This document shows, in pieces, positions 1 to 64,000 of a DNA stretch of 64,000 bases. The translations under genes were made by a program, and so were the position numbers. The stretch's first letter is position 1; each line of letters starts with the position of its first letter. This stretch comes from Galerina marginata (Eukaryota; Basidiomycota; Agaricomycetes; Agaricales; Galerinaceae): positions 434,001 through 498,000 of the forward strand of contig JAECYW010000025.1 of assembly GCA_023014335.1 (NCBI GenBank). The letters are read 5' to 3'. The notes below the pieces were generated by a model. That model did not search any database and had not been told where the DNA came from. It saw only the letters and a list, made by a program, of their open reading frames with translations.

Positions 1-1325
1 ATCAGCCTAATGATTCACTCTGACCCAAGGAGAGGAGGCATACTTATCTGATCATCTGGCGAGAAAGGCTTTACCGGTGCATATCTTGCTCCATGCTTTA
101 CTTTGCTCAACGGGAATTCCCCATTCTCGGGAGGTTTGCTTCTACTTCATTAGCTCTGGCTCTGGATCGATTGGACGACTTCCCCGCCACTCACGCGCAC
201 TCACGACATCCGTCCGGCTCTATGGATACCAAGCACGCTCATTCTTAGATTAAAACCTCTTTCATCCTGCAGTTCTCTATTGCTCCTTTTTGCCCGTGGA
301 CAGCTCCGGTGACCCAAAGCTCGATTTATCCTCGGCCGACTAGGAGCTCTTTTATGGACACGTATATTTATTTACGACAGCTCTCAAAATATCCATAGCC
401 ATCGTGAACCCCGGTGAGTTATTTTTGGATTTTTTGAACTTTTGATATATGTTTGGGACGGGCGTGGAGTAACATGATTTATTAATAGCGCATTTTCGGA
501 GGCCGCCAGGACTACCGGAGCGATGAACGCTGTCGATTCGTCCGTGCTTCCCCCCTTCAGTTATTTATAACTCAAAGGGTGTTACAATATCCCTGATGGA
601 TATGTATGGCCCTTGTCATGCTCGCACGCAATTCGAAATATACATCTTGACGATAGCCATCTTCGATAGCCAGCGGGGCGTCCTCATCTTCCACCTCTTA
701 ACATCCTGCACCACCCAAAACTCCAGGGAGGAGGCTAAAAGCTAAGGCAACTCTTTGGTCGGTCTCTTCTTTTGGATCGCCTCTTGCAGCGCATCGTGGG
801 CTTACATTATTGGCACTACTCGCAGAAACTGCGCTTCTCTCCGAATCTATCGTATCCCACCCTCTCAGACGGACCTAAAATACTTCTTTCAACTTTGGAA
901 GGCACGACGACTTGGACGCAAGGCACATCACCACGAGAATAAAGTAAATTGGGGTTTCAGTTGCTGCCCATCTGACTGCGTACGACTGACGGCCGTGGGG
1001 TTTCTTTCTCTAGGAATGGTGCGCAAGATTGGCACCACCATATAGGCATCTGCGAGGATTATAGGATACCTTTCCCCAACCATAACGGGTGGCTACCTTT
1101 GCTCCATCCACATTACGACAGCCTTTTCTGGCTGCCTTTGCGGCACTTGCCGTCTGTCCTACCGATCGTCTCCTCCCAACGCGTGCGCTTCCTGAGATGA
1201 AAGCTTGTTTTACTTGTCGAGATTCCCTTCTTTATATACCATCATCGCTTCCGCTTGCTCAACCGCCTCCTCTCCTGGAAGTGCCATCAAACTACATCAA
1301 TCTCTTTCTCTCCTTCCGTCATCTT
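1..1325. other. 5' flank with no supported gene
   Basis: I see no convincing coding exon here. Open frames are short and lack domain-like composition. The last few hundred bases are pyrimidine-rich, as in basidiomycete core promoters and leaders, and run into the start codon at 1326. An upstream exon or a regulatory function cannot be excluded. Confidence 0.4.
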
Positions 1326-2649
1326 ATGCAGGGGTCATATTTCCTTACAGTTCTGAGCATCTTCTTCTCCTGGATCGTGTCAGCTCAAGCACAAACAGTC
1401 ACAGAAACAAAAACAAAGTTCGCTTTTTTTTAAATTTCTCTTCCAACTCCGCAAGTGTTAATAGACTATCTTTGTTCACGCCAGTGGGCCTACCGTGGTC
1501 GTCGTGTTTACCTCCTCGAATGGCGGCCCAGCGTCCCTTACTACGATGTACGTGCAAAATTCTCTCTTGAAGTCTGCACTGCTGCGAAATGCCGACCATA
1601 AAGTTCAACATCCTCTGATATTCTTTATTACTTCTCCACTCTAGCACGACTTTGTCTGGCCTCCCCGTTCCAACAGATTTTACATCCTCGTCTTCCTCCC
1701 GTACCCCCAGCGTGACCAGTACTGTCTTAGAATCGCCACATGTCAAGTCGCCTGTGGCTATGGTTGCGGGCTCATTATCTGGTTTCATCGCAATATTCGC
1801 TGCGGTAATTGTTGTCATTGTGGTACGCCGTCGGAGAAACGGAAAGAGAAGCCGGCGGCGGACGTCCATTATTATGGCGCTAGAGGCTCAGCATCCGGGG
1901 TCGTTTGTTGGTAATGTAAGAGTGGCTTCTCCTGCTCATGGGGACAACGTCGACTCAGGCGGGTCCGATTCGGGCTCATTTTCGGGTACGTGTTTTACCT
2001 TTTCAATTTTCTTCCACTCCGATCCCCTTTTATTCGTTATTGAAGGCTACGAATGAAGGTTCGCTTTGTCGTTAAATTTAAATTTTTAAACTTATTTCCC
2101 CATGATAAGCTGGCTTGCTGACTGGACCCCAACTTTCCCGCCTTTATAGCTCGTATGCCATCCGCAAGATCATCGTCCGGTGCGGGAACGACGCTTGATG
2201 AATCGGGAAGAACTGTCAAGAAGAATTCGACGAAGAAAAGCAGATCCCGATATCCTTCGAGCCAGACAAGAGCCATTAAGAACAACAGGCGATCGGACGA
2301 CCTCGAGCTGAATTGGAGGGACAGCAATTCCCCACTCTTCCCGCCTCTCGACAGGAGCAGTAATCCCTTACCTCCTAGCCAATCGCAGGGGAGTACTGTG
2401 CCTACATTTAATAACGGCTATCACAACACGGTGACAAATCCCACCGCTAGCACAAGCGCTGGAACAGACGCCAAGCCAGATTCCCACCTCCAAGACGTGT
2501 ACCCTCCTCGCGTATTTCTGCCTCCGTCACAATCCTCGCAGACGCACATGCCGGACCCATCATCCACCTTGAACGCCGCTCCTGGTCGACCGCCACCGAG
2601 TAATATGCCTCAAGAAGATTTACCCCCTGCATATGAAGACGTTCGGTAG
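1326..2649 (+). CDS. Single-pass type I membrane protein, four exons
   Basis: Four exons join in frame: 1326-1417, 1485-1547, 1645-1985 and 2150-2649, giving 331 residues. Residues 1-22 form a signal peptide (hydrophobic core ending SAQAQ). A short Ser/Thr/Val-rich outer domain follows, then one membrane helix (about VAMVAGSLSGFIAIFAAVIV) with a very basic stop-transfer run RRRRNGKRSRRR, and a long Ser/Pro-rich cytoplasmic tail ending PPAYEDVR. PPAY resembles a PPxY motif that binds WW-domain proteins such as Rsp5-type ligases. The plan matches the small Ser/Thr-rich plasma-membrane proteins common in Agaricomycetes, some compared with Mid2/Wsc-type sensors. That role is inference; no enzymatic domain is visible. 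The join phases agree at all three introns, which supports the model. Confidence 0.75.
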
Positions 2650-4108
2650 CCGCCTCCTTCCCCCAGACTTTGGAAAGACCCCTTAGAGCGGGGTTATTGC
2701 GGATATTAAATTGCGATTTGCTTCGAATATGTTTCGCAAAGGCGTTTTCTAAGCAGTTGCCAGCTCAGGATAGATTTTTCCTTACGTCCGTGCCATAATC
2801 AGCCGTCAGTGCCAACAATATCTTGTTTGGTCAAGCAGGCTGTGCGCAATCGATGGGAATTCGTTAAATTTGGTTCTCTTCGTGTCGTGGGGCATGATGA
2901 ACATGCCACTGGGTTGGTTCACTTTGGTCGGTCTTAGGTTAAGTTCTCTTGTAATATTAGAAATTTAGTGTAGCAAAATTTATTTTTACATAGTACAACC
3001 CGGATTCAGAGTGATGCTGCTTTTGGCGCTTTGAAGTTTGAACATGGCAAGTTGAAAGCTTCTGCCCTCGGTCTGCTTTTTCTCTGGGGCAGCTGGTCTT
3101 TCGCTAAGTACTGATTAACAACACCCAGTCGAAAACCTTTTGTAGCAACATCTCATGTTACAAATCACAAGTTGAGGTTGTGCCCGACGTTTGGGTGTAC
3201 AACATAATCGCCACACAATAATCACTTCGATTGGCCACCACTTAAATGCTTTCCCAAGGCGACAAAAATCCTGGCCAGCATTCTTCCCTAGCTTCGGCCA
3301 ATCAAAGTCACCCCGAGGGCCCAGTGCAGTGGAATCTCATGTTGACATTTTGGTCTCTTGTCCAAAAACGACGAGCCTGATCAACAGCCCTTGTATAAAC
3401 CATAAATCGTACTCGTCAGCTGGTAAATAAATTCCTTACCATGCTTTCATCAACGCCGTTAAGGAGATCGATCTTCGTCCGTTCGAAACTTATGGACGCT
3501 TGTTTTTTCAACCGAGTTTCATGATGGAAAATCTGATCTTAATGTCCTCCAGCTAGTCGGGGAACGCCACGGAATCGCGCAGGAAGGCGATAGCTGCTCG
3601 CCGTCCGGCTCTTTCCAGTCATGAGGTGGAAATTTGTGCCCCATATTGTGGATCTAGATCCAGTATTCGTACGTTAGGATCATCTTCCCATCCAACTTAC
3701 GGACTGCGGGAAACTTAGCCGAAGAAAGCTCCAAAAAACTGTCGTTGAGCTGTCGTAAGTGGTTGTTGACCAGGTCCAGGACCTGGACTTCGAGGACTAG
3801 AATCAGTCCCCACAATTTTATATTATAGTAGCTAGTATTCATACGACAAGAGCACTGCCTCCTGAAATCAACCGCCTGTACTCGAGGCTGCCTGGAATTT
3901 GGGTCCAAGGGCGATTCATTAAGATGCCATTCTTCGTACCGGCTGGCTGGTCGTCCTGTGGCGTGTCGTGCAACGAATCACTTGCTTCTATACTTCCTGT
4001 TCACCCGTATTGATCCTACGTTGATAGCAAATGCGGGCACTGGCACGAGGATTGTTTAGGTGGAAAATAGAAGAAAACAAAAAAAAAACCAGAGTAACGG
4101 GTCTAAAA
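2650..4108. other. Intergenic, 1.46 kb
   Basis: This stretch holds the 3' ends of two convergent genes. A minus-strand open stretch at 3654-3908 (84 codons) has somewhat protein-like composition but no recognisable domain and no good splice partners. Nothing firm is supported. Confidence 0.4.
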
Positions 4109-6629
4109 CTAATCCATGTCGTTAAACTTCCTCTTCTGCACCCTCGCTACCGCATCCTTGAATTTCTCATTGACCACTGCCTGCTTCAATGCACCCTTCT
4201 CGTCCGCTGCTCTCTTCTTGAGTTCTGGAAGGAAACAAGGACAAAAAATCAGCACCAGAAGTTAAAGCACCAGCGAGAGCATAGAAAGGCGAACCGACCT
4301 AGAGAGCGCTCTCCGATCCACAGTCGCAAATGGGCGTTACCAATTCCGTCACCCCCAGCTGTGGCACCAGCAGCCGACTTCGGTGTGGGACACTTCTTGA
4401 CATCGGAGGTCTTGACGGCTTTTGGCTGGGCGCCAAGTCCGGCTGCTAGCTGCTCCGCGGTGCCCAACATTGACTCTGCATGTTCAGTCGAGGTGTGCAC
4501 GTACTGCGCCGCAACGAGTGAGAGGACAAGGGCACGAAGGTGGTTGTCTTGCGCGGCAGTGGAGAGATTCAGAGCGGTACGTAGATGGGTCCTGTTAAAC
4601 ATCGAAAAGTGGCGGAAGAACTGAATAAGAAAAAGGAACAAAACGGTGACAGATGGGGCATGGCAACGTACTTTGTCACCAAGAATTCTTTGGACAGCGA
4701 AGCAGCTAGGACGGCACCGATAGCCTTCAACGTACCGCCAAGACCTTCACACTCTTTCACTATACCCGCACCCGCCTTGCGCAAGGCCTCCATTTCGTAT
4801 TCACGCTGCGCGGTGTCGCTAAGCTCGCTGGCAGCGCCAATGAGAAGCCACAATTCGCCAGCACGGGCAGAGACGTTGACCCAGTAGTCTTCACAGCCGT
4901 CATCCTCGTCGGAGGCAGGCTGGTTCGATGGCCGCTTTCGTGAAAGGTGAGCGGCTACTTGGTAACATTTGAGGGCCCTTTCTGTTCGACCAAGGCCATG
5001 GGCGAGGTGGGCCTGATGTAGGGTGATTCTCGCACTGTATATTGAGAAGAGCCCGTGGGTCCGGGTATCAGCTATGAGCTGCGAGAGGTTCTACGGGAAG
5101 GGGGTAAACTGGTAGTTCGTATAAAATATTGGGAATAACATACGTGTTCGGCTTCATCGAATTCGCTCCTGGAGATACAGACCTACACAAAGACTGACAG
5201 TTAGCACGACGTAAATCATGAAAAGCATATAAATCAACACGAACGCCAATAATTTCACAAATCATATCCGCCTTCATCTTCGACATCCTTCTATAAAACT
5301 CGTTCGCGTCCGCAACGGAGGACCATATAGGCACTAAAAGGGACGAATAAGGGAAAGTTCGGAAAGACGAAACCAAACATACGTGGCGCATCTGTCTTCA
5401 ACTCCTTGTCTACGACGAGGACGCCCTCGCTGGCAAAAACCTTGCGTTTAGGCTTGCGTCCAACTGGGTCCCGTTTTGAAACGCTGCTGACCAGGAACCC
5501 GAGAGCGAAAATGACCCGAGGATGGGTGACTTGGACCCGAAGTGGCGGTAAGTTGGGCAAGTCAATGTCGATAATGCCACTGACCCCGAACGCCTGCAAG
5601 GCCCCTCCATCTAACATTTCGTGCAACTTCTTGATCCGACATTGTGTATCTTTGCTGCTGCCGATGTAGGTATAGAAAAGAATACCGATGACCAGAACGT
5701 GAATGATGAGGACTTTTTCGATCTTGGTTTTACCAGGGACAGCCGGAAACGCATTAATGGGACTTTTGGATTCTTCTACAGGCTCGAACAAGAGGTTGAG
5801 GTCCTTCTCTGCGCTGTTCAAGGATTCCCCAACCCTGTTCCAGATGCCATGGTGAACTAGATCCCGTAGTTCGAGGACCATGGCGAAAAGCACCACTTCA
5901 CGGTGATTATTAAGCTTAGCCAGATCGTGGAGGTCCCGGATAGCGCCTAAGGACTTCAAACTAGAGGTCGAAGGCGAATATGGGCTCAGTTCATCACCGT
6001 CGGAGGCATTGGAATGACTGCTAATGTAGGCCAGGTGGGCGGCATATTGAACGTGAAGAGGGTCCGAGGGCACAATGAAACTCGTCAGTACTTTCTTGAG
6101 TGTATTTTGCGCTAGTTTTTGATTTCCTTGATGAATAGCAAGACGAGCAGAGAGACGTGTGATTTGGGGTTTGTAATATCGAAGAGAAGGATGCTAATTT
6201 CGTGATAAGTCAAGGTTTCTGGACATAGAAACAAGAGAGTGCGTACCTTGTGGGCAATAATCAGCTTTTGTAGAAACGAAGTCAGTTTTAGTGCGTCAGA
6301 TAAGAAGGCGAAGACCATACCGCTTTGGTAATCGCCTTTTCGACTTCGTCCTCAACCCCAAGCGTGTCCAAGCCAATCTTGAGACCAATTTCTGCTAACT
6401 CCGTCCATGCTTGACACTCCATATTGGGCTCGAGATTAGGCAAAGAAAGATATTTCCGCAACGCAAATAATGACAAGAAATTTGCACGCGCATGATTCCT
6501 ATGAGTTGGTGGGTGTGCTAGGAGCTGGGGCAAGGAGAGAAGTAGAATGTCTGTCGGTAATGGTTTGAGCACTGGGGGCTCGAGTTTTTGCCTTTTGAAT
6601 GGCCTATTGTCTACGTCTAAGGCGGACAT
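4109..6629 (-). CDS. MAU2: Cohesin loading factor MAU2/SCC4-like
   Basis: This multi-exon minus-strand gene starts at the ATG at 6629 (MSALDVDNRPFKRQKLEPP) and ends at the TAG at 4109-4111 after KRKFNDMD. The exons translate to an all-helical TPR-type protein. N-terminal segments resemble the MAU2 pattern (EVEKAITKA, then DALKLTSFLQKL). Middle segments are RALKCYQVAAHLS-like repeats. A C-terminal segment, NHLRALVLSLVAAQYVHTSTEHAESML, corresponds to the conserved C-terminal repeat of the Cohesin_load family. MAU2/Scc4 pairs with Scc2/NIPBL in the nucleus to load cohesin onto chromatin. I identify the family from the order and character of the segments, not from an alignment. Exon borders were not all resolved; introns lie near 4226-4300, 4570-4660, 5060-5380, 6075-6110 and 6240-6320. 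The tail is basic, as expected for a nuclear protein. Confidence 0.78.
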
Positions 6630-7458
6630 AAGTAATGGCAATGATGGTAACGGAAAGACGTGCAAATATGACCGTTGCGTGATTTTTCATAAATCACGCG
6701 CTTTGTGACGCGTCGCGTCTTCGCAGACACGCGTGACCGACTAAGTACAACTCCGCCACCAGTACCTGCATTTGACCTTCAACCCATTGTCATCAAACGC
6801 CTCTCAGAGTTAATTTGAACTCGCAACCCAATAGATCCAGCCTTGATTCCATTTTCGTTTATCGTTTATTTCTAATCGTCATCTCCAAAATTCACCTTTC
6901 TGGTTTGCTCTAAATTGACTTATCGAAGCCTCATCCTCGGGAATACGCTACTATATCGAGGATTTCAATAAGACGTCCGGAACACACGAACGGAGAGGAA
7001 GGGAAAGGGCTAGGGCCACAGCGTCAATGCAAGTGCCGACAATTGATCGACATCAGGCAAGAGACCCAATTTGAATTGGTGAGCAAGTTGGCGAGAAACT
7101 GGCCAAAAGAGTCGGAGCCTAAGTCAGTGTGTTTCAAGGCTCCTATTTGCGTTCAAGAAAGATTACTATCTGATTATGTAGCGTTGCGATCTATATCGAT
7201 CCTGTGGTCACATGAAATTCCTGTCCAACTCGTCAATACCTCTGGGCCCATCTTACCGATCGTGAAAGCTCGATGGCATATCGCTGCCCGAAAGAGTTCG
7301 ATCTCATTGCCAGAACAGGCTTGCAAACGTCGTTAAGACCCCAAAATTTGTGGCTCTAGGCTCTGTCCCAATGATTTGGCTAGCATCCTAAACCGCCCTT
7401 TATAAAATCCAGATAAAAGACGCCACCGCAATTCCTCGATTGATTCCTACCCCCCATA
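6630..7458. promoter_or_regulatory. Shared divergent promoter region
   Basis: These 829 bp separate the divergent start codons at 6629 (minus) and 7459 (plus). The region has CG-containing motifs near 6700-6730 (several ACGCG-type words, reminiscent of MluI-box sites of cell-cycle promoters, which would suit a cohesin loader) and pyrimidine-rich stretches. The regulatory reading is inference. A short open frame at 7043-7336 has no coding character. Confidence 0.35.
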
Positions 7459-9816
7459 ATGTCTTTTGCTGACGACAAGTTCCTTCCAACAGACACCTAT
7501 GCCATTATTAACGCCGAGCACAATCTCTCTGTCTTATTCAACGAGCGAGATCAGTCCTTGTCGACAGCAAGCGCCGATGACTATGGCGTACGTCGCTGTA
7601 CTCTAAACGTTTTATAACCCGCGTCGATCATTTTATCATAGTGGACAGTTTCACTCCTCAAGAACAAGAAATGGACTATCCACGGACCGTCCGATATATC
7701 CATCGAGCTCGGGCCAGACGCAGAGGAGGGCGAAGACGTAATTTGGGCGAAGAATCCCCCTAAACCACACCAATGGGTGATCAAGCGGCATTCCAATGCA
7801 GAACAATCTTACATGCGAGTTCCATCTTATTCGGAGATTTTTATAAGGCCGCTCACCTTCCACTTCAAGAATTTACTCGCCCACTCAATCGGGCCTCTTT
7901 TGGAGTCTTCCCAACGCCGATAAGGGCACTACTGTAAGTCACCCTCCTTTCCTCGTCAAAGCGCATGCTAACTTCCGATCGGCAGCCCCAACTATCCAGT
8001 GATTATGATAGCGTCTCCAGTCTTTGGAAATTTAAGAAGATCGAACAACCGGCAGCCGATGACGATATGGTAAGTCCCTCTTGCTTGATAAAACTAACGA
8101 CGTTGTTCATCCGTCAATTCTAAGCCCGACACGGCCGAAATATTTGCTGCCGGTGCAGTCCACCGCCCAAGGCAACTGAAAACAGGGATCAAAAACAGGT
8201 TTGCCGTGATCATCCCGCCTGGGTGGTTAACATCCATCAGCTCGGTACGAGGAATTGTTGCGGCCTTGTTCGCTTAAATGAACTTGCTATGCGATAGGTC
8301 GCTTGTGGGGGCAATAGCAACCTCGTTCGTGTCCGTCGAACTATAGACGGGGCTTTGGAAACCCAAGATCTGGTCAGCGGTTGGGACGCCACCGACAGAG
8401 TAATGACTCTGGATGGAACTGATTCTGACGCCTTGGCTCTGTCTTCTGTGGACGACTCTTACATCCTGGTCCTTGACGCTTTCCATTCAAAGAATTCAGC
8501 GAGAAAGGATCCTCGTAAGTTACCTGGTTTCAAAGATTTTAGCACAAATCTTCGGGTGTTCGCGGTTGGTCGGTGTCATTATCCTTTCGTTTTTAAGCCT
8601 GATATCGTCCGCAGACCTCTCGACCTAATGACATAAAAAGCTTTCCCGACTTTCAGACTTTCACGGTGAAGTTCCAACATCTTCTCTGTTCACATGTCCG
8701 CTTAATAGAGTCGAAAGATTTTCGACGAGTCTGAGGGTCAGCCTGGGTCATCTCGAACGCAAAACGCAATCATAACGGTACACTCTACCATTAAAGTCTC
8801 TGTCGACCTGAACGACCCCGGGAAGCCCGATCCGAATAGCGTCAACAAGGGGTACAACGAGGAGCTGGATCTCCCTCGTCCTAGTTCCATGGACCAATTA
8901 CTCGAGTTGCGTATATTCTCCTCGGTCCAACTAAACAACTTACACCATTCCTTATATAGAAAATATCGCGTCGTGTTCGTTGTAGACGACTCAAGCGCTG
9001 TGAGTGTTCTTATCGATTTCTCTTATCAACTCTTTGTGACACTTTCTTAGATGGCCGCCAACGGAGCATGGGGTAAAGCGAAAGAGGCTGTCATTCGAAT
9101 TGTTGCCGAAACTATGCAGTACGATACCAATGGGATCGACCTGTATTTTCTTAACTCCATGCTTCATCGGGAGGGCGTTGTTGTAAGTAATTACCGAGGA
9201 GCCTTTACGATAAACTGACAAGGCTTTAGGCACGCGATGAAGTTGCTCGGATATTCGGACAGATCAAGCCTCAAGGTATTTCCTCGTCTTTTCCCTTTGA
9301 CTGGGTTTTACCTCAATTATTCCCCACAAGGGCCTTCGTCGACCGGTGCCCGCCTCGAATCCGTGCTCAACAAGATCCTACTTCAACTGGACCAGGCTAA
9401 AGATAATTCGTCTGCCTACGGACAGATCAAGCCGACCAATGTCGTGGTGCTTACGAATAGCTCTCCATCTGACGACGCTGCGAAGGCACTCCGGGTCGCC
9501 TCACAAAAGCTGAAACGTGGATTACACCATCCAAACGCGGTCGGAATCCAATTTGCGCAGATCGGGAACGACAATATTGTTCAACAAGCGTTGCGAAAAT
9601 TATCGCAAGATCCTTCTTTTGTACGTCGTTCTCCGCTCATCTCGGTGGGCATGATTTTGACCCATAAGCTAGGACCTAGCGGATGCTATATCCTTCGGGA
9701 CGAAATTCAGTCCAGAGAATCTCCAAAAAGCTGTTCTTAGTGCGATACACCCGTCTGTGCGTGCCAAAGTCGCCAGTTCATCAGGACGACGCTTGAGTTT
9801 GTCCTTTTATAGTTAA
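7459..9816 (+). CDS. von Willebrand factor A-domain protein
   Basis: The start is the ATG at 7459; exon 1 is 7459-7587 (43 codons) and the stop is the TAA at 9814-9816. Introns are short and frequent. The N-terminal part (TYAIINAEHNLSVLF..., WTVSLLKNKKWTIHG...) looks beta-rich and may be a beta-trefoil or lectin-like fold, which is a guess. The C-terminal part is a vWA/Rossmann fold: YRVVFVVDDSSAM (MIDAS region, from about 8960), a STGARLESVL segment that carries the MIDAS Thr, then NVVVLTNSSPSDDA and a helix-rich end finishing SGRRLSLSFYS. The MIDAS motif DDSSAM is close to, but not, the canonical DxSxS. The exon near 7800-7935 hits an in-frame TAA at about 7919 if read straight through, so one splice site there is unresolved or the gene carries a lesion. 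vWA proteins usually bind other proteins through metal. Confidence 0.65.
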
Positions 9817-9997
9817 TTCTATCTGTGGGGTTGATCTGATACTGAAATCTCCAGTTTATTACCGCGTCTTCAATTCCGATGGTGCAATAGCGACGAAACG
9901 TCCTGCTTACATGAATAATCTGTACCTTGGCTGCATTATACCCAGATGGGTCGCTCCGCCTCATCATGCACGCTCTCTAAGGATCTGTTTGTCCACG

Positions 9998-10849
9998 ATG
10001 GAAAACATCGACCCGAGCAAAACACGATTGTTTGCCACATCTTCGAGCCAATCTGCACTCACGGACGATACTCCTGTCTCTTTGAGCGCCTCCCAAACCC
10101 TTGGACTAACACCTACCGAGCCGTTGGCCCTATTTTCCGAAGTCGTCCCCCAGCCGGGTTTTAAAGCAGGGACAGAGTCCTTCCGTGTGCCACCAGATAC
10201 CGAGTCGCCTCTCGCCCCACGATTTTGTAAGTACAGTCGTCACTTTAGCCGTAACTGCTCAGGACAATGACCTGATTTTCAAGTGTATTATGGAGTTTAC
10301 ACCGAAGGCGGTGCGTTGGCATCCATGAAACCTATCAACACACAGGAAGCCTGGGTGTCGAGGATTGATCTGGATTTCATCCCACCACCGCTCTCTGTAG
10401 CGTCTCTGAAGCGCTCGATCTCTGCGAATGAGGGAATTACCTCTTCTTCAGAAATTTTCGTTGATAATGCCACCACGACCCCTCTCAGTGACGATCAAGT
10501 CTTAATCAAGGATGGCGATTGGCCGGGGTCGACGGCGGACGAGCACGTTGTATTTAAGTTCGGCACTCAATCCAACGACACCGCCACCACCACCTGGAAC
10601 CGTTTCCGTATTGACTCCAACTACACCCTTATCCTCGGTAACGGCCACAACAGTGATTGGGACCATGTTTATGTCGCTACCTCAGGCCTGGGCTATTATG
10701 GGCGCTTGGAAGACGCCGAAGGCCCTTTCCACCGTTCTAGAGTTCGAAATGTCGAGGGCCTCGTCCATGTCAAAGAGATCGAGCTCCTTTCAGTAGGACC
10801 CGTCTTCGCTAGCTCACCGGCTAACCTTTCGTTTTCCCGACTCACCTAA
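9998..10849 (+). CDS. Unknown two-exon protein
   Basis: The start ATG at 9998 begins MENIDPSKTRLF. Exon 1 is 9998-10226, a GTAAGT donor follows, and exon 2 is 10284-10849. They join in phase (PRF to LYYGVYTEGG) to give 264 residues. There is no signal peptide. The first 75 residues are Ser/Thr/Pro-rich. The C-terminal half has beta-strand character with aromatic motifs (WNRFRIDSNYTLILGNGHNSDWDHVYVATSGLGYYG). I recognise no family. It follows the vWA gene by only about 180 bp on the same strand, so readthrough or a missed connection is possible, but the upstream gene has its own stop. The last exon could be cut short if an unseen intron lies near 10800. Confidence 0.5.
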
Positions 10850-11333
10850 TTACGTATAAAGGTAGGCTTATCAATCGCGAGTTTTATTTTGTTGTTGACG
10901 ACTCGTTACTTTAGCAAGGTACTTAGCCCTTTCGGGTTCCTACCACACAGAATGCTTTCGAAATATTTCTTGTATTACTTCCTGTTCATAAACCTTCATT
11001 TCCTACCATTGTTCCGTATTTTTGTTAGATACCCAGGAGTAAGACCCAATGTTGTAGCTTGTATGATATTTCACTACTCAAGTAGTTGGCTTTGAGGACA
11101 TCTAGTTTGCCTGAAGCAGAAGGAAATATGGTTGACTGGAGGGAACAATCTGGAACACTGAATATGATTATTTGCCCCTCCCGGCTCCGACTATGATAAT
11201 AATTGTTTTTGAACAAGAGTGATCCGTCGACCCGTCGGCCAGCGATCCGGTCGCTTTCTCATGTCCAGGACATCGCTGTCTGTAATCCGGACAGACGGGG
11301 TCGAGATTGGTTTCCTCAGCCACGCGGGTTGCG

Positions 11334-11683
11334 ATGAAAGATTTAATCTTCAAAGTTACCAACATCACTGGGCAGGCTGTAAGTTTGAGTATCAGAAGAG
11401 ACGGAAAGACGGTGGCATCCAATTCTTTGAAAGGATCGACTCGGACCACAAATGAAACACATTCGGACCGACTTCCAGAGTTCTGAGCGCTGCTATTGAT
11501 AAAATAAATGTAAGAATTTGCTCCTTGCTGATGCTCGAGACAGACCATGAGAAAGTCGATGTCAACGACCGAACATTGGAAAAGTTAGGAGGAATTGGCA
11601 ATGAAAAAGTGTTGATGTGGCCAGCGAGCAGGTTGTTCGTCGGTGTTCCACCGGTGTACGTCGAAACGAAATGTGCGGCCTAA
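11334..11683 (+). CDS. Possible small two-exon gene
   Basis: An ATG at 11334 opens MKDLIFKVTNITGQAVSL, a beta-like segment with coding character. A second open stretch ends at the TAA at 11681-11683 (from about 11480, including KINVRICSLLMLETDHEKV and LMWPASRLFVGVPPVYVE). The two lie in different frames, so an intron or a frameshift must lie between them near 11380-11480. I could not find splice sites that restore phase. It could be a decayed gene. No family was recognised. Confidence 0.3.
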
Positions 11684-12623
11684 GGGAGTCAGCTTCAGAT
11701 AGGAAATGATTTTTGCCTGCCATGAGCTGAACATTGGTCGCAGTTAAGATATCACGCTAATGTTAATAAGTGTTCAGGACCAGGTTAGTTGTGTCAATGT
11801 TTCCGTACTGGGCATATTCCTTTCACATCTGCGAGAAAAGGAGGCAATGGGAGCTGCGGAAAACGACAGGCAGGTTCCGGCAGATGGGATTAAATGTGAG
11901 AGCGAACCTATGCAAGAGTCAGGACTTGGGTTGTTTGGAGAGATTCCCCAGTCTGAACACGAGTGATTGCCGTCTCTCCAGCAGACAATCTCTGGAGGAG
12001 AGGTGTCAAAGTGTTAGAAGTAGTTCATTGGAGGGAACTGGCTCAACCAGCTCGAGGTCGTTGGTCGTTGGCCAAATCTGGGCAATAAGGGAAGCGACGA
12101 TGTTTCTTGTCCTTGACAACACGCCGACTTGCCAAAATATAAAGAAGCTTGAACGAAGTGGCCGTCCTGTAAACAGCCGTATTTCTCCAGTGGCTTCGTC
12201 GCATACGAGAGGTTAATGACCCATACCTATAGAGATGTGGATGATAGGATAATTTGCCGCCAGTGTGAACAAAACTTGGGCTGCGATGGAGGGTGTTTAT
12301 TGCCGGGATATTTATTATTCTGGGATTCGTATCAATTTTGCGTTGATCTTGAAAAATATACCAGGTCAAGCCATTGTGTGGTCGAAAATCAGTATGACAC
12401 AAAGAAACCCTCCGGAAATTTCGGTTTGCATGATATGTGATTCAGGATCTTCCGGAGGCATGAAACTGAGTAGCGGTTGGACTAAGGACTTGGCGCAACC
12501 GAAAAGCCGAAATTCACAAAATTCATCAGGCATGATCGCGTGACGTTGTGATGGTTTAGCGTAACGTGACTCTCCCTCTTCGACTTCTCTTCTGGACAGA
12601 CGCGGTCGTCTGCGTCGCCAGAT
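11684..12623. other. Region without a supported gene
   Basis: Several short open frames occur on both strands, but none has domain-like composition. A 57-codon minus-strand frame beginning near 12537 has mildly protein-like composition. It could be a fragment of a decayed gene. Confidence 0.3.
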
Positions 12624-14351
12624 ATGGAGTCAGGAGAGAGTTTCGCGGAAGGTCAGAAAATATTTTGTGTTATCACTCTTGCGCTTGATCTGAACTCGTC
12701 TTATCGGACAGAAAGAAACCTGGAATCCAGGACGTGCATCGCTTGTGGGCTTGGCGATTCATATGAACGTTTTGAGTCGCATTCCCAATGCCGGTTTTCC
12801 AATGGGGAATCCTGCAATGTATGTAAAAAATTGAAACTCCTGGGATCACAGATTCTGGAGGCAAAGCGGACGCTGGACAATCTGGTTAGACAACATCAAG
12901 ACCTAAAAACGCAGAAGAACCGAATTCACGACCCTATTACGAGCCGCATGCCCCCCGAGGTTGTTTCCTCCATTTTCGAGTTCTGTATGCCGCCCATGCC
13001 ACGCGACTCTGATCGTTTCCTTACCCAGAGCAAGGGAGAGCCGTTAAAGCTAGGAGCTGTATGCAGAGCCTGGAGAGAAATTGCATGGTCGACACCCCGT
13101 CTCTGGACCGTTGTCAGTGTCTGCATCAGCGCCCCAAATTTACCAGCGCGTTACGATATTGCGCGTGGATAGTTGGCTCGATCAGGCGGTCTCCCTTTGA
13201 CGATTCACATCTACACCTCCATACATTGTAATGCCGATGATTTCCTCACATCGCCGGACACCCTCCATTTCATCAAGCTGATAAATCAACACTCAAGTCG
13301 TTGGGATAGACTGGACCTCTCTGTCCCCTTCCCCTTGATCTCCGAGTTCAGTGGTGATTCAAACCCAGGCTCTATCATGCGCACTTTACGACTTGATCCC
13401 GACTATATACGTGGAATACCTTACAGCGGTCAATTTTCCATGAGAAACGTGAAACCACGTCCTACCCACATTTCCTTATCTTCCCTCCGCCTCAAAGCAG
13501 TCGACATTGAATGGAACAACGTTACGCAAGCGTCGCTTCATGATCTTCAAGTCGACGAATGCTTCGAACTGCTCAGAAGGGCCCCGAAATTGCGGCGTTA
13601 CAAACTTGCCAACTTTTCAATATGCCGACCGGGCCAAGAGCAATTCTCATTGCCGGAAAATATCATCGTTCATCATCAACTCCAAAGTCTCAGCTTGGAA
13701 TTTCCCGTAGGCTCAAATGCAGTTTCATCATTCTGCAACAGAGTCAGCTTTCCAGCGCTCCTGCGCTTATCCTGCACAACGGACCAAATTATTCTCCCCA
13801 CACAGTCGCTTGTATCTTTTCTTAAACGCTCTTCCTGCGCTTTGGAGAAACTGCTTATTATAGATGCATATTTTGGCAATGACGACATGATGATAGATCT
13901 TCTACAGGCAACTCCTTCGCTTGTACGACTTGATCTCCTGCCACATCGGTGGGCAAACTACTCACCAGACCGGCTTTTTGAACACTTAGCCAGAACCTCC
14001 ATTGCAAAGGACGACGACATTTTCCTTCCCAAACTCCAGTTCTTTCGTTACCATGTGGAGGAAAATATCTCATGGGATCGTGTACCCGAAATCTTTGGTT
14101 CTCTTTGCGAACTCGACAACCCGCGCCGACGCCCACTTGAATCTGTTCGGATACATTTTGACCGAGAAGATGAAGATGACGAACCTCTCAGATATATTGA
14201 CAAGGATGCTCTCCCCCGTCTTCTTTCTGTACTAGAGGCGGGTTTGGATTTAGAGATCGGTTACCCGACCGAAGATTTAGACTTAATTGAGGAGTCTATG
14301 AAATATCATGGTATGGTTGACGACGAAGACCAGTCGTCGTCAGAGGACTAA
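12624..14351 (+). pseudogene. F-box-like protein with one in-frame TAG
   Basis: One continuous reading frame of 576 codons runs from the ATG at 12624 to the TAA-type end at 14351, interrupted once by TAG at 13170-13172. Order: an N-terminal Cys-containing segment (CIACG...CNVCKKL), a coiled coil (LKLLGSQILEAKRTLDNLVRQ), an F-box-like motif (ITSRMPPEVVSSIFEFCMPP) followed by GAVCRAWREIAWSTPRLW, then a leucine-rich repeat-like tail and an acidic end (DDEDQSSSED). This is the usual plan of the very large Agaricomycete F-box-like family, which probably recruits substrates to SCF ubiquitin ligases. The TAG falls where the family usually has Trp (G-W-L-x-R-S-G-x-L-P-L), so a TGG to TAG change is the simplest reading. 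The frame after the stop is intact, which suggests a recent nonsense allele or a sequencing error. Confidence 0.75.
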
Positions 14352-14803
14352 GGTCAATACCTCTCTGCGGCAACTGCGCTGTCGACTAATTTTCTGCGAC
14401 TCCATCCAAGTTTTGGAATATAATATATCCACGCCTTTTTTATTTATTTCATGTTTATGTGACATTTCGTATTCGAGTGTTTGAGGGCGATTATCTAGCA
14501 TAATTCCTTTTAGCTTCTTCAGTTTACTCTCTAGAGTCTAGACTAACATTGAACGTTTCGAACGCGGAACAACTGTCCCTTACATCGCTAAATATGTAAT
14601 CCACATATTCTCTACCTTGTAAAAGGTCATATTCGTCTCGTACCATTTCCACTGGGCTCGATCTGAATTTGTCATTGTTTTTGGTCATCCTTCAATAGGC
14701 CGTGTACTCGAGTAGCCAGGACTTGTATTGCCAGGTCAACATAACTTTCCATCCACATGGATGGTATTTACTCGAGCACATTTGTCATTAATTATTGGTC
14801 CAT
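14352..14803. other. Intergenic between convergent genes
   Basis: AT-rich 3' flanks of the F-box-like gene and the aminotransferase gene. Nothing further is seen. Confidence 0.5.
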
Positions 14804-16418
14804 TCAGCGATTTGGGTCCTCCGAAGAACCCAAGGCACTCTCCGACCCTGACCTATTCATCATCCGCAATTTCCACTGAAAAAACCCTCCTCGATGCAGC
14901 AGATCATAATCATCCACCGCCCACCCAAACAGACCCTCCGATTGCTCCAACCGCTCACAAACCCTTCTGACCCTGTCATCGTCCACATTAGCCACCGAAA
15001 ACCGTATCCACCTCTCATCCTCCTCAACCTCAACCCCCGCAGCACCTTCAACACCGCTCCAATCAACGCTCTCCGTCTCTTCCACCTCCTCCCGTTCCTT
15101 CTGCGAGAAGAACGCAGAAGGTAGTGTGACGACCCCCACCTCTTCTGCCAGCCTACGGCTCACATCCGAGGCTTTGACTCGAGGGAAGGGATGCCGGACG
15201 AACGCGAAATACCCGCCCTGCGCGCCGACGCGCCATCGTGGGGGAAGGAGAGACGTAAATAGAGCGTGGCGCGCTTGGAGCTGTTTTGCGGTGTCTGTGA
15301 CAAATGCTCGTAGATCTGGGAGTAATGGAGCCAGGGCGAGCTGGATGGGACGAGGGGCACAAATTTGTAGTGTGTCCAGAATTGATTTGATTGAGGTTAG
15401 AAGACTGGGTGAGGCTACGATGGCACCAAGTCGATGACCTGGGAGGCAATACGACTTGGAGAACGAAAAGAGGTGGACAAATGTGCTACGCCAAGGTTGA
15501 GTCTTGGTCTCCGCTTCCGTTGTTGTGGCGATCGAGTTTAAGAAGAGTGTGTGAGGTGCTGAGCCCGTTAGAACGAAATCGCGGTATGTCTCGTCAATGA
15601 TAAGTGCAATGTTCTTCTCTCGTGCTAGAGACGCGAATGCCGATATCAAAGCTGGTGGGTATGTCGCTCCTGTTGGGTTGTTCGGTGTGACCAACACAAT
15701 TGCCTTCGTTTTACTGGTGATAAGGGCCCTGCAACGGTCTACAGAGGGTGTGAATCCGTCTTCCGGGCGAGTTTTCAGTGGGACAGTCTTGACTCCGAGG
15801 AGATTAAGGGTCATTCTAAATCATTCAATCATTACTATTCCGTCGTCTAAAAAGTCCATTTGAAATGTCTTACTGATGGTTGAAATACCTGTACAACGCA
15901 ATTGAGGTTAGTCACATCCAACAAGCGAGCAACGCGAATGGAAAGTGACATACCATGGCACAGGCAAAATAACCTCGTCACCAGGATCCGCCACGCTCAT
16001 CGCGACAGCCACGAACGCCAAATTGCACCCCGAAGTTAGAGCCACGTCGTCAACATTGATGTCAGAGTTGGCCCCATAAACGACCTTCATCTCGCCAACC
16101 AGTGCCTTCCGCAGACTAATTTCTCCATCCCAGCGAGTGTATCCGAAACTCGCCGGAGACGAGGCCGCGGTTCCAAGAGCGGCTTGAACCGATTCAGGGG
16201 GTGGAATCCCAGGTACCCCTTGGGACATGTCCAGGACCGGTTGGGCAGACGTGGCTTTATACCTGCTGGCCCATTCGTAGGCGCGTGGTATTCTGTTGAA
16301 TCAAGATTTAGTCAGATGAATGTGAGATGTGGTTGGATAGCAGTTTGCAGATGTAAACGTACGGAGGGGATATCGTGCTCAGAACACCGCGAGATACCCT
16401 AAATCCTAGAGCAGCCAT
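14804..16418 (-). CDS. PLP-dependent aminotransferase, class I/II
   Basis: The start is the ATG at 16418 (MAALGFRVSRGV). Exon 1, 16363-16418, ends at a GTACGT donor. It joins in phase to the next exon, which reads IPRAYEWASRYKATSAQPVLDMSQGVPGIPPPE. After a short intron near 15815-15955 the main exon runs to the stop at 14804. Fold-type I landmarks are visible: GYTRWDG, TSGCNLAF, TPNNPTG (binds substrate carboxylate and PLP), DETYRDF (Asp pairs with the PLP ring nitrogen, Tyr with its O3'), SFSKSYCLPGHRLG (Lys forms the Schiff base) and RFSVAN near the end (Arg binds the alpha-carboxylate). Only the general reaction, amino transfer between an amino acid and a 2-oxo acid, can be stated. The sequence fits aspartate- or kynurenine-aminotransferase-like enzymes. 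A C-terminal tail of about 45 residues looks extra. No targeting peptide is obvious. Confidence 0.88.
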
Positions 16419-16602
16419 ACCACACGTCCTCACAGAATGGTTGAATAAGATGCAGGAGGCAAGAGGGAAGAAGAGACAATTGAAGTGTCGAACCAACGAA
16501 TTGTGGGAGGTGATTGCGATATCACACCTGGACGGACCGGTTAACCGAACCAATCAAAAATGCTGAAAAAGAAAAGGATACGTACCAGGATAAAAAAATA
16601 TA

Positions 16603-17535
16603 TCACTTCGTTCCAGCACTGCCAATGCCCATCTCGACCACATATTCTTCTCTTCCTAGCCTTCTCATCTCCTCAACAACTTCTCCGACCTTCTCGAACT
16701 CCTTCCAAGATCGTCCAGTGATTCCCGCAGAGCTGTCTTTTGGTTTCGGTAGAGGTTCGACGAACCGGAGTTTGAGAGCCAGCCATTGCAACGCCTTGAC
16801 GTTGTCGACGAACTCTTCGATGTTGGGCCGTTGGCCTTCGGCATAAATGACCCCTGGATAACCGACTTTCGCGAAACCCGTGAGGGAAAGCGACGAGGAC
16901 CAATTTTGCAAGGACCTTCGCTTGTTCGGGGATATGAGGTGGTGGGAGGTGAATAGGGCATGATAAATTTCCTTCTCCGATGACGAAATGACCTTGTCAG
17001 AAGCATATCGTTTGGCTTCGTCAGAATTGAGGTTGGACTGTCTTTCGATATCTTCATGTACTAGTGGAAGGAGGCAAACAGATAACAGTTCATAGAATAA
17101 AAACCTAGAACGAATTTTTCAGCATGATAATTCGCAAAGACGAGAGAAAAGACAAACGTACACCGTATCAGATTCTTTTAGATCTTTCAATTGTCCAGCG
17201 ATGATGCCCTGCCATCGTTCCTGCTCATCACGCGAGATGTCCTCTCCTTTAACCGAGACCAAGCTTCCGAGACGACCACCATCGTGGTCGACCTCGGACA
17301 AAGTAACCTCGAACCAAAGCCTGGCGCCATCGACGCGTACGCTGAAGCGAACTTCAGAATCCAGATTGAGATTCATAGAGCCACTCGAAGCTATTGGATC
17401 AGCAGCGTATGTTGCTAGCGCGTCAAGCCATCCTTGAGGCTCGTCCAGAAAGGTGAGATGTTCATCCGGAAGAAGAGAACATTGGATGAGATGGAGTTCC
17501 TGGAGAAGCGACTGTTTAACGTCATGTGGGTCCAT
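16603..17535 (-). CDS. RWD-domain protein (RWDD2-like)
   Basis: The start is the ATG at 17535 (MDPHDVKQSLLQELHLIQCSL). The first exon carries an RWD fold: LLPDEHLTF, LNLDSEVRFSVRV, ARLWFEVTLSE and a final helix EQERWQGIIAGQL. RWD domains resemble ubiquitin-conjugating enzymes without the catalytic Cys and serve in protein binding. The 3' exons, to the stop at 16603, resemble the domain that follows RWD in RWDD2 proteins and also ends Prp3 (formerly DUF1115): ALFTSHHLISPNKRR, WSSSLSLTGFAKVGYPGVIYAEG, VDNVKALQWLALKLR. That pairing is characteristic of RWDD2A/B-like proteins, whose cellular job is poorly known. Splice junctions near 17057-17160 and 16905-16935 were not fixed exactly. The ATG is about 1.1 kb upstream, on the minus strand, of the aminotransferase start at 16418. 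Confidence 0.72.
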
Positions 17536-17852
17536 AATATCGTCAGAGAGAATTCGACGACACTCCAGCGGTAGTTTGAATGTTATATAGGCGTATACTA
17601 GAGGAAAAGGCGAGATTTTCTTCCCATATCATGGTGGTCGATGGGAGAGAAACGATGTTGCTCATGTCGTGTTTGCCAAAATTAGATGAACCAAATATCA
17701 TTCATATTTGTGCCACAGTTTCGCTATTTTATACGGATGGATAAAGGTACAATTATATAACCTGTAGCGACTACAAAACGACTCCAAAAACACGGAAAAC
17801 TGCGCCACCTTCCAGGGAAACAATTACAGAGATACGGAGTCAACAGCACTTT

Positions 17853-20206
17853 TTAGATCCCCGCCCTTGTACGGACAAATGGGCCATTCCAGCATTTGAA
17901 CCCAACGTCTGTCGAGATCTGCGAGGGTGTTCGATGAATAAATGTGGAGCAAAACATGGACCATAGAAACTTACAGCCGTCGTGTTGCACATCACAGCCA
18001 CGGGAGAATGTGTTTGCGTCGTTGCGAGTATGTCTTTAGCAACAACATTGACGGCTGTTCATACGAACGAAATGAGTCAGAGCAAATCCTGGACTGGGAT
18101 TGGGAAGTGAAGTACCGGTGTTAGGGTAGAGGTCGAATATCGCGACTTCCTTTCCAGTTGCTCCAGGAACGAAATACCTAGGTTATTTCCGCGTATCAGC
18201 AAAGACGAGGAAGAGTGGAGTAGATGTGGTCGGCCTACCAGCAAGGATCGCTGACGCAAGAACCTTCAACGTAAGGAACACTAAAATGGTCAAAGGGTCA
18301 GAACTTGTCAAAACAGGCAGGACGTGACGAACTCCTTGATGACGCCGGCGAAGTTTTGGAATGTGATGTCTTGAATGTGAGTGTTGTTGGTGCTGGTGGT
18401 ATTTGGACGAGGGCCGACCTGAAGTTCGCCGTTCAGCTAGTGATTACATGAGAAGGGATAAGTTGACGTACTCCTTGATCCCAATAACTGGGAAGAAGAC
18501 ATAACAATGTTAAGAGGGCAACAATAAGTTCATCGACAAGCGTACTTTTGTGTAATGTAAATCTATACAGGCGTTTCAATTCGTCAGATGAGGAAGACCG
18601 ACAATGTTCAGGTCAACCTACAGGGAATGGGACCTCGTAAAATAGGATATTCTTCCACGTAATGCTAAAATTTCCGAGTTGAGTCACATGAAACATCAAT
18701 TATTGAGGAGGCAACGACGTACTTCCTTGCCAGACCATTACCACCAGTCCAGCTCTTGAACCTTGCGCCATAAAGAGTATTGTTCTGTCGGAAGCAATTC
18801 AAGACGAGAAATTGTAACGAAAGGCAAATCAACGTGCCATGATGACATTTTCAATCCTGTTTATAACACCGAGATTAGGAACAAACATATAGGCTTCATC
18901 ATCGAGACAGACTCACAGAACGTTTTGAACATCAGCAACAGCGCCGTTTTTTCCAAGAGAGCCGATGGAGAGGCCATGACCTCCTTCGCAGTAGGTGTTC
19001 CTAAGAAAGACATTTAGGTCAACAAAATTTAAGCAAAATAGATGATGGCGCATACCTGAAGTGAATATTTTTAGCACCACTTCCGACAGTCAAGCAATCG
19101 TCTCCGTTCTGGATGTGGTTGTCTTCGAAGAGCATGTCGGTGCCGCCAGCTGAAAAACCTATTTTGAAACGAAAAACGGTAAATGAGCGGAAATGTAGAG
19201 CACCGTCGAGCTTACCATCACTGAAATAAAGGTATTCCAAATGTCAATGAGACCTCGTACATGGAAAGAGTTTTTGTAAACTGACGTGTTGAACGGGAAT
19301 GACTAGAGGAACACAAGCATGAGCTCGTCATCACCAGACAATTCGAAGCAACTCACCCCGGTATCGGACACGGCGACAATTTTGTTATTGAACGCATGCA
19401 AGTTGCTTGATCCGCTAGTCGCGAAGTTCCATCCAACAGGCTAAACGATAAGTTGAGCACTAACAAAAAATTCTCATCGAAGTTTGCTGTACCTTCCAAA
19501 CTTTCATATCCCGAATGACTCCGTTGGAGATCTTGCTGAAAGCGAAACCATGAGGACGGTTTACCTGCTGTTGAGCGTCCCACCACTGGAAGGGAGAATC
19601 AGTCACAAGTCGTACAAGAAAAAGGGTGAGTCCTACAGCTTGTCCATGCCCGTCGACCCAACCCCACTTGGGATTTGTAGAGCCTCGCAAGGTGACGTTG
19701 TTGCCTCCAGAGAAGGTAAACCTGGGTACGGGGGTTAGCAATTCCGGAAACATGGGTCGAACGAGGCTTGGCCTTCGTACCAAGCACCTGGGAAGCTCTT
19801 GAAAAAAAAGCTTCCGAATCATTGAACTGATCAGTAAATAAGATGCGAGTACGTACGGATGCTCCAACGATAGCTGTTATAATTCAAGAACCCTTCAGTT
19901 TAGAGGCCAGTTGGAATGTAAAGTGCACGCACCCTGCACAGTCGGAATATCACTGGGATACGTCAAATTCCCTTCAACCCGAATCTCCACATTATTCAGA
20001 GCAGGAAACTTGATAGGCGTGAAGATGTTATACGTGATGCCCTCCTTGAACAAAATCGTCGCATTCGTTGCAACGCTAGGAAGAGCAGCAAGCAGTGCCG
20101 GGGTATCGTCCTTCCCCTCCGCGTGTGCAACAGTAAACGTGCTCCATGCACTAACAAGACGAGCCCCAGCGAGAAGCAGACCGAATTTCGCGCCAAAAGA
20201 CACCAT
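17853..20206 (-). CDS. GH28 polygalacturonase (pectinase), many small exons
   Basis: A secreted glycoside hydrolase family 28 enzyme. The start is at 20206 (MVSFGAKFGLLLAGARLVSAW), a signal peptide; a second ATG two codons upstream at 20212 is possible. The stop is at 17853-17855 after TDVGFKCWNGPFVRTRAGI, a typical GH28 C-terminus. Parallel beta-helix landmarks in order: GRIVEGNLTYPSD-like early strands, NNVTLRGSTNPKWGWVDGHGQ, WWDAQQQVNRPHGFAFSK, FPFNTDGFSAGGTD (catalytic NTD), NGDDCLTVGSGAKNIHFR (catalytic Asp pair) and EGGHGLSIGSLGK (catalytic His). GH28 inverting enzymes hydrolyse alpha-1,4-galacturonan; the N-terminal pattern suggests an exo-acting type, which is less certain. At least eight introns of about 50-60 nt occur. 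A decayed partial copy lies at 45262-46040. Confidence 0.88.
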
Positions 20207-20791
20207 CAGCAATGAGAACGTTGCTGGAGAAGAAAGTGATGTCGTAGAAGGTTGATTGAATGGTATGACATGGCCACCTGGCGCTCATTATGAAGGGTGG
20301 GCCCCAGGTCGGTTTCGGTAGCCGTCATTGCATTTGAAAAGCGGGTAAACTCTTGTTCTTGGTCGCATGTGACGGAAGCGCGTGGGCTGCGGGGTTATGT
20401 GGGTTGGAGGCGGGAAGAAGAGAAAAAATCCATGACAGAGGTCAGTGAAGTGCCGGTCCGAGCGGTCCGTTTCACTCCGACTTGGCGGTGGCCTGTCAAT
20501 AACTTTGAACGAAACTTTTGTCTGTTCCTCAATAACGATCGATGGGTATAGAAAAATGTATACAAGAAGTGGAGATATCGGAAGAGATCTTGGACGGACG
20601 GAAAAATTAGAAAGAAATTAAATGAGACTTGCATGCGTCCGAGGACTCGGAGGGTGATTTCTTTACTGCGAAGTTTGCTGGTACTGTTCGACCTGATCTA
20701 ATCCAGGGTTTACCATCGCAGTCCTGGTTGAAAAGCGGCACATAACTAACAGAAGATGAGGAAGCTACGCGTTCGTACCTTAAGGTATGCC

Positions 20792-21250
20792 TCAATTTTT
20801 ACCACCAGTGTCTTCATTCTTCATTATTTTTCGGAGAGCTTTATCACGAAAAATGTTCGCCAGTCGACGTTCTTCAGGTAAACGGCCAAGAATTTCTAGA
20901 ATCGCCAAAGAAGCATATCGTTCGAACTGCGGCGTGTATGTTGATTCCAAGCTCGAATTCGACCTGTCTGATCGGCCCAGATATTTAATGAATAGGTTAG
21001 CAAGGTGATCTTCGACGATGGCGGTCCAGGTTAGTAACGTAGTCGCGTATCAATCTCTGCGATAGTGAGGCAGGGTTGGTATGAGGGATTTGTCGCTATT
21101 ACGGCCAGCGTCTTGGAAGGTTTCCATACCAAGTTCTTGGTGGGCCCACGCTGATCGTGGAAAACTGCCAACATGAACATTGAAGGCGTCGCCGCATCGA
21201 CCTTTTGTGCCCTGCTCTACGATTGAACGTCAGGTTTAAAATTTTCTCCT
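20792..21250 (-). pseudogene. Possible minus-strand gene remnant
   Basis: On the minus strand an open stretch ends at the TGA at 20792-20794. It contains protein-like helices (WTAIVEDHLANLFIKYLG; FERYASLAILEILGRLPEE). A second open stretch just upstream (about 21060-21200, with SAWAHQELGMETFQDAG) would need an intron to join. No start codon was found. It could be the 3' end of a decayed gene. The family is unknown. Confidence 0.3.
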
Positions 21251-21744
21251 TGAAGACTTTCGCGCCGCTCCTCGATTAAATTCTGTGAAGGCAGCAAACC
21301 GCATTTACATCCAGACGAGCCAGTGAAAAATTGTGGTTGGCGTAAAATTCTGGGGTAATAGGCGTGCATAAGAATGCAGCGCACAACAGAAAACTTGACC
21401 AAGGACGCAATAATTCTTTCCTGCTGTCTGCATGTAAGACAATCTGAGCTGATGAGACGTGCAACCTTAAAATGGTGGTTGATGACACTCACAGGTCAGT
21501 GGTCATCGATCATCGGCCACCTATGTATCTGACATCCTCTCAGGCTGGGTAAATCGTCAAAAGTTCAAATTACAATATATTTCACTAGTTCAATATGCGT
21601 TACCAACAAATTTCTACGTCGGCCTATATCTGGTGCGTTGTGGAATATTTGTATATCGGTACACTGGGAGTAAAGGATGTAAGAATGCAAGATTCAACGG
21701 TCAAGACTGGAAGGCAATACACAGGAATATGGAGTGGAGGAAAA

Positions 21745-22269
21745 TCACGGTAGGTTGTGAAGATCAAAATCCTCCGATTCATAAAGATCTCGCCTCCATT
21801 CAGGTTCGCGCTTCAGAATTTCGACAAGCCGATCCACCTGTCCCTGGGTCGGTATGCGTTGAAAACGCTCCGCCTCGTTGACCCAAAGCATCAAAAAGCC
21901 CAGGCCATCTTTATTCTCTGGGTCCATCTTCTCTTTTTCCGTCTGCGGCTCCACCAACACCGTCTGTAGGTGCATAAATCCGGACGCAGCACTCAGATAG
22001 GTGCACCCAAGATAGAATGGGTCGCGCGACGGGATGCCCTTCTTCCGGCAACGCTTCCCGAATTTGGCGAGCTCTTCCGCAGTGATGGGCCAACCCAGGA
22101 AGTAAAAACGATCATCGGTAGTCGCGTCGGCAGGCATTGGCTTGAAACGGTATGGTCGTTTCTTTGGATCGACATTAGGGCCACTAAGAAGCGGGTCTAG
22201 GTGAAGGCTCTCCTCTGTGCCGTCTTCGTGACGATAAGTGAACTGGAAACTCAAGTAAAGACGCGGCAT
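21745..22269 (-). CDS. Small orphan protein, intronless
   Basis: An uninterrupted 174-codon frame starts at the ATG at 22269 (MPRLYLSFQFTYRHEDGTEES). It is rich in charged residues and in aromatic and Pro positions (RFYFLGWPITAEELAKFGKRCRKKG; PFYLGCTYLSAASGFMHLQTVLVEP; VDRLVEILKREPEWRRDLYES). There is no signal peptide or membrane segment. I do not recognise the family. Composition, clean termination and divergence from the promoter at 22666 make it a likely real gene. A cytosolic or nuclear role would be a guess. Confidence 0.6.
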   Translation of the reverse strand: MPRLYLSFQFTYRHEDGTEESLHLDPLLSGPNVDPKKRPYRFKPMPADATTDDRFYFLGWPITAEELAKFGKRCRKKGIPSRDPFYLGCTYLSAASGFMHLQTVLVEPQTEKEKMDPENKDGLGFLMLWVNEAERFQRIPTQGQVDRLVEILKREPEWRRDLYESEDFDLHNLP

Positions 22270-22665
22270 CTAGGGAAAGAATAAGCCACTTACAGATAAG
22301 GCGCTCATTTTGTGAGGGAAAGACGTGGGGTCAGAGGACGCGCTCTGCCACATATATATGAGCAATCGTGAGAAAATAGCTTGTCCAAACAAAAGACGCT
22401 GTCAATTGCTGCCAGTCGGCTGAGCTGCTCTTAGATCCTGTCGACAGCCCAAAAATGGGAGGAAAGTTAACATGGTTGCGTCTCCTTGCCATTGTTTCTC
22501 TTTGGCTCATTGTGTCTTTTTGGGGCCAGCGAGAATGGCCATTCTTTGCATTCTTTGGCGTTCCGGACGTTTTTGTCAATTGACCTCTGCATTGTAACTC
22601 GTTTTATCTGATGGCAAAGTGTTTATCGATATGCCACCGATGGACGAAAGGCCCAGGTTCACGGA

Positions 22666-22672
22666 TATAAAA
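22666..22672 (+). promoter_or_regulatory. TATA box of the host gene split by the retrotransposon
   Basis: TATAAAA lies about 90 bp upstream of the insertion point at 22755. Removing the element and one copy of the target duplication places this box about 100 bp before the ATG at 28568, a normal spacing. It is therefore probably the original core promoter of that gene. Confidence 0.55.
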
Positions 22673-22750
22673 TGAGCTTCCAATTTGGAGTGGCTGGCTA
22701 ACTTCCAAGCGACTTGCGATCCTCTCCAGCATCAACTGTCTTTTTTTGAG

Positions 22751-22755
22751 GATTT
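22751..22755. repeat. Target site duplication GATTT, left copy
   Basis: GATTT directly precedes the left LTR and recurs at 28552-28556 directly after the right LTR. A 5-bp duplication is standard for Ty3/gypsy integrases. Confidence 0.9.
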
Positions 22756-22929
22756 TGTCAGGAAATGATCGCCTTATCTTATCTTATCTCTTTTATTCCT
22801 CCTTTTAGAACTATGTCTTACTCTCGCAGTATATAGGCTTCCGTCTCTCGTAGATACGTTTCCAGTCTTGCGCTGGTCTATTCACCGCTATTCTATCCTT
22901 TCGGCCTTTTCCCTTGTGCGACGCTGACA
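22756..22929 (+). repeat. Left LTR, 174 bp
   Basis: It begins TGTCAGG and ends GCTGACA, an imperfect terminal palindrome with TG...CA ends. A TATATAG box at 22830-22836 lies 33 bp before the self-priming segment at 22863-22874, so transcription probably starts at about 22862. By eye it is identical to the right LTR. Confidence 0.93.
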
Positions 22930-22931
22930 TT

Positions 22932-22943
22932 AGCGCAAGACTG
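22932..22943 (+). promoter_or_regulatory. Primer binding site, self-priming type
   Basis: AGCGCAAGACTG starts two bases after the LTR. It is the exact reverse complement of CAGTCTTGCGCT at 22863-22874 inside the LTR, at the predicted 5' end of the transcript. This is the arrangement of Tf1/sushi elements, where the RNA 5' end folds back and primes reverse transcription instead of a tRNA. Confidence 0.8.
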
Positions 22944-23027
22944 TACCTAAACCGATTCCCTATAACACATACTGCACGGCCGAGACTTGAACTGTTGCTC
23001 GGAGTTCACTGCACAATCTGAAACATC

Positions 23028-24347
23028 ATGTCCGAACACTCACCTCACACCCTCATCGACGATGATATACCGATGTCGGCAAATGCAGAGGCTCAAGCTC
23101 CTCAAAACTTCTTCTACCAACTGATGGCCGAATCAAACTACAGACAAGAGCAGTCTGTGATGCGACAGGAGCTGTCTAGTCAGCGAATGGAGGAACTCCT
23201 CGTTGCGCTGACGCAAAACCGATACTCTGACCAGCCTCAGGGGCAAGGGAAAATCAAGGGCGCTAAGCCAAAGAAATACGATGGCAAACCCGACGAAGTT
23301 CGTAGCTTCTTGCTGAGTCTTCGAGTCTTCTTCCTTGCCGACCCCAAGACCTATGGAAACGATGACGACGCGAAGGTTAGGTTCGCAATAACCTATTTGG
23401 AAGGGAATGCACAGAAATGGCTCGATAATCTCATGGAAAAGCTGAGTGCGGATGAATTGCCGTGGAAGACGTGGGAAGGTTTTGAGAAAGATTTCAGAGG
23501 TCATTTCGAGACCTCGAACCGCCAGGACGATGCTCAAATCAAACTCGAGAAGGTCGTCCAAAATGACCGTGTCCCTATCGAGACGTTCTTCGAAGAAATT
23601 GAAGTCTATCGGCGCGATTCGGGGTACAACGATGCTGCGTTAATCCGCGTCTTGAAGAAAAGCCTTACCAATCGTCTCCTTCAAGATATGTACGCGGCCA
23701 TTGGAGCCTCAGAGCCTACAACGTATGATGAATGGAAGAAGCTTGCCATTGAAAAGGATCATCACCGTCGAAATCTAGAAGCCAATTTAGACAACCGTCG
23801 TCACATCCAGCAGTCCACAACAGCGACTAACCCCAACATAAACAGAGGAAGCAATGACGGTGGTAATCGTGGCGGAGCCCCAACCAGTCGAGGAGGATTT
23901 GGAGGATGGAATAATCGCGGAGGTTACAGTGGAGGTCGTGGAGGATACGGAGGAGGTTTTCGCGGAGGTTATGCCGGAGGTTATAGTGGAGGTTACGGGG
24001 GATATGGAGGACCGGTGAACACGGGTGGAAGTGGAGGAGGATCGACGACGAATATGCAGAGTCCAGGCGGGGGAGCGAGTCAACAAACGTCAGCCCAAAC
24101 ACCTGCTTCCGGTACATTTGGAGGTGCTGGTGTACCAATGGAAATCGATCGTACTCGTGGAGGGGCGAAAGGTGCCTTTCAATGCTACAATTGTGGCGGC
24201 GAAGGACATCTTGCACGTAATTGTCCAGAGCCGAAACGCCCCCGCCAACCTCAACGAATGTTCGTGCGCAGCATGTTCGATAACCTTTCCGACGACGATA
24301 AAAAGGGTTTACTCACCGAATTGGGTTTTCCTACCAACGAAGAGTGA
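23028..24347 (+). CDS. gag: Retrotransposon Gag with RGG-rich linker and CCHC knuckle
   Basis: A 439-residue structural protein of the chromovirus. The start ATG is at 23028 (MSEHSPHTLIDDDIPM). Residues about 60-250 form the retrotransposon Gag core (KPKKYDGKPDEVRSFLLSLRVFF, RFAITYLEGNAQKWLDNL, FRGHFETSNRQDDAQIKLEKV). Residues about 275-335 are an unusually long Gly/Arg/Tyr-rich RGG/GGY linker. One zinc knuckle CYNCGGEGHLARNC lies near residue 386 and binds RNA. A C-terminal FDNLSDDDKKGLLTELGFP motif follows. The stop TGA at 24345-24347 overlaps the first codon of the Pol frame. Gag assembles virus-like particles in the cytoplasm. Confidence 0.95.
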   Translation: MSEHSPHTLIDDDIPMSANAEAQAPQNFFYQLMAESNYRQEQSVMRQELSSQRMEELLVALTQNRYSDQPQGQGKIKGAKPKKYDGKPDEVRSFLLSLRVFFLADPKTYGNDDDAKVRFAITYLEGNAQKWLDNLMEKLSADELPWKTWEGFEKDFRGHFETSNRQDDAQIKLEKVVQNDRVPIETFFEEIEVYRRDSGYNDAALIRVLKKSLTNRLLQDMYAAIGASEPTTYDEWKKLAIEKDHHRRNLEANLDNRRHIQQSTTATNPNINRGSNDGGNRGGAPTSRGGFGGWNNRGGYSGGRGGYGGGFRGGYAGGYSGGYGGYGGPVNTGGSGGGSTTNMQSPGGGASQQTSAQTPASGTFGGAGVPMEIDRTRGGAKGAFQCYNCGGEGHLARNCPEPKRPRQPQRMFVRSMFDNLSDDDKKGLLTELGFPTNEE

Positions 24348-27300
24348 AGGATTGTGTGCCCTCTTCGTCTACACAATGTATTAGTACGAATACGTCAGCA
24401 ACGATACACGATTCTACGATTCCATCTAAAGCCACACATCCAGAGAAGAATAGGAGAAAAGCGGCCTCGGTTGAAGATGTGGAGGACGAGGACGAAAAGT
24501 TGATGAATGAAAAGGAGAAAGCCAGAGGATCAGGCACTCTCGAAGATAACGACGTGGATGATCGAGATGAAGCAGAAGAGAAGAAGTCAGAAGATGCGGA
24601 GAAGTCGAAACCAAAGGCAGAACAAAAGGAGAAGGACGAAAGCTTAGGTGATGAAAACAATACGAGTGCGGCAGCCAAACTTCTACGACAGCTGAAAGAA
24701 ATGAAGGACAAAGCAATCTATGCGTTGAGAAGGTGGACATCAAATCGGCGGCAAGACGAAGTCACCGTATCCCTTTTCCAAGCCTTGATAACCGCTCCAA
24801 TCGATGATGCTATTCGAACGCTTGAAGATCTTCGTCGCCCATTACGACATGTCCTACAAGGGATGAACAGCACTCAAGCCAATTCAACTATCATTCCGGC
24901 AATGCTTCAGACCGTCGATACCGCCATGAAATTCACGGTTGACTGCTTACTTGACTGTGGAGCAACAGGTTGCTATATCGATGAATCATTAGCAAGAGAA
25001 CTAGGGTTGAATCTCGAAAAACTTGCACATCCAATCCCGGTTTATAACGTTGACCGAACCCTGAACAAAGGAGGCTCTATCCGATACGTTGTGCCTCTAC
25101 GTGTCAAAATCGGAGATCACGTCGAGTCAATAACATTTGCCGTCACTAATACAGGTCCCAACAAAATCATTCTCGGTCACGCATGGCTTCGAAAGCACAA
25201 CCCTAGCATTGACTGGACTCGAGCGAAGGTTTTATTTGATCGTTGCCCACGAGAATGTGGTTTGCCCCAAGCGTGGAATGAGGATGAGAGTTTGATAGGA
25301 GCTATTGAGGAAGACAACGAGGAGACCGTCGAGGAAGAGGAAGAAACCTATGAGGATGAAGATATGGACACATTAGAAGAAGGAGAAAGACTGTTTGTCT
25401 TACCAGAAAGTGTCGAGTCCATTCGTGCGAGCTATACGATATCTCAACATCTCGCAGAGGAGAATGCACGTGTGAAGAAGTTGAAGGCAGACGCGACCGT
25501 TCCTGACAGATATGTCAAGGACTTCAGCCCCGTTTTCGAAAAGTCGACCTTTGATACATTGCCACCTCGACGGAAGTGGGACCATGCAATCGAACTCAAG
25601 GATGACAGTACACCGTTTACGAGCAAAATCTACCCGCTAGCTCGAGATGAACAACGACAATTAGATGAATTTATCGAAGAGCACTTACAGTCTGGTAGAA
25701 TCCGACTGTCGAAGAGCCCGATTGCATCTCCGTTTTTCTTCGTCAAGAAGAAAGATGGAAGTCTCCGCCCTGTACAAGATTATCGTCGGTTGAACGCAGG
25801 AACGATAAAGAATCGATATCCCTTACCGCTTGTCTCTGAGATCATTGACAAATTACGAGGCGCACAGTATTTCACGAAGTTTGACATTCGATGGGGCTAT
25901 AACAATATTAGACTTAAAGAAGGCGACGAGTGGAAGGCAGCATTCATCACGAACCGTGGACTCTTCGAACCGCTAGTCATGTTCTTCGGCTTGACCAACT
26001 CCCCCGCAACCTTTCAAACGATGATGAACGAATTATTCTCTGGCCTAATTACACGAGGTGTTGTGATCGTGTATATGGACGACATCTTAATCTTCACAAA
26101 AACTTTAGAAGAACACCGCGCAGTTACGAAAGAAGTCTTACGAATCCTTGCCGATAACAATCTATCACTGAAACCTGAGAAGTGCGAATGGGAGAAAACA
26201 AAGGTCGAATACCTTGGTATGGTGATCTCGGAGGATGGTGTGGAGATGGATACGGTGAAAGTAGAGGCGGTGCGTGATTGGCCAGAACCACAGAACAAGC
26301 GCGAACTTCAGCAGTTCCTTGGTTTTGCGAACTACTGTCGAAGATTCATTAGTCATTTCTCGACTATGAGTTGTCCCTTGCACCGACTTACCGGAAACCA
26401 ACCGTGGAAATGGGGAGGGGATGAGAGAAGAGCATTCAAAGAACTCAAAATGGCCGTTACGACAGCACCCGTGCTAGCATTTCCCACCGACAAAGATCCC
26501 TATCGAGTGGAGGCTGACAGCTCCGGGTACGCGACAGGCGCAACGTTACTACAACGCCAGAATAACATGTGGAGACCAATCGCGTTCTTGTCGAAATCCT
26601 TGAGCAATGTCGAAAGAAACTACGAAATTCACGATCGAGAAATGTTAGCCATCATGCGTGCGCTCGAAGAATGGCGGCATCACTTACAAGGAGCGGAGCA
26701 TACAGTCGAGATTCACACTGATCACAAAAATCTCCAGTACTTCACAACCGCCCAGAAATTAAACCGCCGGCAAGCTCGATGGTCGCTAGAGCTTGCAAAT
26801 TACGATTTTGTATTGGTACATCGGCCTGGCCACACTATGGGAAGAGCGGATGCACTATCTAGGAGACCGGATCATGAGAAAGGGGAGGACGATAACGACG
26901 GTGTGGTATTGATTCAACCTCACCATTTACGAAGAGTGGATGTAGAAATTGAGGATGAGGGGAAAGAGTTAGTCGAGAAGATCCGACGCCATAAAGAAGT
27001 AGAGCGGGCAGTGCAGCTGAAGTTGCAGATGAAAGAGAAAGGCTGGGAGGGGCATGAGGGATTGATTTTGTGGGAGAATCGTGTATACGTACCACCGAAC
27101 CGAACTCTTCGCGAAACGATCATCCGTTTACACCATGACGCCTATACCGCAGGTCATCCCGGGCGATACAAGACCGCTGAATTAATCCTACGGTCCTACT
27201 GGTGGCCACGCATTCACGTCGATGTTCGCCGATATGTTGAAAGCTGTGACCTCTGTCAACGAACGAAAGCTAAACGAAACAAACCACAAGGACTACTCTC

Positions 27301-28390
27301 ACCAAATCTTATTCCCAAGTATCCCTGGCAGCGGATTTCCGTCGACCTAATAACCGAACTCCCCATGAGTTTAGGTTACGATGCAATCATGGTGGTAGTT
27401 GACAGACTCACCAAAATGATCCGCATAATCCCTACCTACACCTCCCTAACGTCTGAAGGTGCTGCGCGACTCTACAGAGACTTCGTCTGGAAGGATTTTG
27501 GACTACCTGAATCAGTTATCAGCGACCGAGGAACCATATTCGTGTCCAAGTTCATGGATGCACTGAATCACTTACTCGGTATCCAAACCAATGTCTCTAC
27601 AGCCTATCATCCCCAAACCGATGGCCAAACCGAGCGCATTAACCAAGAGATCGAACAGTATTTGCGCATCTTCGTCAATTACCGACAAGACAATTGGGCC
27701 GAATGGCTATCTCTAGCAGAATTCAGCTACAACGACAAAGTCAACAAAAGTACTGGACATTCACCTTTTATGCTGAACTGGGGGAGAAATCCGCGAAAAG
27801 GAGTTGAAGCAAAGAGAGAATGTACGGTGGAAGCAGCGAGCGATTTCGTAAAGAGGATGGAAGAGCTGAGGAAGGAAGCAGAGGCGGCGTTAGAACGAGC
27901 AGCACGGGATATGAAAACACACTTCGACCGCAGTCATCAAGCGGCACCCGAATTCCACGAAGGCGATGAAGTTCTCCTCGAAGGCGAAAACCTAAAAACG
28001 AACCGCCCTACAAAAAAACTTGAACACCGACGTTTTGGACCATTCAAAGTAGAAAAGAAAATCGGACAGCGTGCTTACCGACTCAAACTGCCCTCGACAT
28101 GGAAAGTCCACCCAATCTTCCATGTATCCAAGCTTTTCCCATACTGCCGAGGAGATCGCCCACAAACAGAGCCGCCGCCGCCCGACCTTATAGATGGAGA
28201 GCCTGAACAAGAAGTGGAAGAGATTCTGAACGACCGGATCAGGAGGGGGAAGAAGCAATATCTGGTGAAGTGGAAGGGTTTTCCGATGGAAGAGAACGAG
28301 TGGCTGACAGAGGAAGATCTCACGCATGCCAAACGAGTTTTGAACGAGTACAAAACTCGTCCTAAAGGAGGGGGTAATGTCAGGAAATGA
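24344..28390 (+). CDS. pol: Retrotransposon Pol: PR-RT-RH-IN-chromodomain
   Basis: A frame of 1,348 codons, in the -1 frame relative to Gag and open from 24302. Domains: a charged linker (residues 30-110); aspartic protease near 204 (LLDCGATGCYID, so D-C-G replaces the usual D-S/T-G); reverse transcriptase about 420-600 with FFGLTNSPATFQ and YMDDILIF (Tyr at 577); RNase H (VEADSSGYATGA, TDHKNLQYF); integrase with an HHCC zinc finger (HHDAYTAGHPG...CDLCQRTK) and DDE core (SVDLITELP, SDRGTIF, TDGQTERINQEIE); and a C-terminal chromodomain about 1290-1340 (YLVKWKGFPMEENEWLTEEDL). Chromodomains steer integration toward particular histone marks. Expression must use frameshifting or restart, because Pol has no early ATG; the frame can open with GTG at 24344. 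The stop lies 13 nt inside the right LTR. Confidence 0.95.
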   Translation: MKDCVPSSSTQCISTNTSATIHDSTIPSKATHPEKNRRKAASVEDVEDEDEKLMNEKEKARGSGTLEDNDVDDRDEAEEKKSEDAEKSKPKAEQKEKDESLGDENNTSAAAKLLRQLKEMKDKAIYALRRWTSNRRQDEVTVSLFQALITAPIDDAIRTLEDLRRPLRHVLQGMNSTQANSTIIPAMLQTVDTAMKFTVDCLLDCGATGCYIDESLARELGLNLEKLAHPIPVYNVDRTLNKGGSIRYVVPLRVKIGDHVESITFAVTNTGPNKIILGHAWLRKHNPSIDWTRAKVLFDRCPRECGLPQAWNEDESLIGAIEEDNEETVEEEEETYEDEDMDTLEEGERLFVLPESVESIRASYTISQHLAEENARVKKLKADATVPDRYVKDFSPVFEKSTFDTLPPRRKWDHAIELKDDSTPFTSKIYPLARDEQRQLDEFIEEHLQSGRIRLSKSPIASPFFFVKKKDGSLRPVQDYRRLNAGTIKNRYPLPLVSEIIDKLRGAQYFTKFDIRWGYNNIRLKEGDEWKAAFITNRGLFEPLVMFFGLTNSPATFQTMMNELFSGLITRGVVIVYMDDILIFTKTLEEHRAVTKEVLRILADNNLSLKPEKCEWEKTKVEYLGMVISEDGVEMDTVKVEAVRDWPEPQNKRELQQFLGFANYCRRFISHFSTMSCPLHRLTGNQPWKWGGDERRAFKELKMAVTTAPVLAFPTDKDPYRVEADSSGYATGATLLQRQNNMWRPIAFLSKSLSNVERNYEIHDREMLAIMRALEEWRHHLQGAEHTVEIHTDHKNLQYFTTAQKLNRRQARWSLELANYDFVLVHRPGHTMGRADALSRRPDHEKGEDDNDGVVLIQPHHLRRVDVEIEDEGKELVEKIRRHKEVERAVQLKLQMKEKGWEGHEGLILWENRVYVPPNRTLRETIIRLHHDAYTAGHPGRYKTAELILRSYWWPRIHVDVRRYVESCDLCQRTKAKRNKPQGLLSPNLIPKYPWQRISVDLITELPMSLGYDAIMVVVDRLTKMIRIIPTYTSLTSEGAARLYRDFVWKDFGLPESVISDRGTIFVSKFMDALNHLLGIQTNVSTAYHPQTDGQTERINQEIEQYLRIFVNYRQDNWAEWLSLAEFSYNDKVNKSTGHSPFMLNWGRNPRKGVEAKRECTVEAASDFVKRMEELRKEAEAALERAARDMKTHFDRSHQAAPEFHEGDEVLLEGENLKTNRPTKKLEHRRFGPFKVEKKIGQRAYRLKLPSTWKVHPIFHVSKLFPYCRGDRPQTEPPPPDLIDGEPEQEVEEILNDRIRRGKKQYLVKWKGFPMEENEWLTEEDLTHAKRVLNEYKTRPKGGGNVRK
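28364..28373 (+). promoter_or_regulatory. Polypurine tract
   Basis: AAAGGAGGGG lies just before the right LTR, in the place of the RNase H-resistant primer for plus-strand DNA synthesis. It also encodes the last Pol residues. Confidence 0.75.
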
Positions 28391-28551
28391 TCGCCTTATC
28401 TTATCTTATCTCTTTTATTCCTCCTTTTAGAACTATGTCTTACTCTCGCAGTATATAGGCTTCCGTCTCTCGTAGATACGTTTCCAGTCTTGCGCTGGTC
28501 TATTCACCGCTATTCTATCCTTTCGGCCTTTTCCCTTGTGCGACGCTGACA
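28378..28551 (+). repeat. Right LTR, 174 bp
   Basis: Same sequence as the left LTR by eye. It ends GCTGACA at 28551, followed by the GATTT duplication at 28552-28556. Because it carries a TATA box and transcript start, it could drive the gene that begins at 28568. Confidence 0.93.
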
Positions 28552-28567
28552 GATTTCTCCTGGCTCC

Positions 28568-29650
28568 ATGGCTTCTTCTGAGGATCTCGAACTTGAACTT
28601 TCAGCAGCTATGTCCCACGCAACAAAAGATGATGGAGAATTGGAACATCCGTGGTACGGTATATGGGTGCTTGTCCTTCGCAGCTTGTGCCGCATTCAAA
28701 GAGGACAAGACGATGGCTGGTACATCGTCCCCGTGATCTACCCCCAGGATCCCGTGGTTCGAATTCACGTCGATCTTCGACGCCTAGCACTTCAACGACA
28801 AGCCGTTGCCCCATCTCCCCCTTCACCTAGTGAGCGTCGTAGATGGGCAAATATTCCGGGGCGTGTAATCAATCTCGGCCCATCAACTCCACCGTCGTCT
28901 AGCTACAGTCAGTCAGCTACAAACTTATTGGGACCCCCACTGGAACTGCCTGTCAAACTGTTTGTCAAGCCGAAAAAGCGCAAGCTAACAGAGGTCAATT
29001 CGGATTCCGAGGACGTGGAAGCAACCCCAACCTTTGAGCCTTCGGCGGTGGCCAATCGTGATCTCGATTCAAGACGCTACCCCGACTTTTCAAGGATCAT
29101 ATCGTTTTATGCGCCTCATTTATTGTCTCCAATTGAGATTCGCGATCTCATTGTCGAGAATAAATTAAGAATTCTGGTTGGCCACCGTAGCAAGGTGTAT
29201 CGTTGGATGCATAATGCCACCATCCGGCAGACGGTGAGCCAGGCGTGGCATGCATTTCAATCCGACATAAACTTGAAGACTATCGGTTGCATTATGGCGT
29301 ATGGCGAGTTTTGGACTTATGAAGAATACCGACGTGAGAACGTCTCGGATCCTACTATCGCAGTCCCCGGCGATGAAGACGAATATGTTCCTTCTGATGA
29401 GGAATTTGTTCCCTCAGACGAGGACGATGCCTCCGAGTCCGACGTTGAACTTGAGAATACACGGGCACCACCATCCGCACTAAGCAAAGAAATAAACGGG
29501 CTTTTCAACAAACAAATGTGGCTTAAACTTTGCACTCCAGAGTCCGACTACATGCTCGTCCTCATCGAAAAACGGCTTCGCGAGATTAACTGGGATTTCT
29601 GGAGCCAAGTTACGCCACCCGAGTCTCAAGACTCGGAGGAGGAGGAATGA
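28568..29650 (+). CDS. Orphan acidic protein, intronless, downstream of the LTR
   Basis: An uninterrupted 360-codon frame from the ATG at 28568 (MASSEDLELELSAAM). It has a Ser/Pro-rich basic stretch with a nuclear-localisation-like KKRK (about residue 138), a helical middle (YPDFSRIISFYAPHLLSPIEIRDLI; YRWMHNATIRQTVSQAWHAF), an acidic repeat (EYVPSDEEFVPSDEDD) and a C-terminus ending SEEEE-like. No known domain was recognised. The ATG lies only 16 bp after the right LTR of the chromovirus, which separated it from its TATA box at 22666. The frame itself is intact, so any effect is on expression. Confidence 0.65.
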   Translation: MASSEDLELELSAAMSHATKDDGELEHPWYGIWVLVLRSLCRIQRGQDDGWYIVPVIYPQDPVVRIHVDLRRLALQRQAVAPSPPSPSERRRWANIPGRVINLGPSTPPSSSYSQSATNLLGPPLELPVKLFVKPKKRKLTEVNSDSEDVEATPTFEPSAVANRDLDSRRYPDFSRIISFYAPHLLSPIEIRDLIVENKLRILVGHRSKVYRWMHNATIRQTVSQAWHAFQSDINLKTIGCIMAYGEFWTYEEYRRENVSDPTIAVPGDEDEYVPSDEEFVPSDEDDASESDVELENTRAPPSALSKEINGLFNKQMWLKLCTPESDYMLVLIEKRLREINWDFWSQVTPPESQDSEEEE

Positions 29651-29904
29651 TTTCTCCTTGACTAATTAATAACAGCCTTACCCTCCTCTGGATAACTTGG
29701 ACCTTATTGTCTCCCCTTTCGTATATGTAAAGTATCTAACCGAATCCACTGAAAATGGTGATCGACTTGCGAAGCATGCCAAATCTCGTCCACCAACAAC
29801 TACAATCTCGGAAAAGACTGCTCATGAGCGTGCGACGGCTCATTGACTTGTTTTCTGAGTCGCTGAAATTGTTCCACACTACTACTACTATTCGAGCTTC
29901 ATGG
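29651..29904. other. 3' flank before the TIR element
   Basis: A short AT-rich 3' flank of the upstream gene. No feature was seen apart from the target duplication that follows at 29905-29910. Confidence 0.4.
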
Positions 29905-29910
29905 AAAGGT
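29905..29910. repeat. Target site duplication AAAGGT, left copy
   Basis: AAAGGT abuts the left inverted repeat and recurs at 38500-38505 abutting the right one. This 6-bp direct repeat fixes the ends of the element. Confidence 0.88.
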
Positions 29911-30231
29911 TATGGAAACCGAGAGCATCACGCTCTCCAAGGCGTTGGTAAACAAGCCTGGCATGGGATGCCGGTTGATGGAGATCATGAATGACCCGGA
30001 ACACCCTACCGCGCGTTGTCCTTCGATATAAACAGTAATAAATACCCTTAAAATCAAAGATATATTTGCCAGACCACCAGTTTTTCGAATTTGAGAAAAA
30101 GATTTTTTCGGGGTACTAAGGACATATATTATAGTCTTCCTATGCTGTTTATAAAACCCCACCTGTAGCCGAGCAGTTTGTGCATCGTTGGACATCCTGG
30201 AGTACGGTGTGAATGCGGTCACATGTCCCGG
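29911..30231 (+). repeat. Left terminal inverted repeat, 321 bp
   Basis: It begins TATGGAAACCGAGAGCATCA. By eye it matches the reverse complement of 38179-38499 base for base, then diverges inward after CATGTCCCGG. Confidence 0.93.
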
Positions 30232-30348
30232 CCCGTGAACTTGAACCACGAAATGACCAACGACGCGTCGTCGCGTTGTCATCGCGTATTGCACCTCACA
30301 GCAAATTTACATCACCCCCTCGTTCTTTACTCAGATCCCTAGCCTGCT

Positions 30349-32962
30349 ATGCCTGAAAGCTTTGTGGTGGACGTATTCCGTCGTGAAATCGGCCTCTATT
30401 CGTCAAGTGTAGGAAAGACATCACACTTACCATCTAGCCATCCTTTGGAGCATGGTATGACATTGTTTGCATGGTTTTTCTTATTTTTGTAATGACAATA
30501 CACTCAAACACCAGGTTCATTTTGTTTTCACCCTGTCTGCTGCGCTCAGGTCAATGGAAACCGCCAGACTGTAACCTTGCATAGGTGCAAGCCCGATGAC
30601 GCACTATTTCATACCTTTCCTGAGGCCAGGAAACGAGCACCAAATAACATCAAGAAGACCAGTAAGGCACTCCAGGAAGAGGAGAAGTATCGGTTCACCT
30701 GCAGGGCTTGTATTCAAATGGATAGCGAGGATGTTGAGGACTCAGAGGATAATGAATCTCTTGAGGTAAGTCACATCTTGATGTACCCTTGTGCAATTTA
30801 AATGGTTTCCCGGCGATTACTCGTTACCTCCTTTACCCTCGCGGGTTTTCCGGTCGAAACAAGCACAAGAACGTTTGAAACGGGCAAGAAACGAGTGAGA
30901 TACAGCTGATATCGATGAATTTCACGAAATCAGTTGTATCTCAGTCATTTCTTGGCCAAAAAAAGCGTTCTTGGGGTCGTTTTGAAGTTCATGGTTATGT
31001 TAATCCTTACACATAGCCTTAGGTACCCCTACCTGTGAACTGTACGGGTTGATGAGCCCTTTCATTTCTCTATCAGTCTCTCCAAGTCCTTTTTCGAATT
31101 TTGATTGAGCTAATGACACCCAACAGCTCTCAAACTCTTCCTCTTCAGATGGTCTAGAAATACCCACAGCTCACATAGATCTGGATAACACTGTCAACAA
31201 CTCACCTCAAGTGGTCTTTGGTGGTGAACTTGTCTGCCTAGTAAGCCCATTACTATGTCAGCTTTCTAGCTAGTCTTGAAATCTGACTTGCTCTTATGCT
31301 TGTTAGCCACTAGTTAGTGACATGGATAGAAAGCCAGCTGCTGAAATTGCTAACAGCCTTGGGATATGTGGAGAGCTATTCTGTGCAACACGCGGCAAAG
31401 AGATGGTCCTCGCCATTAAAAATGTGAGTAACAGCCTCATTCTCTGTATCGTCGAGAAATAACTATTAAACTTCTTTAAACTAGTATGTCATTCGCGTTT
31501 GTTTTGCTCAAGAGGGTCACTGCTTTTGGCTTCCTACTTCTCTCTACAAGGAAATTGTCGGAAGTGAACCTCTCAAAAGAGGAGCCAAAAGTCTAGCTTT
31601 TGCAATTCCCAAAAATTGCCAAGATGGGCCAAAAGCAAAGACTCGCCTGATCTCTATACAGGCAGCTTTTGTGCGGCCAGATAAAACATTGGTATTTGCA
31701 GATCACAATGTGATGATCACTTTCCACATCATGGCTTTTCGAAAGGTTATCTTACCCTCAGATCTCACAGCAGAGTCTCAGGTACAGTCCACGCATTATC
31801 ATTCTGATCATTATATCTAATGTTCATTTTTCTGTCAAGCTCTGGCCATTTCTTTGGAGTGCCTCACATGGTCCTGTCTATTCCCTTGAGCCCGAAGGAG
31901 CTTATAAGGCACTTTGCTCTTGGCGGAATCACTCTCTCTATGCTGCCGATGATACAGCAATTTTCTTTGCTATCAAAGGAAACCAACGAGTGTTCAATGG
32001 GTATGGTGCACAGGAGACCTGCGACATGCTTTGTCGTGCTTTGATTCATCCTTGTATGCCTGTGTACCAAGTCTGTGCTGACAGTGTCCTTTGGGATCGC
32101 TTCCACAAAGTGGTTGTTGAATACCAGTGCGACAGGTACAATCTTCTAAAAAATGGGCAATTTCCTTATGTTTCATCAGACCGGCCTTTTGTTATGAAGG
32201 CTGATGGTCATCGCCGTTTTTTGGCACATGTACTTTGTTATCGGCGCAAGCATGTTTGTGCTGATCAGGATACCATTGATAAACTTCATCAACTCAACCT
32301 TCTAGATCCTTCTGCTATAATTCAGCCAACAGGAGCAGCTACAGGTACTTTTGCTCCTTATGTTACTTTTGAGAACATGCTAATGAGCTATTAGTCCCAG
32401 CAGGTCCTGTTGGACCGTTTTACTCCACAGATAAACTTCCTGAACAACCTCCTCTAGTGGTTAGAGCTGGTTGTGAGCGAATAAAGTTACCAAATTATGT
32501 GCTAGAAATTCCTAATGGCAAGACCGCAACAAAAACTTCTAAAGTCTACACACCCATACTTGCCCAGCCAGGCCAAGGCTGGTGGCCGATAAAAGTATGT
32601 ATTAACTGCATGGAATTTTACTTCTGCTAATAACTGCTAAGTCCTTTACCCGTATGGACCATGACGTCAAGGATATTGTAAACAAAACAACACTTGGTCC
32701 CTACAGTTTTGAGGTTTTTGTTCAAGGAGCATGGACACTGAAAAAACTCGACAAGGTCCCTAGGGGGAAAAGGCCACTTGAACCTTCATCTGGAACCGGT
32801 GGAACTCGTCGTAAGCGCCCACTTGCTGCAGATATCGAGAAAACAGCTCCACAACCACCATCAAAGAAGTCAAGGAACCTTCTTGCCAACAACAATGAAA
32901 ATATTCCATCAGTTGAACTCAATACCAGAGTTACCCGAAGCGGTCGACGACTTCCTAAATAG
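30349..32962 (+). CDS. Unknown element-borne protein (gene A)
   Basis: A multi-exon gene in the TIR element. The ATG at 30349 begins MPESFVVDVFRREIG; the stop is TAG at 32960-32962 after TRSGRRLPK. Introns can be seen near 30454-30515, 30765-31126, 31240-31307, 31423-31484, 31782-31838, 32345-32400 and 32595-32645. The N-terminus has several Cys/His (FCFHPVCC; TLHRC; FTCRACIQ) that may bind zinc. The middle is a folded domain of unknown type (VIRVCFAQEGHCFWLP; GYGAQETCDMLCRALIHPCMP; ADGHRRFLAHVLCYRRKHVC). The tail is basic and nuclear-looking (KRPLE, RRKRPL, KKSR). I recognise no family. Co-residence with an integrase suggests an accessory transposition or DNA-binding role, which is inference. 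Confidence 0.6.
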
Positions 32963-33084
32963 TTTTTTTACAAACAGCTCATAGATGTTACAATCATGTC
33001 TGACCAATTTAAACTTCAAATTTTATCTTAGTACTTTATGAGATAGAGTGGGGGCTTGTTTGAGTAATTAAGAAGTTAGAACTA

Positions 33085-35991
33085 TCAGGTAGACAACTTG
33101 GCTGTCCCATATTGAGAAGAAACTAGCTGCTTTCGCTTTCCTTTAGTGTTTGAAGGCTGGTCACCAAGTTTTTCCAACTTGAACCATAGGCAATATTCGT
33201 TGCATTTATGCTGAGCAGGGAACCGCTCAAAAGCATCTCCGAGGTTTCCATCGCCAAAAAGGTTGTTACCAAGACTCCTATGGCGATGTTAGACTCAAAA
33301 ATATACACTAATGAAATTGGTCACTCACGGAGATGTCATGATCTGCGGATCTGTCAGGAGCATGCCAACTCCTATAATAATAAGACTTTGTTAGGCTATA
33401 TCATTTAGCTACAGGTCTAGATATGGGACTGACCTTGGAAATCTGAAACATAAGCAACGCCATGGGTTATGTGATATTGAACATGTTGGAGAAACTCCAA
33501 GAATTGTGCCCGAAGATAGTCTGGATCGTCACTATCAAGATCAGAGCAAGCATTGGCATTGTGGAGATACTTGACAAAGTCGGTCTTTTGCCCTGGAAGC
33601 CTTTCTTCCAAGAGGTACACAGCTCGATTAGTACCAGACAAGGTCGTTCCAGCTACAACCGGCTTTTGTGCAATTGCAATCCCTGCGGTCACAAATGTGA
33701 ATTCTGGAATGTCGAAGGGAGGTGGCGTGGCACGACTGTCCACCTCTGCGGCAATAAAATTGTATGCAAGCTTCAGCAGAGCACTTGCCCAAACCAAAAT
33801 CTTGGCCTCATCGAAGACCGACCGCTCTTCTTCGGCATAAGCCAGTCTGACGATACCTCCGGTTTTTTTGGTCCTAAAAGGTCGCTTCATGGCAACTGCC
33901 ACTGCCCTGGACTTTACCTTAAGGCCCAAACCAGTCAATGGAATATGAGAACCATCGAAGATTAGCTTTGCAGCTGCAGCGGTTTTGAACGATCCGATTC
34001 CGAGATAATTTTCAGCCTTAGTGTCTGAGTCATATTGAAGATGGGCCATAAATCTGTCGATCTCAGATGCTGTCGTGATGTCGATAAATTTGTCTGGTGT
34101 TGCGACGAGTTCCCTGAAGTCCGAAGTTGGTAATTCAAGGAATATGACAGGTTCCGACACAAAAGAATCTAGAATAAACAGAATGATCAGACCTATTTCA
34201 AAGGAAGGTATCGAATTTGGAACGCAACTGGTCATAGGATTTCGTTGTTGTGAGCTTAGACCTCCTCGTCATATTGCATTCCTGATCAAATTGGCATCGA
34301 AAGCAGTATAAGTGTTGCGCTTTCGAGCTTGACTAGAGATTGTTGTGGTGGCTGCAACATTGCTGATGTCTGCTTTACGACTATTGGGACCAGGTAAAAC
34401 GGAGTGCGCAGATGATCTGGGTGCCGTGACTGTAACACGGTTTTGAGACACGTCGTTATCAGGCATAGGAGGGGCATCTACAACTTTTGTATTGTTCAAC
34501 AGTTAAACATTGTGTAAGATATAAAGTTTACGCACCAACTGGCTCGCCCAAGGTGACATCGCCATCGGATCCAGAAATCTCCTCCTCGGGGTCACTCTCC
34601 GATTGCGGTGCTGTCTTTCTGATTGCATTCTCGTCTTCTTCATCATCAGAGCTGGGTATTTCGAGAGCCTCTTCGTTCTTGTCAGAGGCCCGAATGCGCT
34701 TGGGTGCCAGTGGTATAGCAATGCGTGTCTTCTTTGCTGATTTTCTCGAAGGACTTTTAGGACCATTCCAGGAAGAGGTTGGGCTATGTGATGCCTTTCG
34801 TTTTGGACGATGGCTGAAACCCGACAATAATGCTGCGGTTGGCCCAAGCCGACGATAGGGAGATGAGATCTATGAACATGTTTTAGATTGAGCTCCAAGT
34901 CTGAGATACTAAAGCGCAACTCATGCGACGAACCTCTTCATCCTCTCGCTCTTCGATCCTCTTCCATACTTTTTCTTCGAATACAAGGCCGAAGACAGGT
35001 GGTTTAGATGGTGCCATGAAAACAGGTGTTATGTCCTTTTTGCGGGGAGGGGCTTTGATAAACCGTGTTCCAAAATATGGTACAGTTCCGGCATGAACAG
35101 CAGTGTCGACTCGGAACCATTCACCACCTGTGGTCTCGCGGAGGATCATCTCGTCAATGTCGAATGAGACACCTCGGCAAAAATCCTTAATTGGTTGCAA
35201 AAGGGTGTTTCTAATGGCGTGACATAGGTCATGGGTGCTAATATCCGAGCTGACTCGAAGACCTTCTTTGATTTTCTGTTCAATTTACCTCAGAAAGGAA
35301 TATAGAAAGTTTGAATTATGATATAAATGCTCACCGACACCATGATAGGCTTTCCATTGGAATTGATGTGCGGTTCATAGACCTCCAACGAGATTGGAAT
35401 AACTCCTATTTGGTTTGCTGTAAGACCACTATAGGCACGCTGACCCCAGAGCTTAGTTTGCTCAGAGTGCTGGGCATGGGCCGAGGAGTACCCAAATGCT
35501 TCGGTTGAAGGAGCAGTGGAATGAAACCTACGATGCGAGACGGTCGGAGCAACTGGCATCGCAGTCACACGTCCACCTGGTACATGGCCGCCTAGTCATT
35601 GAAAAAAAGTGAGTTTAGTTCATTGGAAAGGTCAATACTAAGAGCAACAACTTACCTCTGCGCTGAGACTCGTTGACATCTCTCCTAATATTTTGTACTT
35701 CTAACCGAGCAGGAGGTCCCCTTTGTCTGGAATCTAAAAGGAAGGCTATCAGTACAGACCAGAATTTACTTAATGTATGATAAGCATACCAACGGCAGAA
35801 GCTTTGGTTTTCTTCATTGCATCTGCATATTTTCGCTCGTAGTGCAGGTGACATGCCCCGCAAACATACTTTGACTTGTCTGAAACATCAGCAACAAGGT
35901 GACGGGGCTCTCCTGGCTGAATGTCGTCTCTGCAGCGCTCACACATTACCACCCTTGTGGCCGCTACACTCTCTGTAAACTGGAAAGGCAT
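33085..35991 (-). CDS. Alpha-type protein kinase, cargo of the TIR element
   Basis: A multi-exon minus-strand gene. The C-terminal exons (33085 to about 34190) are an alpha-kinase (MHCK/EF2K) domain: YLGIGSFKTA (Gly-rich loop), AMKRPFRT (ATP-binding Lys), LLEERLPG and FVKYLHN, HGVAYVSDFQG (catalytic Asp), LLTDPQIMTS, DGNLGDAF and HKCNEYCLWFKL (zinc-binding C-terminal motif). The end is the TGA at 33085-33087. The N-terminal part has a CxxC...CxxC zinc-like segment (MCERCRDDIQPG...VCGACHLHYERK), a central folded part and an acidic, Ser-rich, basic-patch linker (SPSRKSAKKTR, DDEEDEN). The ATG at 35991 is the safest start. An upstream exon beginning at 36124 is possible but did not join in phase. 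Alpha-kinases phosphorylate Ser/Thr within helices and are expanded in Agaricomycetes; the substrate here is unknown. Confidence 0.82.
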
Positions 35992-36135
35992 TGCACGACG
36001 AGGGGGAACGAGCAAAGTGACTAAATTTCCGGGTGGCAACAGACACCGGATCAGTTGATTGTGGTCGGACTTACGTGATCTCTGAACCTCTGATCTTCCT
36101 TTTGACTCTGTGTACTTCGCTCATGCTCAAAGAAA

Positions 36136-38078
36136 ATGCCTAACCAGTATAAACCTCTTCGTCAGTTGTTTCAAATCAAGTAGAAGGGCATCTTACTGAT
36201 AATGGCAATTTAGCACCTCTGGAGGACATTGAGCCGCACATCAGACGATACTGGAAAATGCGAAAGAATGACAAACAAATTTTGTTGCATCTTCTAAACG
36301 ATCATATAGACGGAGAGAAATATGGTCTTGGGTGCGTTATATTTGGTTATTTAATTGAAAGTAACTAAGTTTGATTTCTAGGCTTACCAAATTTTGTGAA
36401 ATAAGAAAGAACCTGGGATTAAAACGTGCAAGGGAACAGAGCCACACATTGGAAACAATTCTAGAGCCAATGAAGGCTTTACGAAAGCGCTATCCAAATG
36501 CTGGTGCTCGTGAGGCTGTAAGTGTACTATTCCACGAGTGGGAAATGTCGGTCCCAAGGTAAGTCTCCTAACAATTGCTTGTTATCAATTAATTGATCAT
36601 GAAAACGAACGACTTACAGAGATCTGGTAATCAAATATTTCCAAACTTATGAAGAAAACTTGGTGAAGGAGAGGAAGGCCCGACGACTCAAAAGGAGGCG
36701 CTTCTGGGCAGCTGGAGTTAATGATCTGATCGCCGTTGATCAGCACGACAAGTGGAAGCGCTTCGGACTTGCACTTCACGCCGGCATCGACCCCTTCCCA
36801 GGAAAAATCCACTGGACAAAGGTCTGGCACACCAACAACAATCCGAAGCTGATCCTGTCATACTACCTCGAATTTATCGAGAAATTTGGATGTAAGTTGC
36901 GTATCCTGTAACAAAAATTAGATGCTAAGCCTCCATAACGTAGATATGCCACTTATCACACAAAGTGATCTTGGGTCGGAAAACTATGGTATTGCGAATG
37001 CTCAAAGTGTTCTTCGTCAGTGGAACGACCCGAGTCTGAAAGGGACAGTCCAACATAGGTGGATGCGACACAAGAAGAATGTCATGCCGGAAATCGCATG
37101 GTCTCAATTGAGACGTCGCTTTACGCCAGGATTTGAGAATGTGCTTCAGGAGGGCGTGACAGAAGGATGGTACGATACCAATCGACCCCTTGACGTGTAA
37201 GTCGAACATTAGATTTGCTGCGAGTAAACTCAAACAGAAATTAGCCTTACATTCCGGTGGCTGTTTATCCCATGGATACAGGCAGAACTCGACGCCTGGA
37301 CAGATCGCGTAAACAACACCAGAAAAAGGGCGGATCGAAATAAAGTCTTACCTCATGGTGTCCCAAATGACATCTTCGAGTCACCAGAGCGCTATGGATG
37401 TCTAGACTTTAAGGTAACTCAATAATTTCCTCCGCAGATACTGAACTCACGGACAGTGTTCAATGCCATTCAGGTCAAAGTTCAGCCAGAGGCCCTTGAG
37501 TATGTCAGGGAGCAATTTGCACCACCGACAGATCCAGTTTTCGACCTGGTCCCTGAAAAATTCGCCCATTATATTGGCAAGCTCTATGAACAAATGGGCA
37601 GTCCAAAGATACATTCAGACAATGTGTGGTCAGTTTATCGTCAACTCCTGCAGGACCTTGAAGCAATCGAACATACCTTGGAAAATGGTGAATTCATTGA
37701 AGCCATTGAACGTCAGGAGGTGGAGGAAAGCCTCCTGAATTTGGAGGCAGGTGCTAAAACATTCAAGTTCTATCCTTTGATCGACGGTGAACCACTTTTG
37801 GGTGGTTTGGATTATCCCCTTGATGATGGTTCATTTTACCTAGGAGGGGTTAATGGGGGCAAAGGTCTTGGTAAGTTCAATTTGTTTCAGCTGTCCGCAA
37901 GGTTCTGACTGCATTGCAAGATGAGGCCATGATAGACGAACTTAACAGGATGGAGAGGGAAGACGAAGACTTTGAAGTTGACGAAGTTCTAGGTGTGGAA
38001 TTCTCCGATGACGAGGATGGCGGACATGAGGTGATGGGAATACAGTTCTCCGAAGATGAAGGAGAAAACATCGAGTAG
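36136..38078 (+). CDS. rve/DDE-type integrase (transposase) of the TIR element
   Basis: A multi-exon gene. The ATG at 36136 (MPNQYKPL) is joined in phase by an intron of about 50 nt to PLEDIEPHIRRYWKMRKND. Introns follow near 36332-36381, 36559-36620, 36892-36943, 37200-37242 and 37414-37470. The N-terminal helix-turn-helix-like region (YGLGLTKFCEIRKNLGLKR) is followed by basic ERKARRLKRRRFW and a catalytic core: VDQHDKWKRFGLALH (first Asp), WTKVWHTNNNPKL, LITQSDLGSENYGIANAQ (second Asp) and a candidate third acid in EIAWSQLRRRFTPGFE. VNNTRKRADRNKVLPHGVP is a conserved motif of the basidiomycete 'integrase core domain' family. The tail is very acidic and ends at the TAG at 38076-38078. It should cut and join the 321-bp TIRs. 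The final intron (about 37873-37892, 20 nt) is suspiciously short, so the last exon is uncertain. Confidence 0.78.
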
Positions 38079-38178
38079 AAAAGTATGCAAAGGTAGCCTT
38101 TGGAGGTACATAGGATTCTGAATCAAACTCGGTTCTCAGCAGCTGCCTGATTTAATAATTCCACGGGAAGTTTACGGC

Positions 38179-38499
38179 CCGGGACATGTGACCGCATTCA
38201 CACCGTACTCCAGGATGTCCAACGATGCACAAACTGCTCGGCTACAGGTGGGGTTTTATAAACAGCATAGGAAGACTATAATATATGTCCTTAGTACCCC
38301 GAAAAAATCTTTTTCTCAAATTCGAAAAACTGGTGGTCTGGCAAATATATCTTTGATTTTAAGGGTATTTATTACTGTTTATATCGAAGGACAACGCGCG
38401 GTAGGGTGTTCCGGGTCATTCATGATCTCCATCAACCGGCATCCCATGCCAGGCTTGTTTACCAACGCCTTGGAGAGCGTGATGCTCTCGGTTTCCATA
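38179..38499 (-). repeat. Right terminal inverted repeat, 321 bp
   Basis: Reverse complement of 29911-30231. The outer end reads GTTTCCATA, followed directly by the AAAGGT duplication at 38500-38505. Confidence 0.93.
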
Positions 38500-38505
38500 A
38501 AAGGT

Positions 38506-39094
38506 CCAATCTTTGCAAGTTGTAATTACTCCGTACTCCGTAATAAAAGTAGCATTATATATCTGGATTTTCTGTTGACGAAATGAACTGAAAGAAAGAA
38601 AATTTAAACTCGGACAGGCTCGTCAAGATACTAAAGCGCAAGCCCCAGAGTGCAACTCGAATGGTCTCGCGACTTCTACGACTCGGAGGACTTTGATCTC
38701 CAGAACTTATGCTGAATCTCCCCGTCCCAAAGAAGTGTACGCGTCCTCAGCTTTATATTTCTGCATATTTTAATCCCGTGTAGATTTAGATGCCTGAAGA
38801 ATATGACTGTTACTGGCATTGAATTTCCAACAATTCATTTCAGCTGAGCCATTGTAATGCAATTCTAATACATGTGGCGACCCACAGCTACTACTGAGCA
38901 TTGCTCAAAACTGTACCCACAAGGTAAATCTATCTAACTACGTATTTACTACTTCCCCAACTAGTAAAAAATTTCTACAATCACAAAAAGAGAAGCAAAA
39001 GAGACTGTCGTTCAGGCATTCAAAGTATGGAGAAAAAAGGAAACTCCTGGGAGACAGTGAGACTGCAGAGAGAGTATTGAAAAATAAAAGGAGG
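38506..39094. other. Intergenic flank
   Basis: AT-rich. No coding or repeat structure was seen beyond purine-rich stretches. Confidence 0.4.
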
Positions 39095-39682
39095 CTACAA
39101 GCCAACCAACGGCGGCGTCTCAGCAATGGAGACAGAGCCCATTTCTAATATCCCTGAACTTTCTGGCGTCACTTCTGAATTATTACCAGACAAGCCTTCC
39201 AAGGAGCTCAGATCATTCTTTCCTGCATGCCAGTCGATAGTGAGGAAACTTCGTATTTGGTCCTTGTAAGCCGCAAGGGTGTCAGGAGGAATCTCGGAGG
39301 GATAGTTAGATTCGATGGGGGTGGCAGAGATATCGAGCTTGTCGGGATCAAGGTGCTGGAGGAGGTAATGGAACTGACGTTCTGCCTCTGCAACATAAAA
39401 TAATGCTTCCTCACAAGCATCTTGGAGGACGGTTAACAAGATTTCGCGCTCCTTGAATTCGACGAAAGCTAGGTCCGCCTTGGCTGTGAGCGTATTTTTG
39501 GCTAGTAGAGCGACGTCGAAAGCAGTTTGGGCCGAAAGGTTGGATCGAGGCTCCCCTATGTTCATAAAGTGATGTTTCTCCTGTGCTTCCCGGGCAGTTG
39601 CCACTTGTTTTGCGTTCGCAACCACGCTTCGAACATGGGCATAGGCGAGTTTGCGATGTGTCTTGTCATGGAGTGCGTCCAC
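39095..39682 (-). CDS. Orphan helical protein, 5' end unresolved
   Basis: An open frame on the minus strand ends at the TAG at 39095-39097 after ETPPLVGL. It translates to a mostly helical, possibly coiled-coil protein of about 195 residues (HRKLAYAHVRSVVANAKQVATAREAQEKHH; TLTAKADLAFVEFKEREILLTVLQDACEEALFYVAEAERQFHYLLQHL). No ATG begins this frame, since it opens with GTG. The true start is probably in an upstream exon near 39700-39760, where an ATG (MNIGGLS) lies before a CAG acceptor, but the phase did not fit. No family was recognised. Confidence 0.5.
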   Translation of the reverse strand: MDALHDKTHRKLAYAHVRSVVANAKQVATAREAQEKHHFMNIGEPRSNLSAQTAFDVALLAKNTLTAKADLAFVEFKEREILLTVLQDACEEALFYVAEAERQFHYLLQHLDPDKLDISATPIESNYPSEIPPDTLAAYKDQIRSFLTIDWHAGKNDLSSLEGLSGNNSEVTPESSGILEMGSVSIAETPPLVGL

Positions 39683-40013
39683 GTAATCCTGGGAGGCTAA
39701 GCCATCCTATCGGTGCTTCAGCGTCGTGGAAATTATGGACGGGAAAGCCCACCGATGTTCATTGAGCCACCCTGTCTTGCCACTGACTTGATCTGATCTG
39801 AGCAGAGGGCAGGTATGATGCCGACGTCGGATTCAGAGGTAAAATGTAGACCAGTTTCAATTGGAGCAACGTCCATATTTACCGAATTGGTGAACGTGAG
39901 CCGATACAACTTGAATAAAGGGTTACAATTGGATAGGTACAGTAGTAATGAGAGTTCGAGTTCGAAAGGTGACCGACGTTAGTTAGTCTCTCACGACTGA
40001 CATTATCCAGATA

Positions 40014-40413
40014 TGGTGCAGCAGACCTAAACACCACCAACTTCGGACAGTGGCCAAATCGGCGGCCAAAATTTTTGAAATTTTGGTTTCCTATTTTTGC
40101 GCTGGGATTCGTTTGAATGAGCTTCACCAAGCTTGAATCAGTGTTTTTACGGTGTTTTTCTAGCTTCTTGCCCTGGGTGGGACGGAGAACAGGCGTTTGT
40201 ACCTGTCAGGGACCTGCCATATAAGGTAAGTGGCCAAATTGCGAAATGACAAAATTAATATCTCGCTCAGTTTTGGTCCAAATAAAAAATCCTTTAGAGG
40301 ATCGATTTGGATTGAGAAAAGAAGCATTTTCTATTAAGGGATAAGAAAACGGGGGAAATTTGGACCCTGAATTTGCTTGTACAAAAGTAGCGGTGTTTAG
40401 CTCTGCTGCACCA
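40014..40413. mobile_element. TA-flanked MITE, mariner-like
   Basis: A 400-bp non-coding element. The left end TGGTGCAGCAGACCTAAACACC at 40014 and the right end at 40413 form inverted repeats of about 22 bp with one mismatch. Both ends are bounded by TA (40012-40013 and 40414-40415), the duplication left by Tc1/mariner transposases. The interior is AT-rich with a repeated GTGGCCAAAT word. It has no coding capacity, so movement would depend on another element. Confidence 0.7.
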
Positions 40414-40499
40414 TAGATCACACGGCGATGAAGACTCTCGCATCAGAGAGCGAAATATGAATCGTTCTACGCGCTACTATACAAGATATTGTACTAGTA

Positions 40500-42110
40500 T
40501 GACATACATACAAACACAACCAAAAGGAAAGAGACATGGCGTGGGTAGGAAGATGGTAGATGGTGCATGCGCTTGTAGAGGTACTTAATATGAATGTAAG
40601 AGAGAAGCGAAAGGTCTACTGGAAAAAGGAAACAAACAGAGAAACAGGGAACAGAGGAACTGAGATGAGATGAGATTGTGAGACGAGCCATGATGAGATG
40701 AGATGAGGAGAAGATACAAGAAAAGAAGAGAAAAGTAGAGATGAGATGAGACGTGCCCGGGTCGACTTAAATAACGTCCTTGGGTATATATGTATGCGAT
40801 ATCAGAGACAAAAGAAGTGTGTACAGACAAGAGAGGAGAAGAAAAGAAACCGGAAGAAGGGATAGGGATAACGATATGGTGGAGATGGGCATAGGGTCGG
40901 TCGCACTCGATGAGTCAATGGGTCGAGTCGACGGCGAAGAGTGGGCGAGCAATAAGTGTACTCGTGTCTCGAGGTCGGGGTAAACAGCCCCGACGGTCTA
41001 GTTGAGTTTCGTAAAAGTAAACGTAAACTCGATTTTGGTTTTGTGCCATTGTTGGCAAGGCGATGGCGGAGAGGTTGATAGTGATGGTGTTGGTGGGTGG
41101 GCTTTGATAGTGAACAGCGCCAACGGTTATACGATGGCGGTGGCATGAAAGCATCGTGATAAGAAGGTATGATGGCGTCATATGAATTGATAGTCCGAGC
41201 CTGTCGCTGACCAGAGGGGTTTAAGGCCGCTTGTAAATGCGTCGTTAAGTGCTTGTGGCCTGTTGACGGTGGCGACGGAGATAAATAGCTCGTCGATGGC
41301 CAGCCGTCCGGGAAACAGTGTTCGTAGTGGCAAGGCCGCGAGGAAGATAGGTGGTGTGGTGTCGGTGATTTAGCGGTCGACGATGACGACGACGTGGACC
41401 GGCGAGGAGGAGCAGTATTCCTGATTTCGGTCTGTGAAACAGGTTGGACCCGAACTCGAGGTAGAAGTTGAAGCAAGAAAGGAAGGCGATAAATAGGACA
41501 AGAGGAAGGGCGGATAGAAGAAACGGACCAAAAGTAAAACCAAACGATAAAGTGGTGGTGGTGGCGTTCACAAAAGGAAATATTCATAAGAAGGAAAAAG
41601 TTGCAAGCAAGGTGAAGAAAGAAAATCGTTCAACCAATATACCACCCAAAGCTCAAATAAATATAAAAGAAAAAGCAAGCTGAAGAAAATAATTAACTGT
41701 CCAAAACCAAAACGAGACCCAAGTCGACGACGGCCGTGGCATGTCGGTCTTAGTTCGAGGTCCAAATTGAAGGTACGTCCTGTTCGCCTTCGAAGCTGCG
41801 GCAAGAGTCGAACCCGCGAAAGGAGATGGCAGCCTCACGAGGCACAGGACAGGACAGGGACATCCAAAGAGCGATCCAAAAATCTCTCCATCCAACTCGT
41901 CCAGGATCCAGAGGTGCCTGATACTGATACTGAGCACCTCCCAGTTCCAAAGATATGGCACTGGCAGGATGTTTGGAACCCTCTGTCAACGTCACCCCCG
42001 GCATTCTCATTTCCTGCGAAAAAGGACGACATAGTAAGCATTAAAACCCTTCAACCGAGTAGCAGGCCTCTCATTTGAAGAGACGCGTACCTCGGGCTTC
42101 CCCTCCTCTC
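40500..42110 (-). repeat. Duplicated block, copy A
   Basis: 40740-42110 aligns by eye with 43795-45125 (copy B), and 40500-41250 aligns with 56830-57510 (copy C). Shared landmarks include GTCAACGTCACCCCCGGC, a segment around 'gttgcaagcaaggtgaagaaag' positions (41600 and 44600), and the tract at 40980-41040. The common content looks like promoter, leader and first exons of a minus-strand gene. Copy A lacks the following gene body. The 40650-40760 part is rich in GAGATGAGATGA microsatellite. Confidence 0.65.
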
Positions 42111-43830
42111 CTTCCCTTTTCCCACTCTTCCCACCACAACCAAACCACCAACCAACCAACCCAAACCCAAGGCAGATCAACCCAAGATCAACCAACGACC
42201 AACCTATGCCCCTCGCCAAACTCAGCCGGATTGCCTCTGCCTCTGCCCCTCCACGCACCAGCACCCGCTCCGCCAACACCGTTAAACCCAGGCCAGGTAC
42301 AGACCCACCCGCACCAGCACCGTCGCTGGCACCAACAGTCAGCCCAGGCGCCTCTGCGAAACACCATTGCCTCACGAAAGCGTGATAGACAGCGTCGTCT
42401 ATTTGGTGGGGTGTCCATGGAATCGTCGTGGTTGGACTCGACGTCGATGTCGAACCCGCTGGAGTTGGAGCTAAATTCGACCCTGTGACCGACGTTCGTC
42501 GGGGGTGACGTCGGTGCTTGTTGGGGTTTGGGATCGGCATTGGAAGTAAACCCCGGCCCCAAGGCGAGGCCAGATGGAGAGTGTAACGGCGAGCGGGCAG
42601 GCAAGCGGGCAGGCGAATGAAGAGGCGATGACGAGTGCAGGGGCAAGTGAGTGCACAGGCGAGTGCAAATGCGACCCAACACCACCAGGACCACGCTTCC
42701 ACCCTCCTAGCATGGTAGCAGAGGCAGAGTCGCTTCCAGAAGATGACGGTCCTCCATTCCCATGGCCAAAGCTGAACGAAGCCCTGCCCGCCGCCGCCAT
42801 CGCCGGCGTAGTTTCGTCATGCCCCTGCTCATAACCATAAGCACCCCCCCTCAGATGGCTCTCCTTCCTCCTCCTCTGCGGCTGCATCAAAGCACCTTTA
42901 CCCACCACCAGACTCGATCCTCCTCCTCTTCCAGTGGCCTTCTGCGTATCTTCTTCTTTTTCGTCTCTTTCGCCTTGGCTGTCCGCATTGGCCAGGGACG
43001 ACGACGGAGACCCTGCACTACCACCACCAGCACCAACAGCCCCGAACGACCCCCACGGCCAATACAACCCACCCCCACCCCCACCCCTACTTCTCTTGTA
43101 GTCACAAGGGCTCGGTATCGGGTTCGTCAGGTCTGTGTTCCCACCGGCGTTGGCGTTGGCGTTGGAGAAATCAACAGCCTTCGAAGACGTGTTCGCAGGT
43201 CCAGCCGCACCAGGAGAGCCAGGAGGAGGAGCAGGAGGAGGAGACAACGTAGCAGGATACCCATCCCAAGCTTTCCCTCCTTCCCATAGGCTTGCGTTGG
43301 CCAACACCCTCTCTCATTCCAAGCCCAGCAGCGCCGATACTACACAGCGCCGCGCCCATGAAGGTCTTGCCGGAGGAGCAGTCGCAGTCGTAGGATTAGG
43401 GGCAAGACGACGACCAGCAGCAGGATTAGGAGGGGGAGGAGAACGAGGAGCAGCACCGGGAGTCCAATCACTATCCTGCTCATCTTCGTCACGATAAAGC
43501 ACAGGCGTCGAATCCGCCGTACTCGGGCTGTTGGCGTTGACGTTGCTGCTCGAACCCGCATCTGCCCTCCCATCCCGCAAATAACTAGCACCATACAAAG
43601 CAGGCGCAGCATAATTCCTCAAATTCAACTTCCTCAACCTCGCAAGCGTGCTCTGGGCGAGTGTCACCTGGTGCCGACTATGCTCTCGCTCTTGATCATG
43701 TTGGAGCTGCTGATACGCAGAAGGCTGCTGGGCGTACGGCGACTGCCGATACACCGATGGGTGGTAGGTATACGGGCTCTGGTGCAGCCGAATGTCCCTG
43801 GGTATATGTTTGCGAAAGAAGGGCGAAAGA
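42111..43830 (-). pseudogene. Broken low-complexity gene between blocks A and B
   Basis: The minus-strand exon opens at a CCCAG acceptor near 43803 with DIRLHQSPYTYHPSVYRQ and continues through LARLRKLNLRNYAAPALYGASYL. It then enters a Ser/Pro/Gly/Asn-rich region. A TGA at 43314-43316 interrupts the frame, which then continues open to 42471. The continuing coding signal (WTPHQIDDAVYHAFVRQWCFAEAPG) is in another frame at about 42300-42420, so an intron or frameshift is also needed. The TGA is where a CGA (Arg) codon would fit, a CpG transition. No family was recognised. The sequence is strongly GC- and repeat-rich. Confidence 0.4.
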
Positions 43831-45125
43831 AAATGTGTACAGAGAGGAGAAGAGAAGAGGAATGGGGAGAAGAACATGACATCCGCATAGGGTCGGTCAA
43901 GCGAATTTGCGTCGCACTCCATGAGTCGATCCATTGAGTCGACGAAGCAGAGAAATTGACGAGAATGAGAGTGTGCTCGATTCTCGAGGTTGGTGTTGTT
44001 TTCCCCGACAACCTAGTTGAGTTTCGTATACATAAACTCGATTTCGGCTTTGTGCCGTTTGTTGGCGACGGCGGAGGTGGTGCTGGTGATACTGGGTGGA
44101 GCTTTGATAATGTACAGCGAGGATGTTTATCCGATGGGTAAGCCATGAAAGTATATATAGTGACGTGAAGGTATGATAGCGTCATATGCCTCGATAGTGC
44201 GAGTTTGTCGCTGACTGGAGAGAGAGGTAAGGCCGCTCGTAAATCCATCGTAAAGTGGTAGCCTGGACAAAGACGTGCCAGTCCTTTCTCTGCTGGCAGT
44301 GGCGACGTCGAAAAGATAGCTCATCGTTGGCGAGCCTTTGGAGGCAAGGCCTTAAATGCACGCAGCAGTTATTTGTTGGCCGCAAGGAAGATTGTTGGTG
44401 TTGGTGATTTAGCTTTCGTCGACGGCGACGTAGACCGCCGAGGAGTAGTATTCCTGATGATAGTCTGTGAAGAGGCTCGACCTGAGCTCGCGGTAGAAGT
44501 TGAAGCAAGAAAGGAACGTGATAGATAAAAGAGAAACAAAAACAAAAACAAAACAACTAGCGGCGGTGTACACAAACGAAAGTGTCCATAAGCAGAAAAA
44601 TTTGCAAGCAAGCTGAAGAAGAAAGTAGAAAGACAAAGAGAAGACCATTCAATAAAGATAGAAAGAAAAAAATATGAAAAAAGGCGGGCAGGAAGAAAAC
44701 TAATAGAATGGCTGTCCAGAGACCGAAGTCGACGACCAGCCGGTTGGCTGTTCGATGCTCGATGCTTGCAGCCCGAGTCCGAAGGTGCACCCAGAGTCCA
44801 ACCCGCGAAAGGAGATGGCGACTTCAAGACGGACATGAAAAAAACGTCCGGTACATCCAAAAATATCTCCGGCCCAACCCGTCTCGGAATCAGAGAGGCC
44901 TGGTACTGGCTGGGAGGTGACCTCCCAGTCCGGCCGGAAGATAAGATACAGATCCAAGGTCGATGATCAGGCCAGTGGAAAGATGCTTGGAATATCTGTC
45001 AACGTCACCCCCGGCGTTTTTTCGGTTTCCTTCCTATTGAGCGTCCCACATCCCACTTCCTGTGAGAAAGACAATAAGTAATGTAACATCTCATATGGAG
45101 AGGCATGTAGATACCTCGGGCTTCG
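43795..45125 (-). repeat. Duplicated block, copy B
   Basis: Diverged direct copy of 40740-42110. It ends next to the dead GH28 fragment. Because it precedes the DIRLHQSP exon on the minus strand, it probably contains the 5' region of that gene. Confidence 0.6.
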
Positions 45126-45261
45126 CTTCTGCTTCGCTTTCCCCCACAACCAACTAAAACCCGAAATCAAGTTCAAACCACCCAGGTGGGGAAGGATTTA
45201 TGTCGGCTGCTCATAAGTATTGGGAGTTAGCATCGACGGATCAAAGAGAAAGAGAGAGGTT

Positions 45262-46040
45262 CATGCCTGAAGTGAATGAATGTACTTGGCATCACTGCCG
45301 ACGATCAAGGCATCGTCTCCGTTTTGTGTGTGGTTGTCGTCGAAAAGCATGTCTGTTTCCCCGGCTGAGAATCCTATTAGGAAAACGGGTAAATAAGGGG
45401 AAAGGAAGATAACTGTCGACCTTACCATTGCTGAAATGAAGGAATTTCAAATGTTAATGAGACCTAGTACGTGGACGGAGTTGTGTAAGCCGAGGCGTTG
45501 ACTGTGAATGACTAGAGAAACAACTTGAGCTCATCATCACCAGACAATTTGAAGCAGCTCACCCCGGTATCGGACACGGCGACAATTTTGTTATTGAACG
45601 CATGCAGGTCAATTGATCCGCTAGTTGGGAAATTCCATCCAACAGGCTAGACGACAAGTTAAGCACTAACAAGATTTCTTCGTCGAAGTTTTCCGTACCT
45701 TCCGAACCTCATTTCCCGAATGACCCATTGGAGATCTTGCTGAATGCAAAACCATGAGGACGGTTTACCTGCTATTGGGCGCCCCACAACTGAACGAGAG
45801 AATCAGTTACAAGTCGTATAACAAAAATGAAGATCTTACAGCTTGTCCGTGCCCGTCGATCCAACCCCACTTGGGATTTGTAGGGCTTCTCAGGGTGATG
45901 TTCTTGCCTTCAGAGGAGGTAAACCTATGCATAACGGTCAGCAATTGCGAAAAGACAGGCAGAACGATGGATGGCGATCGTACCAAGCATATGAGAAGCT
46001 CTTGAAAACAACGTTTCGGAATCCTTGAATTCATCACAAT
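45262..46040 (-). pseudogene. Truncated, inactivated GH28 copy
   Basis: Collinear with 19050-19850 of the intact GH28 gene, including the intron positions. It contains a version of the catalytic strand with NGDDALIVGS where the intact gene has NGDDCLTVGS. A TAG at 45772-45774 sits in the AQQQVNRPHGFAFSK exon. The 5' signal peptide exon and all 3' exons after the catalytic strand are missing. It is a dead duplicate, probably carried here by segmental duplication. Confidence 0.8.
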
Positions 46041-46548
46041 GTAACGATAAGACTTTGCTTGTCCCCCAATAACGATTGGTGTGCGTAAAGAAAAGTACAT
46101 GGGACATTGAAAGAAGTCTTGGGACCCAGAATTTCAGATTCGAGGGAAGGCGAAGATGAGGTTGGCGCAAGTAATAGGGTTGACGCATTCGGAGTTGTCG
46201 TCAGCGGGTCACCGGGCTTGGTAAGGCTTGGTGCGCATGTTGTGTACATTGATCCTCGGTGTGGGAAGCTCGATATCTTTGCCTCCTTCAGCCTGTGTGG
46301 TGGTTATTCATGATAAAATGTGAAAGAAAAATTTTATGACGTGCCATTTCAACATTCTTTCCAAATCTATGACGTTTCTCTAAAGCACGTAGTGGATAAC
46401 TTGTAGTCCATTCATGCGACGCTGGAAGGCGCCGCGAATGCAGGTGCGAGTGTAATCAAGACTTTGGGAAATAAAAGTCCTGGACCGAGTAAGGCATAAG
46501 AATCAGGAGAGAGGCATAAGCAGCTTACGGGGCTTGTGGTAGCTTTTC

Positions 46549-47060
46549 CTACACAGTTTGACCCAACCCCAAAACATGTACACCGACGACTCCGTGTATG
46601 AGCTTGTAATGAGACAGCGGATGCGAGGTCTGGACCTGAGGCAGCACGTTGGCGACGACGCGAAGAGTGGCAACTAGTCGAGGATCAGTAAGGTAAATCA
46701 TATCATAATGCAATTCCAAGAGAACTTACCATAAGTGTTGGCAGCCTTATTATGCAGCCACAGCAAGTCAAGCAATCGCGAGCTGAGGAGCACCCGCCTC
46801 GGATGCAAATGTACTCGACTGATTAACTTTGGGAAAAGGATGTGATGTGCTAGACCTTGGTAAGTTACACGAATCACAATACATATCAGGACAAACTTAC
46901 TGGGCCTATGAATAGCTCTCCTTCGTGATCTACGCCCACGGTCAAACCCCAATCCAGTTGAATCTGTTCACGGGCCTGTGAAGAGCGGCGGTGTAGACTC
47001 GTGGAAGAGTCCTGGACACAAAAGCGGTGATGGCAAACCATCCGTGTCCTATGGTGCCGT
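46549..47060 (-). CDS. Possible small minus-strand gene, incomplete model
   Basis: Three exons join in phase on the minus strand. One ends at HRP before a GTAAGT donor near 46905. The next reads SLAHHILFPKLISRVHLHP...LLDLLWLHNKAANTY. The last, beginning near 46672, reads VATLRVVANVLPQVQTSHP and ends GQTV at the TAG at 46549-46551. The 5' end was not found. The composition is hydrophobic and His-rich. No family was recognised. It could also be a decayed fragment. Confidence 0.33.
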
Positions 47061-47847
47061 TTGCAGATCGTAAGCCGGAGTTAAAGGGTGAAGACGAAGT
47101 GCTGGCGGTGGCTGGGATGTGTACATGGTTTCGCGATGCCAGGAAACTACGACAAACTGCGCCTGATGTCAATATAATGGCGACAATACCTGGGTGCCAG
47201 ATCCGGGGTTAGAACTACGAGGTAGCTGATACTATAGAGAAGAGAAAAAAGCTTATGGAGACCCTTCGGCTGCTTGACTTGTGCAATAATTGTAACACTG
47301 TTTACATAGGGGAGGCTGGGAGCTGGCTGGGAGGTAAGAGTTAAGTTTGAACTGAGATTGACAAGCCGGTGCTCCTTGTCCAGAAACGTGGGAATAAACT
47401 AGTAAAGTGAACTGGAAACGACCCAAAACCGCCACTTTGCAGCGAAATGAAGCAGGAAAAATCAGGAAAAAAGATAGGCTATATATTGGGTGTTGTGAAT
47501 ATAGCACATGCATCATATTTTAGAGAGTATGTAACAAACGCGTCAATTATCTCCAAGTAAAAACTGCCGTTTCTGGCAGTTTCCAAAATTTAGACGGCCC
47601 GGGAGGCAGACTGAACCGAATTTCATCGTCAGAACCAACTTGAACTCAAATTTAACAGCTTTGAAACGTTGCCTCTGACCTTCCCTTCTCCTGACACCGC
47701 TGACAGCGGATATCATGTTTGAAGTGTAATTATAACCCACAGGCATGAGAGGACCATGATCAACATGATGTCTGCACAGTGCACTGCAATGCTTCGCATT
47801 CCCTTTCTCTTTCCACTTCAAGGAAAGCCTTATTCACACTCAGCGCC
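47061..47847. other. Intergenic, upstream of GTPase 1
   Basis: Only short frames with no coding character. The last 100 bp before 47848 are pyrimidine-rich, as expected for a leader. Confidence 0.35.
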
Positions 47848-49935
47848 ATGTCTACAGACGCGATTTCCTCCGGTTCTCAAAGACCAAGTTCAACAAATAC
47901 ACCCAGCCGCATATCTACCGATGTGATCACCCCCAGTTTACCCTCAAAGGTCGAAGAAACTCTCCGTGAATGCCCACGGTACGCAATAAAATGTCTTTCC
48001 TTAACGTTTCTCATTGCTTGCAGATTCCGAATCGTCCTTATCGGCAATGTCAGAAACATTATTAGCGCGCCTCATAATACTCATATTTGTCTAGAGTGGT
48101 GTCGGCAAGTCTTCGCTCGTTAAAGCTATCTTCAACGTCAGTTTGAAAGTAAGTTCTCTTCCTCTCCCTCTCGGAAATATCTTAGTGAGCATAGGACATT
48201 GAAATCAATCACGATCGTCCTGGATATGCTGAAATTGATCGTGGATACACATCGAACGAAAATCAGCGGTTCATTTTGCACGATAGCCAAGGCTTCGAGG
48301 CCGGTTCCACGGAGAATTGGATTAAGGTCGAGAAATTTCTGCGGGGCAGAAGTGCAATGGCCCTGCGTGATCAAGTTCACGCAATTTGGTAGGACTCTTT
48401 CTATTCAAGATTTATTACGAATATTTTACCCCCATTATCAATAGGCTATGCAAGGAATCCCCTTTAGAAGGTGCGAGAGTGCAACAGGTCGGCGACGAGA
48501 ACCTCCTTAAGCTCGCTCAGGAATGTGAGTTTGGTGTAAATCCCATATACGACCCGGTCTGACACACAGTCAAGTGGGGATCCCTGTCGTTATCGTGTTC
48601 ACAAAGTACGACTTCCTCATCAAAGAACAACGGAAGGACGCCAAGAAACTTTCCAAGGCTGATATCGAGAGAAAAGCAGAAGATTGTTTCAACGATCGCA
48701 TCAAAGGCCTTAAATCATCGACACACGCCTCGATTGTGAGAGTGTCGACTGACAAAGATTACCCTCGTTTGTCCATTTACTTCTAATCAAGTCGACTAAA
48801 AACCTCATACTTAACTTACGCAGAGCGACTTGAAACACTACAAAAACTAACTAGCACCACTTCCGATTGTCTGGGTGCCACCGATGTGTCATGGATTATT
48901 GCCCAGCGAGTAAACGTGGATCAGAAGGTCGAGACCTCCATTAGGTGTGTTTTGTATCACGACCGCTGAGTGCTTATTGCTGATTTCTGTTTCATTCAGC
49001 GAAGGTTTCAAGAGCAAGTATTTTCTGACTTAAATAGCTAGATTGTATTCACATTCGTCCGTCCGTCACAGAATATTGGCGTGATTTAGCAAAAAGTGTT
49101 TTTTTTGAGGGCCACACTATGGAGAAATGTGTCAAGCGTATCCACGATGACATCCTTATGGTCTGGAATTTCAACGACCCGCTCAAGGTTCGGATGATTC
49201 AGATTCGTAGGAGGCCCTGTTTGATGACGCCTCTTTAGCTACTCGGAGATACATTCTTCGCGCAAGTGCTGGTATTCGCTAATCCAGTGTTAGAAGGGCA
49301 TGAGAGCGAAATTCCGAAGTAAGTCGAGCTTCGAGCAATTGCCCTACGATCTTGATTTCTTTTGTGCAGAGATTCTCAGCTGGACAGGATAGTAAAGTCG
49401 ATTAAACAAGGTGGTACGATTGCAAGTGCCTCGACAGCTATTGCGACAGCTCTTGGGATTGCCCCCCATATTGTTGTGGCAGCTACAGTTGCCGGGATTA
49501 GTGTTTTGGCACTCAAGTTTCTCTACGGAAAATATCAAAAGATGTACGACTTCATAAACCTTTCAAGGCGTACTACTTCTGATTGCTCATCTATGGCTAT
49601 ATAGGCCATTGTACGCGAGATACCTCGGAGCGTATATTGTTCATCTTATCTGCATTCTCCACTGCTTATTTACAGAAACACTGCGTGTGGGATCGCCGAA
49701 AGCTCTATCGGAAGAACTCGTTTTTACCGCCTTTACAAACTACGAAAAAATCGTTTCTTCGCGGCCCAGGGTCCACGAACTCCTCTCCGAGATGAATTTT
49801 ATATATGGGTTCGAAACGGGGGTTAGAGAGCTGGTTGCGGAGTACACAACCATATCAGGTACCGACGTAGTTCACCCCACATATCTTAAGTCAGAGAGAC
49901 GTCGTCGCAAACTGGGTAGTTGTATTGTGGCTTAA
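47848..49935 (+). CDS. G-domain GTPase with C-terminal membrane segment (GTPase 1)
   Basis: The ATG at 47848 begins MSTDAISSGSQRPSS. Exons 47848-47978, 48024-48048 and 48095-48148 join in phase, so an intron splits the P-loop: GN at the end of exon 2, SGVGKSSLVKAIFN in exon 3. Later exons give HDSQGFEAG (G3, DxxG) and VVIVFTKYDFL (G4, TKxD). The C-terminal part is helical (EYWRDLAKSVFFEGHTMEK), followed by a hydrophobic span ASASTAIATALGIAPHIVV..., probably a membrane anchor, and a basic end (KSERRRRKLG) before the stop at 49935. This is an orphan basidiomycete GTPase family, distantly like AIG1/GIMAP or Era-type G proteins. The function is unknown. A paralogue follows at 52117. Confidence 0.78.
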
Positions 49936-51156
49936 CTTCTTGGATAACTTTAGTAGTACAACAATTGGGTTTTTTTCTACTATTGGCAGTGTAATTTGGT
50001 CTCGCCATTCCGACGCATCTCTTGAACCACCGTAGCCAATGAATCCGGGTCTCCTTTACTCCGGAGTGCATAGATACGGAGGGAAATTTAGATGAAACAA
50101 GAGGGAAAATTAAAAGAGATAACAAGAGATGGGGTGAAGTATTCGACGCAAGATAGGGCGCAATCGACATGCGACACATTCAGGCACTTTTAAAGTAGAA
50201 TACATGTCTCCGAAAGATGGATGGAGTCTTTCAGAAATGGCTTTCGTCTTTCAGAGAGGTGTATGCGTCGTCTGGAAAGCGCCACGTCCTTTGGCGTCTT
50301 TGCTTTGCTCATTGGCCTATCAAGCCACGTCTTTGGTAAAGACCCTCTTTTTTGATTCTTCATCAGATAAACCGAATTGAATTGAGGTAGTACGGACACG
50401 ACATACGGACAGTGGAGTACTTTACGAAGACCAGATAAGACTACTTTGATTGCGAATGCACATCTGAATTATCTGGTCGCGTAGTTACTCCTCTTGCATC
50501 TAACCGTGTGTTGACGAACACTAATGTGAAGGCTTTGGCATCGACCTACGTAACTGCAGAGCCAGTGTGGTGCTTGACTCGCTGCAGAGGCCGACGCAGA
50601 AGTAATCTGCGACATAAAGATGAATAGAGCGTACCGTGAAGGGCATCGACCAAGGCTGAGCTAGTGGTGTGATAGTTGCGGCTCAGTCGCTGCAGAAGCC
50701 GATATCTGCAATATATAAATACATGGAATGTACCGCGAAGAAGGACGGACGGAGGTGCAGTAGCCAGCAAATTGTTGCATTCCGATGGGGCGATAAGAGA
50801 GCTGGCGCATATCGTATTGAGAGTTACAACCAGGCGACTAAGTACAAACGAGTAGAACATACCATGACGAGTGCGGAGGTTATATTCTCGCCGGTTAAAA
50901 ATCTACGAATGGAAGACTTGGTCTCGACGAATTGGCTTTCTTCCAAAACTTAAAAGCATGCTCCACCTATGTCGAAATCAGTATATAGGCAAGACCCAGA
51001 AAGAACAAAGCCGCGACATACTGCTCGCAATGCCAGTATCAGAGCCTCGCCACGAAGCTCCAACTCTGTCAAGCTTGCGGCCAGAATCGGGAAATTTGTA
51101 GTACCCGCAAGGTCCCACTTAGTATATTAGTAAAAGGACGACATAAAATGAAAGTC
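49936..51156. other. Intergenic with a degenerate local duplication
   Basis: No supported gene. About 50576-50640 and 50690-50750 form an imperfect direct repeat (CGCTGCAGAGGCCGA and CGCTGCAGAAGCCGA start the two copies). Short frames elsewhere look random. Confidence 0.35.
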
Positions 51157-51570
51157 TCACCAGGCCGCACCAAACGTCGATGTCCTCAACAACGCGATCT
51201 CCTCCGGAAAAACGTGGTCCACAAAGTCTCGGACTTGTACGATAGCCCGTGCGTCCAGAGTTCCTGCTTCAGTATTAGGCAATGAAACAAGGGAGTCGGT
51301 GAACGTATCAGATCTGCCGGCAAGAAGATGGCTGATTTCGCAGCGCCTCCGCGTCAAGTCTTCTTGGTAGGTTGTATCGTCAGTTTAGAGTCAGAGATCG
51401 TGACCGAGTTTAGCTGGAGCTCAAGTTAGACTTATGAAGACGATCATGAAAGAGCAGATAACGTACCAAAAACGTTCTTTTATTCGCTTTTGAATCTGCA
51501 ACCGACTTCCGCTCCAAATCATAAGCCTCATCCTCACGGACAAACCCTCCAGGTTGGACTATAGAATCCT
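51157..51570 (-). CDS. Partial minus-strand gene of unknown type
   Basis: Two minus-strand segments look coding: one near 51480-51570 (EDSIVQPGGFVREDEAYDLE, then KSVADSKANKRTFL before a GTACGT donor) and one at about 51164-51360 (RRRCEISHLLAGRSDTFTDS; ARAIVQVRDFVDHVFPEEIA). Further exons may lie at 51000-51115 and 51590-51780, but phases did not agree. The start and stop were not fixed. No family was recognised. Confidence 0.35.
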
Positions 51571-52011
51571 CGTCTGCATGTTAGGAAGTAATTTTCTATT
51601 GGCCACAAATCCAAGTTGAGACGAGGCGGATGGCGAGAGGACACCAACGGAGCGGCAACGAATGTGATCCAGATGGGCTATGGCGAGGGAAACCTGCGGC
51701 AGGTGATATGTCATAGTAATGGGACCTGAGGCATGAGCGTTCATCTGAGTACGTTTTAGGATTCTCGATGATTGAGAGAACAACCATACCTGGACTGGGA
51801 TCTCTGCGCTTTCATCCCATTAGCCAGGACGATGTACTGCAGCCTCATCCTACTGCAGCCTCCAGATGCTTCATCACGGTTTGGCTGATGTGGGATTGCA
51901 CTGTACATACTGAAACGAGGCCATCACTGGGGTAGGTAGGGAGGAGACGGATCTGAGGTGGTGAGAGAGGAGGGACCGATCATCGCGAATTCAGACGATG
52001 CTTCGGCCTTC

Positions 52012-52019
52012 TATAAATA
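52012..52019 (+). promoter_or_regulatory. TATA box of GTPase 2
   Basis: TATAAATA lies 105 bp upstream of the ATG at 52117, a usual fungal spacing. Confidence 0.55.
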
Positions 52020-52116
52020 GCGTTCTCAGCTGTGTCTGCGGTCAGGTGTTACGAGAAGCTAACACAGCCCGCTCTCGTCTCAAACAAAGCGCTTGTTATC
52101 TCTTACCACCATCGAT

Positions 52117-55100
52117 ATGGCTGACGACCGCCGACAGACCACCAAAGAGCCCAAAGGTTTCTTCCAACAACTAAAGAAGGCTATAAGACCTGCCAGTGGA
52201 TCGCAGAGTACGCCTCAAATCGGGTTAAATTCGCCTTCAAACGCTGTTACTCAGCCGGTCGAGACTACAGCGCCGCCTCCAGCTGGTCCTGCACCTACTG
52301 TAAAAATTGGCCTAGAGGAAGCTGCAAAGCTCCGGGCAAAATATACTCACTTTCGCATTCTTGTCATCGGGAGGGCAAATGCAGGAAAAACAACGTTGTT
52401 AAAGCGGGTGTGCAACACGACTGAGGAACCTTCTATTTACGACAAGGGACAAAACCTGGTGAGCTATCTGTTTATTGTGGCAGCTTACTCTCATCATTTC
52501 TTGCACGATAGCTGGAACCGACCGCAGAGGTGCGGCTCAGTGATTTCTGCACTTACCTTGAACTGGATGACTAATTGGCTGTGTAGCGCGGGATCCACGA
52601 CGTTCGCCGTTCATTTACCTTCAAGAGCAACCCAGGGTTTATCTTCCATGACTCTTGTGGTTTTGAAGCGGGGGGCGAGGAGGAATTTAAGGCTGTGATG
52701 ACTTTCATTGAAAACAGCACAAAGGCCAAGGAAGTTGGTGACCAAATCCATGTCATCTGGTGCGTTTTTATCACCTTCCTTGATGTGTCCTGGGTGCTTG
52801 CTGAGAATACACTTAGGTACTGCTTTGAGCCAGATGTATCACGTCCTTTGCTACCTTTAGAAGAGAAATTCTTCAATGAGAGCCGTGTCTGGAATGGTAA
52901 TTTCATCCTGAATGTTTAATTGGTTTCCAGAAACTAAAAAAAAATACAGTTCCAGTTATTGCAATTTTCATGAAGTTTGATGTTCTTATCACAAAAGTTC
53001 AAGGCTCAGAAGCAAACAAAAAGAAAGATACCAAAGAAGCTTTGAACATGTTGGAGGAAAAATTCATGCGTCCGCTCAGAAGCTACAAATTTCAGCCTCG
53101 GGCTTATGTGCAGTTTGAGGGTGGGTATTTCTTAAATTCAAAGGCCAGTTTGAGGACTGATGTGAGATCCAGCTATCAATAAAGATGATGGTGATCATCA
53201 GAAACAGGTCAAAAAACTAATCAAACAGACAGCAGCATCAATAGACAATCTTGCACTGAAGATGCTATTTGTCACTGTTCAACAAAATAACTTGGAGGTT
53301 TGCATTGAATATGCAGTAAATGAGTAGGTTTTATGTTTTGTTCAACCTGGCTACTATTTATTTTCCACTTTAGGCATATTTTTTCTGTGGATAATATGGT
53401 ATATCTTATTGTGAATTCTAGATATATTATGCTGAAGCAAATAAAGCTCAATTTAATTGCAAATACTTCAAGTTGGTTTAAACACTGCTATGATATGGTA
53501 TGTAATAATATTAAATGCATGCATCAAAACAAGACTAAAGTTGAAAAGGAATATGTGAGAATCTTATGTGCTAAGGGTTGAACACAATAATAACAGAACA
53601 CAGGATGTAAGTAATATAACTATATTATATTACAAAAAAACAGGATTAACATTTATGTTTAGTATGTAGGTGTAATAAAAAAACTTTCAAGAAATTTTTG
53701 ATAAGTATTTTCAAAGGGAAACAAAGTGAGAATTGAATTAATGGAAAAAGTAAAGTCTGAAAATTGTGTACAGAGGGTAACTAGCAGAGTACAGTGCTGA
53801 TTATTGGTGCTGACATTACCTGCATGAAATTTCATCCAGGCTGTGAGTTGTGTGGACTTTCTTTGCTTGATTTCAATTGCTGACATTATTTGCATGAAAT
53901 TCCATCCAGGGCGTGAGTAATGTGGGCTTTCTTTGCTTGATTTCAATTGCTGACATTGGCTGCATGAAATTCCATCCAGACTGTAAGTTGTGTGAGCTTT
54001 CTTTGCTTGATTTCAATTACTGACATTATCTGCATGAAATTCCATCCAGTATGTAAGTTGTATGGACTTTTCTTGCTTGATTTCAATTGCTGACATCACC
54101 TGTATGAAATTCCATCCAGACAGTGAGTTGTGTGAATTTTCTTTGATTGATTTCAATTGCTGACATTACCTGCATGAAATTTCATCCAGATTGTAAGTTA
54201 ACTAAGCTTTCTTTGATTGATTTCAATTGCTGACATTATCTGCATGAAATTCCATCCAGTTTGTGAGTTGTGTGGACTTTCTTTGCTTGATTTCAATTGC
54301 TGACATTATTTGCATGAAATTCCATCCAGGGTGTGAGTAATGTGGGCTTTCTTTGCTTGATTTCAATTGCTGACATTGGCTGCATGAAATTCCATCCAGG
54401 CTGTAAGTTGTGTGGGCTTTCTTTGCTTGATTTCAATTGCTGACATTGCTTCTATGAAATTCCATCCAGGCTGTGAGTTGTGTGGGCTTTTTTTGCTTGA
54501 TTTCAATTGCTGATATTATCTGAATGAAATTCCATCCAGCTTGTGGGTTGTGTGGACTTTCTTTGCTTGATTTCAATTGCTGAGATTACCTGTATGAAAT
54601 TCCATCCAGGATGTGAGTTATGTGAGCTTTTCTTGCTTGATTTCAATTGCTGATATTATCTGCATGAAATTCCATCCAGTTTGTGAGTTGTGTGGACTTT
54701 CTTTGCTTGATTTCAATTGCTGACATTACCTGCATGAAATTCCACCTAGTATGTGAGTTGTGTGGACTTTCTTTGCTTGATTTCAATTGCTGACATTACC
54801 TGTATGAAATTCCATCTAGGATGTGAGTTGTGTGACCCTTTTTTGCTTGATTTCAATTGCTGACATTACCTGCATGCAATTCCATCCAGTATGTGAGTTG
54901 TGTGAGCTTTTTTTGCTTGATTTCAATTGCTGACATTATCTGCATGAAATTCCATCCAGTATGTGAGTTGTGTGGGCTTTTTTTTGCTTGATTTCAATTG
55001 CTGACATTACCTGCTTGAAATTCTATCCAGGACGTGAGTTGTGTGAGCTTTTTTTGCTTGATTTCAATTGCTGATATTATCTGCATGAAATTCCATCCAG

Positions 55101-56479
55101 CTTGTGAGTTGTGTGGGCTTTTTTTTGCTTGATTTCAATTGCTGACATTACCTGCTTGAAATTCTATCCAGAACGTGAGTTGTGTGAGCTTTTTTTGCTT
55201 GATTTCAATTGCTGACATTATCTGCATGAAATTCCATCCAGCTTGTGAGTTGTGTGACCCTTTTTTGCTTGATTTCAATTGCTGACATTATCTGCATGAA
55301 ATTCCATCCAGCTTGTGAGTTGTGTGACCCTTTTTTGCTTGATTTCAATTGCTGACATTACCTGCTTGAAATTCTATCCAGGACGTGAGTTGTGTGAGCT
55401 TTTTTTGCTTGATTTCAATTGCTGACATTACCTGCATGCAATTCCATCCAGGCTGTGAGTTGTGTGAGCTTTTTTTGCTTGATTTCAATTGCTTACATTA
55501 TCTGCATGAAATTCCATCCAGCTTGTGAGTTGTGTGGGCTTTTTTTGCTTGATTTCAATTACTGACATTACCTGCTTGAAATTCTATCCAGGCTGTGAGT
55601 TGTGTGGGCTTCTTTTGCTTGATTTCAATTGCTGACATTACCTGCTTGAAATTCTATCCAGAACGTGAGTTGTGTGAGCTTTTTTTGCTTGATTTCAATT
55701 GCTGACATTATCTGCATGAAATTCCATCAAGCTTGTGAGTTGTGTGACCCTTTTTTGCTTGATTTCAATTGCTGACATTACCTGCATAAAATTACATCCA
55801 GGGCGTGAGTTGTGTGAGCTTTTTTTGCTTGATTTCAATTGCTGACATTACCTGCATAAATATCAATCCAGAAAGTGAGTTATGTAAATTTTTTAAAAAA
55901 ATATGATCCTTAATATTCCTTTATATGTCTTCTAGCTTGTAGCTACTCTACTACACTAGTTTTGTCCCATAACCTCAACACACTTGAATTTTACAGGCAC
56001 ATAATATTCAAGATATTCTTACTCCTCAATTCAATGTAAGATTTTTTAATTTCCCACTTTTATTATATTAATTTCCGTTATATAGAAACCATCCTTAAAA
56101 GCTTTTATTGGTGTGTTTGCAAACATCCATTTTTCTATTGGCTTTTGTTTTTATTCTAGACTCTTTAGCCATTCTTATCTGTCTTGGACATTCCTTTTGG
56201 CTTGTTCAGCAAGGCTTCAGTTTTATCCCAGCTTTCACTCAAGCCTGGGCCATTTATCTGAAAACCAAGGATGAACAACTCGATCAACAACTATATAAGC
56301 ACTTCAAATTGACAGAAAGCAATGACTGGTTTACTGTTAAAATTAAACCATCTGAAGGTGAATGTGCCAAAGTTAAGAAGATAGTCATTGACAACCTTCT
56401 TTGTAAGTCTGGTCCTTGTCTTTTTTTTCCCTGTGTGGATAATATATTTCCTTTAGCTTTTCCTCAACCCATTATTTAA
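52117..56479 (+). CDS. G-domain GTPase containing a one-codon micro-exon array (GTPase 2)
   Basis: The ATG at 52117 begins MADDRRQTTKEPKG. Exons that join in phase: 52117-52458, 52512-52529, 52587-52759, 52817-52886, 52931-53120, 53173-53323 and 53374-53497. The putative 3-nt exons follow, then 55997-56035 (13 codons), 56086-56110 and 56160-56479. Motifs: RILVIGRANAGKTTLLKR (G1), FIFHDSCGFEAGGEEEF (G3) and IAIFMKFDVL at G4, where Met replaces the usual Thr of TKxD. The middle exon carries QQNNLEVCIEYAVNE and the next NTSSWFKHCYDM. The tail has a hydrophobic span (SLAILICLGHSFW). The exon 4 donor is a weak GTCTGG, and the final intron is optional; both versions end at the same TAA. The family is that of GTPase 1 and the function is unknown. 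The 3' half lies in CpG-poor DNA, so the gene may be methylated or silenced. Confidence 0.68.
53604..55938 (+). other. Run of about 34 putative 3-nt micro-exons
   Basis: Between the phase-0 donor at 53498 and the phase-0 exon at 55997, every unit has the form acceptor AG, three bases, donor GTRAGT/GTRGGT/GTAACT. Diverged 5' units: GAT 53604-53606, TAT 53663-53665, AGG 53774-53776. Regular units start at 53840 and recur every 70 bp to 54960, then at 55031, 55101 and 55172, and every 70 bp to 55872. A diverged 3' unit, CTT, is at 55936-55938. Codon counts: CTT 7, TAT 5, GCT 5, GAT 3, GGC 2, GAC 2, AAC 2, TTT 2, and one each of AGG, ACT, ACA, ATT, GGT and AAA. No stop codons occur. Introns in the regular part are 67-68 nt with TTGCTGAC-type branch points about 26 nt before the acceptor. 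Splicing is inferred, not shown. Confidence 0.55.
53807..55894 (+). repeat. 70-bp tandem minisatellite, about 30 copies
   Basis: The unit runs through TTTCAATTGCTGACATTATC, TGCATGAAATTCCATCCAG, three variable bases, GTGAGTTGTGTG and a pyrimidine-rich CTTTCTTTGCTTGA. Two units are 71 bp through an extra T. Copies are highly alike, with higher-order similarity: units 1-2 resemble 7-8, and pairs near 55100-55740 recur. The array lies inside GTPase 2. The only CpG dinucleotides in it fall where a micro-exon ending in C meets the GTGAGT donor. Confidence 0.95.
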
Positions 56480-56829
56480 TATTGAAATCTGTATCTTGGC
56501 TATATTTCTTGTGTAAATCCTGAAGGAATAATGATATTAGTGTTTTGAAGTCCTATCCAGTCTGTTTTTTTGCCATTTTTGGTGGAGACCAAGACCTGAA
56601 CCAGTCCACATAATTTATAACCAACTGGGACTGGTCTACATTGGTTTCTTTGCAGCTTTGGTCCAGTCTTACTTCTAACTGGTCTTGCACTGGTTAAAAC
56701 TGGTTTTAGACACAGAAAACTTGATATTTTGTTAGGAAAATTTGTAGATATTATATTTACCTTTAAAACAAGCCCAAGGATGTTGAATTTCATTGGGAAT
56801 TGACACTTCTCAGCTAGTGATAGTCTTCA
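56480..56829. repeat. 3' flank with CTGGTC-rich low complexity
   Basis: 56570-56710 contains repeated words around GGACTGGTC/ACTGGTTAAAAC, a degenerate low-complexity tract often seen between repeats in basidiomycete genomes. No gene was seen. Confidence 0.45.
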
Positions 56830-57510
56830 AGTTGATGACATACAGATAAACACAACCAAACAAAAGAGACATGAGACATGGTGTGGGTAGGAAGATGATG
56901 GATGGGCTTGTGCAGAGATAACATAAATGTGAGACAGAAGCAAAGAGTCTACTGGAAAAAAAGAAAACAAATTGAGGAGTGGAGAATAGAGAACACAGAT
57001 GAGATGAGATTGTGAGATGCTGAGACATGATGAGATGAGGGTAAGATATGAGAAAATAAAAGGAAAATATAGACAAGACATGCCCAGGTCAACTTATATA
57101 ACATCACTGGGTATAGGTATGCAACAGCAGAGCCAAAAAAAAAAAATTGTACAGACAAGAGAAGAGAAGAAAAGCAACCAGAAGAAGGTATAGGGATAAC
57201 AATGAGGGGCATGGGCATAGGGTTGGTCCTACTCAATGAGTCAATGGGTTGAGTCAACAGCGAAGAGCAAGTGAGCAATAAAGTGTCTCAAGTCTCAAGG
57301 TCAGAGCAAACAGCCCCAACAGTCTAGCTGAGTTTTGTAAAACATAAACATAAACTCAATTTTTGATTCTGTGGCATTGATAACGATGGCAGAGAAGCAA
57401 TAGTGACGTAAAGGTATGGCATCATCATTTGCCTTGATCGTGCAAGCTTGTCACTGACTGGCATGATGGGTAAGGCCACTCATGAGTGTGTCATTAGGTG
57501 GAAGCACAAG
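56830..57510 (-). repeat. Duplicated block, copy C, CpG-depleted
   Basis: Aligns by eye with 40500-41250 (copy A). Most positions that are CG in copies A and B are TG or CA here, for example the tract at 57215-57300 compared with 40890-40980. That is the mark of methylated-cytosine deamination or a RIP-like process. Confidence 0.7.
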
Positions 57511-57768
57511 AAGGATAGCTGGAAGTGCTTGCCATGCCAGTGCTTTCCTTGTTGACATTGGCGACATTGTCATGCATGGACTTTGTTTTGAATAAAGTCC
57601 CATCAAGCTTGCACAAAGTCTGATCCAGTTGTTAAGAAGATTTCGGACAAGTCGTACACGCTGCCTTAGAGACAAGGCAATGATAAGCGCCCTATCAAAT
57701 TCGATGCAGCATGCCCATTAAAATCGACAAATCAACATCACAAGAAGCTGTCCGATCCTGACAGGAAG

Positions 57769-58821
57769 TGTCACGACAGGCTTAATTTCAGACTCGACGA
57801 TGCGACATCTGGACATCTAATCCTCCATTCATACATCCAAGCGCTTATTCACTGTAATATGCGCCCACACACTCCTTATTAGTCATGTCATTAAATTCTT
57901 CTCGGCGCTTACTGATCCTACAGTGTGCTTATTCATCTTTTGTATTACTAATCACCCAATTTGCTTACTGATCGGTCTCGGCACTTATTGATCCTTTCAT
58001 TTTTATTACCAATCAGCCTCGGCACTTACTGATCTTCTCAGATTTTATTACCAATCAGTCTCGGCGCTTATTGATCCACTCTTTTGCTTACCAATTTCTT
58101 ACAAATCCACTTACCAATTGCCCTTGGCGCTTATTCACTCCTTACCAATTGTATTATTCAGCCAGTATTTTCATGTAAAGTTGCTTACATAGTACTGTAT
58201 CTGGAAAGGTATAAAAGGGAGCCAAAATTCTGAGCAGAGGAGAGCATCTAGATTATCCAGCCCCATTATCCAGATCACCCTCTTCTATTCAGCTCAGTTT
58301 GCTAGTAGATCCAGATATTTCCAGAGTGGAATAGTCTGCTAGCCAGCTTATTATTTCAAATCCCCTTGACCTTGCCAAGTGCGTTGCTTGCAAATTCAAG
58401 GCATATACCCATTTACCACTTATTATTTTGCTGTCCGCTATCTTCGACGTCCTGCAAGAGCCAGTGAGTCATTATTGCTGCCAGTAAATTTTATCATCTG
58501 CGTTTTCTTTTCAATTTCGACATTGCTTCAGCTGCGCACGCACTGAGCATTTTTATTCTACTGACAATCATTGCCCCTGTCTTTGAGACTATTATCTGAA
58601 ATCTACATTGAGCTACATTTAGTTCTAATTTCATATAGAATTATATTAGCTTGACCAGTAACTGCAGAGATTATTTTCGCTATTCAGCTACTCTCCGCAC
58701 TTACAAATTTATCACTTGAACAAACAAACTAGCATTGCTAACGAAACCACTCGCACAAACTGGAATAGGCCAAAGCATAACCTTTCGCTGAAACCCAGGT
58801 AAACCAAAGTTTATGTCGACA
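57769..58821 (+). repeat. Putative left LTR of a second retrotransposon
   Basis: It starts TGTCACGACAGG and may end TGTCGACA at 58821. A TATAAAAG box lies at 58210-58217. 57890-58140 contains degenerate copies of a roughly 50-bp unit (GGCRCTTAYTGATC with CCAATCAG). A TGG-starting primer-binding-like stretch follows at 58826, and Gag starts at 58850. The right LTR would lie outside the window, so the end points are inferred from position only. Confidence 0.5.
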
Positions 58822-58849
58822 TAACTGGAGCCCACCGCGAGGGGTTTCA

Positions 58850-61800
58850 ATGCAACAAAGTTTGTTTATGAGTCTTCTTGACGATAGTAATTCAGACGAA
58901 GAGACTCAAGTTCGACCAATTTTTCCCAATTCAACTCCTAGCGAGTTAGTCCAACCATCTCCAACATCAGAACAGTCTAGTGAACATCCTCCAGACAACT
59001 ACCGCCTATTACCTGTACCTGAATCTGTCCGCAGAAGTCAAGACAATATGTCTTCATTCAGCGGAAATCTCAATCCTCCAGGATACTCAGCACCTCCCCT
59101 ACCCAGCTCACCTACTGCATTTGCACCCCAACCCAGTTCATCATCTATACTTGATCCGCTGCCTCATAACCCTGAAGCTCCGACAAATGCAGTACACAAT
59201 GCGCCTGCACCAAGCCAGCCACACATTCCCATTTATTACCAGCAACCTAACCCTTCCAATAATCCACCAATCCTTCCTCCTCCGGTACCTCCATCGGCAG
59301 GTTTAGGAATAGCTAGTATGCCTATGCCAGGATCGCACAAAGCTCCAAAGAAATTCAAAGGAAGCTATTCTGCGATCAGATCATTTCTTAATCACCTTGA
59401 TCGGTTATATGCTCAATGTCAAATCACCCAAGGTTTTGACAAGGTCAATGCAATATTAGACTATTGTTCTCAACCTGTCCACTCATTTATTCAGACCACC
59501 ACTGAGTATTCTTCAAATGATTGGATTGGGCTTAAGGACAGACTTCTTGTTGCCTTTGATGCAGAGCGAGATGACCCAATATATACCATCGCGGACGTAA
59601 TTGATTTTGTCCGCAACAGCCACCGAAAGCCTATCAAGAGCCTAGCCAAGTGGCGTAAATATGAACGAAAGTTCCAAACAATTGCAGGAAGTGTAAAGAA
59701 GAAAGGTCGATTAGCGGATAGAGAATACTGTGGGTATTTCTGGACTGGAATGCCCACTGACCTCAAAGAAGCCTTAAAACCCATGCTGCTAATCGAACAT
59801 CGCCAACATGATGTGAGCAAACCCTACTCAATCAAGGAAATCAGCGTGGTAGCAGAGAAGTATTTCAAAAGAGACAGATTTAGCGATTTACTTCCTGGAA
59901 TTATGGGATGGGATCAAGACTCCGACAGCTCGGACTCAGACTCTGAATCAGACGATGAAAGCTCAGACTCTGAATCCGAAGCAGAACGTCGGCACCATCA
60001 GAAGAAGAAGAAGAGCCGAAAGATTAAAGAAGCCAAGACACACCGCAAGACTCATCCAAAGCCTGAAAAGCAAGGTATGGAAGTATTGCGAAGTGAGATG
60101 GATGGACTAGTAGACCAAATCAACAAGTTGACATTGCTTAATACTGCTCAGCCCCTTCAACCGACAGCTGGAAATCAACCAGCATACCTAGCTAATATGG
60201 CAACAAAAGCACTGCCCCAGGCAGTCCCGCAGTCATATATGAGCTTCCAAGATAACAATACTCAGCAACAAGGCACGTCGCAGCCCTACACATTTTACTC
60301 CAATAATATGGTACCACCAGGTGCTCCTTCAATGCCACCCCAGGGTTATCCTTCTTATCCGAATAATGCAGTAAATCCATCGCCAAATATTCCGCAGCCT
60401 TACAGGACCTATCCGAATAATATTCCTTTACCGCAGAATCAATTTGGCGGATTCCCTCAACTTTGAGATAATAAATGCTTTGGATGTTTTGATCCTAATC
60501 ATTACTTGAGTAATTGCCCAAGAATGCATGAACTCTTCCAACAAGGCATTGTGGAGTATGATCCAGTGACCAAGAAATACTGTATGAAGAAGACCCGCGA
60601 AGTCATAAATAGGAGCCCAAGAGAGACAATGTATGAGGCGGCCTTGCGACTTAACAGTGTGATGCCCCCAGCGCAACCGCAGAATGCTAATTATGTCACC
60701 TTTGCTCCGGAGGAAGGTCAAGAAGACACAGGAACACTAGAAGATAGCATTCAGCAATATTATGCCTCACAACTTAGCAATGAAACGGAGAGCGACTCAG
60801 ATGACTCGGACGATGATGGCCCATACTGGAAGTATGCTTTACATGCTGAAAAACAGCGACGCTACTACCAGCCCTCTAGTGATTATTATGACTCAGAAAG
60901 TGAAGATGAGAATTATGCGGAAGCTTATCCAGCAACTCGGTCAATGACCAAACACACTTCAGAAGCTAGGGAACGAGCAAACAAGCTTCCGTCAAAGCCA
61001 CCTAAAATGGTCTTTGATGGAGTTTATCCACCTCGGCGACCACGCGGTCCACCCAAGCGTAAGCTGGAACCTGCACCTACGCCAGAAATTCCACAGCAGA
61101 CCCCTCCTCCTCCTGTGTCACAGCAAGAAATTCCTCCACCCCCAATTTCAGCAGCACCGCAAGTAGTCTCACAGGCTCCCAAATCATCAAGGCAAGCAGT
61201 ACCAATCCCCGCCCCAAGCCGACAAATACCAAATCAGAAACCACTTGATACTTGACGCTTACGAATAAATCAGGATATGCCAATGGATGTCGACAAGGAG
61301 CCGACACCTGCTCGGATATCTAGGACACTACCAAAAGACATACCCCCGCACATGCCAGCAAGCAAAGAAAATGCAGGGCGAGGTCTTGCTCGACAGTCCG
61401 AAATTTCTAGGGAAATAGACACACGTGAAGTAGTCAAGGAAATTCTGGATACACAAATTACGATTCCAATCCGTAAAATCATAGGATCATCAAGGGAGAT
61501 TGCCACAGACCTCCAAGACATTTTGAAATTCAAGAATAGTAAACCGCCATCAGCATTGACCAGTATCAGTCTGACACCCTTGCCAATAGTCGCAAGTGCA
61601 GAGCCCAGTCCTGATCGAAGACCTCTACCTGGAGGTAGATTGATCTGCATAAACCTCCAACATGGCGATAAATCTGTAAAAGCAATTATCGACACTGGGT
61701 CAGAGTTAAGCCTAGTCAGATGCGGAGTAGCAGACCGCCTTCAGTTACCTGTCGATGTCACACGACATACCCTTGTCAATGACGCAAATGGAGGACAAAG

Positions 61801-63871
61801 CAAATTGACTGGACTTGCGGAAAGAGTCAGACTGCAGTGCGGACGAATAACTACAATTGGCGATATCTGGGTAGGTGGAGAAAACTTACTGTTTGACTTG
61901 CTATTGGGACGTCCATGGCAACAAGAAAATTTAGTCTCCATCGACAAACAGCCTAGTGGAAGTTTCATAGTATTTAAAGACCCGACGACTGGTAAATCGC
62001 GCTTCAAAATATACGTAGGAGAAGAAACTTGTGCCTCTCAGGCAACAAACCACCATTTCTTAGAGAAAGGACGGCCCACCGGTATCCAATCTTATGCATT
62101 AGTCTCGGAAGAACCACCCGAAATTAATTCTCTAATTTTTGAAGCTTCAATAACTGATGAAGAGCTCAAAATTCAAGAGCTGGACAATATTGAAGCATTA
62201 AAAATAGCCATTTCCGAGTCTTTTAATTTCTCAGAAGTCCAGACAGTGCCCAGAACCGCCCAGGAAAGCAAAATTACATTGGCTAGAACACCCTCGAACA
62301 CTCCCGCGTCAACTCAGGAAATTAACAAAAATATACTCATAGACTCCTGGCCCTTCAATATGGATCAGTCAGCACCCCAAGGTGATCCGTCAGCATTATC
62401 AAGTGATCCGACCACAAGATCAACTGATCCGTCAGCCAAATTAAGAAGACCGATCACAGGATTGTCTGATCCGTCAGCCAAATCCAAGGATCAGTCACCA
62501 GACTGGGAAGGGACGCCACTTTCCGAGCAAATTAAGGGATTCTTACCGAATTCGGATGACAATAAACCTCCGGAAATAAGCCCCGAAGACCACGAGGCTA
62601 CTGAAACAAATGGGGACGACAGCGAGAATGATAAAGAGAATATTCCGCCTGTCAAATCTAAATTTAGCACCCTGAATTTGTCAGCAACAGGCGCCGGAGG
62701 CGGTCTGGAAGTGCTCAAAAAAGCGGCGGAAAAGATGAAAGACAACGAAAAAGAAATTAATAAAATATTAACAGAGCGAAATAAAAGGCCAGGAAGGAAA
62801 AGAGAGCCCCTCGGCACTCTGTTCCCTCGCAAACTAGCCTTGCAAGACAATTTGAGAGCTTCCAGAATGCCCAATCCCACTTCCAATGAGCGGCTTGTCT
62901 TTTCGAGCCCTCTAGAACCGCTATACCCGGCTGCCATGACAATCTCATCAAGTCAAGCACGCATCCTGTCACTTGATAGGAACCCGCAAGACCCCACAGA
63001 CATGGCGGCATTCCTTGACTTCCCAGGTGCAGTAATCACATATTACCGCGACAGTGAATTTATGACCGCAGAAGCGAATGTCCACGGATGTGCACACTAT
63101 CACGCTGAAGACCCTCGGCTTCCCGATATAGCCAAGCAACAGTTCATCAGCGATGACGAAGACGACGGCAGTGAGCTTGGACCCGAAGACGGCGCTCCCG
63201 CGGCATCTCACGCGCAGCCACCTGTCAATGAGCTTGACGTCTTGGCTGCGGTCGTGGCCTCCGAATCCGAACGTCCCACGTCAAAGTCCGGTAGCACCAC
63301 TGTGGAGTCCGAGAATGCCAACGCAGCTCGACTTTCTCCTCCCTCCGTCACTGTCCTCCCCTCTCAGTACTTTTGTATCCCCTCCGTCGAGCGATACCTC
63401 CCTGAGGCCAAGGGCAATGCGACCGCCCGACACTTCGCGTTAGGCTGCGAAGACGAGACGCCACCACCACGCATCTATGCGACGCTCGGAAACCTCGCCA
63501 GCATCAACCCACCGCTACCTCTCATTCCGATTTGGGAGTGGATTGCCGGCCAGCAGCTGCTAAACGACGTCGCCCCCGTCCAGCCCATCAACTTGCTGAA
63601 AGAACCGCACTTTCACTACTTCAGCCTGACGGAACGCCACGTCCTCATCGCCGCCTACAACTACTTCGACCGCGGACTCAAGATTCCCGCCTCCGTTGTA
63701 CCTAGGACGCTGCTAGTCGGAGGACACGTCGAGGGACATATTTTGGATAAAGTCAACTGGTGTCGGTGGGTTTGTATTCGTCTCCCACTCCTCAAAAATC
63801 TGTTCTGGTTTGCCGCTAGGTTGTGGCCTCACACTGTCTTTGGGCGTTTCCGCGGCCTCGAACCGACGTGA
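58850..63871 (+). pseudogene. Retrotransposon Gag-protease frame with two TGA stops
   Basis: One reading frame of about 1,673 codons starts at the ATG at 58850 (MQQSLFMSLLDDSNSDEE) and ends at the TGA at 63869-63871. It is interrupted by TGA at 60464-60466 and 61253-61255. Order: Pro/Ser-rich N-terminus; Gag core (AKWRKYERKFQTIAGSVKKKG); acidic/basic stretch; CCHC knuckle CFGCFDPNHYLSNC just after the first stop; Pro-rich linker; retropepsin with IIDTGSELSLVRCG (DTGS, Asp at about 61691) and DLLLGRPWQQ; then an acidic region and a C-terminal folded part (HFHYFSLTERHVLIAAYNYFDRG). Both stops sit where CGA (Arg) would fit, consistent with CpG decay. Alternatively, recoding could produce Gag alone and longer products. 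No reverse transcriptase lies within the window. Confidence 0.72.
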
Positions 63872-64000
63872 CCAAGCGCCGCCACTCCCGACAATCTTCG
63901 AAAGCACTACCTGGACCTACCCCCCAACCGACGAAACGACTTCAACATCTTCCCAGATGCCCCGGATCGAGTCCAGGAGAAGGCGAATCCTGTAGGCAAT
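63872..64000 (+). other. Window end, probable continuation of the retroelement
   Basis: Open and CpG-rich. One frame reads DLPPNRRNDFNIFPDAPD, which looks coding and may be the next exon or frame of the element. It is cut by the window edge. Confidence 0.3.

Follow-up and report, generated by a model that had tools for sequence, protein, structure and literature searches.

Introduction

Tandemly repeated exons encoding 81-base repeats were reportedly described by Davis in 1988. At recursive splicing sites the exon has zero length, and the acceptor directly abuts the donor (AG-GT). The micro-exon genes of schistosomes, as outlined in the part of PMC10526429 used here, contain series of very short exons whose lengths are mostly divisible by three, and encode variable, secreted proteins that are hard to annotate; most of these exons are 15 bp long, within a range given once as 3–81 and once as 6–81, and the introns measure from 100 to almost 5000 bp. 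According to the sections of PMC9168663 that concern them, the bicycle/megacycle genes of aphids evolve fast and carry many micro-exons of one phase, more than 100 in one gene. Excerpts of other reports give single 3-nt or 1-nt micro-exons for Drosophila hth (PMC7392893) and for plant APC11 and VPS55 (PMC8831610), and consecutive micro-exons of 3, 18 and 22 bp for human RPS24 (PMC12686416). Fungal introner-like elements, on the excerpt of PMC4457414 used, are near-identical introns multiplied in the genome and are described as invasive, and the corresponding part of PMC4974935 presents intron gain by tandem duplication, in which duplicated DNA with splice signals yields new introns.

Here we analyse a GTPase gene of Galerina marginata lying in a stretch of 64,000 nucleotides, hereafter the window. 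Between positions 53498 and 55996 this gene contains 36 short in-frame segments bounded by splice signals; 34 are exactly one codon long, and 30 of these 34 form a 70-bp tandem array. Judging from the genomic sequence and its comparison with relatives, we consider it highly probable (about 0.87) that 36 predicted micro-exons, 34 of them one-codon, are spliced into the GTPase mRNA as a variable linker.

Results

Layout of the window gene

The features of the gene are as follows.

52117-52458, 52512-52529, 52587-52759, 52817-52896, plus strand: 5' coding exons of the GTPase (gene model)
52950-53120, 53173-53323, 53374-53398, plus strand: 5' coding exons of the GTPase, continued (gene model)
52117-53398, plus strand: 5' coding region of the GTPase as a whole, 83% to Galerina marginata P0001, the closest annotated protein
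53399-53446, plus strand: probable additional 48-nt phase-0 intron, its residues absent from P0001
53447-53497, plus strand: last full-size exon before the array, ending ..SSWFKHCYDM, phase 0
53549-53554, plus strand: predicted 6-nt micro-exon GAATAT (EY), present in 8/8 C18/C23 paralogs examined
53604-53606, plus strand: predicted 3-nt micro-exon GAT (Asp), identical in 8/8 C18/C23 paralogs
53663-53665, plus strand: predicted 3-nt micro-exon TAT (Tyr), identical in 8/8 C18/C23 paralogs, L017 and L042
53717-53725, plus strand: predicted 9-nt micro-exon GGAAACAAA (GNK), G-x-x in 8/8 C18/C23 paralogs
53774-53776, plus strand: predicted 3-nt micro-exon AGG (Arg), from paralog comparison
53840-55874, plus strand: 30 predicted 3-nt micro-exons in tandem, with 67-68-nt introns, peptide AGTYTIFGAALDFYDYYDLNLLDALANLGK (repeat search and gene model)
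55936-55938, plus strand: predicted final 3-nt micro-exon CTT (Leu), TTT in six other aligned paralogs
55997-56035, plus strand: first full-size exon downstream of the array, phase 0, AHNIQDILTPQFN (compare VHN..V.A.F in relatives)
56086-56110, plus strand: exon KPSLKAFI plus 1 nt (gene model; compare KPSLYAF in P0072)
56160-56402, plus strand: C-terminal exon SLAILICLGHSFW..DNLL (gene model)

All 45 introns of the gene model are GT-AG and 48-68 nt long, those among the 5' coding exons measuring 50-57 nt, and the reading frame is open throughout. The probable intron at 53399-53446 was spotted by eye in the sequence and lies outside the gene model, as does one more intron that likely begins at 56403 (GTAAGT).

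The initial annotation had interpreted 53498-55996 as a series of about 34 one-codon exons. Indeed 34 were recovered (the 30 of the array, GAT at 53604, TAT at 53663, AGG at 53774 and CTT at 55936), whereas the 6-nt exon (53549-53554) and the 9-nt exon (53717-53725) had been overlooked. Its upstream exon, 53374-53497, does end in phase 0 but probably contains the 48-nt intron. It placed the exon boundaries at 53497 and 55997 in phase 0, as does the gene model, and our translation of the final 20 codons agrees with its peptide, DFYDYYDLNLLDALANLGKL.

Variability of the repeat unit

Tandem Repeats Finder delimits the repeat at 53808-55885, with a period of 70, 29.7 copies and 88% matches. As had been proposed, exactly three bases separate acceptor from donor in all 30 array units (AG-NNN-GT), and the repeat length is 70 bp in 27 of the 29 spacings, the other two being 71. 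The 14 different triplets were likewise recounted among the one-codon exons (33 found by rule; CTT at 55936 adds none). As claimed, no part of the unit varies more than the triplet: across 29 intron-plus-codon units its columns have entropies of 1.94, 1.86 and 1.07 bits, compared with a mean of 0.24 in the intron. Its first and second columns are the two highest of all 71, and its third ranks fifth.

Head-to-tail units with 88% matches, plausibly shaped by unequal exchange, are also what an intronic minisatellite would present. On that account the whole 2.5 kb would be removed as a single intron, and the splice signals would be tandem copies of an ancestral intron end. However, variability peaks at the codon bases, and total skipping of the array would require one 2.5-kb intron where all modelled introns are 48-68 nt.

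Distribution in the genome

Fourteen GTPase genes with AG-NNN-GT arrays were found in this genome. When nine loci (L017, L038-L045) were scanned on both strands for exon lengths of 0-20, chains of at least four sites appeared only at exon length 3, in 6/9 loci. Genome-wide, CCAG-NNN-GTGAGT pairs number at least 144, all inside nine GTPase loci, while the backward, two-base and four-base control patterns gave 0 matches each. Six three-base pattern forms together gave at least 188 matches, all in GTPase loci, one form giving 0; those other than CCAG-NNN-GTGAGT matched only in C40, C42 or C23 GTPase loci, or not at all. These counts are lower bounds covering only the acceptor and donor letters of the forms tried. 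A search with the unit core, allowing up to 3 mismatches, reached three isolated places elsewhere (C34 and two on C40). In 146 kb of background there was no chain of three or more sites at any exon length of 0-30, and the 16 chains of two or more were scattered over twelve exon lengths. The background and the two- and four-base controls rule out a chance origin of the array.

Array copy number is that of one assembly. In L010, L011, L012, L015 and L016 a looser scan gave exon lengths of 6-14 as well, because of GT repeats within the unit, e.g. GTGAGTTGTGTGT; nearby alternative donors thus exist. Exon lengths of 5, 2, 7 and others occur at one spot outside the array in L010.

Conservation of exon length, phase and splice sites

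With an HMM trained on motif-selected units, 391 hits were obtained; removing 7 single hits off the arrays and 3 misregistrations at array edges left 381 units. All 381 have a three-base exon, 379 keep both AG and GT, and two have broken splice sites. None contains a stop codon: of four apparent stops, three come from the edge hits and the fourth from a unit whose reading was displaced by 4 bases (AG-GGA-GT). Indels fall within the introns, in 120 and 92 of 396 HMM hits over the 25 columns on either side of the exon, and none within the three-base exon.

Among 372 strict units, 0 stops were observed against a permutation mean of 16.0, a value as low being reached in 0/5000 shuffles, although units within one array are copies and such counts therefore overstate independence. 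When each distinct triplet was counted once per gene (n = 153), the mean was 5.4 stops (P 0.0016). The other two reading offsets are disfavoured, with 7 and 56 stops against 0 in phase 0; in the four C40 genes the phase used is not anchored in the flanking exons. Taken alone, offset 1 is stop-free in 7/14 genes and offset 2 in 2/14.

The exons preceding the array are shared as well. The one-codon Asp and Tyr exons are kept in 8/8 C18/C23 paralogs and also in C20 and C42, the Asp counterpart being GAC in L017 and GAT in L042. The 6-nt exon encodes NH, NY or DY in paralogs and NH in relative P0086. Counterparts of the 9-nt exon read GKT in L017 and GKE, GNK, GKT and similar in relatives, and six C23 paralogs have GAG or ATG in place of AGG (53774), for which no counterpart was found in L010.

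The introns, on the other hand, have diverged. They fall into four types, C18/C23, C20, C40 and C42, with the AG-NNN-GT grammar common to all. With splice signals masked, 8/12 between-type comparisons were reached by at least 19/300 shuffles; the exceptions are C20 against three C18/C23 consensuses (1, 3 and 10 of 300 shuffles), and no between-type comparison attains the 64-74 found within C18/C23. The C20 introns are slightly nearer C18/C23 than shuffles, and the two types may therefore have a common origin. Across 14 genes, then, stops and exon-length changes are absent and splice sites are kept on diverged introns, which argues against an intronic minisatellite and supports the micro-exon reading of the initial annotation on three counts: phase, location of indels, and the same architecture in paralogs on dissimilar introns.

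Sequences of relatives

Intron-less contigs from relatives, 906-1315 bp long, code continuously across the array site; they are taken as cDNA only because introns are absent, which makes their RNA origin an inference. Their residues there resemble, in order, the products of the 6, 3, 3, 9 and 3-nt exons (NH-D-Y-GKE-E; D-Y-GKT-E). P0086 reads HCY-WM-NH-D-Y-GKE-E, and D-Y-GKT-E of P0151 is identical to the product of the C20 exons GAC, TAT, GGTAAAACG and GAG. Four residues separate HCY from DY in 8 of the 10 best relatives, as in the eight C18/C23 genes, the exceptions being P0072 (three) and P0106 (seven). After DYG or its equivalent, 10 proteins show a variable low-complexity stretch of 8-44 residues, whose residues are more like those of the genomic micro-exons (r 0.58) than are those in the rest of the same proteins (r 0.17). 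These apparently spliced contigs show the kind of residues predicted, in the predicted order, and further support the micro-exon reading.

Individual sequences vary. The opening residues of P0153 resemble unspliced intron, and its stretch is very short (8 residues); P0123 stops soon past its variable stretch; P0056 has DYV, and P0150 continues into the first intron. The motif was absent from P0081, P0107 and P0152 among the other proteins read. In a relative, the stretch might be encoded in fewer exons.

The public model of P0001 has EY after HCYRM, continues into intron-like sequence and ends at the site. A model stopping just past HCYRM-EY would suit an intronic minisatellite; residues at the array site in relatives do not, and we regard removal of the array as one intron as very improbable. 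Codons vary, and array codons in the genome and in relatives therefore have no one-to-one match; the position-by-position match is limited to the residues of the first five short exons. This would be expected if only those exons (6, 3, 3, 9 and 3 nt) were spliced in and the array were skipped and slowly decaying. Such a course is scarcely credible to us, as relatives carry 8-44 further residues after DYG or its equivalent and the array units are stop-free with intact splice sites.

Free pairing of donors and acceptors, each transcript receiving a different in-frame subset of codons, deserves more weight but is still doubtful. The units are all in phase 0 and nearly identical, so that any skipping would preserve the frame, and the stretches of relatives range from 8 to 44 residues. 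Those lengths, however, resemble whole arrays of this genome and may differ between genes, and no isoform pair from one gene was seen among the sequences compared.

Host protein

The Pfam family PF01926, the GTP-binding domain of G-domain GTPases (curated cut-off 21.9 bits), was scanned against proteins of the relatives, the window protein being left out: P0034, P0060 and P0015 score 25.9, 25.3 and 24.3 bits, P0001 falls under the cut-off at 20.2, and P0106, which is partial, gave no match. A sequence search of the PDB returned a single match, GTPase Der (E 0.0027), and in fold comparison immunity-related GTPases (IRG) lead, with septins close behind. The N-terminus of the window protein, MADDRRQTTKEPKG, is hydrophilic by eye. 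A role of the GTPase in recognition or immunity is a guess.

Discussion

The array is probably a device that alters one part of the protein while the reading frame stays intact, because sister genes 99% identical upstream differ greatly in the array. Paralogs L011 and L015 are 99.0% identical across the 1300 bp upstream, yet have 40 and 26 one-codon units, and their array peptides are very different.

If the micro-exons are spliced in as we propose, each 48-68-nt intron would be removed successively by intron definition, because two spliceosomal complexes probably do not fit on a three-base exon at the same time. Unequal exchange or conversion could gain, lose or swap whole codons at any repeat length; as a codon and its own intron move as one repeat unit, turnover of the minisatellite always leaves the frame intact. 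Point mutations would then diversify the codon while the splice signals are retained. The resulting protein would have a G domain and, ahead of its C-terminal helices, a fast-changing loop.

We lean slightly towards a broader interpretation, in which one intron plus one codon is the unit, the repeat length (~60-80 bp) is freed from the frame and the array generates diversity codon by codon. This interpretation adds a possible role in recognising self, rival fungi or parasites, together with possible further sampling by alternative splicing.

Should transcripts confirm the micro-exons, the spliceosome would join some 36 of them, mostly single codons, in a short stretch of mRNA, and it would become directly testable how small an exon can be and in what order neighbouring introns are removed. 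Hypervariable coding DNA would be kept in frame at any repeat length, and gene prediction can miss such arrays. The arrays also lend themselves to measuring diversifying selection at the codon level, with the intron of each repeat unit as the reference.

Among the matches listed from the open-licence PMC literature, there was no tandem array of one-codon exons. Two described phenomena differ on defining features. Recursive splicing sites do not fit the three bases between AG and GT in 381/381 units. For a functionless minisatellite, head-to-tail units were found, but absence of splicing and coding constraint was not.

The remaining systems resemble the locus in part, as far as the portions of the sources considered here describe them. 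Unlike introner-like elements, which are spread over unrelated genes, the copies here lie head to tail in one gene family, with the CCAG-NNN-GTGAGT matches confined to nine GTPase loci. Intron gain by tandem duplication concerns a single intron, against an array keeping one codon per unit (PMC4974935). The hth, APC11, VPS55 and RPS24 genes indicate that exons this tiny are spliced in other eukaryotes, as proposed here, but their micro-exons are isolated or few. In aphid bicycle genes the internal exons are almost all phase 2, against phase 0 in the window gene, and that part of PMC9168663 describes no intron-plus-codon tandem unit. Like the schistosome genes, the window gene would have many micro-exons, 36 of 3, 6 or 9 nt; unlike them, its introns are 48-68 nt in tandem and its array exons are all one codon. 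The host here is a G-domain protein; products of the schistosome type are secreted and have a signal peptide.

Array structure and gene model

In the 69.3-Mb assembly of 43 contigs, the window (G000:C18:434001-498000) carries its array where the initial annotation had placed it: 30 units of 70-71 bp lie at 53840-55874, each of the form AG-NNN-GT. The number of one-codon exons claimed there also stands, as 30 array units and four further exons make 34. A gene model built by joining exons on splice signals and homology retains an open frame, and 45 of its 45 introns, 48-68 nt in length, are GT-AG. Between ..WFKHCYDM and AHNIQDIL.., the model peptide reads EY-D-Y-GNK-R-AGTYTIFGAALDFYDYYDLNLLDALANLGK-L.

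Exon sizes in the gene model for EY-D-Y-GNK-R-AGTYTIFGAALDFYDYYDLNLLDALANLGK-L
6, 3, 3, 9, 3, 30 x 3 and 3 nt

P0001, the public Galerina marginata model, reads HCYRM-EY and then VRILCDKN: it takes the 6-nt exon and then enters intron-like sequence. An additional 48-nt intron is likely within 53374-53497, because P0001 is without those residues. Across the 71 columns of the window array, variability is highest at positions one and two of the triplet. About 2 kb beyond the array's downstream end, at 57977-58095, there is a further tandem repeat (42 bp, 2.9 copies).

Transcript-like sequences of relatives

The protein matches listed were the best 120 of 672, 67 of 67 and the best 120 of 235, and 56 sequences were read. 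Among the matches listed, the closest named relative is from Galerina marginata (83%), and most of the best named relatives are from what we take to be gilled mushrooms. Ten proteins, encoded on contigs of 906-1315 bp, have [DN]-Y-[GE] at the array site.

Carriers of [DN]-Y-[GE]
P0050, P0072, P0086, P0106, P0121, P0122, P0123, P0124, P0151, P0153

Eight of the 10 have four residues between HCY (or its equivalent) and the motif; P0072 has three there, and P0106 has seven. Nine carriers reach the C-terminal exons (..SFW..), and P0123 stops shortly past its stretch. The carriers align across the exon junctions without intron sequence, barring the start of P0153, which resembles an unspliced intron, and the first residues of P0123, which are unclear. 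Because the introns are missing, we infer that these contigs are cDNA. The open reading frames of other contigs, such as P0126 and P0127, contain translated introns at the same junctions. The layout of P0086 (HCYWM-NH-D-Y-GKE-E) matches that of a C23 gene, L011 (HCYRK-NH-D-Y-GNE-E), and P0151 carries D-Y-GKT-E, the residues of the C20 exons. HDYG occurs in P0013 and P0065, and related motifs in P0034, P0060 and P0174; P0081, P0107 and P0152, read at the array site, have neither. P0056 has DYV at the site, P0150 continues into an intron, and P0155 and P0208 start within the variable stretch. In ten proteins (nine carriers and P0155, without P0123; borders set by hand), this stretch spans 8-44 residues, with no cysteine and one serine, and its composition correlates with that of the genomic micro-exon residues at r 0.58, versus 0.17 for the rest of the proteins.

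The alternative to the micro-exon model is a single 2.5-kb intron. After a slight reduction for the irregular relatives P0123 and P0153, we give a probability of nearly nine in ten to the prediction that the array is spliced as one-codon micro-exons.

In P0015, a public gene model of Phlegmacium glaucopus, IMMLILMMVMMLLLLLIMLI stands immediately upstream of SILICLENSFW; it may be a one-codon array that the annotator read in a different phase.

Constraint on the units

An HMM, which needs no motif at a hit although its training units were motif-selected, yielded 391 full units, or 381 once 7 single hits outside the arrays and 3 hits at edges were set aside. The exon is three bases in all 381, and both AG and GT are kept in 379. 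The two accepted broken splice sites, a GG donor and an AA acceptor at paralog positions L016:4897 and L040:4809, are natural tests of skipping. Intron length varies: of 396 HMM hits, 120 have an indel within the 25 columns to one side of the exon and 92 within the 25 to the other. No missing-unit gap was seen past the conserved preamble of micro-exons, except one of 735 bp in L014 (on C23), which coincides with an insertion in an intron. This insert of about 650 bp (about 5005-5660; G000:C23, about 3,887,505-3,888,160) lies within one array intron and has inverted ends, GGGCTGCGCACCGG..CGGTGCGCAGCCCT, like a DNA transposon.

The 372 strict units contain no stop codon; base shuffling within genes averages 16.0 and never gave 0 in 5000. 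With each distinct triplet counted once per gene, the shuffle mean is 5.4 stops (P 0.0016). Stops number 7 and 56 in the other two reading offsets, each comprising 358 codons, and individual genes can be stop-free in those offsets too.

CCAG-NNN-GTGAGT pairs, 40-70 bases apart, number at least 144 genome-wide (backward control 0), equal to the 144 inside nine GTPase loci, and neither the two-base nor the four-base version has a match genome-wide. Five further three-base forms matched 21, 14, 6, 0 and 3 times, and every match falls in a GTPase locus on C40, C42 or C23; the Asp-Tyr pair accounts for the three TTAG-GTAAGT matches.

Paralogs and array turnover

An 84-residue query piece has 35 matches across the genome. 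One-codon arrays are present in both C18 genes, all six on C23, all four on C40 and the single genes on C20 and C42; none was found in L043-L045, three weaker relatives that were fetched and scanned. A looser scan also gave exon lengths of 6-14 in some C18/C23 loci, from within-unit repeats such as GTGAGTTGTGTGT. Each of the eight C18/C23 paralogs has the 6-nt, GAT, TAT and 9-nt exons, and the introns there measure 48-65 nt; the C20 gene has GAC, TAT, GGTAAAACG and GAG, and the C42 gene likewise carries GAT and TAT. Array introns are alike between C18 and C23 genes. Those of C20, C40 and C42 are unlike them and one another, C20 introns scoring slightly above shuffles in similarity to C18/C23.

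Nine of the 14 array genes have a further, more diverged GTPase match about 1.1-4.9 kb away, which suggests a duplicated gene pair; three of these stretches, fetched and scanned separately, contained no array.

Second GTPase matches near array genes
C18:482222
C18:558795
C23:3561130, minus strand
C23:3808217
C23:3881257
C23:3920455, minus strand
C23:4045894
C40:3397516, minus strand
C42:952004, minus strand

Downstream of the C40:1.73-Mb array, L038:5400-6100 looks rearranged, with a reading frame that is retroelement-like by eye; this gene may be broken.

The paralogs L011 and L015 are 99.0% identical across 1300 bp upstream of the first one-codon exon and 92.3% identical across 698 bp downstream of the last, yet L011 has 40 one-codon units, reading DYEYHTTVGPRRGFGEETYFGEETYFAGTATYAGAGAVTF, and L015 has 26, reading DYEYHAGTGLFAGAGATGIGGAPATF. 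The L011 peptide contains GEETYF twice, a block repeat that looks as though several units had been exchanged in register.

Protein fold

Pfam assigns a G domain to relatives. In the AlphaFold2 model of one relative, P0034 (mean pLDDT 85.7), the only internal stretch below 50 is 296-305, within the variable region 293-325, which lies between the G-domain half and the C-terminal helices. Immunity-related GTPases are the first fold matches; as septins follow closely, a possible immune role is only a lead.

Discussion

Fungal introns of such size are usually recognized by intron definition. Nearest donor-acceptor pairing would thus be the default and every unit would be included, neighbouring introns being spliced one after another. 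Since each unit is an intron plus a codon, its gain, loss or exchange would be frame-neutral. Exons of 1 and 3 nt occur elsewhere (PMC8831610, PMC7392893).

Among the open-licence papers listed, there are separate descriptions of micro-exon genes, of tandem exon repeats and of intron gain, and none of a tandem one-codon-per-exon array. The array splice signals themselves look ordinary. The closest known kind to the one-codon array is the micro-exon gene.
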